37,420 nucleotides of DNA, from positions 1-37,420 of the IMG/VR virus record IMGVR_UViG_3300025308_000011; one strand, 5' to 3'. Origin of the DNA: a virus. Under the pieces are notes generated by a model that was given only the letters and a program-made list of their open reading frames with translations, was not told where the DNA came from and did not search any database. This document shows, in pieces, positions 1-37,420 of the stretch (within the stretch, counting starts at the first letter, position 1; each line of letters begins with the position of its first letter). The position numbers and the translations under genes were made by a program.

Positions 1-351
1 AGCGGCGAGCTTGCCGGTGACGTGGTTGTAAGCGATGCGCGCGCCGTCCGGGTAATCGGTGATGTGTTCGTCGCCGCTGCTGCTCGGTGCCGGGTGCGTA
101 TTTGAAAATAGCCCTGTGAGCACGACGCCGGCGGCAAGCTCGCCGCTGGGCGACAGCACCAGTACCTGTTCGCCGACTGTCGGCGGATTCCAGGTGCGCG
201 TGGTGCCGGCGCGAGGTGTGAGCCACGGCAGCCAGTTGGTGAGATTGTTCCCGGTACGCACGCGGCAGCACTTGCCGCTCAGGTCGATTTCTTCAATCTT
301 GCCGATGCGGATCAGGTTTTCGATCATGCGGGAGAGGGTGGCGAAGTTCAT
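1..351 (-). CDS. V: Baseplate spike gpV, N-terminal part (gene split by the contig ends)
   Basis: This is the N-terminal 113 or so codons of the P2 gpV central spike, the trimeric needle that pierces the outer membrane when the tail contracts. The start MNFATLSRMIENLIRIGK and the following WLPWLTPRAG and VGEQVLVLSPSGEL match the OB-fold region of P2 gpV. Reading continues in frame at 37103-37420, giving a 176-residue protein (P2 gpV is 211). The ATG at 351-349 has no Shine-Dalgarno and lies about 2 nt after the predicted late transcription start, so a leaderless start or use of Met9 are both possible. Codons at 1-12 (K-L-A-A) disagree with the copy at the other contig end and look like an end artefact. 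Confidence 0.9.
   Translation of the reverse strand, partial: MNFATLSRMIENLIRIGKIEEIDLSGKCCRVRTGNNLTNWLPWLTPRAGTTRTWNPPTVGEQVLVLSPSGELAAGVVLTGLFSNTHPAPSSSGDEHITDYPDGARIAYNHVTGKLAA
13..138. repeat. Terminal direct repeat, left copy (circular-assembly overlap)
   Basis: These 126 bp are identical to 37295-37420. They lie inside gene V, and joining the two copies restores a continuous V reading frame. This fits assembly of a circular or circularly permuted molecule, not a biological long terminal repeat. Bases 1-12 outside the repeat do not match 37283-37294. Bases 1-16 are the exact reverse complement of 132-147, suggesting a fold-back artefact at the contig end. Confidence 0.9.
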
Positions 352-360
352 GCGGGGAAT

Positions 361-418
361 ATGCCTTGCGCCGATTCGTATTGCTTTCGGCGGACGTTGT
401 GTTCGCCGTTTCCACAAC
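361..418 (-). promoter_or_regulatory. Predicted Ogr-dependent late promoter of the V-to-fibre operon
   Basis: The perfect dyad GTTGTG-N11-CACAAC at 396-418 is followed on the minus strand, after exactly 22 nt, by CGGCGCAAGGCAT (373-361) and a -10-like CATATT (363-358). The same dyad, spacing and 13-mer precede FI at 33140-33197. P2 late promoters carry a dyad centred near -55 (TTGT-N12-ACAA) bound by Ogr. Here the dyad centre lies 46.5 bp from the -10 centre, consistent with that geometry although the TTGT/ACAA gap is 13 rather than 12. The predicted start falls almost on the V ATG. Confidence 0.75.
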
Positions 419-871
419 TCAGCGGGCCAGATGCGCGATCACCAGATCCTCGACCAGCGAGACATCGGTGCGGGTGATGCCGAGCAGCTCGCGGGCGGGG
501 TAATCAGCTTCGAGATTTCGGCGGCGGTTGACCTTGTCGCGCAGGCCGAACTGGTGCACCTGGGCGATGCGCTGCACTTGCCCGGCGAAGCTGATGACGG
601 CGGCATTCGGGCTGGCTTCGGTCTTGAGATACTTGGCCGTGCGCAGCTTGGCGAACATGGTGCGGCGGATGCTGCCTTTTTTGTTGCGCAGTTTCTGCGG
701 CTTGCGCGGCGCGAAGGCGCTGCCGTCCGGGTTGAGCTGTGCGGCGATGCGTTTGGACTGACTGGCGCGCATCGCGGTGGCAATCTGTCGGGCGAGCTGA
801 CGACGAGCGGCAGGTTGCAGACTGATCAGCAGGGCGGAACAGTAAGCATCCAAAGGGGCGAGGTCGCTCAT
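419..871 (-). CDS. S: Tail completion protein gpS
   Basis: A 150-residue protein of the P2 gpS / Mu gpG virion morphogenesis family, which finishes the tail so that it can join the head. Its length equals that of P2 gpS. The basic stretch FAPRKPQKLRNKKGSI and the C-terminal YPARELLGI are typical of the family. Its ATG overlaps the stop of gpR by 4 nt (ATGA), so the two are probably translationally coupled. The stop lies inside the late-promoter dyad that drives V. Confidence 0.9.
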   Translation of the reverse strand: MSDLAPLDAYCSALLISLQPAARRQLARQIATAMRASQSKRIAAQLNPDGSAFAPRKPQKLRNKKGSIRRTMFAKLRTAKYLKTEASPNAAVISFAGQVQRIAQVHQFGLRDKVNRRRNLEADYPARELLGITRTDVSLVEDLVIAHLAR

Positions 872-1335
872 AGCAGGTTGAGCGGTACGCCTTTGACGAA
901 TATCTCCCAGCCGACCGGCCCGCCCAGATCGGGCAGCGGCGGTTCGTCAGGATGGGTGGCGGTGTAGCTGCCGTTCTCATTCTTGACCACGATCACGCGC
1001 TCGGTCAGGTCGAGCATGATGGAGAGGTCGGCCTTGTCGTGGTCGATGATCTCGGCCTCGAAGCGGATGGCGTTTTCCTGCTTTTCAGGGTTCTGCAAAA
1101 TCTCCGGCTGGTTGACCGCGATCCATGCCAGCAGCGGAATGTTCAGCGTGTCGGCGTGGTCGGCGAAGTCGGTGATGATCAGGTTGAGGGTGTAGCGATA
1201 CTCGAACGACAGGCCGCCGCCGATGCGGCTGACGATGTTGCCCTTCTCGACGAAGACGTGCAGGTTCTCCGGGTGCTTTTTCAGACACGGCACGCAGGCT
1301 TCGAGGTGGGCGCGCAGGTCGGCGGGTTTTTTCAT
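868..1335 (-). CDS. R: Tail completion protein gpR
   Basis: A 155-residue homologue of P2 gpR, exactly the P2 length, needed with gpS for tail completion and head joining. I chose the start MKKPADLRAHL at 1335 because it gives the family N-terminus and an ATGA overlap with the end of Rz. The open frame upstream of it is only a shadow inside Rz. The residues RIGGGLSFEYRYTLNLII and LDLTERVIV match the conserved core. The gene ends in an ATGA overlap with gpS. Confidence 0.9.
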   Translation of the reverse strand: MKKPADLRAHLEACVPCLKKHPENLHVFVEKGNIVSRIGGGLSFEYRYTLNLIITDFADHADTLNIPLLAWIAVNQPEILQNPEKQENAIRFEAEIIDHDKADLSIMLDLTERVIVVKNENGSYTATHPDEPPLPDLGGPVGWEIFVKGVPLNLL

Positions 1336-1862
1336 GGCGCGGCGCGGTCTTTGATGATCACGGCTTGTGCGGCGGCGAGCTGCCGGGCGACGTCGTCGCA
1401 CTCGCTGGCGTATCCGACAAGAAATTCAGCAGCCGCTGGAGAAAGTTCACATCGCGCTTGACCATCACGTCCGGTGGCGCAGGCGAGAGCTGCGGCGGTG
1501 CTATTTCCACCGGATGCGAAGGTGCGGGCAACGGGGATGCGCAGCCGGATATCGCCAAGGCGCAGGCCAGTGATAACGCGTTCTTTTTCAGCTTTTGCAT
1601 GTTTCAATTCCTCCTGATAGTTCTTCGATACGGCGGCGAGCTGCTCGGCATGCCAATGCTCCTGCGCCCGGTATTTTTCTTCGAGCGTTTGGATCTTGGC
1701 GTTTGCTTCGGTCAGTTCCTTGTTTTCGCGGGCTTGCCACCGGGCTTTTTCGGTGTTCTCGCCCAGACCGAACTGCTGCTGGCCGTAGCTGTAGATCGCG
1801 CCGACGATGGCCGCGATCACCAGCAGCGCGAGCAGCCCTTTCACCCACGTCGGGATGGTCAT
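1332..1862 (-). CDS. lysB: Rz-like inner-membrane spanin
   Basis: A 176-residue protein with one N-terminal membrane anchor (residues 7-25, KGLLALLVIAAIVGAIYSY) followed by a long charged, probably coiled-coil periplasmic segment (about 35-105). This is the layout of Rz/LysB spanins, which fuse inner and outer membranes in the last step of lysis together with Rz1. The start at 1862 overlaps the endolysin stop (ATGA). A longer frame upstream belongs to the endolysin shadow. Rz1 is nested in a second frame. The tail end overlaps gpR by ATGA. Confidence 0.88.
   Translation of the reverse strand: MTIPTWVKGLLALLVIAAIVGAIYSYGQQQFGLGENTEKARWQARENKELTEANAKIQTLEEKYRAQEHWHAEQLAAVSKNYQEELKHAKAEKERVITGLRLGDIRLRIPVARTFASGGNSTAAALACATGRDGQARCELSPAAAEFLVGYASECDDVARQLAAAQAVIIKDRAAP
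1358..1600 (-). CDS. lysC: Rz1-like outer-membrane lipoprotein spanin, nested in Rz
   Basis: An 80-residue frame lies entirely inside Rz in another reading frame. It begins MQKLKKNALSLACALAISGC, a lipoprotein signal peptide with lipobox I-S-G-C, and continues proline-rich (PLPAPSHPVEIAPP). Nested Rz1 genes of this form are standard in lambdoid and P2 phages (P2 lysC in lysB). The mature lipoprotein of about 60 residues would sit in the inner leaflet of the outer membrane and pair with Rz. Confidence 0.9.
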   Translation of the reverse strand: MQKLKKNALSLACALAISGCASPLPAPSHPVEIAPPQLSPAPPDVMVKRDVNFLQRLLNFLSDTPASATTSPGSSPPHKP

Positions 1863-2641
1863 GCGACCTCTCCCGAAGCTGCGTGGCGGGTGAAGGCGGC
1901 GGCCAGCTTCGCGTCGTAGCTGTTTTCCTTGTAGGCCGGGCCGTTGTAGATTCTGGCGAAGTCTGCCCACTTGCGCGATTTCAGCGCCTTGTGCAGCGCA
2001 GGGTCGGCCTTGATGAAGCGCACGAAGGCGTCCAGTTGATCGGCTTCGCTGCGCTGCATACAGGCCATGAAGTCTTCCGCGCTGGCGTAGCCGAGCGTCT
2101 GCCAGTGAAAGCCCATGATCTGAAACATGCCCCAGCTCGCCGCCTCGATCGCGCAAGTCTGGTCGATGCCGCAGGCGCTGCGGAAGCGGGCGTGCTCGGC
2201 GCTGCCGCCGGCATAGCCTCCGCGCGCCTGGTTGACCAGGTTGGGGTATTGCGCCGCGAGGCCGTCTGCGTCGTAGTCGTCGCCCTTGAGCTGTTTGTAC
2301 ATGATGTGACGCTCAAACAGGATCTTCGGGCGGCCATCGACCAGGAAGCCATCACCGGCGCTCTCGACCTCGGTGACGGCGAGGATGACAGCCACTTCGA
2401 CATCGAGCGCGGCGGCAGCGGCCTCAATGGCCGCATGAGTGAGGTGACGGCTGCTGAATGCACCTCCGCTCTTCATCACGGCCACGGTCTGGCTTCCGGC
2501 GATGCCGTCGGCAACCAGCCCGTGCTGCTGCTGGAATTTGCGCACGGCCGCTTCGGTGCTGTCGCCGTACCAGCCATCCACCTCGATGCCGAGCCGTTGT
2601 TGCAAGTCGCGCACTGCTGCGCCGGTTTCACCTTTTCGCAT
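1859..2641 (-). CDS. Endolysin: peptidoglycan-binding domain plus N-acetylmuramidase
   Basis: A 260-residue lysin. Residues 2-57 form a PG_binding_1 repeat (AVRDLQQRLGIEVDGWYG, AVRKFQQQHGLVADG). Residues 65-260 match the N-acetylmuramidase family (DUF3380), with the catalytic glutamate in AVTEVESAGDGF (Glu91) and downstream RPKILFERHIMY and ASWGMFQIMG. It cleaves peptidoglycan at the end of infection. There is no signal peptide, so release should need the holin next to it. It sits at the P2 K position but is a different lysin family from P2 gpK. It overlaps Rz by ATGA. Confidence 0.9.
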   Translation of the reverse strand: MRKGETGAAVRDLQQRLGIEVDGWYGDSTEAAVRKFQQQHGLVADGIAGSQTVAVMKSGGAFSSRHLTHAAIEAAAAALDVEVAVILAVTEVESAGDGFLVDGRPKILFERHIMYKQLKGDDYDADGLAAQYPNLVNQARGGYAGGSAEHARFRSACGIDQTCAIEAASWGMFQIMGFHWQTLGYASAEDFMACMQRSEADQLDAFVRFIKADPALHKALKSRKWADFARIYNGPAYKENSYDAKLAAAFTRHAASGEVA

Positions 2642-2656
2642 GCCAGTTCTCCCTTT

Positions 2657-2980
2657 TTATTTATCAGTCTCGTCGCCGATCAGACGACGTTGCGCCCAGC
2701 GTTCAAACTGCCAGATCGCGCGGCTGCCCATGTGGCCGCTGATCGCGATCAATGCAGCGGACACGAGCGGCTGGATGCTGGCCGCCTCGCATAGCCAGAA
2801 AGTCAGCATGCCGACAAAAGCCGAGGTGGCTATCTCACCAATAAGCTCAGCGATATTGAACGGCCGCGCGTGTCCTGCCTTGTTTTTGTTGTAAAAACTG
2901 ACGACGCCACCCCACGACGAGATAACAAGTACCCACGCGTAGGTCAGCATCGAATAGGTGGTAGGGTCTTTTTCAGGCAT
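2657..2980 (-). CDS. Holin (LydA-like, three membrane segments)
   Basis: A 107-residue protein with three hydrophobic segments (about residues 11-28, 44-69 and 71-92) and a basic C-terminus (RWAQRRLIGDETDK). This pattern, with GGVVSFYNK and ISGHMGSRA, fits the LydA-type holin family found in P2-like phages of Betaproteobacteria. The start at 2980 has a good AAGGAT site 7 nt upstream; the in-frame ATG at 3016 does not. It lies directly before the endolysin. Confidence 0.82.
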   Translation of the reverse strand: MPEKDPTTYSMLTYAWVLVISSWGGVVSFYNKNKAGHARPFNIAELIGEIATSAFVGMLTFWLCEAASIQPLVSAALIAISGHMGSRAIWQFERWAQRRLIGDETDK

Positions 2981-2991
2981 CACGTTTATCC

Positions 2992-3069
2992 TTATTTTAT
3001 GTTGCGCAGCACCCATGCTGCGGTTAAAAAGGGCGTTGAAAAGATCAGTACAGCAAACAGATCAACCAC
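2992..3069 (-). CDS. 25-residue hydrophobic peptide upstream of the holin
   Basis: A GTG frame encoding VVDLFAVLIFSTPFLTAAWV followed by LRNIK. It has a strong GGAGG site 7 nt before the start. Its stop (TAA) is part of the AAGGAT ribosome site of the holin, so the two are probably coupled. It is one short membrane segment with a basic end. Its place between X and the holin suggests a small second lysis protein (holin or antiholin type). That role is inferred from position and topology only. Confidence 0.65.
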   Translation of the reverse strand: MVDLFAVLIFSTPFLTAAWVLRNIK

Positions 3070-3087
3070 GGATCGCCTCCATCTCAT

Positions 3088-3294
3088 TCAGTCCCAGAGT
3101 TGAATGAGCGTGTTGTTGTTTTTGGCGGGCACCTGGTCGGGCAGCTCCACCTGCGTGCCCATCGGCAGCACTGCGCCGAGTGCGGCAAGGCCGGGGTTCT
3201 GCTCCAGCACCTGTTCGGTGACCGTTGCCGTGCTGCCGAGGTAGCGCTGGCAGAGCGCGTCTACCGTGTCGCCCTGGTGCGCGGTAACGAACAT
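3088..3294 (-). CDS. X: Tail protein gpX (LysM-like)
   Basis: A 68-residue protein of the P2 gpX family (P2 gpX is 67), a small tail protein with a LysM-type fold (GDTVDALCQRYLGS, VLEQNPGLAALGAVLPMG). The ATG overlaps the stop of gpL by one base (TGATG). The order L-X-lysis genes is the same as in P2. Confidence 0.92.
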   Translation of the reverse strand: MFVTAHQGDTVDALCQRYLGSTATVTEQVLEQNPGLAALGAVLPMGTQVELPDQVPAKNNNTLIQLWD

Positions 3295-3764
3295 CAGATC
3301 AGCTCCACCGTGTTGCGTCCGATGCCGAGGATCCCGCTGATGGCCCAGCGCGCATCGCGGCGCAGGTCGTCGATGGGGTTCTCCAGTTGGTCGGCTTTTT
3401 TGTTGCCGGCGGCAGTGGTGTCGAAGTCGCGGTAACGCTCGGTCAGCGAGGCCTTGGCAAAACAGCCGACGGCGCGCAGGTAGCGGTTTACGTTAATTGA
3501 AACATCGTCGATGGTCTCGGCGGGAACTGCGGCCAGCGTGGCATGGCCTTCGGCGATTCTGGCGATGCGCCAGTCGGTGAGTTCGGTATTGACGCTGGCG
3601 ATTGCTTCGGTCAGCGCCTCGTACAGGCGCTCAGGTGTGATGGTGGTGTCGATGCGTTGTGCGGCGCGCACTTTGACCGGATCCACGTCAGGCCAGAATG
3701 CGCCGCTGACAATGGCCGCTTCGGCGGGTGTGGCTGCGGGGGAGTTGACGACGAAGCTGTTCAT
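3294..3764 (-). CDS. L: Head completion protein gpL
   Basis: A 156-residue member of the P2 gpL family (P2: 169), which closes the head after DNA packaging and readies it for tail attachment. Diagnostic stretches are FWPDVDPVKVRAAQRID, TPERLYEALTEA and the C-terminal RWAISGILGIGRNTVELI. The start at 3764 has GAAGG upstream. Confidence 0.92.
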   Translation of the reverse strand: MNSFVVNSPAATPAEAAIVSGAFWPDVDPVKVRAAQRIDTTITPERLYEALTEAIASVNTELTDWRIARIAEGHATLAAVPAETIDDVSINVNRYLRAVGCFAKASLTERYRDFDTTAAGNKKADQLENPIDDLRRDARWAISGILGIGRNTVELI

Positions 3765-3794
3765 GCGGATGGCCTTCAGTTAGATGGCGGTGGG

Positions 3795-3836
3795 AAGGGT
3801 GAGGCAGTGTGGAGACCAGTCCATTGACTCACCCTT
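3795..3836. repeat. Intercistronic inverted repeat between M and L
   Basis: Perfect 9-bp arms AAGGGTGAG (3795-3803) and CTCACCCTT (3828-3836) lie around a 24-base loop within the 100-base gap between gpM and gpL. No T-tract follows, so this is more likely an mRNA-stability or mild attenuation structure than a full terminator. Confidence 0.5.
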
Positions 3837-3864
3837 CGCCGCCAGGTGCGGGGTCCGCTCTGTG

Positions 3865-4551
3865 TCAGCCGGCGCTCGGTGCGTCGGCCAAGTTCTTCAG
3901 CTCACGTTCGAGCTTTTCGATGTCCTTCTTGACACCGACTTTGTCGTGCAGGCCGAAGGCGCGCCTGAGGTGTTCGAGTGCGCCAGCTTGATCAGTCGTT
4001 GCGAGCGCCAGGCCGATGGCCTTGTGCAGCTTGGCGCGCACCTCGTCCGGCATGTCTTCTGCGCTGGTGAGTTCGTCCACTTCTTGCAGCACCAGGCTGA
4101 GCGCGGCCAGATCGTCGACGGTCTGCTCGGTGCTCGCCATGTCGCGCAGGGCGATATCGGCGAATTCTTCGGCCAACAGGCACGCGGTGCCGCGCTTGTA
4201 CTGGTCAGGCATCGCGAGCTTGTGCTCGATGGCATAGCGGGCAATTACCAGCGCGCCTGTCAAGTCGCCAGCGTCGATGCGCCAGACCATTACGGCCATC
4301 AGCACGTCGTCCTGCACGCCCTGGTTGCCGATGAGCACACCTTCAATCCACGGCTCGTACTCTGGCAGGATTTCGCGCTTGACCTCGGCCTTGCGCTCCA
4401 TCGATTGCACCTCTTTCAAGCGGCGCTTGTCTGTCGCGAGCTTGTGCAGCATCAGCTCGTAGCCGTTGGCATCGCGCGGCGAGTCAGACTCGGCAGCCTG
4501 CGAACTGGCTGCCGAGGTGCGCTCGAAGTGTTTACGTGCGGGGGATGCCAC
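3865..4551 (-). CDS. M: Terminase small subunit gpM
   Basis: A 228-residue homologue of P2 gpM (247), the DNA-recognition subunit and endonuclease component of the cos-cutting terminase. The conserved centre includes EYEPWIEGVLIGNQG, QDDVLMAVMVWRIDAGD and ALVIARYAI. It starts with GTG three bases after the gpN stop, giving near-continuous translation. The C-terminal region (AGALEHLRRAFGLHDKVG) is helical and charged. Confidence 0.92.
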   Translation of the reverse strand: MASPARKHFERTSAASSQAAESDSPRDANGYELMLHKLATDKRRLKEVQSMERKAEVKREILPEYEPWIEGVLIGNQGVQDDVLMAVMVWRIDAGDLTGALVIARYAIEHKLAMPDQYKRGTACLLAEEFADIALRDMASTEQTVDDLAALSLVLQEVDELTSAEDMPDEVRAKLHKAIGLALATTDQAGALEHLRRAFGLHDKVGVKKDIEKLERELKNLADAPSAG

Positions 4552-4553
4552 GA

Positions 4554-5561
4554 TTAAACCTGAACGATGTTTTCAACGACGCAACCGGCGCGGAAGTCTT
4601 CGACCACATAGGCTTCGTTGCTGGATTCGTAGTTCTCGATCTGGTCGCGCTTGGCGTTGTCCAGAATCGTGCGGCGGCGCGAGCCTTCCTGCCAGTAGAT
4701 CGACAGGTTCTTCAGCGGCGTGATCATCAGCGTGTCTTCCGGGATGAACGGCACTTGAATGCCGGGCAGTCCGCCGATGCGCTTCTGGCTGACCAGCATG
4801 TCCATCACCAGCATGTCTTCCGGACGCTGGCTCTGGTTGATGATTGGGAAATACTTGTCGGCCATCAGCGCGGTGCCGCAGATCACGACCAGGCTCGGGT
4901 CTTGGCGGAATGTCGCGTCGACCAGATTATTGCGTGCGTCGAACACCAGCGCATCCAGATTGATGTAGTCGCCGGTCGCGCCAACATTCACTACGCCGGA
5001 AGCCGCCACCACTTCATCCATTACGCGGGCGGCAGCTTGTTCGCGGTAGTGCTGGATCCAGCCCTTGTTCACGTCCTGCAGCAGCGGGTTGGCGACGCGG
5101 TCGGTTGTCGCGGCGACCGATGTGCCGTTGAAGCCGATCATGATGCGATCCAGCGCCTGGCGCTTCAGGATCACATCGCGAATCTTGGTCTGGAATTCAG
5201 GGAATTTGGCCCAGGCATCCAGCACGGCATATTTTAGCGCGGTGTCGAATTCGGTCTTCTCGCAGCGGTACTTGTTGGAGTCCAGCGCGTGGATTTCGCG
5301 CGGCACGCGGTCTGCGTTGGCGGTATTGGTGCGGCCGGCGATGGTGCTTGCGGCATCCATGCCGAGCTTCTCGCCTTCCTGTTCCATCCTGCCGATCACA
5401 TTGATGGCTTGCAGGAAGTCGCTGGAGAGCTGGATGCGCTCTTCCAGTTTTTGCTGGATGGTCGGCGCGATGACGAATTTCTCCATCACCGATAGAACGC
5501 CGTTCAGCAGTGCCAGCTGTGCGGTGTATTCATTGAATTTGATTCGGGTATCGTTGCGCAT
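4554..5561 (-). CDS. N: Major capsid protein gpN
   Basis: A 335-residue major capsid protein of the P2 gpN family (P2: 357), HK97-like fold. Recognisable segments are MRNDTRIKFNEYTAQLA at the N-terminus, KYRCEKTEFDTALKYAVLDAW in the centre, and the C-terminal YESSNEAYVVEDF. ACGGAG precedes the ATG. In P2 the first residues of gpN are removed by gpO; a similar cut after the N-terminal helix is likely here but cannot be placed from sequence alone. Confidence 0.95.
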   Translation of the reverse strand: MRNDTRIKFNEYTAQLALLNGVLSVMEKFVIAPTIQQKLEERIQLSSDFLQAINVIGRMEQEGEKLGMDAASTIAGRTNTANADRVPREIHALDSNKYRCEKTEFDTALKYAVLDAWAKFPEFQTKIRDVILKRQALDRIMIGFNGTSVAATTDRVANPLLQDVNKGWIQHYREQAAARVMDEVVAASGVVNVGATGDYINLDALVFDARNNLVDATFRQDPSLVVICGTALMADKYFPIINQSQRPEDMLVMDMLVSQKRIGGLPGIQVPFIPEDTLMITPLKNLSIYWQEGSRRRTILDNAKRDQIENYESSNEAYVVEDFRAGCVVENIVQV

Positions 5562-5602
5562 GTTTTTCTCCGTGTTGTTCTAAAGGGGTGGGGTTGAGTT
5601 GC

Positions 5603-6448
5603 TTAGCAGTCTGTGGTTGGGACGCCGGTTCCACCAGTCGCGGAAGGCCGCCTTTCGGTGCCGTTTGGCGTGGCTTCAACAGTAGTCTTGAAGGCGGCAA
5701 AATCGGTGCGGTCTTTCTCTGCAGCCGTTGTCAGAGATTGGATTTTTTCACCCGATGCCTTGAGCGCTGCATCCATTGTGTTGAAGCGATCCAGCAGGTC
5801 TTTCTGGCTGGTGGCGACGGCTTCGACCGCTTGGCCGACATCGGTGAAGCGGGCTTCGTTGTCTTTTTCCCCCTTGCCGAGCAGGCTCTTCACCTTTGCG
5901 AATAGTGTTTCGCCCAGCGATGGGGTAGTGGCTTCCGGTTCGAATTCGATCACCACTTCCTGCGCGGCGGTGAAGAGGTTGTCCGGGTTTTGTTTGCGTG
6001 CTGCGAGCGGGCTGTTTGCGCCGGCTGTGGCAGAAAAGGCCAGCATGTCAGTGCCGAGGCTGGCAGGGGAGTCGGTTACTCCCAATCCGACCAGGTAGGC
6101 TTCGCCAGAGTCGGCGAACTTGGGGCTGAATTCGCACGAGGTGTAAATCTTTTGCTTGGCCTTGTTGATGGCAACCAGCGCGGGCAGCGGTTCGATTTGT
6201 GCGAACAGCGCGAGCTTCTTTACACCGTCGATATCGACTTCTTCCGCTTTCAACGCGGTCACATCGCCCATTGCGTCAAAAACATTCCCTGGCACGATGC
6301 CGCGAATGTGTTCAAGCCACACCCGGGCGCCATAGGTTGCGCGGTTGAAGTTCTTGGCGGCCTGCTCGATCCAGCTGCGCTCAATCTTGCGGCCATCGGT
6401 TGTTGCGCCTTCAAGGGCAACGCGGAAGAATTTGCTTACTGGTGGCAT
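5603..6448 (-). CDS. O: Capsid scaffold and maturation protease gpO
   Basis: A 281-residue gpO homologue (P2: 284). The N-terminal half is a serine protease. The residues in the positions of the P2 triad Asp19/His48/Ser107 are Asp18 (TTDGRKIE), His47 (VWLEHIRG) and Ser104 (KIYTSCEF). The C-terminal half (about 205-265) is a charged helical scaffold domain. The start at 6448 follows GAGGA and gives the family N-terminus MPPVSKFFRVALEGATTDG; the longer upstream frame runs through the promoter and is rejected. Confidence 0.93.
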   Translation of the reverse strand: MPPVSKFFRVALEGATTDGRKIERSWIEQAAKNFNRATYGARVWLEHIRGIVPGNVFDAMGDVTALKAEEVDIDGVKKLALFAQIEPLPALVAINKAKQKIYTSCEFSPKFADSGEAYLVGLGVTDSPASLGTDMLAFSATAGANSPLAARKQNPDNLFTAAQEVVIEFEPEATTPSLGETLFAKVKSLLGKGEKDNEARFTDVGQAVEAVATSQKDLLDRFNTMDAALKASGEKIQSLTTAAEKDRTDFAAFKTTVEATPNGTERRPSATGGTGVPTTDC

Positions 6449-6487
6449 GTCGTTTTCCTCGGTCGTTAATGGGTGAAATTTGGTGCG

Positions 6488-6596
6488 CCCATAGTCCGAG
6501 GGATGCGCCACTCGGCGCAACCGCGCCATGTTGTGTTCGCCGATTCCACAACTCGCCGGAATGAGTGCAATGCGGGCGCGCTGATAGCCTCCGCGC
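6488..6596. promoter_or_regulatory. Divergent late promoter region between O and P sharing one dyad
   Basis: One perfect dyad GTTGTG-N11-CACAAC (6530-6552) stands between the divergent O and P genes. On the minus strand a -10-like GACTAT (6496-6491) is correctly spaced and leads to a roughly 40-nt leader for O. On the plus strand the ATG of P lies 44 nt after the dyad, the same distance as between dyad and ATG at V. A symmetric activator site could serve both directions. No separate second dyad is visible here. Confidence 0.7.
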
Positions 6597-8351
6597 ATGA
6601 ATTCGAACACAGACAAAGATCCACGCTGGCAAGCCAGATCGCTTTACTGGCGAGGCTATCGCGTTGCGCGAATCAGCGAGTTGCTGCAAGTAAAGCCGGG
6701 CACAATCCATTCGTGGAAGCGCCGCGATAAATGGGACGATGCGGATCCTGTCGAGCGCTCCGAGTCCAGCCTCGAAGCACGGTTCATCATGCTGGTCGAA
6801 AAAGAGGATAAAGAGGGTAAGGACTACAAGGAAATCGACCTGCTCGGGCGGCAGATGGAGCGGCTGGCCCGGATAAAGAAATACGGTGGCAAGGGCGGCA
6901 ACGAAGCCGACCTGAATCCGAAGGTGGCGAACCGCAACAAGGGGCCGCGCAAGGCGGTGACCCGCAACGACTACAGCGAAGAGCAACAGGCGCGGCTCCA
7001 TGAAGCGTTCATGGATACCCAGTACGACTATCAGAAGAAGTGGTACCGCGCCGGGCTGGCGCATCGCATCCGGCAACTGTTGAAGTCCAGGCAGATCGGC
7101 GCGACCTGGTACTTCGCCCGCGAAGGGCTGGACGATGCGATGGTGACGGGGCGCAATCAGATTTATCTGTCAGCCTCGAAGGCGCAGGCGCATGTCTCGA
7201 AGAATTACATCAAGCAGTTCGCACGCGAATCCGCCGATATCGAGTTGCAGGGCGAGGTGATCGTGTTACCGAACGCCGCCGAACTGTATTTTCTCGGCAC
7301 CAACATCCGCACGGCGCAGAGCTACCACGGCAATCTGTATGTGGACGAAATATTCTGGATCCCGAAGTTTCTCGAATTCCGCAAGGTCACCTCCGGCATG
7401 GCGATGCACAAGCACTGGCGGCTGACCTATATGTCCACGCCGTCCACGCTGGCGCATGAGGCGCATGCGTTCTGGTCTGGAGCATTGTTCAACAAGGGCA
7501 GAGCGGAAGCGGAAAAGATCAAGCTGGATGTTACCCATGCCGGGCTGAAGGATGGGCGCTTGTGCGAAGACGGACACTGGCGGCAGATCGTGACGGTGAT
7601 GGATGCCGTCGCGGGCGGTTGCGATCTATTCGATATCGACCAGCTGCGCATGGACTACAGCCCGGAGGAATTCGCCAACCTGCTGATGTGCGAATTTATA
7701 GACGACGGGCAGAGCGTGTTCCCGCTCGCCGAGTTGCAGCGCTGCATGGTCGATTCGTGGGTGGTGTGGGACGACTTCAAGCCGTTCGCGCAGCGCCCGC
7801 TCGGCTATCGCGAGGTGTGGATCGGATACGACCCGTCGCATACCGGCGACAGCGCGGCGCTGGTGGTGATCGCGCCGCCTGCGGTGCCGGGTGGCAAGTT
7901 CCGCATGCTCGACCGCGTGCAATTCAAGGGTATGGATTTCGAAGAGCAGGCGCGGCGCATCGAAAAGGTGACGAAGGCCTACAACGTCACGTACATCGGC
8001 ATCGATACCACCGGCATCGGGCAGGGTGTGTTCCAGTTGGTCAAGCAGTTTTTCCCGGCTGCGCGCTCGTTCAACTATTCGCCGGACGTGAAGATGCGCC
8101 TGGTGATGAAGGCGAAGGACGTGATCACAAAGGGCAGGCTGGAGTTCGACGCAGGCTGGAATGACGTGGCCGCATCGTTCATGGCGATCAAAAAGACCAC
8201 CACGGCCAGCGGACGGCAGATCACCTTCGAGGCCGGACGCTCGGCGGAGATCAGCCACGCCGATCTGGCATGGGCAACGATGCACGCGCTCTCGAACGAA
8301 CCGCTCGAAGGCAGCAATTCCCGTAATTCATCCATCATGGAGTTCAGCTAA
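6597..8351 (+). CDS. P: Terminase large subunit gpP (ATPase/nuclease)
   Basis: A 584-residue large terminase (P2 gpP: 590) that drives DNA into the prohead. The N-terminus has an HTH-like segment (GYRVARISELLQVKPGTIHSW). The ATPase carries a Walker-A-like KSRQIGATW (about 163-171) and Walker B NLYVDE (Asp250-Glu251). The nuclease region shows IGYDPSHTGDSAAL (Asp412) and YIGIDTTGIG. The ATG has no Shine-Dalgarno and lies at the predicted transcription start, suggesting a leaderless mRNA. The stop overlaps the portal start (TAATG). Confidence 0.95.
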   Translation: MNSNTDKDPRWQARSLYWRGYRVARISELLQVKPGTIHSWKRRDKWDDADPVERSESSLEARFIMLVEKEDKEGKDYKEIDLLGRQMERLARIKKYGGKGGNEADLNPKVANRNKGPRKAVTRNDYSEEQQARLHEAFMDTQYDYQKKWYRAGLAHRIRQLLKSRQIGATWYFAREGLDDAMVTGRNQIYLSASKAQAHVSKNYIKQFARESADIELQGEVIVLPNAAELYFLGTNIRTAQSYHGNLYVDEIFWIPKFLEFRKVTSGMAMHKHWRLTYMSTPSTLAHEAHAFWSGALFNKGRAEAEKIKLDVTHAGLKDGRLCEDGHWRQIVTVMDAVAGGCDLFDIDQLRMDYSPEEFANLLMCEFIDDGQSVFPLAELQRCMVDSWVVWDDFKPFAQRPLGYREVWIGYDPSHTGDSAALVVIAPPAVPGGKFRMLDRVQFKGMDFEEQARRIEKVTKAYNVTYIGIDTTGIGQGVFQLVKQFFPAARSFNYSPDVKMRLVMKAKDVITKGRLEFDAGWNDVAASFMAIKKTTTASGRQITFEAGRSAEISHADLAWATMHALSNEPLEGSNSRNSSIMEFS

Positions 8352-9409
8352 TGAAAAATCATCGCAAATCGCGCAGCTTCGCTGCCAATCAAAACACACC
8401 GGCGCCGGAGACTTCCGCAACAGTTACCGCACCGGCCAAGTCCGAGGCTTTCACCTTCGGCGATCCGATTCCCTCGCTGGATCGGCGCGAGATCATGGAG
8501 TATCTCGAATGCGTCAAGATGGGCCGGTACTACGAGCCGCCGATTTCATGGGAAGGTCTGTCGAGATCGTTCCGCGCGGCGGTGCATCACTCCAGCGCGA
8601 TCTACGTCAAGCGCAACATCCTCGCCAGCTCGTTCATCCCGCACCGGCTGCTGACGCGCACCGCGTTCTCCGCGTGGGTGTTGGACTTCCTGGTGTTCGG
8701 CAATGGCTATCTCGAAAAGCGCAATTCGCGCATCGGCGCAGCGCTCAGCCTGGAGCATTCGCCCGCCAAGTACGTGCGGCGCGGCACCGATCTGGTGAAC
8801 TACTGGTTTGCGCAGACCTGGCTCACCGAGCACGAGTTCGCGCCCGGCACGATCTTCCACCTGCGCGAACCGGACATCAATCAGGAAGTGTACGGCCTGC
8901 CCGAATATCTCTCCGCGCTCAACTCCGCCTGGCTGAACGAGAGCGCGACGCTTTTTCGCCGCAAGTATTTCCAGAACGGCAGCCATGCAGGGTTCATCCT
9001 CTACATGACCGACGCGGCTCAAGAGCAGGGCGATGTGGACGCGCTGCGCAAAGCGCTCAAGGAAGCCAAAGGCCCCGGCAACTTCCGCAACTTGTTCATG
9101 TACGCTCCGAACGGCAAAAAGGACGGCATTCAGTTGATACCGGTCAGCGAGGTGGCTGCAAAAGATGAGTTCTTCAACATCAAGAACGTCACCCGTGACG
9201 ATCTGCTGGCCGCGCACAGAGTTCCGCCGCAGCTGATGGGAATCATTCCCGGCAACGTCGGCGGCTTCGGCGATGTGGAAAAGGCGGCTGGCGTGTTCTC
9301 GGTAAACGAGATCACCCCGCTGCAAGAGCGTTTCAAAGAGGTGAACGACTGGATCGGCGAGGAAGTGATCCGGTTCAAGCCCTACGAACTCGCCAAGAGT
9401 CCGGCTTAA
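8351..9409 (+). CDS. Q: Portal protein gpQ
   Basis: A 352-residue portal of the P2 gpQ family (P2: 344), the dodecameric ring at one capsid vertex through which DNA passes. Typical motifs are AFTFGDPIPSLDRREIMEYL, PISWEGLSRSFRAAVHHSS, DFLVFGNGYLEKRNS and the C-terminal RVPPQLMGIIPGNVGGFGD. It is cotranscribed with the terminase by a one-base overlap and is followed at once by a strong hairpin terminator. Confidence 0.95.
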   Translation: MKNHRKSRSFAANQNTPAPETSATVTAPAKSEAFTFGDPIPSLDRREIMEYLECVKMGRYYEPPISWEGLSRSFRAAVHHSSAIYVKRNILASSFIPHRLLTRTAFSAWVLDFLVFGNGYLEKRNSRIGAALSLEHSPAKYVRRGTDLVNYWFAQTWLTEHEFAPGTIFHLREPDINQEVYGLPEYLSALNSAWLNESATLFRRKYFQNGSHAGFILYMTDAAQEQGDVDALRKALKEAKGPGNFRNLFMYAPNGKKDGIQLIPVSEVAAKDEFFNIKNVTRDDLLAAHRVPPQLMGIIPGNVGGFGDVEKAAGVFSVNEITPLQERFKEVNDWIGEEVIRFKPYELAKSPA

Positions 9410-9414
9410 AAACC

Positions 9415-9436
9415 AAGGGCCGCGAGAGCGGCCCTT
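9415..9436. terminator. Hairpin terminator between convergent Q and the 79-residue gene
   Basis: Perfect 9-bp stem AAGGGCCGC (9415-9423) with loop GAGA and arm GCGGCCCTT (9428-9436). On the minus strand it is followed by GGTTTTTAAG, a good T-tract. On the plus strand the T-run is weak. It sits between the stop codons of two convergent genes and probably ends both transcripts. Confidence 0.85.
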
Positions 9437-9442
9437 GTCGTT

Positions 9443-9682
9443 TCAGTTCTGGCTTGCCGCATCCCGCCACGGCGCTGCCTTCTGCATCAACCCCGCGAAC
9501 TTGTACACATCGTCCCGTCCATCATGAGTTGTGTGCCGCAGCAACTCAATCAGCCGATCCTCGTCCTTGTTCACACATTTCCAGCCCAGCTTCTTCGCCA
9601 GCGCATACACCTCGTCGATCATGGTCGTGCCCTGCGCCGTCTTCCGACGGCTCTGCTTGCGTGTCTTTTTGCTTAGTGACAT
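9443..9682 (-). CDS. Small hypothetical protein downstream of the antirepressor
   Basis: A 79-residue protein, very basic at the N-terminus (MSLSKKTRKQSRRKTAQG) and then mixed helical (IDEVYALAKKLGWKCVN, EDRLIELLRHTTHDGRDD). I do not recognise the family. AAGGGGG lies just upstream of the start and the gene begins 3 bases after the antirepressor stop, so the two are cotranscribed. The basic end could bind nucleic acid; that is a guess. Confidence 0.7.
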   Translation of the reverse strand: MSLSKKTRKQSRRKTAQGTTMIDEVYALAKKLGWKCVNKDEDRLIELLRHTTHDGRDDVYKFAGLMQKAAPWRDAASQN

Positions 9683-9685
9683 GGC

Positions 9686-10285
9686 TCATTCCCCCTTACC
9701 GTTGGTTAGGGGAAGCGGCGCGCCGTTGATTTCTTCGAGCGTCTCGGTGGGGATGCCCAGGGCATTGTTGATCTGGCGCAATTGAAGGTGCAGGTTGCGT
9801 TGCTGCGCAGGGTGTATGGTGGCAACCAGCTCCGCCATCGTGTCGCGGCTCTGCCGCTGCAACGTCTCGACCTGCCGCATCGTCATGCCTTCCCAGATGC
9901 CTGCCGTCACGCCTGGCAGCGTGCGAATGTGCCTGGCGTCTTCGCGCAGCTCTTCCAGTAGCGCCTTCCTTTCTTCCCACAATGCCTTCTCGGCCTGGAT
10001 GAAATAGCGGCGAACTGCGCGCCCCTTGTCGTTGTTCTCCAGCATGGCGAGTTCCTTCGCCATGTCGAGGGTGAGGTGGTATTCGATGCTTGGGCGACCT
10101 CCGGTACTTTTCCCCGAAACGGGGGAAAAGTCCTCGCCTTCAACGAACCCGTATTGTTCGATTCTTTCTTTCAACCAGGTGGCAAAATCTCGGCCAACTT
10201 CAAGCCGCTCGTGCAGGTCGCGGGCATTGCAAAGCTGGCGTTCGCTGGTGTAGGTAAATACTTGAATCGGTGCGGTTGTAGTCAT
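9686..10285 (-). CDS. ant: AntA/AntB-type antirepressor
   Basis: A 199-residue protein whose first 90 residues are a clear AntA/AntB domain (CNARDLHERLEVGRDFATWL, IEQYGFVEGEDF, HLTLDMAKELAML). In P1 and related phages Ant inactivates the lysogenic repressor and triggers lytic growth. The C-terminal half (MTMRQVETLQRQSRDTMAEL, QQRNLHLQLRQINNALG) is helical and unassigned. GGAG precedes the start. About 150 bases upstream lies a C4-like antisense RNA, the arrangement known from P1/P7, so its translation is probably silenced in the lysogen. It is transcribed away from attP, at the prophage end opposite int. Confidence 0.88.
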   Translation of the reverse strand: MTTTAPIQVFTYTSERQLCNARDLHERLEVGRDFATWLKERIEQYGFVEGEDFSPVSGKSTGGRPSIEYHLTLDMAKELAMLENNDKGRAVRRYFIQAEKALWEERKALLEELREDARHIRTLPGVTAGIWEGMTMRQVETLQRQSRDTMAELVATIHPAQQRNLHLQLRQINNALGIPTETLEEINGAPLPLTNGKGE

Positions 10286-10342
10286 GGTGAATCTCCATTT
10301 TCTAGTTGATTAACCGCTCCCACTACTAAATGGGAGGCGGAA

Positions 10343-10371
10343 CTGTGTGGGTTAGTAGACCGGGAAAACAG
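10343..10371 (-). promoter_or_regulatory. Ant-leader target segment complementary to the C4-like RNA
   Basis: On the minus strand 10371-10349 reads CTGTTTTCCC-GGTCTACTAACCC, nearly the full reverse complement of the segment at 10490-10466 (two blocks of about 9-10 paired bases with a short mismatch). The overlapping bases 10343-10351 (CTGTGTGGG on +) can instead pair perfectly with 10395-10403 (CCCACACAG). A further hairpin with CTCCCA/TGGGAG arms (10317-10336) lies just before the ant ribosome site. These competing pairings suggest a switchable leader. Confidence 0.6.
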
Positions 10372-10435
10372 AAAACCGGCGAGCCTTGCGGCTCCCCACA
10401 CAGCCCGCCAAAACTGGCTTGCCGTGTGTACGGAC

Positions 10436-10513
10436 AAAAAAATACCGCTTGAAGCGGTTCGTCCGCTGTTTTCCTTGGGCTACTAAACCCAATCAGCACA
10501 AGCGCGCTGACGG
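10436..10513 (-). ncRNA. C4-like antisense RNA controlling ant
   Basis: On the minus strand, upstream of ant, the seed GGGTTTAGTAGCCCAAGG plus AAAACAG (10490-10466) is followed by an intrinsic terminator: stem ACCGC/GCGGT with loop TTCAA (10458-10444) and seven T (10442-10436). The seed complements the ant leader at 10371-10349. This is the design of P1/P7 C4 RNA: a short RNA of about 77 nt encoded just upstream of, and in the same direction as, the antirepressor, acting by base pairing to its leader. With a start near 10513 the length would be about 78 nt. The 5' end is inferred; the complementarity and terminator are seen directly. Confidence 0.62.
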
Positions 10514-10519
10514 GTGTCA

Positions 10520-10548
10520 GCTTAATGCAACACTGTGTCACGCGTCAA
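10520..10548 (-). promoter_or_regulatory. Possible promoter of the C4/ant transcript
   Basis: On the minus strand TTGACG (10548-10543) is a good -35. The -10 is poor: TTAAGC at 17-base spacing or CATTAA at 15. A 6-bp hairpin GCTGAC/GTCAGC (10507-10522) follows. This is the only -35-like element found close upstream of the antisense RNA. Confidence 0.35.
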
Positions 10549-10615
10549 CACATTCAAGTCGCACGAGCTGATCATCACCAACTACAACCCCACCATCATG
10601 GGCGGCCTGTTCTAG
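10526..10615 (+). pseudogene. Remnant of a gene 3' end, possibly an adenine methylase tail
   Basis: A 29-codon frame ends with FKSHELIITNYNPTIMGGLF and a TAG, followed 47 bases later by a good intrinsic terminator. In-frame stops (TAA at 10523) cut off anything upstream and no start is present. The ending E-L-I-I-T-N-Y...G-L-F recalls the C-termini of phage-borne D12-class adenine methylases, but I cannot prove this from 29 residues. It overlaps the putative C4 promoter on the other strand, so it may be a scar of gene replacement. Confidence 0.3.
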
Positions 10616-10661
10616 CCAGCCGCCCATGCTTTGGCCCAGCCCGAAACCCATCGGGCACACC

Positions 10662-10685
10662 GCCGCCGACCAGGGCGGCTTTTTT
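10662..10685 (+). terminator. Intrinsic terminator on the plus strand
   Basis: Stem GCCGCC (10662-10667) / GGCGGC (10674-10679) followed by six T (10680-10685). No intact plus-strand gene lies upstream for more than 1 kb, so it appears orphaned and supports the view that 10526-10615 is a gene remnant. From 10690 to 10900 I see no convincing gene; a 34-codon cysteine-rich frame at 10741-10845 lacks a ribosome site. Confidence 0.65.
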
Positions 10686-10904
10686 ACGTCCACCTCACCC
10701 CTCAGCGCGCGCTCGTGACCCCGCCACGCCCGGGCGCTTTATGGGTCGGTATTCGTGCAGGTGCATGGATCGCTGGAAGCCGCTGCCAGTGCGCGGGGCG
10801 TGCAGGGTAGAGGCTGGATGTATTGGTGCGCTCTGGTGCGCATAGCTTGCGCAACCGCGTGCACACACCATTTCAAGTAGACCGTGGAGCCGATTTTAGA
10901 ACGA

Positions 10905-11203
10905 GCATCGGAAAAGGGTGATTTTAGTAATTGCACCCAAAAAAGAAGCGCAACTCATTGATTAATATAAAGCATGTTTGTTACTTTTTGGGGTAATAAG
11001 TGGTAACTAAAAAGGTAATTATTTAGTAATATGCTGATTGTAAAAGGGTTTGTGTTTTTGAAAAGTGCCGGTTCAAAACGGTAACCTGATTACCTATATA
11101 TTACTAAAAAATTACCTTTTCTAATTATCTCCAGTATTGCGTACTGGTGCGGCTTTCAGGCTTGTTATTTTGCAATGTTACCAATATCACCTTTTTCCGA
11201 TGC
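10905..11203. repeat. AT-rich GGTRAY repeat field with nested inverted repeats (candidate origin)
   Basis: Nine copies of GGTRAY occur in 275 bases: forward at 10917, 10992, 11002, 11014 and 11080; reverse at 11089-11094, 11111-11116, 11177-11182 and 11186-11191. Four are part of a longer unit, GGTRAT-(4-7)-TAGTAA or TGGTAA followed by TTGCA or TATGC, arranged head-to-head. The outer arms (10905-10935 and 11171-11203) and inner arms (about 11006-11031 and 11099-11124) share nearly the same centre. The stretch is strikingly AT-rich compared with its surroundings and contains no gene. P4 origins carry GGTGAAC-type iterons bound by its primase-helicase, so this may be the origin used by the primase-helicase at 20928. 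Arm sites for Xis or a repressor field are alternatives. Confidence 0.6.
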
Positions 11204-11329
11204 GCCCTCAAATTTTAGCGCAACCCCTCGCGCATGACGTGCGTGCATGCGTGCGCGTATAGATATCGCCATGCATGCTGAGCGAGGTATCTGGGTGATC
11301 ATGTTGATGCGGCCAGGAGGGGAGCGGGT

Positions 11330-11354
11330 CATCTGCGTATGCCATACGCAGATG
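11330..11354. repeat. Perfect 11-bp inverted repeat beside attP
   Basis: CATCTGCGTAT (11330-11340), three bases, ATACGCAGATG (11344-11354). There is no T-tract, so it is not an obvious terminator. It lies 10 bases from the left pair of TGCGCGACT repeats and may be an accessory protein site (for example Xis) in the attP complex. Confidence 0.55.
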
Positions 11355-11363
11355 GTTGATGCC

Positions 11364-11383
11364 TGCGCGACTTTTGCGCGACT
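11364..11383 (+). repeat. Left pair of TGCGCGACT direct repeats (putative integrase arm sites)
   Basis: TGCGCGACT occurs at 11364-11372 and 11375-11383, 11 bases apart start to start. The same 9-mer, in the same orientation, is duplicated on the other side of attP. Tyrosine integrases of the lambda and P2 type bind such direct repeats on both arms of attP with their N-terminal domain. Confidence 0.7.
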
Positions 11384-11475
11384 CTTGGCACATTCATCAG
11401 CATAAATAGGCACTCGGCGCGCCGGTGGAATGCCTAACCTATTGATGTATATGGTGTGGTTGGAGAAGTCGGCAG

Positions 11476-11522
11476 GGCTACGAACCAAGGGGTCAGGAGT
11501 TCGAATCTCTTCGGGCGCACCA
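11476..11522 (+). other. attP: attP core: 3' part of a tRNA-Arg(ACG) gene
   Basis: The sequence from GGCTACGAACC through the T-arm GGAGTTCGAATCTC to GGGCGCACCA is the 3' portion of tRNA-Arg with anticodon ACG: anticodon loop CTACGAA, 3' half of the anticodon stem CCAAG, T-loop and acceptor ending in CCA. The 5' half of the tRNA is absent. Phages that integrate in tRNA genes carry exactly this part in attP so that the gene is restored after integration. The integrase gene ends 114 bases away. The left edge of identity with the host site cannot be set without the host sequence. Confidence 0.88.
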
Positions 11523-11530
11523 GTAATTCA

Positions 11531-11569
11531 ATGGGTTAGGTCAGAAATGGCCTAGCCCATTTTCTTTTT
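11531..11569 (+). terminator. Terminator just downstream of the attP tRNA segment
   Basis: Stem ATGGGTTAGG (11531-11540) / CCTAGCCCAT (11551-11560), with one G-T pair, followed by TTTTCTTTTT. It would terminate the restored tRNA-Arg transcript after integration and shield the integrase end from read-through. Confidence 0.75.
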
Positions 11570-11589
11570 GCGCGACTTTTTGCGCGACT
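11569..11589 (+). repeat. Right pair of TGCGCGACT direct repeats (putative integrase arm sites)
   Basis: TGCGCGACT at 11569-11577 and 11581-11589, each preceded by a run of T, 12 bases apart start to start. Together with 11364-11383 this gives two sites on each side of the core in the same orientation, typical of an arm-binding integrase. Confidence 0.7.
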
Positions 11590-11635
11590 ATTTCGGGGTT
11601 TTATGCACGGGTGGCCAGTTTTTATGCATTGGAAC

Positions 11636-12889
11636 CTACCCGTTGACCACCCGCAGCAGCGTCCTGGTGCCCTGCCGGTCGAGAGCCAGGTTTGATAGTT
11701 TGATGAGCCTGCCGATATCGGCACTGGCGTAGTGCTCGGGGATTGAGGCGGATTTGTGGCCCAACAGGGCGTTGCGGTCTTCCTGTGGGACGCCGGCGAG
11801 ACGCAGGCGGCTGGCGTAGGTGTGGCGCAGGTCGTGGATGCGGATGTTGTGGAATCCGGGCATGGCCGTGGCCACGAACTGTTTCAGATCGTCGGTGAGC
11901 AGGATCCCGCACTGCCCATCCTTCAGCAGCTCTTCCGGGATGGTTTTGCCGGCCGCTGTGTACAGTTGCATCGCAGCGCGGATCCGGGCTTTATCCCATG
12001 CCGAGTTGTTCATGGTGCCGACGCGGTGCCCGTTGTAGGTGAAAACGAAGTCGAACTCAGTGTCTTTGCCAGGCTTCTTGATGTATTCGGTCATCCCGGC
12101 ATCGTTGAGGCGCTTTGTCCTGATTGCCCGCTGCGCCTCAACGATGCGCCACGCTGCATCATTAAGGATGGCGACGTGGCTCACGCCGGTCTTGTAATCG
12201 TCTGCCGGAATGACAAACACGCTGCGACCCACTTCCGGTACCGGCACCTCCCACGCCCAGCGCAAGCCGCACACATTCTCGTCGCGCAGGCCGGTGTTTA
12301 CATCGAACAGCGCCATCGCCTGTAGATGCGCCGGAAGCTCTGGGAACAATACATCTTGCTCTTCCCAACTCAACGGGTGCGGCGGACGGCGGTTCTCCTG
12401 CTCCATGGTGATCAGCGGCGGCGCGGTGAGCAGCAACGGATGGCCGTTATCATCTCGCCATGCGCGCGCGGCGCGGTTGAGGATGGTGCGGACAACTTCA
12501 AGGGTGCGATTGATTGTGGTGGGGCTTACGCCATCGAGGCGGCGGGCATCTTTGAATTCCTCCAGCGTGGCGTCATGAATGCGTCCGATCTCCATGCTGC
12601 CGATGAAGGGCAGCAGCAGCAGGACATGCCAGGCGAGGACTTCTGCGGAGCGCTTGTTCTGGGATTCGGTCAGGTACCGTGACGCGCAATCTGCGAACAC
12701 ATGGCGATTGCATCGTTGACGATGTTTGTTCTCTGAGAGTTGGCGGATTTCTTCGGCGAGCCGTTGCTCGGCTTCGTCCTGAGAGACTTTGCCGAGCCGG
12801 ATGAAGATGCGCTCTCCCTTGTGGACCTTATTGAGGGTTCGGGTTCCGTCCTTATCGAGCGAAATCCCGCGTGTTCGGGTTGTTGCCAT
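11636..12889 (-). CDS. int: Tyrosine-recombinase integrase
   Basis: A 417-residue integrase that recombines attP with the host tRNA-Arg gene. The catalytic residues are visible: Arg202 (NTGLRDENVCGLRW), His352 and Arg355 (IHDLRHTYASRL), His378 (LLGHKS) and Tyr387 (PEHYAS). The N-terminal 65 residues would hold the arm-binding domain, followed by a core-binding SAM-like domain (about 65-160). The start has GGAG 8 bases upstream. Unlike P2, where int follows the repressor, this gene is the last one of the long early operon and its first 220 bases overlap the excisionase-like frame. Confidence 0.93.
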   Translation of the reverse strand: MATTRTRGISLDKDGTRTLNKVHKGERIFIRLGKVSQDEAEQRLAEEIRQLSENKHRQRCNRHVFADCASRYLTESQNKRSAEVLAWHVLLLLPFIGSMEIGRIHDATLEEFKDARRLDGVSPTTINRTLEVVRTILNRAARAWRDDNGHPLLLTAPPLITMEQENRRPPHPLSWEEQDVLFPELPAHLQAMALFDVNTGLRDENVCGLRWAWEVPVPEVGRSVFVIPADDYKTGVSHVAILNDAAWRIVEAQRAIRTKRLNDAGMTEYIKKPGKDTEFDFVFTYNGHRVGTMNNSAWDKARIRAAMQLYTAAGKTIPEELLKDGQCGILLTDDLKQFVATAMPGFHNIRIHDLRHTYASRLRLAGVPQEDRNALLGHKSASIPEHYASADIGRLIKLSNLALDRQGTRTLLRVVNG

Positions 12890-13101
12890 GGTTGGTCTCC
12901 ATGCTTCGGCGGTTTGCCGTTGCGGGATTTATGGTGCGACGCCCATGCGTCCAAGTCAAACCGGTCGAACGCCACGCCTCTGGCACCGACTGGGATCTCC
13001 GTCATGAACGGCCTCACCTCCGCATCGAACACAGCGCGGCACATGCCCAGATAGGCAGGCGCGTTGCAGTGTCGGATGTAGCGGGGGATGATAGAAGGCA
13101 T
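12670..13101 (-). CDS. Excisionase-like small DNA-binding protein
   Basis: The first 70 residues (MPSIIPRYIRHCNAPAYLGM, VFDAEVRPFMTEIPVG, GVAFDRFDLDAWASHH) match the small HTH proteins that sit just upstream of integrases in betaproteobacterial elements: a site-specific DNA binder naming its target through an AlpA/Xis-like wing. I infer an excisionase role. The frame stays open for a further 70 residues inside int, with basic low-complexity sequence, so either the protein has a C-terminal tail or a recent stop was lost. The start at 13101 directly follows the TAG of a 13-codon mini-frame (MQLELHAFRGMPV). Confidence 0.6.
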   Translation of the reverse strand: MPSIIPRYIRHCNAPAYLGMCRAVFDAEVRPFMTEIPVGARGVAFDRFDLDAWASHHKSRNGKPPKHGDQPWQQPEHAGFRSIRTEPEPSIRSTRESASSSGSAKSLRTKPSNGSPKKSANSQRTNIVNDAIAMCSQIARHGT

Positions 13102-13146
13102 GCTACACCGGCATCCCGCGAAAGGCATGCAGTTCGAGTTGCATAA

Positions 13147-13404
13147 TCAGATCGCCTGCTTGTGCGGCTTCAAATCCCACGGAAACACCAGGGACTGAAC
13201 ACCGTCGCTTTTGCGCGTGCAGGCGATCATGCCGGCCATGCCGATTTCGTCGACCGTCACGGGTTCGCCGTGGTTCACCATCTGGGTTCCGGCCGGCGGC
13301 GAGTTGCGCCAGCTGATGCGGTGGCCCGAGCCACGCCGGAATTCGTGTGTGTACTCGAACTCGCCGAGCAACCCCTTTGAATCGCAGCCTTTAATTGCTT
13401 TCAT
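13147..13404 (-). CDS. Hypothetical early protein
   Basis: An 85-residue protein from MKAIKGCDSKGLLGEFEY, chosen because its ATG overlaps the previous stop (ATGA); an ATG five codons earlier is possible. It contains HEFRRGSGHRISWRNSPP and GMAGMIACTRKSDGVQSLVF. It looks like a compact globular beta-rich protein, family not recognised. Confidence 0.65.
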   Translation of the reverse strand: MKAIKGCDSKGLLGEFEYTHEFRRGSGHRISWRNSPPAGTQMVNHGEPVTVDEIGMAGMIACTRKSDGVQSLVFPWDLKPHKQAI

Positions 13405-13607
13405 AACGCGGTTTTGCATAACTCTAATGCCTGAGCATCATCAAACCCTTGCTTTTTGAGGGCATCGAATTTTGCCTTTTGTAGCTGCGCCATCAGCTGA
13501 GCGTACTCAATCATGTCCGGCAGATTTTGATTCAACATCCGCACCGCTTCCTTGGTAAGGTTTTTAGTGCCACCGCCCGCAATGGCTACAACTTTCTTTT
13601 CGCTCAT
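13401..13607 (-). CDS. Hypothetical early protein, helical
   Basis: A 68-residue protein (MSEKKVVAIAGGGTKNLTKE, then MLNQNLPDMIEYAQLMAQLQKA) that is mostly helical. The start is fixed by an ATGA overlap with the upstream gene. The longer upstream frame is a shadow. I do not recognise it. Confidence 0.65.
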   Translation of the reverse strand: MSEKKVVAIAGGGTKNLTKEAVRMLNQNLPDMIEYAQLMAQLQKAKFDALKKQGFDDAQALELCKTAL

Positions 13608-13798
13608 GGTTTCTCCATCTGTTTCAGGTTTGAGGCGAGGCGATCCAGATTCGCCTTGAGGTTCTGTGCATCTGCCAGGTGCTGCATGGCAATATCGGAG
13701 AGCAGCAGGTTGTCTGACCGCACCAACTCGCGCAGGTCTTCGCACAGCAGCGCGGCGCACTGCAAGGCCTTGGTGGCGTTTTCGAGGTCGCTGCTCAT
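13604..13798 (-). CDS. Hypothetical early protein, helical
   Basis: A 64-residue, mainly helical acidic protein (LENATKALQCAALLCEDLREL, then AMQHLADAQNLKANLDRLAS). It begins with an ATGA overlap to the PP-loop gene and ends with the same overlap to the next. Function not recognised. Confidence 0.65.
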   Translation of the reverse strand: MSSDLENATKALQCAALLCEDLRELVRSDNLLLSDIAMQHLADAQNLKANLDRLASNLKQMEKP

Positions 13799-15012
13799 GC
13801 TGTTACTCCGAATAGATCATGCTGCTGTGCCCCGTTCTCATAGAAGATCACGGGCATAAATTCATCAGCGAGAGGTTCATCGCCATCCCATCCGTTCGGC
13901 CATGTCTCGGCAGCGATCAGTTCACGGATGCGCCGCTCTTCCTCTGCGTTGATCATGTCCAACACACCGCGGCTGTCGGCGGCATTGGTGCGCCTCTGGA
14001 TGTCGAGAATCTTCTCCAGCGCTTCCAGTCTTGCTTCCAGTGTCAGCGGCCCCATGCGTTGAGGGTTCTTACCGATTCCGCCATTCTTCAAACGCTCGAT
14101 GCCGGACTTGCGCAGGCGCTGCGCTGGTTCACGCAGCCAGCGATAGATCGGCCTTATCTCGCGCAAGGGTTCGAGGTGCGCCCAGCGCGGCAGGGCGATG
14201 ATGTTTTCCAGCGCCTTGTCTTCCTGGGCAAGCGGACATGCAATGCAGCCGGTTCTGGCGTTGATCTCTTCAGCCTCGTCGCCGCCATAGGCATCGGCGA
14301 TGATCTCAGTTGGCCATCCGCCGAACTCTTCATTTGGTGCCCAATGGCGCAGCCATTCCCAGATATGGCACACGCGCCAATGCAGCAGGGGTGCCAGCGT
14401 GGCGATGCGCCCGCGCAGTGATTTGCTCTCGGGCAGGATCTGCTGATACCAGCCCTGCCCGCATTCGGCACCATCTTTACCGCAGCTCATTTCAATGCGA
14501 CGGTCGCGGATCGCGCTCTCACCCTGCCGAACGCCGGTGATCGTCAGCGCAGTGCCGTCGCCCAAGGTCGCGGCAATGGCCTCTGCCATCGGGTCGATCT
14601 TGATCTGCCGGGTACACCAGCGCAGCGTGTTGTTGTTCGGCGGCGGCACACCGCGCCCGAGCATGTAGACTAGGAAGCGCTTATCCATGGGAGCGCGCAC
14701 GATCTGGAACTCGATGCCGCGATCCTGCAGCTCGTCCATGATCTCGCAGGCCGCGATGGCAAGCGGCGGAAGCTCTAGCCGCGTGTCGGCATACAACACC
14801 GTCAGCCGCTTCGGTGCCTTAATCTTGCCGCTTGAGATCAGCCAAACGATAAGCGTGAGCGTGGCTGTGCTGTCCTTGCCGCCTGACCACGCAATTACCC
14901 AGTGGTCGTGTTCGTAGCCGTAGGCCTGCAAGCTCTGGATGGTCAGCTCGATGGACTCGTTCATCTGTAGCCTAGCTCCGCCGCTGAATAGGGAAAGGTC
15001 TCGGATGGTCAT
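13795..15012 (-). CDS. PP-loop ATPase, DndC / PAPS-reductase-like
   Basis: A 405-residue protein with the PP-loop SGGKDSTA (43-50), VLYADTRLELPP (72-83), NTLRWCTRQIKIDP (128-141) and ITGVRQGESAIR (158-169). Cysteines 133, 177, 184, 256 and 259 (RWCT, MSCG, AECG, GCIACP) could hold an iron-sulfur cluster as in DndC. Relatives include PAPS reductase and the DndC/SspD sulfur-transfer enzymes of DNA phosphorothioation. No dndA, B, D or E neighbour is present. It overlaps DUF4031 and lies just after the C5 methyltransferase, so a role in nucleic-acid modification is suggested by context, not shown. The start at 15012 is set by the ATGA overlap. Confidence 0.85.
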   Translation of the reverse strand: MTIRDLSLFSGGARLQMNESIELTIQSLQAYGYEHDHWVIAWSGGKDSTATLTLIVWLISSGKIKAPKRLTVLYADTRLELPPLAIAACEIMDELQDRGIEFQIVRAPMDKRFLVYMLGRGVPPPNNNTLRWCTRQIKIDPMAEAIAATLGDGTALTITGVRQGESAIRDRRIEMSCGKDGAECGQGWYQQILPESKSLRGRIATLAPLLHWRVCHIWEWLRHWAPNEEFGGWPTEIIADAYGGDEAEEINARTGCIACPLAQEDKALENIIALPRWAHLEPLREIRPIYRWLREPAQRLRKSGIERLKNGGIGKNPQRMGPLTLEARLEALEKILDIQRRTNAADSRGVLDMINAEEERRIRELIAAETWPNGWDGDEPLADEFMPVIFYENGAQQHDLFGVTA

Positions 15013-15242
15013 TGTGTTTTTCCTTGTCGTGCGGCACGTCGTTGGGCAATAGCGATTCTCCCAAGCTCCACGCGTGACAATTCCTGTGCACCATGTTTGA
15101 TAGCGATCTCGCGTTTGCTCTGGCAAATGTCGTAGTGATCGCCCTGATGCCACTTTCGCGCCACGCCGATCTTATCGGCCATCATGTGCGACATCCTCAT
15201 CCTGCCGTAGGGTGCTGCCATGTCATCGACGTAGACGGTCAT
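15009..15242 (-). CDS. DUF4031 protein
   Basis: A 77-residue protein with the DUF4031 hallmarks MTVYVDDMAAPYGRMRMSHM, KWHQGDHYDICQSKR and HGAQELS. The family occurs in phages and bacteria and its function is unknown. It is joined by ATGA overlaps to the methyltransferase before and the PP-loop protein after, so the three should be made together. Confidence 0.85.
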   Translation of the reverse strand: MTVYVDDMAAPYGRMRMSHMMADKIGVARKWHQGDHYDICQSKREIAIKHGAQELSRVELGRIAIAQRRAARQGKTQ

Positions 15243-17107
15243 AGCTCACCCCGCGCCAGATTCATCGCCACCGCCGCCGGCCGTACCCAGATAGGTGTCA
15301 GCGCCAGCGACATCGTGCTGCCCGTCCACGCCAGCAGCAGGGTGCGGAACATTTCGCTGGCGATGGCTTGCGCGGCGGGTGCGGGCACGGCGTTGCCGAT
15401 GCGTTCGCGCCATGCTTGGTCGCTGAGCCCGTCCAGTTCGAGCTGCTCTTCGGGGCAAACCAGGCCTTGCAGTGCGGCCAGTTCCAGCGTGGTGAAGGGG
15501 CGGTGCCAGGTGCCGTCCAGCGAACGGATGACGGCGATGGTCTTTTCGTCCGGTCGAGGGATACGTGGATCCGCGACGGAGAAGTTGCCGTTGTCGTGGC
15601 AGGCCGAGCTGCTCACCGCTCCACAGTGTTTCTGCCAAGGCACTACGCCGTAGTGCCCGCCCGTCAGGTAGTGATCTCCCTTGCTCCGGTGCATCGCCCT
15701 CGGGTCGTCCACCTTGAAATTGCAGATGCAAGGGCGCGGCAGGCCGCATTTTTCGCAGTACGGCGCAATAGCCCTCGGGTCGGCCACGGCGAACGCGCCT
15801 TGCCCGGTGGTGCTGCCGCTGATGACGGTACCGGCCGAGTTTTTCCAGTCGGTCACACCGTACTTGCCGAAGGTCGGGCCCACGCGCCGAGGATCCGCAA
15901 CCGACATCGCGCCGCCGCCGACGTGGCTGCTGCCGGCCACCACGTTGCTGGTTCTGTCCCAATGGATGACGCGGTACAGGTTGTAATGCCGCGTGGAGGA
16001 TGGGGACATGCGCGGGTCGGCTATAGCTGTAGCGCCGGTGTATGGCCCACGCGCCCCCGTAATGGCAGACTGAGCCTGCTCCCAATCCGTCATGCGCAAC
16101 TTCGACGAGTGTGCGCCGGCATTCCAGTTCATGCGCGGGTCAGCGATCGAGAACGCTCCGTTGCTCGGCATATTTCGCCCGCATACCGCGCCGGTTGAAT
16201 CGTCCCATTCATGTACACCCATCACGCCGCCGCGCATCTCCGGACAGATCAGGAAGTCGCGCAGCGCGCCATCCTCGACCGCCAGCTTGTTCAGGCTGCG
16301 CCAGTCGCTTCCGGCCTCCACGAACGCCAGCCGCACCCATGTTTTCCATTGCAGCGCAGGGATGCGGTGCATCACGCCGCCGCGGCCTTCTCCGGGGATG
16401 GGCATACGCCCCAGCACCGAGCCGACCGATTGCAGCGGGTGCTTCATCGGCTCGTAGAGGAAGTGCGGCACCTTCTCGATGTTGCGCGCCACCATCAGGA
16501 AGCGCTTGCGCGATTGCGCCAGCCCGCCGATCTCGCCGCAGTCGTGCGTGGTCTCGGCGGTGGCGTAGCCGTAGTGCTGCAGCATGGACTGGATCTGATC
16601 GAGCAGATGCCGCCCACGGTTGGCGATGCGCGGCACGTTCTCGAAGATCACCAGCTCCGGCAGATCGTCCTTGAAGGCTTCCAGCATCAGAAACACGCCG
16701 CGCAGCGTGAGCCGGTTCAGCGCCTGGTATTTGTCCAGCTTGCTCTTACCCTCGGACAGCAGCCCGGAGAATCCCTTGCACGGCGCGGACAGGAACACGA
16801 TGTGCGGGCGCTCGTTACCCGCCGCGCGCTGGATATCCGCCGGCGTGGCTTCGCGCCAATCCGCCGACGGCTGTTTTCCGTGGAAGGCGAGGTACTGCTC
16901 GCGGTCGAACATATCCAGCACCGTGCCTCTGACGCCGGACAACCTGCCGAAATCCCTGATGCCCGCCGCGTCCACGTCGATGCCGCCGATGCAGCGGGAT
17001 TTTGATGACACGGAGCCGACACGCGCTTCGCCGCGGTTGAAACCAGCCGCCCCGCCGCCGAGGCCGCAGAACAGGTGGAAGTGGCGTATTTCTTTTGTGA
17101 GTTTCAT
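15239..17107 (-). CDS. C5-cytosine DNA methyltransferase with repeated central region
   Basis: A 622-residue m5C methyltransferase. Visible motifs: I HLFCGLGGGAAGF (11-23), IV SAPCKGFSG with the catalytic Cys110 (PCK rather than the usual PCQ), VI ENV (156-158), VIII QSRKR (198-202), X GNAVPAPAAQ (571-580). Between VIII and X, residues 296-515 contain five copies of a roughly 30-residue unit YxVxxWxxxxxxVxG...GxxxVADPR, and a CxxC-x5-CxC knuckle (451-462) between copies four and five. This region takes the place of the target-recognition domain. No restriction enzyme lies nearby, so it is a solitary, probably protective, methylase. The start at 17107 follows from the ATGA overlap; the 53 codons upstream are shadow. 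Confidence 0.92.
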   Translation of the reverse strand: MKLTKEIRHFHLFCGLGGGAAGFNRGEARVGSVSSKSRCIGGIDVDAAGIRDFGRLSGVRGTVLDMFDREQYLAFHGKQPSADWREATPADIQRAAGNERPHIVFLSAPCKGFSGLLSEGKSKLDKYQALNRLTLRGVFLMLEAFKDDLPELVIFENVPRIANRGRHLLDQIQSMLQHYGYATAETTHDCGEIGGLAQSRKRFLMVARNIEKVPHFLYEPMKHPLQSVGSVLGRMPIPGEGRGGVMHRIPALQWKTWVRLAFVEAGSDWRSLNKLAVEDGALRDFLICPEMRGGVMGVHEWDDSTGAVCGRNMPSNGAFSIADPRMNWNAGAHSSKLRMTDWEQAQSAITGARGPYTGATAIADPRMSPSSTRHYNLYRVIHWDRTSNVVAGSSHVGGGAMSVADPRRVGPTFGKYGVTDWKNSAGTVISGSTTGQGAFAVADPRAIAPYCEKCGLPRPCICNFKVDDPRAMHRSKGDHYLTGGHYGVVPWQKHCGAVSSSACHDNGNFSVADPRIPRPDEKTIAVIRSLDGTWHRPFTTLELAALQGLVCPEEQLELDGLSDQAWRERIGNAVPAPAAQAIASEMFRTLLLAWTGSTMSLALTPIWVRPAAVAMNLARGEL

Positions 17108-17457
17108 TTTCCGGTACCCAGGTAAATTGCATCGAATGAGCCACGGCTGCGGTAACTGAACATCATGCCGAGGTAGAGGGCGTTGGCCGCGACGATGAAC
17201 AGGGCGCCGTAGAAGCTCAGCGGCTGGTCCAGCGCGGGGTAGTAGTAGAGGTTCCAGCAGCCCCACAGGGTGAAGAACGCGGTGCTGAGCAGGGACACAC
17301 CGCGCGCCTGCTTGTGTTCATAGAGCACGCGGCAGTTGTTGAGCGTGAAGAATCCGGCGGCCAGTTCGAAGGTGCCGTTGATGGCGTCCTTATCGATCGA
17401 GGCAATTAGGCTGGCTAGCAGCGCGTGGAGTGCGGTGAGGGTGTCGAGGGGGATCAT
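17104..17457 (-). CDS. Small integral membrane protein
   Basis: A 117-residue protein with about three membrane segments (residues 27-42, 56-74 and 83-100). The motif RGVSLLSTAFFTLWGCWNLY resembles one half of a PQ-loop/SemiSWEET repeat, but this is a weak similarity. It sits in the early operon with ATGA overlaps at both ends. Role unknown. Confidence 0.7.
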   Translation of the reverse strand: MIPLDTLTALHALLASLIASIDKDAINGTFELAAGFFTLNNCRVLYEHKQARGVSLLSTAFFTLWGCWNLYYYPALDQPLSFYGALFIVAANALYLGMMFSYRSRGSFDAIYLGTGK

Positions 17458-17873
17458 GACTGCGCCTCCGCTTTGGCGATGGCATCCCGCGCTTCATTAA
17501 ATTCCTCGCGCAACCATTCATAGCCGATCATGTCTTGGATGCCTTTTAACGCAGCCAGCAGTTCGTCGCGCTGTTCCGCGATGCGCGAAAACTTCGGGTG
17601 TGCCTCAAGCGTGCTCGCCTCTGGATCAACAAGCTTGTTTTGAGGGTCGAGCAATACGGTCATCCCAAAGCAGACACGGAATAGAGAAGCCCGCTTGGAG
17701 ATGGCGACAAGGTGCTCGACTACCTTTTCGGCGTGCTCATCAGCGTAATACGCGACACCGTCATCATCGGCGGTCATCTCAGCTGGCAGATATCCGCCTT
17801 CCAGCGCCTCAAGAGCGCGGCACATTTCGAGCGCCGCATTCAGGTCGTTTTCATTTGCTTTAGCCATTTTCAT
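17454..17873 (-). CDS. Hypothetical early protein
   Basis: A 139-residue acidic, helical protein (NDLNAALEMCRALEALEGGY, HAEKVVEHLVAISKRASLF, EEFNEARDAIAKAEAQS). The C-terminal third looks like a short coiled coil. It starts inside the ASCH gene stop (ATGA). No family recognised. Confidence 0.68.
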   Translation of the reverse strand: MKMAKANENDLNAALEMCRALEALEGGYLPAEMTADDDGVAYYADEHAEKVVEHLVAISKRASLFRVCFGMTVLLDPQNKLVDPEASTLEAHPKFSRIAEQRDELLAALKGIQDMIGYEWLREEFNEARDAIAKAEAQS

Positions 17874-18247
17874 GCCATCACCTCATCAGATACGTTAAAG
17901 AACCCCAGCGCGCCTTTCAGCGGACGGAATGGCAGCAGCTTCGGGTCGCGCAGCACGAAGCCGCAAGGCCCGAAGAACCACGGCGATTCGGATTGACGAA
18001 CGCAATCGACTATCTCGACCGAGCCGATAATTCCGCCACGCTGCAGCGGCAGGCTAGGGACGATGATCTGCGGATTGATCTGTTTTACGATGTCGACCGC
18101 TTCATCGTATTCTTTGAGCGTCATGCCTTTGGCTGCATGCACCAGCACCCGCCCGCGAAATTTGGTTGGCCAGCTTCGGTTCTCGATGTCCTTGCCGCCG
18201 TTGATAATCAGCCAAGCCCACGGCTGTTTGATGCTGAGTGCTTTCAT
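17870..18247 (-). CDS. ASCH-domain protein
   Basis: A 125-residue protein with the ASCH fold signature: KALSIKQPWAWLIINGGKD and ENRSWPTKFRGRVLVHAAK, then IIGSVEIVDCV and GPCGFVLRDPKLL. ASCH domains bind or process RNA or modified nucleosides and are frequent in phages, often near nucleic-acid modification genes; this one lies two genes before the methyltransferase. ATGA overlaps at both ends. Confidence 0.85.
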   Translation of the reverse strand: MKALSIKQPWAWLIINGGKDIENRSWPTKFRGRVLVHAAKGMTLKEYDEAVDIVKQINPQIIVPSLPLQRGGIIGSVEIVDCVRQSESPWFFGPCGFVLRDPKLLPFRPLKGALGFFNVSDEVMA

Positions 18248-18711
18248 GCTGCAGCCCTTTCAAAATGTTGGTTAGCGGGTACGTTAATAGCGCCCGGCGG
18301 AATGGCCTTGAGCCGCTGCATCGATTCGTACAGCGTCATCACGTCCATCTTCGGCAGGTGTTCCTCGGCCTTGTGGATTCCGGCCAGCAGGGCGGCTTGC
18401 TCGGTGTCGCGCAGCGCCCAGATGCCGGAGGCAGCACCGCGTTTGCCCGCCTCGTTCATCGCGCGCATCGCACCCTCGATCACGATGGTCACGGCTTCAT
18501 CCTTGGGCGGACGCAGCACCAGCGCGCCGTAGATGCAGTTGATCGCCTGGCCGATGCGGTCGTACTGATGCTTGCTGAAATAGCCGAGCGATGCCGCATT
18601 GAGTGCGCTGTGCAGCACCAGGCCGAAGTCGTTGACCAGGCCGGTGACCGGGATGCGGATGGGCTTGGGGCGGTAGGTTTTGTTGCGGCGCGGCTTGACG
18701 TGGCGGCTCAT
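18244..18711 (-). CDS. Hypothetical early protein
   Basis: A 155-residue protein from MSRHVKPRRNKTYRPKPIRI, the ATG that overlaps the preceding stop; six more codons upstream are less likely. The N-terminus is strongly basic. The rest is helical (VLHSALNAASLGYFSKHQYD, VTIVIEGAMRAMNEAGKRG). No family recognised, but an N-terminal nucleic-acid contact is plausible. Confidence 0.68.
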   Translation of the reverse strand: MSRHVKPRRNKTYRPKPIRIPVTGLVNDFGLVLHSALNAASLGYFSKHQYDRIGQAINCIYGALVLRPPKDEAVTIVIEGAMRAMNEAGKRGAASGIWALRDTEQAALLAGIHKAEEHLPKMDVMTLYESMQRLKAIPPGAINVPANQHFERAAA

Positions 18712-19049
18712 GACGGCACCTTTCCGCACTCAACACAGTGCCCGTCCAAATTGGTGATTAGGCAGGCGCAGGCATCGAACATATCTACCGTCCACCAGCG
18801 CGGCAATGGTATCGGTTCGCCTTTCGGCACGAAGGCGGTGCAGCACGCGCCATCCTCGCTGGATTGCCACTCGGTTGGGTACTCCGGATCGTTCACGCTC
18901 CATGCTTGGGTGCGCAGCACAATCTCGCAGTCTTCGCCGCTGTGCGCATCCTCGATCGCCTCGTGATAATGCCGTGCGCACTGGTAGCAGAATTGGCTCA
19001 TGAAGGCATCACCTTCGGTGCTGCTGCTGGGTCGGTATTTTTCGCTCAT
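18708..19049 (-). CDS. Cysteine-rich hypothetical protein
   Basis: A 113-residue protein with a zinc-ribbon-like start (FCYQCARHYHEA) and further cysteine pairs (GACCTAF, DACACLI, HCVECGK). I place the start at 19049 (MSEKYRPSSS), 4 bases after the previous stop and preceded by GGGGTGA. An internal ATG at 19001 has a better GAAGGTGAT site and would give 97 residues. Probably a metal-binding protein; function unknown. Confidence 0.6.
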   Translation of the reverse strand: MSEKYRPSSSTEGDAFMSQFCYQCARHYHEAIEDAHSGEDCEIVLRTQAWSVNDPEYPTEWQSSEDGACCTAFVPKGEPIPLPRWWTVDMFDACACLITNLDGHCVECGKVPS

Positions 19050-19053
19050 GGCA

Positions 19054-19371
19054 TCACCCCACACACCGATGCACGGTATGGCCTGTGCGCGGGTGGCTGA
19101 TTCGCTGGCGTACCGGCTCTTCCTTCTCAGCCGCTTTCCCGCGCGCCCTCCGCTTGGGCTTAGGCGCATCGCTCGTACCTTTATGCGTCGCCACCAGATA
19201 AACCATGCCATTAGGATAATTCGGGTAATCGCTCAACACCTCGATCACGCCATACACATCAAACCGGCGCGGCACGTCGCCGATCATCGCAATGCCTAGC
19301 GCTACATGCTCAGCATCCCCGTTCTTCTCCAGCTCCACTTGCAACGCGGCGATCAGTTGGCTCAGTCTCAT
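19054..19371 (-). CDS. Hypothetical early protein
   Basis: A 105-residue protein: a helical start (MRLSQLIAALQVELEKNGDA), a beta-rich centre (RRFDVYGVIEVLSDYPN, GMVYLVATH) and a basic tail (APKPKRRARGKAAEKE). ATGA overlap upstream. Not recognised. Confidence 0.65.
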   Translation of the reverse strand: MRLSQLIAALQVELEKNGDAEHVALGIAMIGDVPRRFDVYGVIEVLSDYPNYPNGMVYLVATHKGTSDAPKPKRRARGKAAEKEEPVRQRISHPRTGHTVHRCVG

Positions 19372-19814
19372 GCTGCCACCTCATGCTTTCCGATATCCAC
19401 GCCCAGCGCCTCGCAGGCGGCGTAGACGCGCTCGACTACCTGACTGCTCTTGTCGTGCCTTTGCTGGTCTTCATCGGGTGTTTTGCTGACGCCGATGACG
19501 CCGTTCTTCATGTCGTCCAGCAGCACCGCCGCATCGAGCGCGGCCTTGATCAGCACGGCGAACTTGTGCTCGCGGCAGTCGCAGGCGTGGTGGCAGGTTC
19601 CGCAGGCGCTGGCGGCAGGTGCGGCAGGTGCGGCAACCTGCTCGAAGATCGCGTTTGAGCAGTTAGCGCAGCCCGATGCCGGAACAATGCAATCCGCTCC
19701 GCCGTCGATTCGTTTACAGCCGATAACTGGTGCATTGGCGGCTTCCGCGTAGACCGAGCCGGGGCAGTAGCACGGCCCGCCGCCGGTGTCGTGTTTTGGG
19801 CAGGCGGCGCTCAT
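19368..19814 (-). CDS. Cysteine-rich hypothetical early protein
   Basis: A 148-residue protein with many cysteines in the first 85 residues (CPKHDTGGGPCYCPGS, GCANCSN, CGTCHHACDCREH), suggestive of one or two zinc sites, then a helical C-terminus (FAVLIKAALDAAVLLDDMKN). GGAGG stands before the start, which overlaps the previous stop by ATGA. Confidence 0.65.
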   Translation of the reverse strand: MSAACPKHDTGGGPCYCPGSVYAEAANAPVIGCKRIDGGADCIVPASGCANCSNAIFEQVAAPAAPAASACGTCHHACDCREHKFAVLIKAALDAAVLLDDMKNGVIGVSKTPDEDQQRHDKSSQVVERVYAACEALGVDIGKHEVAA

Positions 19815-20326
19815 GATTTCCTCCGCTTTTCCAGACCGTGGCGCTTGATGATGGCCTCGAAGATGTCATTGCCGTTTTTGAAGAAGCTGTGAGGCTCACG
19901 GTGTGCGATGAAGCACAGCCGCATCACGTTCATCAGGTGTTCGAAGTTGCGGCCATCCAGCGAGCTGATGCCGCTCACATCCGCCTTGACGCGGTTGCCG
20001 TTGTAGAGCGATGCGAGGAACTGCGCGAACACCGTGGCACCGCTGCCGTATTCCCTGCTGGCGTAGTTGACGCAGTGTTCCAGGCTCTTGGTGCATTCCT
20101 CAATATCGGCCTCGCGGAGGGCTTCGGCCTTCTCGTAATTGTCGGACTGCATGAATGAGTGCAACTTGCGCACATCGGTTTCCGGCAGGGCCAGTGTGAA
20201 CTTGACCATTTTTTCAGGGTCGGGAACGTGTTGGCCTTCGTTGATGTCCTTGAGGATGATCTCAAGGGTGGGTGTTTCTTTTTTGGCAGAGGCAGTCTGC
20301 CCTGGTGTTGCTGTTGCTTGCTCCAT
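19811..20326 (-). CDS. Conserved-looking hypothetical early protein
   Basis: A 171-residue, mostly helical protein. Its centre EYGSGATVFAQFLASLYNGN and DVSGISSLDGRNFEHLMNVM look like a compact conserved phage family, but I cannot name it with confidence. A GGAG site precedes the ATG. It is separated from the next upstream gene by a short gap (20327-20364), one of the few real gaps in this operon. Confidence 0.7.
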   Translation of the reverse strand: MEQATATPGQTASAKKETPTLEIILKDINEGQHVPDPEKMVKFTLALPETDVRKLHSFMQSDNYEKAEALREADIEECTKSLEHCVNYASREYGSGATVFAQFLASLYNGNRVKADVSGISSLDGRNFEHLMNVMRLCFIAHREPHSFFKNGNDIFEAIIKRHGLEKRRKS

Positions 20327-20364
20327 GGTGGTCTCCTAGTAAGCAGTTATTGAAAAAGGTGGAT

Positions 20365-20520
20365 CTAGTTCATCGTGCGTCTTGCATTGAAAACGGCGGC
20401 TTTGTGCGTGAATCCCCGCTGCACAAAAAAGCGGTAGTTGGTGATGAATTTCAGGGCGTCCTTGCCGTGCTGTTTGGTCAGCGCCCAATCGTTGGCGAGG
20501 AACCGGATCAGCCCGCGCAT
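20365..20520 (-). CDS. 51-residue hypothetical early protein
   Basis: A short basic protein (MRGLIRFLANDWALTKQHGK, then FITNYRFFVQRGFTHKAAVF). Its start overlaps the end of the upstream gene by 13 bases, in keeping with the coupled style of the operon. The sequence is rich in aromatic and basic residues and has no stop-prone composition, so I consider it coding. Function unknown. Confidence 0.6.
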   Translation of the reverse strand: MRGLIRFLANDWALTKQHGKDALKFITNYRFFVQRGFTHKAAVFNARRTMN

Positions 20521-20753
20521 GGCATCACCTCCGGCACATTTCTTTCAATCTCGGCACGTGCGGCGCGCAGGTGCTGCAGCGCGTTGTAGTAGTCCTCGGC
20601 TTCGGCGGCGACAGCGGCCTGGTCGGTGTGCTGCATGGCTTGCTTGATGCGCTGGCGGGCGCTGCGCCATACCAGCCTGCCGCCCTGCTCACGGGCGATG
20701 CGCGCTGCGTCGATGGCTTTCAGTTGCGGATGAAACAGGATCTGTGCGGTCAT
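20508..20753 (-). CDS. Hypothetical early protein, helical
   Basis: An 81-residue, largely helical protein (AIDAARIAREQGGRLVWRSA, then YYNALQHLRAARAEIERNV). ATGA overlap with the upstream gene. Not recognised. Confidence 0.65.
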   Translation of the reverse strand: MTAQILFHPQLKAIDAARIAREQGGRLVWRSARQRIKQAMQHTDQAAVAAEAEDYYNALQHLRAARAEIERNVPEVMPCAG

Positions 20754-20938
20754 TTCGTCTTCCTCCCTCTGGCGGCCATGATCATGGCCATGCGTTTTAA
20801 TGCGGTGCGGAAATGCGGCAGCTGCATCGCCTCTTCAAAACTCTGTTGCAACCGGCATTCCTGGTGTGCTTTGCGCAACAGGTTTTCCGGCGGTTCGATC
20901 GTCCCGATCGGTAAAGCAAGTTGATGACTACGTGCCAT
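20750..20938 (-). CDS. 62-residue hypothetical early protein
   Basis: A small basic protein starting MARSHQLALPIGTIEPPENL, with GGAGG 7 bases before the ATG, which places the start at 20938. It overlaps the end of the primase-helicase by 11 bases. It ends in MAMIMAARGRKTK. Function unknown. Confidence 0.68.
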   Translation of the reverse strand: MARSHQLALPIGTIEPPENLLRKAHQECRLQQSFEEAMQLPHFRTALKRMAMIMAARGRKTK

Positions 20939-23648
20939 GATCTCGACCTCCCTTCGTTGATGGATTTTCAAATACCCAGCACTTCACTGTTTCCGTTCTG
21001 GCCGGTGCATCGGGTGCCTTGCGTTTGTTGTAGACCGAATTGATGACGCTGTTCACCGGCTTGATGTCGAGGAACTTGCGCGCGCGGCTGGTCTTGAGCA
21101 GCTTCTTCAGTTCGCTCAGTTCCGGCAGTTGCTGGCGGAAATCGGCGGCGACGGCGATGAAGTGGTTGAGGTTGATGGCGATCTGCTGATCGCCCTTGCG
21201 CGCGTGGTTCAGGCGCGGCATGTCCTCGTCGCCGTTCAGGAAGTCGTAGGTCTCCCAGAAGGCCTGCACGCTCTGGTGGTCGGCATTGATGGCCTCCTGC
21301 CGTTCGGCAGTCATGTCGGCGATGAAGGCATGCGTCTGCTCGCGCTCTGCGGTGCCGAGCGGGATCACATGGGTCAGCGCATCGACCAGCGCCGCCAGCA
21401 TCGCGTGGTTCTTTACGATGCGCCGGTTGCGCACGCCGTTGATCTTGAGCAGCTCTTTTTCGTGGTGATGCACGCGCTCTTCGAAGGTGGCGAGAATCTT
21501 CTTTTCCGCCAGCGTTGCCTTGAGCGCGAATCCCGACAGGCTTTCCACGCCGATCTGGCCGAGCGCGTCCGCCGCCGATTTCGATTCCGGCGTGTGCGAA
21601 GCGAGGTCGAAGCCGATGTGGACGATCCGCTGCATGATCGCGTCCGAAGCATTTACCGGCGCGTTCTGGCTGATCACCAGCGCACCACGGAAGGGCGGCT
21701 CGTAGGTCTCGTTGCCGCTGTTCTTCACGCCCCGGCTGTACACGCTGCGCCCGTTGTAAAGCGGCTTGAGTTCGTCCCAGTCGAAACCCTTCTGCTTGAC
21801 GCGATCCTCTTCGCCACGGTCGCCCTCGATCAGCACAACCGGCATGTTCGACACCTGCGCGAAGTTGCGCGCCCGCGCCGCCATCGTGGATTTGCTCGGG
21901 TCGAAGCCCTCATAGTCGGAGCGGCCGGCAAGCCGCCAGAGGAATTCGATCAGCGTCGATTTACCTGCGCCGGGTTCGCCGACCAGCTCGATGAACGGGA
22001 AAGATTTGTGCTTGTCGCGGATCTGCTCGGCGAACAGGCTGCCGAGCCAGAAGGCAAGCGCGGCGATGCCCTTGTGGTGGTAACACTGCCACAGCAGGCC
22101 GAGCCATTCGCTGGTGAAGTCCTTGAGGTCGGTATTGATCGACAGATCCACCGAGCGGTTGAGGCTCTTGATCGACACCCGCCCGACATCAAAGAAGTCC
22201 TCGTCGTTGAGCGGCACGATCCTGCCGTCGCTCACCGCCACATCGTGGAATACCCATGCGGCGTGTTCCTTGCTGTAGCCGATGAAGTCGATGGTCTGCA
22301 CGGTCTTGATATTAAATAGTTGTCTTTGCATGAGTCGATCCAGATGGCCGTTGTTGCCGGTGAACACCGCACCAGGTGCGATGGAGAGCAGGCGCTTCTT
22401 GAATTCGCCCGACGAGGTAAGCATCGATCCGGTGAAGGTGTTCTTGATCGACTGGCCGTCGTGCGGGAAGTCCACGCGCAGGTAGTACCAGCTCTCGTCG
22501 GTGAGCAGGTTGGCCTGGTAATACAGCGCGGTGAAGAAACAGTTGGCGATCTCGCGCAGGGTGTGCGATTCGAGCATGGCGCGTTCGCGCAGCTCGTCGT
22601 CGGTCAGATGGCCGTCCGTCACCTTGGCGATCTCTTCCTTGGCCTTGGTGAACTTCTCCAGACTCAGTTCAAACCAGAACATGCGGCTATCGAAGCCGAA
22701 GTAGAACGAGTGATATTCCTTGCCGTGGTTGAACATCAGCAGCGCTTTATCGTGTGCCGATTTCGCCATCAGCAATGCGCCGCTGTAGAGCGCCTCGTCC
22801 AGCGTCTTCCGGTTCAGCCGGTCGCGCTGGTGCAGCTCGTTCCAGTCCAGCTTGGTCTTGCCGTCTTCCGGCGGCTGTGCGGCGACGGCTTCCCAGCCAT
22901 CTTCTTTACTGCGGTCAACCCACTTGCGGGTGAACATGGCACCGGCCTTGCCGGTGTCGAGCGCCCATACCAGCTTGGGGCGCTTCCTTTCTGTAGCGGC
23001 GCACTGCGCGGCCAGCGCCTTGAGCGCCTTGTCCGGGTAATTGTTGCAACTCAGCGCGCTGGCGCTGGCGATGTCGTGGTGCAGCAGCGCGGTGCTATCG
23101 AAGATGCCCTCGGTGATCCATATCTCTTTGACCGATTCCGCCGCCAGATCCACACCGGGCGCAACCCACCAGGTGCCCTTGTAGTCGCCCTTGAACGTGG
23201 CCTTGCGCTTGCCGAAGCGCTGCGGCTGGTCGATGATGCGTTCCCAATAGCCGATGCCGGGCAGGGGGAAGCGCACCGTCGCCGAGCCGATCTTCAGCAC
23301 CGGGTCGAAATAACTTTCCTGCTCGTACCAGCCCTTGACCTTGGCCAGATCGAAGCCGCGACCGTCGCGCATGTAGGCATCGGCGGCGGCGTTCGGGTCT
23401 GCCGGCGTCACCGGATGGCGTTCACTCCATTTGCTGAACAGATCCTCATACAGTTCTTTGACGTGATATTCCGCACCGCACTTATTCAAGCGCCCGCAGC
23501 GCAGCACCCAGGGCTTTTCTGCGCTGGTGTACAACTCCTTCTTTTTGCAGGAAGGGCACTCGCCGCCGCGCAGCCATTCACCGCTGCGCTTGAACGCAAA
23601 GTCCCTGTCGAGCTGGCGGGTGATGTCGGAATGCAGTCGTGGGTTCAT
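20928..23648 (-). CDS. Zinc-finger TOPRIM primase fused to a helicase
   Basis: A 906-residue replication protein. An N-terminal zinc motif (Cys31, Cys34, Cys51, Cys57: GECPSCKKK, RCGRLNKCG) is followed by a TOPRIM region (EIWITEGIFDSTALL with Glu180; KLVWALDTGKAG with Asp231) and a P-loop ATPase with Walker A GEPGAGKST (557-565) and Walker B PVVLIEGDR (603-611). It probably primes and unwinds at the phage origin, as P4 alpha does. No P2 gpA-type nuclease is encoded, so it replaces rolling-circle initiation. I prefer the start MNPRLHSDI at 23648; an upstream ATG at 23687 sits within the preceding hairpin. Confidence 0.88.
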   Translation of the reverse strand: MNPRLHSDITRQLDRDFAFKRSGEWLRGGECPSCKKKELYTSAEKPWVLRCGRLNKCGAEYHVKELYEDLFSKWSERHPVTPADPNAAADAYMRDGRGFDLAKVKGWYEQESYFDPVLKIGSATVRFPLPGIGYWERIIDQPQRFGKRKATFKGDYKGTWWVAPGVDLAAESVKEIWITEGIFDSTALLHHDIASASALSCNNYPDKALKALAAQCAATERKRPKLVWALDTGKAGAMFTRKWVDRSKEDGWEAVAAQPPEDGKTKLDWNELHQRDRLNRKTLDEALYSGALLMAKSAHDKALLMFNHGKEYHSFYFGFDSRMFWFELSLEKFTKAKEEIAKVTDGHLTDDELRERAMLESHTLREIANCFFTALYYQANLLTDESWYYLRVDFPHDGQSIKNTFTGSMLTSSGEFKKRLLSIAPGAVFTGNNGHLDRLMQRQLFNIKTVQTIDFIGYSKEHAAWVFHDVAVSDGRIVPLNDEDFFDVGRVSIKSLNRSVDLSINTDLKDFTSEWLGLLWQCYHHKGIAALAFWLGSLFAEQIRDKHKSFPFIELVGEPGAGKSTLIEFLWRLAGRSDYEGFDPSKSTMAARARNFAQVSNMPVVLIEGDRGEEDRVKQKGFDWDELKPLYNGRSVYSRGVKNSGNETYEPPFRGALVISQNAPVNASDAIMQRIVHIGFDLASHTPESKSAADALGQIGVESLSGFALKATLAEKKILATFEERVHHHEKELLKINGVRNRRIVKNHAMLAALVDALTHVIPLGTAEREQTHAFIADMTAERQEAINADHQSVQAFWETYDFLNGDEDMPRLNHARKGDQQIAINLNHFIAVAADFRQQLPELSELKKLLKTSRARKFLDIKPVNSVINSVYNKRKAPDAPARTETVKCWVFENPSTKGGRDHGT

Positions 23649-23669
23649 CTGTGTCTTCAGTAAATTTGG

Positions 23670-23704
23670 GTAAAAAAATCCCGCCATGCCTCTTTCAAGG
23701 CATG
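23670..23704 (-). terminator. Terminator-like hairpin between ogr and the primase
   Basis: Arms CATGCCT (23685-23691) and AGGCATG (23698-23704), followed on the minus strand by GCGGGA and seven T. It could attenuate read-through from ogr into the replication genes. Stem strength is moderate. Confidence 0.45.
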
Positions 23705-23750
23705 TGCAATCAATCGGTTTGTCGGTCAGTTAAGGCGGTGCGCCGTGGGG

Positions 23751-24035
23751 TTACCCGTTGGGCGGCGGTGTTGCGAGTGCTGCTGGTGAATGGTTCTTTT
23801 CAGAGAGCGGGATATACACGCTCGGGCAAGGTGTTCTTGAAGGGACAATGGTGCGGATCGCGGAAAGCAATGCCGCCCAGGTGTGTCCGCATTCCGGATT
23901 GGTGCACTGAAAATAAATCTCGCGAGAAATTGCAGACATCGTCTTGCTGGTCCTGATTTCAGCTTTGTTTTCACAGTGTGGACAATTGATGCGCATCCTT
24001 GAGGCCGAATACACCATTTTTTTATTTTCAGGCAT
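23751..24035 (-). CDS. ogr: Ogr/Delta-like zinc-finger late activator
   Basis: A 94-residue protein with the Ogr/Delta zinc finger: INCPHCENKAEIRTS, then YFQCTNPECGHTW (C-x2-C ... C-x4-C). In P2, Ogr binds the late-promoter dyads and recruits RNA polymerase. Three matching dyads in this genome lie before V, O/P and FI. The start at 24035 has a GGGAG site; internal ATGs at 24017 and 23996 are weaker. It overlaps the upstream gene by 8 bases. In P2 ogr lies downstream of D; here it is in the early operon, so late genes would be switched on by early transcription. Confidence 0.9.
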   Translation of the reverse strand: MPENKKMVYSASRMRINCPHCENKAEIRTSKTMSAISREIYFQCTNPECGHTWAALLSAIRTIVPSRTPCPSVYIPLSEKNHSPAALATPPPNG

Positions 24036-24615
24036 TGCTCTTCTCCCCCTTCATCATGGTCTCCACCGTGTCGCGCGCCTTGGTGAAGGCCGAGATCGCT
24101 TCGGTCAGCTCCCTGTGCGCATTCTCCAATTCTCCCGTCTCGATGCCGTCCACCAGCGCGGCCACCGCACCCTCGGCATCCGCCGCCTCGGCCAGCATCG
24201 CCTGCAACAGCGCCAGCGGACGTGCGCTGCACTCCGCGCCGATCTCGCGGCAACCAAGCCCAACCTGCATCAGCATCCTGTTCGCGGTGTGCATGCGCAG
24301 ATCGGCAGGCAGCGCGGCGAGGATAGACAGGATGAAATTCGCGGGCAGCAGGTTGTTGTCCTTGGTCACCTCGTCCAGCCAGCGGAAAATGCGGTCGGCG
24401 TTGACCTTCATGCGGCTGTAGGCGTCGCGGGTAGGCGGGTCGAACACGATGCCGCTCACCTGGTGCAAGCCGTGCAGTTCGTGCGCCTCCACGATCACCT
24501 GCGCCGCCGTCTCGCGGCTCCAGTCATTCTGCTTGCGCCACACCTCCACCGCGTCGCGGATGATGGCGATCCATGAATTGTGCGAACTGTGTTGCATGTG
24601 CGGAGGTTTTTTCAT
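24028..24615 (-). CDS. Putative phage regulator (YdaT-like)
   Basis: A 195-residue helical protein. Its first 120 residues (WRKQNDWSRETAAQVIVEAH, MKVNADRIFRWLDE, ILSILAALPADLRMHTANRM) resemble the YdaT family of phage regulatory proteins found next to repressor genes. The similarity is judged by eye. It lies between the RHH-like gene and ogr at the head of the early operon, where P2-like phages keep Cox or CII-type regulators. No good Shine-Dalgarno is seen before the ATG. Confidence 0.6.
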   Translation of the reverse strand: MKKPPHMQHSSHNSWIAIIRDAVEVWRKQNDWSRETAAQVIVEAHELHGLHQVSGIVFDPPTRDAYSRMKVNADRIFRWLDEVTKDNNLLPANFILSILAALPADLRMHTANRMLMQVGLGCREIGAECSARPLALLQAMLAEAADAEGAVAALVDGIETGELENAHRELTEAISAFTKARDTVETMMKGEKSNA

Positions 24616-24617
24616 GG

Positions 24618-24815
24618 CTATGCTGTTTTCGTGAGAAGAATTTCTTTGCGTACCAGCGGCAAGCCTTTGAGATAAACCTTTCGTGCGAAAGCCGACATGG
24701 TTAATTTGCTGGCACTCGATAGCTCGACCGCTTCCTTGCGTTCCTCAGGCATCAGCCGCAGCGCGATGGCCTTGTTATCAACTCCGCTAGGAGAACGTTT
24801 ACGTGGATTGCTCAT
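24618..24815 (-). CDS. Small RHH-like DNA-binding protein, first gene of the early operon
   Basis: A 65-residue protein from MSNPRKRSPSGVDNKAIALR. IALRLMPEERKEAVELSSAS and KLTMSAFARKVYLKGL look like a beta strand plus two helices of a ribbon-helix-helix or MobC-like fold. It is transcribed divergently from the repressor and shares its operator region, so a Cro-like role is likely. The first ATG (24851) would start inside the promoter; 24815 is preferred, though it lacks a clear ribosome site and may be nearly leaderless. Confidence 0.6.
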   Translation of the reverse strand: MSNPRKRSPSGVDNKAIALRLMPEERKEAVELSSASKLTMSAFARKVYLKGLPLVRKEILLTKTA

Positions 24816-24902
24816 GTGGTATAAATCCGTATTTGTGTCACACAGGCGCATTATTTACACGTTCGTAGAAAAATGCAAGTGAAAAATACCACATTTGTGG
24901 AA
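24814..24902. promoter_or_regulatory. Divergent control region with repressor operators
   Basis: The 57 bases between the early operon and the repressor, plus their flanks, contain ATGTGGTAT (24814-24822) and its exact inverse ATACCACAT (24889-24897), the palindrome CCACATTTGTGG (24892-24903) overlapping the first repressor codons, and TGTGTCACACA (24834-24844). The common half-site is TGTGG/CCACA. A -10-like TTTATA for the early direction lies about 8 bases before the RHH ATG. This fits cooperative binding of the small repressor to both promoters. Confidence 0.65.
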
Positions 24903-25229
24903 ATAGGCCTTCGTCTTGAAATAGAGCGGGATCGCCTGCGGATGAAACATGCCGATTTTGCAAAGGCTGGCGGTGTGGCGACAAGCACGTATTCAAACTA
25001 CAGCAGCGGGGATCGAGAGCCGAAGCTTTCTTTTCTTGCGGCGCTCTCCGAGATCGGGGCGGACATTGTGTTTATCGTCACCGGGAAACGAGTCGCCAAC
25101 CAGCCTATGACGACGTATCAAGCCGAGGAATTTTCCACGATCGCGGAAGCCTTTAATGCGGGTGGAGAACAGGGAAGGAAGGCGTTGCTGGCGGTAGCCG
25201 AGTTGGTTAAATCAAAAGGGGGTAAATGA
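24873..25229 (+). CDS. XRE-family lysogeny repressor
   Basis: A 118-residue protein with a helix-turn-helix at about residues 13-70 (RDRLRMKHADFAKAGGVATS, then TYSNYSSGDREPKLSFLAAL). It has no peptidase half, so unlike lambda CI it should not be RecA-cleavable and resembles P2 C (99 residues). Inactivation by the AntA/AntB protein is therefore a sensible induction route. Alternative in-frame GTG starts at 24879 and 24897 exist, and the operator palindrome overlaps this region. It is the first gene of a three-gene plus-strand unit. Confidence 0.85.
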   Translation: MQVKNTTFVEIGLRLEIERDRLRMKHADFAKAGGVATSTYSNYSSGDREPKLSFLAALSEIGADIVFIVTGKRVANQPMTTYQAEEFSTIAEAFNAGGEQGRKALLAVAELVKSKGGK

Positions 25230-25230
25230 C

Positions 25231-25860
25231 ATGCGCAAAGACATCAGCGATGAACGCTCAAACTTCAACGGCAAATTACGGCTTGATAGGGCTGCAGATC
25301 AACTCATCGGGGTATGCGGCGGCATTGCTGCGGATGGGATAGTGAATAAAGACGAGGCGGCATTCCTAACTGCATGGCTTGCCGAGCACCGTGAGGTTTG
25401 CAGTATTTTCCCTGGTGCTATCTTGGCTGAGCGGCTCGCATCGATCATGGCGGATGGCACCATTAGTGAAGACGAGTTGAAAGACCTGCTCCAAACGTTA
25501 CAGCAAATATCAGGCAATCATTTCATCGAGACCGGTGCGGCAGCCCCAGAGTCACCAGCCATACAGGCCGACACGCCGGATGTGATCGAGTTTGCCGGAA
25601 GGCGGTTTTGTTTGACAGGTAAATTCGTATTCGGCTCTCGCACCACCTGCGAAGATGCCACCACCAAACTAGGGGCTGCTTGTAGCAGTGATGTGACATT
25701 GCAAACCGATTACCTAGTTATCGGCGCGTTAGTTTCCCCTGACTGGATACATGAGACCTATGGCCGAAAAATCGAGCGTGCTATGAGCCTGCGCGCAGAT
25801 GGATGCCGAAAGCCTGTGATCATTACAGAAGAACAGTGGGCTGTTGCCATTGCCATCTAA
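25231..25860 (+). CDS. BRCT-domain protein linked to the repressor
   Basis: A 209-residue protein. Residues 10-95 form a helical TerB-like segment (AADQLIGVCGGIAADGIVNK, MADGTISEDELKDLLQTL). Residues 115-205 are a BRCT domain like that of bacterial DNA ligases (FAGRRFCLTGKFVFGSRTTC, TDYLVIGALVSPDW). BRCT domains bind DNA ends or phosphoproteins. It begins one base after the repressor stop, so it should be expressed in lysogens. Role unknown. Its base composition looks lower in GC than the structural genes, as in accessory cargo. Confidence 0.8.
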   Translation: MRKDISDERSNFNGKLRLDRAADQLIGVCGGIAADGIVNKDEAAFLTAWLAEHREVCSIFPGAILAERLASIMADGTISEDELKDLLQTLQQISGNHFIETGAAAPESPAIQADTPDVIEFAGRRFCLTGKFVFGSRTTCEDATTKLGAACSSDVTLQTDYLVIGALVSPDWIHETYGRKIERAMSLRADGCRKPVIITEEQWAVAIAI

Positions 25861-25884
25861 TTTAAGCCGTCAAGCAAAGGAAAA

Positions 25885-26550
25885 ATGATGCGCATTCTCA
25901 TAGCTGTCCTCGCCTTACTTGCCCCACTGATCTGCTGGGCTGATACGCTTTCTGGCCGCGTGGTCGGCGTGACCGATGGCGACACGGTCATGTTGCTGAC
26001 CGAGCAAAAAGAGCAGGTGAAGGTTCGTATTGCTGCGATTGATGCGCCGGAAAAATCTCAGGCTTTCGGCACGGCCTCCAAACAAGAACTTTCCGAACTC
26101 TGCTTTGGCAAGCCCGCCACGGTGGAAATACAAGGCAAGGATAGGTATGGCCGCACCATCGGCGATCTGACATGCGATGGACTTAATGCCAGCGAAGAGC
26201 AGATTGCGGCCGGCATGGCATGGGTTTACCGGCAATACAGCAAGGATGCGCACTTGATAGAGCTGGAGGGTAAAGCGAAAGCAAATTCCAGAGGCCTGTG
26301 GAGTGACGCATCGCCAACTCCGCCGTGGGAATTCCGGCGAGGCGTAAAGCCAAAGGTGAGCAGTGAAGCGGAGGGCGATGCCGCGCCCAGCGTTAAAAGC
26401 GGGTCAGGGTTTACCTGCGCCGGTAAGACAAAATGCGGGGAGATGGATAGCTGCGAAGAGGCACGGTTCTACCTGACAAAATGCGGTGTCTCCAGACTCG
26501 ACCGCGACCGCGACGGGATTCCGTGCGAGTCTATTTGCGGAAGTAATTAA
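25885..26550 (+). CDS. Secreted thermonuclease with Excalibur domain
   Basis: A 221-residue protein. Residues 1-19 are a signal peptide (LIAVLALLAPLICWA). Residues 20-145 form a staphylococcal-nuclease domain (VTDGDTVML, VRIAAIDAPEKSQAFG with Arg48 and Glu56, GKDRYGR with Arg90). Residues 178-218 are an Excalibur calcium-binding motif (SCEEARFYLTKCG, DRDRDGIPCE). All key nuclease residues are present. It would act in the periplasm or outside the cell, and AAGGA precedes the start. Being downstream of the repressor it is a likely lysogenic-conversion gene. It converges on gpD, with the two stops sharing bases. Confidence 0.88.
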   Translation: MMRILIAVLALLAPLICWADTLSGRVVGVTDGDTVMLLTEQKEQVKVRIAAIDAPEKSQAFGTASKQELSELCFGKPATVEIQGKDRYGRTIGDLTCDGLNASEEQIAAGMAWVYRQYSKDAHLIELEGKAKANSRGLWSDASPTPPWEFRRGVKPKVSSEAEGDAAPSVKSGSGFTCAGKTKCGEMDSCEEARFYLTKCGVSRLDRDRDGIPCESICGSN

Positions 26551-27884
26551 CCCGGGATCTCCGTCGCCTTGATCTCCAGCGCCAGCTGCGTGGTGTAGCC
26601 GCTGTCTCCGAGGGTGTGGGTGACTTTGGCGAGCAGCCAGTCGGTGCTGTCGATGGCGGGCTTGAAGCCTTGCACGGTGGCGGGCATTTCCGGGATCAGG
26701 TCGGGCCGACCGTGCGCGAGGGTGATGCTGAATTCGGCCATGCCGCGCTGCAGGCGTCGCCATACCGTGCGTGCGGCGCGCTTGGCGTTTTCCTGTCCGG
26801 CGTAAACGTGGCGCAGGGTTTTGATGTTGTCGGCGCCGCGGTCGATGGCCACCGCAGGGGCGCTGAACTTGGCGGCATCCTTCTTGGCCAGCTTGGCGGC
26901 GTTCTGGCGCGATTTCTGTTCGTCCTCTGTCCCGTAGGTCACTACCCCGTTCACGTTCAGGTTGCGGTTGTTGTAGGGCGCTTTCACGCCGATGTATTTG
27001 GCCCGCTGCGCCTTCGACATGCTCTCCCATTGCTTTCGCGCCCGCCGCTTGGCGGATTCGCGGCTCTTGCTGATCAGGGTGATGGCCTTGTACTCGCCGA
27101 CTGGTGCGGCGGCAACGGGTTGCGCCTTGCGGTTGCTTTCGGCATCGTCCTCGGCTTTGCCCCAGAACACCTCTCCCGTCTCGCCCAGATTGATGTCGTT
27201 GTAGGTGGCCTTGACCAGGGTGAAGGTCTCGCGGTCGGCAATACTGAAGTGGTGGCTGTCGCCCGATTGCCGGGTGATGGTGACGCCCGGCAGGGGCTTG
27301 CCGCTGGCGCTGACACCGGCACCCGCGCAGAAGAACATCAGGTTGCCGTTCTTCACCGCGGCGATGGCGTCGAATTGCCCGGACAGGCGGGTGAGCAGGT
27401 TGGCGGAAGATTCGTTGGTCTGATCGAGGTGGTCTACGATCTGCTCGGCCAGCGTGGCGGAGATCATCGGCACCAGTTCGTTTTCGCCGGCAATTTCATT
27501 GACGATCAGGCCAACGGTGCTGCAATGCCATGACCGCTCGCGCTGGGTGGTGAGGCCGCTACGCAGGTCCGCACTGCGCGCGCGGATGGTGAGGGTGTCG
27601 GGCGCGCCGCTGAGGCTTACTTCGTCCACGGTGTAGCTGCCTTTGTCCACCAGGCCGCTGTCCTGCCAGCCGAGCGAGAGATTCACCTGCGCGCCGCGCG
27701 GGGGCAGGTCGAGCTTGCCGTCGCTGTCGTCCAGCACGATGTCGAGCTGGTCGGCCTCGAAGCCGCGATTGTCGGTGAGGGTCAGGCTGCACAGCCTGCC
27801 CTGCACGGCGGCGGTGATGTTCTTGCCATCCACGGTGAGTTTGTAGATGGGCTTTTTGTGCTCCCCGCTGATGTTCAGGTTCAC
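26547..27884 (-). CDS. D: Tail protein gpD (baseplate hub)
   Basis: A 445-residue P2 gpD homologue (P2: 387), the hub of the baseplate to which the spike attaches. Typical segments are PIYKLTVDGKNITAAVQGRL, SLTLTDNRGFEADQLDIVLD, and a C-terminal WLLAKVTHTLGDSGYTTQLA. It is longer than P2 gpD, probably through a basic insertion around residues 275-345 (SRESAKRRARKQWESMSKAQ). It starts with GTG overlapping the gpU stop (GTGA). Confidence 0.92.
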   Translation of the reverse strand: MNLNISGEHKKPIYKLTVDGKNITAAVQGRLCSLTLTDNRGFEADQLDIVLDDSDGKLDLPPRGAQVNLSLGWQDSGLVDKGSYTVDEVSLSGAPDTLTIRARSADLRSGLTTQRERSWHCSTVGLIVNEIAGENELVPMISATLAEQIVDHLDQTNESSANLLTRLSGQFDAIAAVKNGNLMFFCAGAGVSASGKPLPGVTITRQSGDSHHFSIADRETFTLVKATYNDINLGETGEVFWGKAEDDAESNRKAQPVAAAPVGEYKAITLISKSRESAKRRARKQWESMSKAQRAKYIGVKAPYNNRNLNVNGVVTYGTEDEQKSRQNAAKLAKKDAAKFSAPAVAIDRGADNIKTLRHVYAGQENAKRAARTVWRRLQRGMAEFSITLAHGRPDLIPEMPATVQGFKPAIDSTDWLLAKVTHTLGDSGYTTQLALEIKATEIPG

Positions 27885-28327
27885 AGCAGCGCCATCAGCT
27901 CGTTGGTGACGATGCCGACGATGTCCGGCACGTCTTCATCCACGCGGCCCAGCTTGATGCTGAAATCGATCTTGCGCGCGCTGCCGTCGGCGAAGAAGAT
28001 GCTGCCGGTTTCGCTGATGTCCTCGATCGCGAACAGGCCGTAGAAATAGCCGGTGCCTTCGAGCAGCGGCCAAGCCTTGCCGGTCTCGGCCATGTAGCGC
28101 AGCATCGCCAGCGTGACCTTGCCGCCGGTGATCTCGGGATACAGCGTGCCGCTCAATGTGATGTTGTCGCCGCCGGGGCCGATGAACTGGCGTGCCGGGC
28201 GCTTTCCGACCCGCGAGGTGGTGGGATGCCGCCAGGTAGATTGGCGCTGGAGCTGCTGGTAGGGCACGGTATCGAGGCCGAATACGAACAGGCCGAGCGC
28301 CATCATCACGGAGGTGGAGGATTGCAT
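27881..28327 (-). CDS. U: Tail terminator/tail protein gpU
   Basis: A 148-residue gpU homologue (P2: 159). Characteristic are MMALGLFVFGLDTVPYQQLQ, WRHPTTSRVGKRPARQF, GPGGDNITLSGTLYPEITGG and IEDISETGSIFFADGSARKI. It starts just after the gpT stop (TAATATG). Confidence 0.93.
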   Translation of the reverse strand: MQSSTSVMMALGLFVFGLDTVPYQQLQRQSTWRHPTTSRVGKRPARQFIGPGGDNITLSGTLYPEITGGKVTLAMLRYMAETGKAWPLLEGTGYFYGLFAIEDISETGSIFFADGSARKIDFSIKLGRVDEDVPDIVGIVTNELMALL

Positions 28328-28328
28328 A

Positions 28329-30821
28329 TTATTCCCGGTCGGTCAGGCGGCTGCGCGATTTGGCGGCCTGCTGTCGGTTGAGCTTTTCGATTTCGCGGGC
28401 GACCAGTTGTGCGAGTTGCTGCTCGTTCATGCCGGGCGATGGGTAGATGTTGAAGATCGGTTGGAACGGTGCTGCCGATGCCTGCGACATCATTGCCGAC
28501 GGCGAGATCGGCGGGCGGTTATCCCACTTGATGTCCTGCCCGGCGAAGGCGCTGCCGCCGATGGCTACACCTGCGCCGATGGCCGCGAGTTGCTTGGCGG
28601 TGGCGCGCACGGCATTCAGCGGGCCGTGCCGCGCAGCGTGCAGGCCGTCCGAAAGCCCCTGCATGGTGAAGCCGCCGAGTTCGGCGAACACGCGGGAAGG
28701 GGAGTGGATGCCGAGCTTTCCCTTGAACCATCCGACCATCGCCATGCCCGCGCCGGTGATCTTGTCTTTGACGTAGCCGAGGCCGCTCATGATGCCGTCA
28801 CCCAGCCCGATCATCAGGTTCTTCCCGGCTTCGATAAAGCGCGCAGGCAAGCCGCTGAACCACTGCCATAACTCGCCCAGCTTGAGTTTGATGAACTGCA
28901 CCAGGTCATAGATCGCCGTGCCGAGTGTGGTGCCTTCGCCCATGAAGTGGGCCAGCGCGGCGCTGATGCCTACATTGATTAATGTGCCGAGCGCGTAGCC
29001 TGCCGTGAAAGCGGCAGTGAGCTTTGCGAGCGGGTTGAGCCAGGACAATACCGCACCGGCAGCGGGGAACATGGCCATGCCGAGCTTCAGCGCCGCCAGC
29101 GGCCCCAGCACGGCGGCGGCAGCCAGCGTCAGTGCCCCGAGTCCGGTGACGATGACGGCGATGATCGCCGCGCCCTTGACCAGGTTGGCGGTGAGTGCGG
29201 GATGCTCTTTCACCCAGTCGCGCACGCCCACCAAGACATCCTTGATGCTGGTCAGGATGTCCACCAGCGCGGGCTTGAGCCCTTGCCCTAATTCGGCGCT
29301 GAGATTGAACACGCTGTTTGTTGCCATCTCGTATTGCGCGCTGAGCGCTTGCGCGCGCGTGATCGCTTCCCGGTCCATCGAGCCTTTGGCTTTTGCATCA
29401 TTGACCAATTCAAGCTGGCGGCGGTATTCGCCGATATTATTGGCCAGCTTGGTGGCCTCGTCTCCATATTCGATGCCGAAGATGCGGGTTGCGGCTTCAA
29501 GTTGTTTACTCTGCGGCAGCTTGTTGATCGCATCCATCACCATCTGGATGGTTCCGGTAGCATCCTTTGCCATCGCGGTTTGCAGCTTGCCGGCATCGAG
29601 CTTTAGCATCTTCAGGCCTTCCCTGTAGCGCCTGGCTGTGGCGAGGATCGGCGCATTGTTGAGCCGCATGATCATTGCGTTGCTGGCCGACGCAGAAGTC
29701 TCGGCGTTGCTGCCGAGACTCAGGAAGGTGCTACCCAGCGCTGCGGAATCCTTGAAGCTCATACGCACGGAGGATGTGACACCGGCGATGCGCTGCATCA
29801 CGTCGATGATGTCTCCGCCCTTGGATTGGGCGTTGTCGTCCAACCAGTTGATCGCATCGCCCAATCCCGCGATGTCCTTGATCGGGATCTTGTATAGACC
29901 CGCGAGCTTGCCCATCTGGTCGCTTAATTCCATGACCGGCATATCGAAAGCGATGGCGCTTTTCGCGGCGGTTTCGGCAAAGGTTAACAGGTTCTCCTTT
30001 CCCTGAATGCCCATGCGCGCGGCGGCTTCGACGATGTTGGCGAACTCGATGCCGGTGAGCGGCAGCCGCTCGCTCATCGCCTTGATCGCGTCGCCCATCT
30101 CGTAATAGGTCTGGGTGTAATTCCCATTGGCATCCTTGGCGCCCTCCACCTGGCGCGCCACGCCCAGCATCGCATCCTCGAAGCTGGCGTAGTCCTTCAC
30201 GGCCTTGACGATGGGCATACCCATCGCCACACCAGCCGCCGTGGTGGTTGCGCCGACCATCGCCATTTTGTTGCGCATGCCGATGGTCTTGTCGTAGTTG
30301 GCGCGGGCGGCGTGCAGGGTTTGCTGGCGGCGTTTGAGCACGTCCAGCGCGGCGCTTTGTTTGCCAATCTCGCCGGTGGCCGTCGCCATCTGCGCTTTCA
30401 GTTCGCGCTGCTTGTCGTTGAGCTTACTGGTCTCGATGCCGCTGCCTTTGAGCACGTCGCGCAGGCGTTGCTGCTTGACGATCAGGGCGTTGTGTTCTTC
30501 CTTGAGCTTGGCCGCCTGCTCTTTGGCATCTTTCATTGCACGCGCCATATCACGCGTCGGGACAGGCACCTTTTCGATTTCGAGCTTGATGCGCTTGACC
30601 TCTGCCTGCGCGGCCTTGAGCATGTTGGCTGTGACCGATGCGTCCTTTGAGACCTTCTGAAATGCGCTGATGTTTTCTTGTGCGCGATTCAGTTCCTTGA
30701 GCTGTTCCTTGGCCGCCTTGAGCGCCTTGGCAGTGTCGCTGCTGCCTGCCGTGATGGCTTTGAGCGGCCGCGTGACTTTATCGATCGCGGCCAGCAGCAC
30801 TTCGAGTTTCAGTTTGTCCAT
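28329..30821 (-). CDS. T: Tape measure protein gpT
   Basis: An 830-residue tape measure (P2: 815), which sets tail length. The first 190 residues are charged coiled coil. Residues 200-420 form the conserved tail-tape-measure core (YASFEDAMLGVARQVEGAKD, LTGIEFANIVEAAARMGIQG). A hydrophobic stretch follows (AAIIAVIVTGLGALTLAAAA), and the C-terminal region carries SPSRVFAELGGFTMQGLSDG. Equal length to P2 predicts a tail of about P2 length. It starts within a few bases of the E' stop. Confidence 0.95.
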   Translation of the reverse strand: MDKLKLEVLLAAIDKVTRPLKAITAGSSDTAKALKAAKEQLKELNRAQENISAFQKVSKDASVTANMLKAAQAEVKRIKLEIEKVPVPTRDMARAMKDAKEQAAKLKEEHNALIVKQQRLRDVLKGSGIETSKLNDKQRELKAQMATATGEIGKQSAALDVLKRRQQTLHAARANYDKTIGMRNKMAMVGATTTAAGVAMGMPIVKAVKDYASFEDAMLGVARQVEGAKDANGNYTQTYYEMGDAIKAMSERLPLTGIEFANIVEAAARMGIQGKENLLTFAETAAKSAIAFDMPVMELSDQMGKLAGLYKIPIKDIAGLGDAINWLDDNAQSKGGDIIDVMQRIAGVTSSVRMSFKDSAALGSTFLSLGSNAETSASASNAMIMRLNNAPILATARRYREGLKMLKLDAGKLQTAMAKDATGTIQMVMDAINKLPQSKQLEAATRIFGIEYGDEATKLANNIGEYRRQLELVNDAKAKGSMDREAITRAQALSAQYEMATNSVFNLSAELGQGLKPALVDILTSIKDVLVGVRDWVKEHPALTANLVKGAAIIAVIVTGLGALTLAAAAVLGPLAALKLGMAMFPAAGAVLSWLNPLAKLTAAFTAGYALGTLINVGISAALAHFMGEGTTLGTAIYDLVQFIKLKLGELWQWFSGLPARFIEAGKNLMIGLGDGIMSGLGYVKDKITGAGMAMVGWFKGKLGIHSPSRVFAELGGFTMQGLSDGLHAARHGPLNAVRATAKQLAAIGAGVAIGGSAFAGQDIKWDNRPPISPSAMMSQASAAPFQPIFNIYPSPGMNEQQLAQLVAREIEKLNRQQAAKSRSRLTDRE

Positions 30822-30822
30822 G

Positions 30823-31256
30823 CTATTCGTCCGCTCCGCTACGTTTGCGCGCTTGTTCGCGCCACTCCATCAGTTCCGGCACGGTCATGCCGTCCATGTC
30901 GCCCGGTGTCCAGTGGAAGATGGCGGCGACATCGGCCATCGCGTCTTCTACTCGGTTGGGGAGGCCGCTTACTTCGCGGCCTTCGGCAACAAAAAACCGG
31001 CCACCGTCGATCCTAGCTGCAGCAGGTCGGCCGGGTCGAGTGCGGCGACTTCCGCCTCGGTGAGCGTTGGGCTGGAGATACGCGGCAGGACGCGCTGCAA
31101 GGCCGTCACGTCCATCTGCAACAAGTCGGTGAGGTTGAGGCCGCGCAGTTCGCCAGAGGCTGGTTTGCGCAGTTCCACGGAGGTTATTTCACTCTCGCCG
31201 CGCTTGATCGGTTGGTCGAGGGTGACGGTGTTGGGGGTGATGTTTGTTTTTGTCAT
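30823..31256 (-). CDS. E': gpE+E' frameshift fusion (tail assembly chaperone)
   Basis: A -1 slip at the heptamer T-TTT-TTG (30996-30990) inside gpE carries ribosomes into a second frame that continues VAEGREVSGLPNRVEDAMAD and AIFHWTPGDMDGMTVPELM, ending ...RKRSGADE and TAG at 30823. The extension matches the P2 GpE' family. P2 uses the same T6G slip to make E+E', which guides gpT during tail assembly. An internal ATG at 30939 could also give E' alone (38 residues). Confidence 0.9.
30969..31256 (-). CDS. E: Tail protein gpE (tail assembly chaperone, short form)
   Basis: A 95-residue protein (P2 gpE: 91), with TLDQPIKRGESEITSVELRK and LTDLLQMDVTALQRVLPRIS typical of the family. The start MTKTNITPNTVTLDQ at 31256 follows GAGA; the 18 codons before it run into the intercistronic hairpin and are rejected. 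The product of normal translation stops at 30969, just past the slippery site. Confidence 0.92.
   Translation of the reverse strand: MTKTNITPNTVTLDQPIKRGESEITSVELRKPASGELRGLNLTDLLQMDVTALQRVLPRISSPTLTEAEVAALDPADLLQLGSTVAGFLLPKAAK
30990..30996 (-). promoter_or_regulatory. Programmed -1 frameshift site T6G
   Basis: On the minus strand TTTTTTG is positioned as T-TTT-TTG in the gpE frame (codons GGT TTT TTG), the same heptamer and phase as in P2 E/E'. The downstream -1 frame is open for about 56 codons and encodes a conserved protein, so the shift is almost certainly used. Confidence 0.92.
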
Positions 31257-31298
31257 GATGGTCTCTCTATAGATGGTTGTAAGTTTTCCTTCTCCCCA

Positions 31299-31324
31299 CC
31301 CCTCTCCCATAAATGGGAGAGGGG
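31299..31324. repeat. Perfect hairpin between FII and E
   Basis: Arms CCCCTCTCCCAT (31299-31310) and ATGGGAGAGGGG (31313-31324) pair perfectly over 12 bp with a 2-base loop. There is no T-tract. It lies between the abundant tube protein gene and the low-copy chaperone/tape-measure genes and probably stabilises the upstream mRNA or lowers downstream expression. Confidence 0.75.
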
Positions 31325-31354
31325 ACTGTGGTGCTGCTCTCGGGGGGGTATGAG

Positions 31355-31867
31355 TTACGCCAGGCCGATGGCCTTGCGCTGGTCGGCGAGGATGTCTTTG
31401 CCGTCGATGATCTCGATCATGTTCAGCAGGTCGATCTCGATCAGCACTTTATTGTCCACGGTGAGCTTGTAGTAGCTGAGGGTGGATTTGACGTTGAGCT
31501 TGCTCTTGTCGCCCGCCTTGGCGTCGCCCAGGTCGATTTCTTCATGCCTGCCGCGCACCACGACCTCGACCGCTTGCACTACCGAGGTGTCGTCGCGCTG
31601 GTAGGCTCCGGCGAAGCGCAGCATCACGCCGTCCACCTTGGTGATGCCGTATTGTTTGAACACCTGCTCCATGATGCCGCCGCAGGTGAATTCGATCCCG
31701 AGCTCTTCCTGCCCGAGGTCAATCTTCACCGGGCCGTTCATACCGCCGGCGCGGTAGGGTTCCATTTTGCGTTTGAGTTTGGGCAGCTTGATCTCTTCGG
31801 CGATGCCCATGTAGCTGGCGCCATCGTTGAAGAGGTTGAAATTTTTGAGAGTGCTTGGAAGAGACAT
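31355..31867 (-). CDS. FII: Major tail tube protein gpFII
   Basis: A 170-residue tube protein (P2: 172). The start MSLPSTLKNFNLFNDGASYM and the residues LPKLKRKMEPYRAGGMNGPV and EFTCGGIMEQVFKQYG are diagnostic. AGGA precedes the ATG. It is separated from gpFI by a strong hairpin, and another hairpin follows it. Confidence 0.95.
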   Translation of the reverse strand: MSLPSTLKNFNLFNDGASYMGIAEEIKLPKLKRKMEPYRAGGMNGPVKIDLGQEELGIEFTCGGIMEQVFKQYGITKVDGVMLRFAGAYQRDDTSVVQAVEVVVRGRHEEIDLGDAKAGDKSKLNVKSTLSYYKLTVDNKVLIEIDLLNMIEIIDGKDILADQRKAIGLA

Positions 31868-31899
31868 GATTTTTTCCTTTTGTCAGGTAGCAAAATACA

Positions 31900-31927
31900 G
31901 CAGGGGCGATTCGTGAATCGCCCCTGC
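31900..31927. terminator. Perfect hairpin between FI and FII
   Basis: Arms GCAGGGGCGATTC (31900-31912) and GAATCGCCCCTGC (31915-31927), a perfect 13-bp stem with a 2-base loop. On the minus strand TGTATTTTG follows, a weak T-tract. It could partly terminate or protect the sheath transcript before the tube gene. Confidence 0.6.
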
Positions 31928-31929
31928 GG

Positions 31930-33102
31930 TTATGCGCCGATGGCGGCGGCGAAATCGACCAGGTAACGGTCGGTGATGCGCTGGCGGAACATCAGGTTTT
32001 CCAGCGGCGGCACCGGCGTGTAGTCGTAGTCGATGTAGAGCTTGCCATCCTTAAGCGTGACGGAGCTGTTCGCGTCCGGGTCGTACCAGGCGCTGCCGTC
32101 GATGATGTAGCCACCAGACTTCAGCTCGCGGAACTTGGCGTTTAGACCCTCGATCATGTCGCGCGCCAGCGATGGGTTGAGCGGCAGGTCGGTTGCCCAG
32201 AAGTGCGCCTCGGCCATGGTGTCGGCCAGCACTTGCGCGGTGCGGGTGTAGTTCTCAAACGCGAACAGAGGATCAGCGGAACAGGTGCGCGAACCCCAGA
32301 AGCGGAAGCCTTCGTGACGGATCAGCGTGGTGACTTCGTTGCTGTTCAGGTAACCGGCATCGGTGGCGGGATCCTGCAAGTCCCAGAAAATATCCTTGTT
32401 GATGCCGATGACGCCATTGACGCCGATGTTGGAAAGCGTCTTGTGCCAGCCGATCTCTTCGTCCAGCTTGGCGCGCAGTCCGACTGCACGGGCGGTGGCG
32501 TAAGCGGTGGCCGATTCGTTCGCGACGATGTCCCAGCTGAGGAAATCCGGCCAGATGACCATGATCTCGCGCTGGCTGAAATTGTCGCGGTAGATTGTGG
32601 CGTCTTCTTTGGTGGCAGCACCCCAGGCGGAGACGTAGGCGAAGGCGCGCAGCTTCTGCGCGATACCGGCCAGCTCGGTGGCGACCGGTAGGGTGTCGAG
32701 GCCGGGGCAGGCCAAGATGCGCGGCTTAACACCGAGCTTGGCCTGCGCGGCCAGCAGCGCCTTCATGCCGGTGTATTGTCCGCCTGCGGTGACGGTACCG
32801 ATCACTGAACTATTTGTTTCGGCTTCATCGATGCCTGCCAGAACACGCACCACGACGACCAGTGCGTTGGTCTGATCGGCGATGGCATCCAGCGTCTTGG
32901 CCAGCGTGCCGAGCACGCCTGCCTTGGCGATGCCTGCCAGAACTGAGGTGAGCAGCACCGGTGTATCGAGCGGGAAATAGGCTGCGTCGGCATCGGCTGC
33001 GTGAGCAACGATGCCGATGACGCCGGTGGAAATGGTGCGAATGGGACGAACGCCGCCCGAGATCTCAATGACTCGAACACCGTGGTGGTAGTCGGCTGGC
33101 AT
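31930..33102 (-). CDS. FI: Contractile tail sheath protein gpFI
   Basis: A 390-residue sheath protein (P2: 396). Recognisable features are [63 protein letters not shown] and the C-terminal [21 protein letters not shown] strong AGGAG site precedes the ATG, with a roughly 30-base leader from the predicted late promoter. Confidence 0.96.
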
Positions 33103-33139
33103 GTGCTTCTCCTAGTTGATGGTTGCGACAGCTCCTAGA

Positions 33140-33197
33140 ATGCCTTGCGCCGCTTTTTATCGCTGGCGGCGCGTGTTGTGTTCGCAGATTCCACAAC
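33140..33197 (-). promoter_or_regulatory. Predicted Ogr-dependent late promoter of the FI operon
   Basis: Dyad GTTGTG-N11-CACAAC (33175-33197), then 22 bases, then CGGCGCAAGGCAT (33152-33140), with the -10-like CATTCT (33142-33137). Dyad spacing and the 13-mer are identical to the V promoter. It occupies the position of the P2 F promoter. The stop of the papain-like gene lies just upstream. Confidence 0.78.
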
Positions 33198-33212
33198 CTG
33201 CGCGGGTGGTAG

Positions 33213-33641
33213 TTATTTGACTAGCACCCGCTCCAAATCGGCCGGTGACGGCACCTCTTCGAACCGCACGCTCCAGCCGCAGGCGTTGAGGTCTGTGTAC
33301 ACCAGCTCTGAGCAGATCACGCCGCCGAGGTTACGGGTGCTGCGCCCGAACAGGTGGTAGACCGGGCGCAGCGCGAAGAGGATGTAGTCCTTCCAGCCGT
33401 AGGTGCTTTCATCGGTGTCGAGTTTGTGATCGAGGTATTCCGCCGTCACGTCCACCGGGCATTCTGCCAGACGCACATGCTCGGGCGGATACAGCCCATC
33501 CCACAAACGCCGGCGGCGGATCAGGTTCATGTCCCAGAAGCGCCGACCGTCGGTGAAGCCGACGTGATAGCAAGCCGAGCCGGTGAATAGTTTGGTCAGC
33601 GTGGCGGAGGGTTGCTTGCCGTAGATGAAAACGATTTTCAC
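33213..33641 (-). CDS. Papain-like (permuted NlpC/P60, YiiX-type) protein in the tail-fibre region
   Basis: A 142-residue protein starting with GTG (GTGA overlap with the upstream gene). A histidine in GSACYHVGFTDG (residue about 26) and a cysteine in GGVICSELVYTD fit the permuted papain/NlpC order His...Cys-x-Glu-Leu-Val, seen in lipid or peptide hydrolases of the YiiX/YebB group. It lies between the fibre chaperone and the sheath, where P2 carries the variable Z/fun genes. It may be a moron or a virion-associated enzyme; I cannot decide. Confidence 0.7.
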   Translation of the reverse strand: MKIVFIYGKQPSATLTKLFTGSACYHVGFTDGRRFWDMNLIRRRRLWDGLYPPEHVRLAECPVDVTAEYLDHKLDTDESTYGWKDYILFALRPVYHLFGRSTRNLGGVICSELVYTDLNACGWSVRFEEVPSPADLERVLVK

Positions 33642-34171
33642 CAGACCACCGCCTCGACCGCTGCCGCGTCCACCGCAGCTTGCACTTGTGCTTTGAGCGC
33701 AGCGGCTTTTTCCAGCGCGGTGAGTTTCACCCGCGCGCCATCTGCCGCCACCTGCTTGAGTTGCGCGGCAGTATGCAGCCGGAATTCCTTGACGCCCGCC
33801 GCGTCGGCGCAGCGGTATGGCATGTCGATGCCCAGCCCGACCGCACCGATCAGGTTGAGCTGATCTTCCAAAGCGCTGTCGTAGGTGTGCGGTGCGCCGA
33901 GTGCTGAGCTGGTGAAGCCGCCGACAATCGAGGATGCGCAGGCGGCGTTGATCTCGGTAGATTTGGAGGCCTTGACTGAATCAAGCGAGGGCGGTGGCAT
34001 GTCAACGGCGACCGGAAAACCGTTCACGTCCGCCTCGATGCGCTTGCCTTGAGACTGAGCTTCCAATAAAGCGGAATGCTCGGCAGCCGTGATTTCGACT
34101 ACATCCGATGGAATGTTTTCACCGTGGATTGCGGTATCGTAAAACCCGCCAGTTGATTTTGAGTAGCGCAT
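33638..34171 (-). CDS. G: Tail fibre assembly protein, DUF4376-like C-terminus
   Basis: A 177-residue protein. The N-terminus (MRYSKSTGGFYDTAIHGENI, then VVEITAAEHSALLEAQSQGK) is that of tail-fibre chaperones. The C-terminal half (YDSALEDQLNLIGAVGLGID, CADAAGVKEFRLHTAAQLK) matches the DUF4376 type often attached to them. It follows the fibre gene H and should help fold or trimerise it. The symbol G is by position relative to P2, not by strong sequence identity. Confidence 0.8.
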   Translation of the reverse strand: MRYSKSTGGFYDTAIHGENIPSDVVEITAAEHSALLEAQSQGKRIEADVNGFPVAVDMPPPSLDSVKASKSTEINAACASSIVGGFTSSALGAPHTYDSALEDQLNLIGAVGLGIDMPYRCADAAGVKEFRLHTAAQLKQVAADGARVKLTALEKAAALKAQVQAAVDAAAVEAVVW

Positions 34172-34180
34172 GATTTCTCC

Positions 34181-35278
34181 TTAATATCCGATTGCGATCC
34201 ATCCAAAAGCGTCAGCAGCATACCCTCCAGCGGCAATTCGAATTCCCAGCTGAAAAGAGGTCAGCGATACGCCTCCGGTGCTGAGAGTCCGATCGTTGGC
34301 TGCATTTGATGCGGGAGTAGCTGCGATAGCAAATACTCCAGTGGTAAAGGCTATTGGGAATGTAATAGTATTAGGCGTAGAACCATTGCCACTACCGCTC
34401 CCCCATTGAATAATCAGGCCACTTGGGAGTTTCTGATACCCTGAAGCTGCAAGGGATGCACCGAAAATACCAGCGGTTCCACCTAACTGTAGAGGAAGAA
34501 CCCCCGAGATAACTGTCCACACCCCTGCGGAGGACGCGACGTATGTAGAAAAGCCAACTCCTGTAATTAAATTCTCTGTATAGCTTGCGCTACCGACATA
34601 AATAATATCTGCCCCCTGACGAGCTATAGTCATCACCCCGCCTCCTTGTGAGGCGACATGTATCATCGTCCCCAACGGAACAGACGACACAAGAGGGAGG
34701 ATTGTTATATAACCCGCCCCGCCTCCAAGCAGAACGGCTTTACCCGCCACGGTATTGGGAAGAGTTGTAGCCCCTACAACAGGATGTATCCCTGCGCAAT
34801 TTCCAAGTGCTCGCTGAACAAATGCGGTCGTCGCCAGCGAGGCATCGTTGTCGAACTGGTTAGGAGTCGGAGCGATCGGTGTACCGGTCAGCACGGGCGA
34901 GTCGAGAGGGGCTTTCAGCGCCAGCAGGCCGGTCAGTGTGGCGGCGAAGTTCGCATCATTGCCCAGCGCAGCGGCCAGTTCGTTCAGTGTGTCCAGCGTC
35001 GCAGGGCTAGCGGCTACCAGTGCGGCCACGGCGGCGGCAACCTTGGCATCACCCTCGGCGCTGGTCAGATACACCGGATGCGGATCCGCTGCGGCCTCGT
35101 GCGCGGTCAGCCCGCCTTGGGCGGATTCGACTTGTTCCTTCAGATACGCGGTGCGCTTGGCGAGCTGCTTGGCTTGCAGGTTGTCGATGCCATCGGCGCC
35201 ACCCATCACCGGGTCGTTGGTTTCGAGCTGGTAAATTCCAGCTACCCATTCTGCTGGTGCTTCTACGAGATTTGTCAT
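34181..35278 (-). CDS. H: Tail fibre protein (receptor binding)
   Basis: A 365-residue fibre, much shorter than P2 gpH (669). Residues 1-60 form the baseplate-attachment head (AGIYQLETNDPVMGGADGID, KQLAKRTAYLKEQV). Residues 60-155 are alanine-rich shaft repeats. The C-terminus (GYQKLPSGLIIQWGSGSG, then GYAADAFGWIAIGY) is a gp53-like tip domain that contacts the host surface. The DNA for the tip (34181-about 34850) is visibly more AT-rich than that for the shaft, a sign of domain exchange. GAGGA precedes the start. Confidence 0.9.
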   Translation of the reverse strand: MTNLVEAPAEWVAGIYQLETNDPVMGGADGIDNLQAKQLAKRTAYLKEQVESAQGGLTAHEAAADPHPVYLTSAEGDAKVAAAVAALVAASPATLDTLNELAAALGNDANFAATLTGLLALKAPLDSPVLTGTPIAPTPNQFDNDASLATTAFVQRALGNCAGIHPVVGATTLPNTVAGKAVLLGGGAGYITILPLVSSVPLGTMIHVASQGGGVMTIARQGADIIYVGSASYTENLITGVGFSTYVASSAGVWTVISGVLPLQLGGTAGIFGASLAASGYQKLPSGLIIQWGSGSGNGSTPNTITFPIAFTTGVFAIAATPASNAANDRTLSTGGVSLTSFQLGIRIAAGGYAADAFGWIAIGY

Positions 35279-35289
35279 GGCGTCCTCTG

Positions 35290-35850
35290 CTAGTTGATGA
35301 TGCCGCGCGTGTACTGTCCATCACGGCTGGCGTAGCCGTTGTGGCGCAGCGCGGCGCGGGTGTAATCGAGCGCTACCAGGTGGCAGCAGTTGCGCTTCAC
35401 CGAATCCAGCATCGTGGTGATGGATGCGGCCTGGTCGAGCGTGATCGGGCGCTGCAGGATGACGCGGTAGGTCGCCCATTGCGTCGGGCCGCCACGGCGG
35501 CGATAGCCGTTGCGCGTGGCAGTCCCGTCGTGGCGGACGCAGTCGGCGCGCTCGACCAGGATGGCATCCGGATGGCCGCGCACTTCCAGCGCGAGCTGGA
35601 TTGCTGATGGCGTGCCCTTGTGGCGGTGGATGTCGGCGGAAGCGGCGATGGCTGCGCGTTGCTGTTCTACCGACCATTGCGGATCCCAGTCTTCGATCGA
35701 GGATGCCCATGCCAGCATCGGCAACATGCTCACCGGGCAGGTTGATGCGTTCCACAGTGTCGGGATGCTGCGCGCGGGCGAGTGGCGCAACTGCGTTTTC
35801 TCGATGGCGCGTTCCAGCGGGGTGACGTTCGGCGGCAACAGGCTGGTCAT
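35290..35850 (-). CDS. I: Baseplate protein gpI
   Basis: A 186-residue gpI homologue (P2: 176), part of the baseplate wedge and fibre connection. LLPPNVTPLERAIEKTQLRH, LPMLAWASSIEDWDPQWSVE and HRHKGTPSAIQLALEVRG are characteristic. The start at 35850 overlaps the gpJ stop (ATGA); the 13 codons upstream are shadow. Confidence 0.93.
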   Translation of the reverse strand: MTSLLPPNVTPLERAIEKTQLRHSPARSIPTLWNASTCPVSMLPMLAWASSIEDWDPQWSVEQQRAAIAASADIHRHKGTPSAIQLALEVRGHPDAILVERADCVRHDGTATRNGYRRRGGPTQWATYRVILQRPITLDQAASITTMLDSVKRNCCHLVALDYTRAALRHNGYASRDGQYTRGIIN

Positions 35851-36755
35851 GGCACGACTCCCGCGATGTTCACGGTGATGCCGGTGCACCAGGCGGCCTG
35901 GTGGCTTGTAACTGGAATATCGGCCAGCAGGTTGAGTTCGACGCGCTGCACGCCTGCCCTGAATGCGGCTGCATTTACAGCCGAGACGGCGATGTCTTCA
36001 TCCAGTTTGTGATGATCGGCGGCGTATTTCTCCAGCGCGGCCTGCGCTTCGCTCACGGCCATTGAACTGACCGATCCGGCATACACGTACAGGTTTGCGA
36101 CGATGCTGTAGGTGATGATCTCGGCTGCCTGTACCAGCACTTCTTCGCTGAGCGGACGGATGTTCTGGGTATTCAGTCTGGCGATGACCAGGTCAAGCAC
36201 GTCTTGCGATGGCGTGCCATCGCTTTCGCTCGACAGCACCGTGACCAGTGTGGTACCAGGTATCGGGCTGGTTGCCTTGGCGCCCTTGACCAGACCGCTG
36301 GCCGAGCGTGCATGGAATTCATATCCCTCCGTCGGCCCGGCGGTAGACCAGCTCTCCGGCTTCAATTCGAGGCGCACGCGGTAGGCTTCGTCGTCTTCAT
36401 AAACCGCTTGCACCGGCGGATTGGCGACAGGGTCGGCGGGAATGACGATCAGCCGCGCGATCTGATAATAGGTGATGCCGATATGGTCGAGGTCGGCACC
36501 TTTAGCATAGGCCAGCAGCAGGGCGCGGGCTTCGTCGTTGTAGCGGGCGCGCAGCACCAGCTCGCGGTAGGCCGCGTTCTGCACCAGCTTGAGCAACGGT
36601 TCGGATTCCAGCTCCAGCGCGGCGGCGATCGCGGCTTGTTGCTCGACCGGGTAGAGCGCTATCAGGTACGCCTTGTGCCCGGACAGTATCGTCTCGAAAT
36701 CCAGCGTCTCAATGATGTCCGGCGGCGTGAGTTGGGTAAGGTCGATGGCCGTCAT
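35847..36755 (-). CDS. J: Baseplate wedge protein gpJ
   Basis: A 302-residue gpJ homologue, the same length as P2 gpJ. Typical residues are IDLTQLTPPDIIETLDFETI, RARYNDEARALLLAYAKGAD and LDHIGITYYQIARLIV. It starts directly after the gpW stop. The ribosome site is weak, so coupling to gpW is likely. Confidence 0.95.
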   Translation of the reverse strand: MTAIDLTQLTPPDIIETLDFETILSGHKAYLIALYPVEQQAAIAAALELESEPLLKLVQNAAYRELVLRARYNDEARALLLAYAKGADLDHIGITYYQIARLIVIPADPVANPPVQAVYEDDEAYRVRLELKPESWSTAGPTEGYEFHARSASGLVKGAKATSPIPGTTLVTVLSSESDGTPSQDVLDLVIARLNTQNIRPLSEEVLVQAAEIITYSIVANLYVYAGSVSSMAVSEAQAALEKYAADHHKLDEDIAVSAVNAAAFRAGVQRVELNLLADIPVTSHQAAWCTGITVNIAGVVP

Positions 36756-37106
36756 TTAAGCCACCGGTATTTTGAAATTAAACGGCCTGCCGGAGCGCGG
36801 CCCATCGCGGCGCACGCCTTCCATGTCGAGGATGCCTTTGCCGTCCATGTCGATGGAGAACTGCGTCCTGGTGATCAGCACGCGCGGTTCCCAGCGGATA
36901 ACGGCCATCACGGTCGCGGCCATCAGGCGCAGTTGCGTGGCCGGGTTGCCGGGCTGGTCGATTAGTTCCGGCACGATGGAGCCGTAGTCCCGACGCATGC
37001 AGCGCGTGCCGAGGCGCGTGGTGAGGATGTCGCGGATGGATTGGCGGATGTGCTCGGTTTCACCCATGGACTTGCCGGTGGCTGCGTTCATGCCGATGAC
37101 GTTCAT
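36756..37106 (-). CDS. W: Baseplate wedge protein gpW (lysozyme-like, gp25 type)
   Basis: A 116-residue gpW homologue (P2: 115; T4 gp25-like). MNVIGMNAATGKSMGETEHI, SIRDILTTRLGTRCMRRDYG and PELIDQPGNP are diagnostic. The start at 37106 overlaps the gpV stop (ATGA); longer upstream frames are shadows in V. Confidence 0.95.
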   Translation of the reverse strand: MNVIGMNAATGKSMGETEHIRQSIRDILTTRLGTRCMRRDYGSIVPELIDQPGNPATQLRLMAATVMAVIRWEPRVLITRTQFSIDMDGKGILDMEGVRRDGPRSGRPFNFKIPVA

Positions 37107-37420
37107 TGCGGTGCTCCGGTGTTGTCGCCGCCCGGCGTGATTCCGCCGTGCACGTGGTTGACCAGGCTGATGCCGCTGGCAGTCACGTCTCCCTCTACGG
37201 TGATGTTGCCGGTGAAGTGGACGGACGGGCAATCGATGGTAACTTGCGTGGACGCCTGCACCAGTGCGGTCTGGATGCCGACGGCTTCCAGCGCGCCGGT
37301 GACGTGGTTGTAAGCGATGCGCGCGCCGTCCGGGTAATCGGTGATGTGTTCGTCGCCGCTGCTGCTCGGTGCCGGGTGCGTATTTGAAAATAGCCCTGTG
37401 AGCACGACGCCGGCGGCAAG
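37103..37420 (-). CDS. V: Baseplate spike gpV, C-terminal part (continues at 351-13)
   Basis: The C-terminal part of gpV: LTGLFSNTHPAPSSSGDEHI, IAYNHVTGALEAVG, then the beta-helix STQVTIDCPSVHFTGNITVE, and a tip with NHVHGGITPGGDNTGAPQ. The His-x-His (HVH) corresponds to the iron-binding tip motif of P2-type spikes. The frame is continuous with the N-terminal part at the other contig end. Operon order V-W-J-I-H follows by overlapping stops and starts. Confidence 0.93.
   Translation of the reverse strand, partial: LAAGVVLTGLFSNTHPAPSSSGDEHITDYPDGARIAYNHVTGALEAVGIQTALVQASTQVTIDCPSVHFTGNITVEGDVTASGISLVNHVHGGITPGGDNTGAPQ
37295..37420. repeat. Terminal direct repeat, right copy
   Basis: Identical to 13-138. 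It marks the overlap where the linear sequence closes into a circle of about 37,282 bp. Confidence 0.9.

Follow-up and report, generated by a model that had tools for sequence, protein, structure and literature searches.

Among the replication systems that come closest to the locus described here, the SaPI and Cch elements rely on a self-loading AAA+ helicase that binds short iterons via its C-terminal domain, and their origins often lie directly downstream of the gene for this helicase (PMC7581432). The origin iterons of SaPI Rep are read by its C-terminal domain, a property demonstrated for Cch2 using that domain in isolation (PMC7581432). In phage P4, zinc, toprim, and helicase parts are united in one polypeptide, the alpha protein, and GGTGAACA iterons occur in both orientations at a spacing of about 10 bp within two separated elements, ori and crr, the latter of which lies between attP and alpha in the P4 record. 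P2-like phages are the textbook rolling-circle phages, and in the P2 record the nick site falls within gene A.

The window analyzed here, a viral record of 37,420 nucleotides (IMGVR_UViG_3300025308_000011), holds a P2-like phage of the Peduoviridae, near Citexvirus. Its ends repeat (8–138 versus 37290–37420, 98%), so the record is circular. Terminase, portal, scaffold, and capsid genes (4554–9409) together with tail genes (26.5–37 kb) represent a P2-like gene content, and both the structural gene set and the cos type are shared with P2. Unlike P2, however, the window encodes no gpA as judged by PF05840, in agreement with a first-pass annotation of this DNA, and it carries a field of mirrored iterons that P2 lacks. 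We consider it very likely that this field is the phage's theta replication origin, and that its 919-residue primase-helicase (20928–23687) combines the roles of origin binder, helicase, and primase. No earlier description or annotation of this origin was found in the PMC literature searched.

The mirrored iteron field and its surroundings

Exactly nine GGTRAY motifs occupy the 275 bp between 10917 and 11191, the count that the first-pass annotation had reported, and they lie within an island of 34% GC in a record of 60% GC. The runner-up 300-bp segment of the record holds five. Dinucleotide shuffles of the field contain 0.60 motifs on average (about 0.6 expected) and none of 20,000 reaches nine, although, if the hexamer is picked post hoc, shuffles of this AT-rich stretch can match such counts with another degenerate word; chance is therefore ruled out mainly by conservation, which is considered below.

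When AGTAAT variants are counted along with GGTRAY, five plus-strand and five minus-strand sites form five mirrored pairs, with first bases at 10917/11191, 10926/11182, 10992/11116, 11002/11105, and 11014/11094. Because the two positions of each pair sum to 22107–22108, all five share a single dyad at 11054 (within one base), and the nested head-to-head pairing that had been proposed is thereby borne out. The spacing of the iterons, 9 bp in the outer doublets and 10–12 bp in the inner sets, is near one helical turn. A profile of the field (nhmmer) aligns over model positions 2–306 with an E-value of 1.2e-64, accompanied by a partial reverse-strand match, and delimits the element to 10903–11207. 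The extent originally assigned, 10905–11203, was correct as to the location of the field and slightly too short.

An inverted-repeat search recovers the same arms, at 80% complementarity over 35 nt and 96% over 23 nt, and inverted repeats nested in this manner might be taken to mean that the field is a structured RNA when transcribed, or one long hairpin. The chance of this is negligible in our estimate. The consensus fold of 31 fields contains only 17 pairs (−10.9 kcal/mol, covariation term −0.64), Rfam yields no match except the neighboring C4 RNA, and since the iterons are mirrored, the complementarity of the arms needs no RNA fold. Attribution of the inverted repeats to a host chromosome or mobile element was likewise rejected, given that the record is circular and the field is conserved at one place in phages. 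The GC skew profile of the record exhibits no simple two-arm pattern.

Proceeding from the portal, the window presents an anti-repressor gene, C4 RNA, cos, the field, the attP region, and the integrase, with the primase-helicase located 8 kb further (Table 1). About 170 bp separate the field from the P2-type cos, and about 160 bp from the closest attP arm site. In the phiCTX record, cosR and the attP core are annotated on the two flanks of the field, cosR being placed as cos is in the window. DnaA boxes are present in the 400 bp upstream of only 2 of 47 fields and do not constitute a feature of the field.

Two neighboring elements deserve mention in their own right. The C4 antisense RNA (10330–10415, minus strand; RF01695, 69 bits) sits directly upstream of the anti-repressor gene (9686–10285, minus strand), an arrangement as in the P1/P7 immunity system, found here in a P2-like phage beside cos. 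On the attP side, an alternating purine-pyrimidine tract begins 12–23 bp outside the field; the bases themselves vary, and in 21 of 44 phages the tract is longer than in shuffles (p ≤ 0.01). Such a tract might favor Z-DNA or absorb supercoiling at the origin.

Table 1. Positions of the field, its component iterons, adjacent elements, and the proposed initiator gene in the window
Feature	Position	Strand	Basis
Palindromic iteron array, proposed replication origin, dyad 11054	10903..11207	.	nhmmer profile, dyad, consensus of 47 fields
Left outer iteron doublet, 9 bp apart (GGTGAT, AGTAAT)	10917..10931	+	
Conserved opposed iteron just outside inner set; same position in Dobby	10980..10985	-	
Left inner iteron set, 10–12 bp spacing (10992, 11002, 11014, weak 11025)	10992..11030	+	
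AT-rich centre with conserved TTGATT; proposed melting region (putative function)	11031..11079	.	sequence, conserved columns
Asymmetric conserved iteron that faces right inner set	11080..11085	+	
Right inner iteron set, three iterons 11 bp apart	11089..11116	-	
Right outer iteron doublet, 9 bp apart	11177..11191	-	
Predicted cos, cohesive end 5'-GGCGTGGCGGGGTCACGAG-3'	10712..10730	-	17/19 bases identical to Smp131 cos (PMC3931495)
Alternating purine-pyrimidine tract beside field	11229..11278	.	
Putative Int arm sites, GCGCGACT twice, attP arm	11365..11383	+	
Putative attP core, tRNA 3'-end-like; same stretch in G008	11479..11522	+	
Putative Int arm sites, GCGCGACT twice, other attP arm	11570..11589	+	
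Tyrosine integrase	11636..12889	-	phrog_1 E 2.2e-33; PF00589
Primase-helicase, proposed initiator	20928..23687	-	phrog_1139, 1168 bits; DnaG/T7 primase and Cch/SaPIbov1 Rep helicase folds
Primase-helicase C-terminal domain, residues 803–911, proposed winged-helix iteron reader	20955..21281	-	

Conservation of the field and its association with a primase family

Direct blastn of the field against phages gave no match; relatives were gathered instead through the primase together with the field pattern, and named phages were added. Comparison across related phages and prophages, the latter suggested as a check by the first-pass annotation, reveals an element of 292–308 bp kept in 47 distinct full copies, including those of Dobby, Smp131, Halomonas phage 4908, and phiCTX. 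Two pattern matches in genomes (L225 and L228) proved not to be fields. The hosts of field-bearing phages and prophages comprise alpha-, beta-, and gammaproteobacteria, and a scan of named genomes adds prophages of Dyella, Halomonas, Pseudomonas, Ralstonia, Pseudoalteromonas, Edwardsiella, Methylophilus, and one alphaproteobacterial assembly. Among the 47 fields, conserved columns are mostly limited to the iterons, and the consensus contains twelve strong iterons: a pair of opposed outer doublets, a pair of inner sets, and two extras, at 10981 and 11080, which disrupt the symmetry.

The primase-helicase family, phrog_1139, is encoded by every field-bearing virus record that reaches 30 kb (17 of 17). 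In 17 field-bearing genomes, this family is found on the contig of the field in 11 cases and on another contig in one, while the remaining five are truncated contigs (G060, G063, and G065) or prophage remnants (G059 and G074). G021 bears a field without the primase and holds the late-gene half of a phage only. Of 30 records, 29 lack PF05840, the mark of gpA. The exception is G001, whose PF05840 match is located about 3 kb past the field, in the direction away from the phage genes, and could be part of a second element. None of 80 P2 gpA loci contains the field, a count worth little more than one case as these loci are close relatives, and gpA-type controls outside E. coli are few. The field is also absent from Acidovorax phage Alfacinha3, which has gpA and shares neighboring gene types with the window. 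Taken as comparative evidence, the co-occurrence, the absence from gpA phages, and the recurrence of the same layout with other words (described below) support the earlier proposal that the field serves as origin for the phage's own primase-helicase.

The company that the field keeps on its other side could be read differently, as that of a packaging element, that is, a terminase-binding or cos-enhancing site beside cos. A cos-like sequence occurs no more than 260 bp away in 41 of the 47 fields scanned, and also in Smp131, across the start of its record. Because the distance between field and cos is nearly fixed in most members (163–180 bp), a packaging role keeps some weight, but we regard it as unlikely. 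Fields exist with no cos-like sequence in the upstream DNA examined (L102, L106, L075, and L108), L100 has its cos-like sequence 1.1 kb from the field, and gpA-type P2-like phages have cos without the field. Furthermore, in phi3, phita81A/2, and PaBSM the primase gene is directly followed by the field, which is therefore separated from cos and attP and tied to the primase, much as SaPI origins follow rep (PMC7581432).

The same placement in phi3 and phita81A/2 argues against the notion that the field provides accessory sites for Int/Xis recombination at attP, even though an attP core is found within about 300 bp of the field in the window, phiCTX, and relatives. The core of the window is flanked on each side by separate direct repeats (GCGCGACT, twice), and Dobby has its own ACGTAAC repeats near attP. 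Moreover, the window integrase has no close relative on any viral contig searched, whereas the field is common to dozens. A recombinational role is thus very improbable in our judgment, and we retain the origin as the preferred reading.

A Citexvirus-like genome that contains the field (L112:199-524), the primase, and an integrase has been deposited as a circular Pseudomonas aeruginosa plasmid, pPHPALO552 (CP075758), and could represent either a plasmid-like state or phage DNA in free form. Its filing as a plasmid would fit a partition or incompatibility site of such a state, an explanation to which we assign very little probability: no ParAB pair was found among the window genes scanned, the field tracks the primase, and pPHPALO552 itself has an integrase gene. 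A further record of note is G074, where a well-kept field (G074:C142:8331-8630, L255) adjoins sequence resembling cos and a tRNA as well as an Abi_alpha gene. No P2-like genes were detected on this contig, apparently a prophage remnant that has retained the origin end.

The primase-helicase and a proposed course of initiation

The full-length model of the primase-helicase is of modest confidence (pLDDT 68.9). Within it, residues 95–330 match the DnaG and T7 gp4 primases, and residues 325–912 match Cch (5dgk; Z 15.4 over 414 residues, rmsd 7.0) and SaPIbov1 Rep (8tch; Z 11.7). As modeled, therefore, the phage protein resembles SaPIbov1 Rep and the SCCmec proteins Cch and Cch2 in its helicase fold, and the window combines a predicted helicase of the Cch/Rep fold with a short word repeated in an AT-rich stretch, as in SaPI/Cch-type iteron origins. 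Three differences set the phage system apart: a DnaG/T7-type toprim primase is joined to the helicase in a single polypeptide, the iterons are mirrored on an exact dyad over about 300 bp, and the carrier is a P2-like phage in which, for most members, cos and attP lie beside the origin.

The protein had been likened to P4 alpha, and the GGTGAAC-type repeats of the P4 origin had been cited alongside the field. The former parallel holds for the overall plan (zinc, toprim, AAA+, and a C-terminal DNA-binding domain, putative in the phage protein), but sequence similarity to alpha is limited to the toprim region, and the helicase is predicted to fold like SCCmec Cch and SaPIbov1 Rep. Alpha has D5_N and Pox_D5, neither of which is present in 12 members of the phage primase family. 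The latter parallel fails, in that the word of the field is GGTRAY and not GGTGAACA, while the use of both orientations at about 10 bp spacing is common to the two. In contrast to the separated ori and crr of P4, the window possesses one GGTRAY cluster (nine motifs, five in the next). Lacking GGTGAACA repeats, an alpha/D5-family initiator, and two cis elements, the field is not a P4 origin; it differs in its word, in the class of helicase, and in being single.

By function, nonetheless, the field most likely works like the P4 and SaPI origins. Judged from its sequence, it is most likely an iteron origin of palindromic layout, used by an initiator, helicase, and primase united in one protein, and sequence and predicted fold together would assign it to the broader group of iteron origins that self-loading helicases serve. 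From the array and its dyad, the kept length and layout, the association with a primase family, and the change of word while the layout stays constant, we infer the following course of initiation. The C-terminal domain of the protein would bind the GGTRAY iterons, whose two mirrored groups, each made up of an outer doublet plus an inner set, would expose their sites on one face of the helix. In head-to-head orientation, two helicase rings would form on these groups around the AT-rich centre (11054); the centre would then melt, and the rings would travel outwards with both forks primed, resulting in bidirectional theta replication.

A branch of the P2-like phages that includes Smp131 and, by its field, phiCTX appears to have swapped gpA for a one-protein initiator and a compact origin. 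Because the profile finds the field in alpha-, beta-, and gammaproteobacterial phages, origins can be marked in many genomes. The mirrored origin would also provide a system for asking how two helicase rings get placed.

Varying words and a candidate specificity residue

A 7-mer repeat scan that is blind to GGTRAY ranks the known ori and crr of P4 first and second, and ranks a repeat field first in Dobby, Smp131, ev239, phi3, phita81A/2, PaBSM, Mae-JY29, and PfPro; the window's own field was missed because its word is degenerate. A range of words is in use among the more distant members of this primase family, namely, CGGAACA in phi3 and phita81A/2, TGGAAGG in PaBSM, GTGGACR in ev239, CTGACA in PfPro, GGAAYAT in Mae-JY29, and GGTTAC in 2F_1. 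The spacings of phi3 (YSGAACA) and PaBSM (TGGAAGG) are nearly identical (17/18, 10, 11, 78/80, 10, 8, 69/70, and 9), and an outer doublet at 9 bp with an opposed site at 7–8 bp recurs in the window and Dobby.

Modeled alone, the C-terminal domain (residues 803–911) reaches a pLDDT of 85.6, and its best structural matches, both weak (Z < 6), are the oriT-binding winged-helix protein TcpK (5vfx, Z 5.8) and, level with it, SaPI Rep (8tch, Z 5.7). Foldseek returned nothing for this domain at E ≤ 0.001; the absence of the P4 origin-binding domain from its listing excludes nothing. Residue 879 immediately precedes the predicted third helix. Most GGTAAY users have N there, Dobby has D, and two phages whose fields have drifted to AGTAAT have Y. 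The position is occupied by R where the word is CGGAACA, GTGGACR, or GGTTAC, by E where it is CTGACA, and by H where it is TGGAAGG, while N is used again with GGAAYAT. This correlation between word and residue, which comprises few independent cases, is suggestive and makes N879 a candidate specificity position. As identity across the whole C-terminal domain does not sort by word, GGTAAY users not being separated from the others and Dobby being closest to PfPro, only position 879 is proposed.

These relationships hint at a modular origin code, in which a fixed mirrored scaffold of about 300 bp accepts exchangeable words and a C-terminal residue (N879 here) changes in step, an idea that we put forward tentatively and hold to be possible rather than probable. 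If true, the relatives would form a natural series of orthogonal phage replicons, in each of which one protein does recognition, loading, unwinding, and priming. Word swaps on a constant layout make the recognition rule testable, and the varying words on a constant scaffold supply natural pairs for studying how such proteins read DNA.

In several field-bearing records (G053, G030, G037, G049, G038, and G027) the match to the primase gene contains in-frame stops or broken frames, which may reflect decay or sequencing error. Two phages, both of which encode the full protein, contain a second, partial match confined to the C-terminal domain (G036:C1:22316-22615 and G048:C1:36025-36288), possibly a stand-alone copy of the proposed iteron-reading domain.
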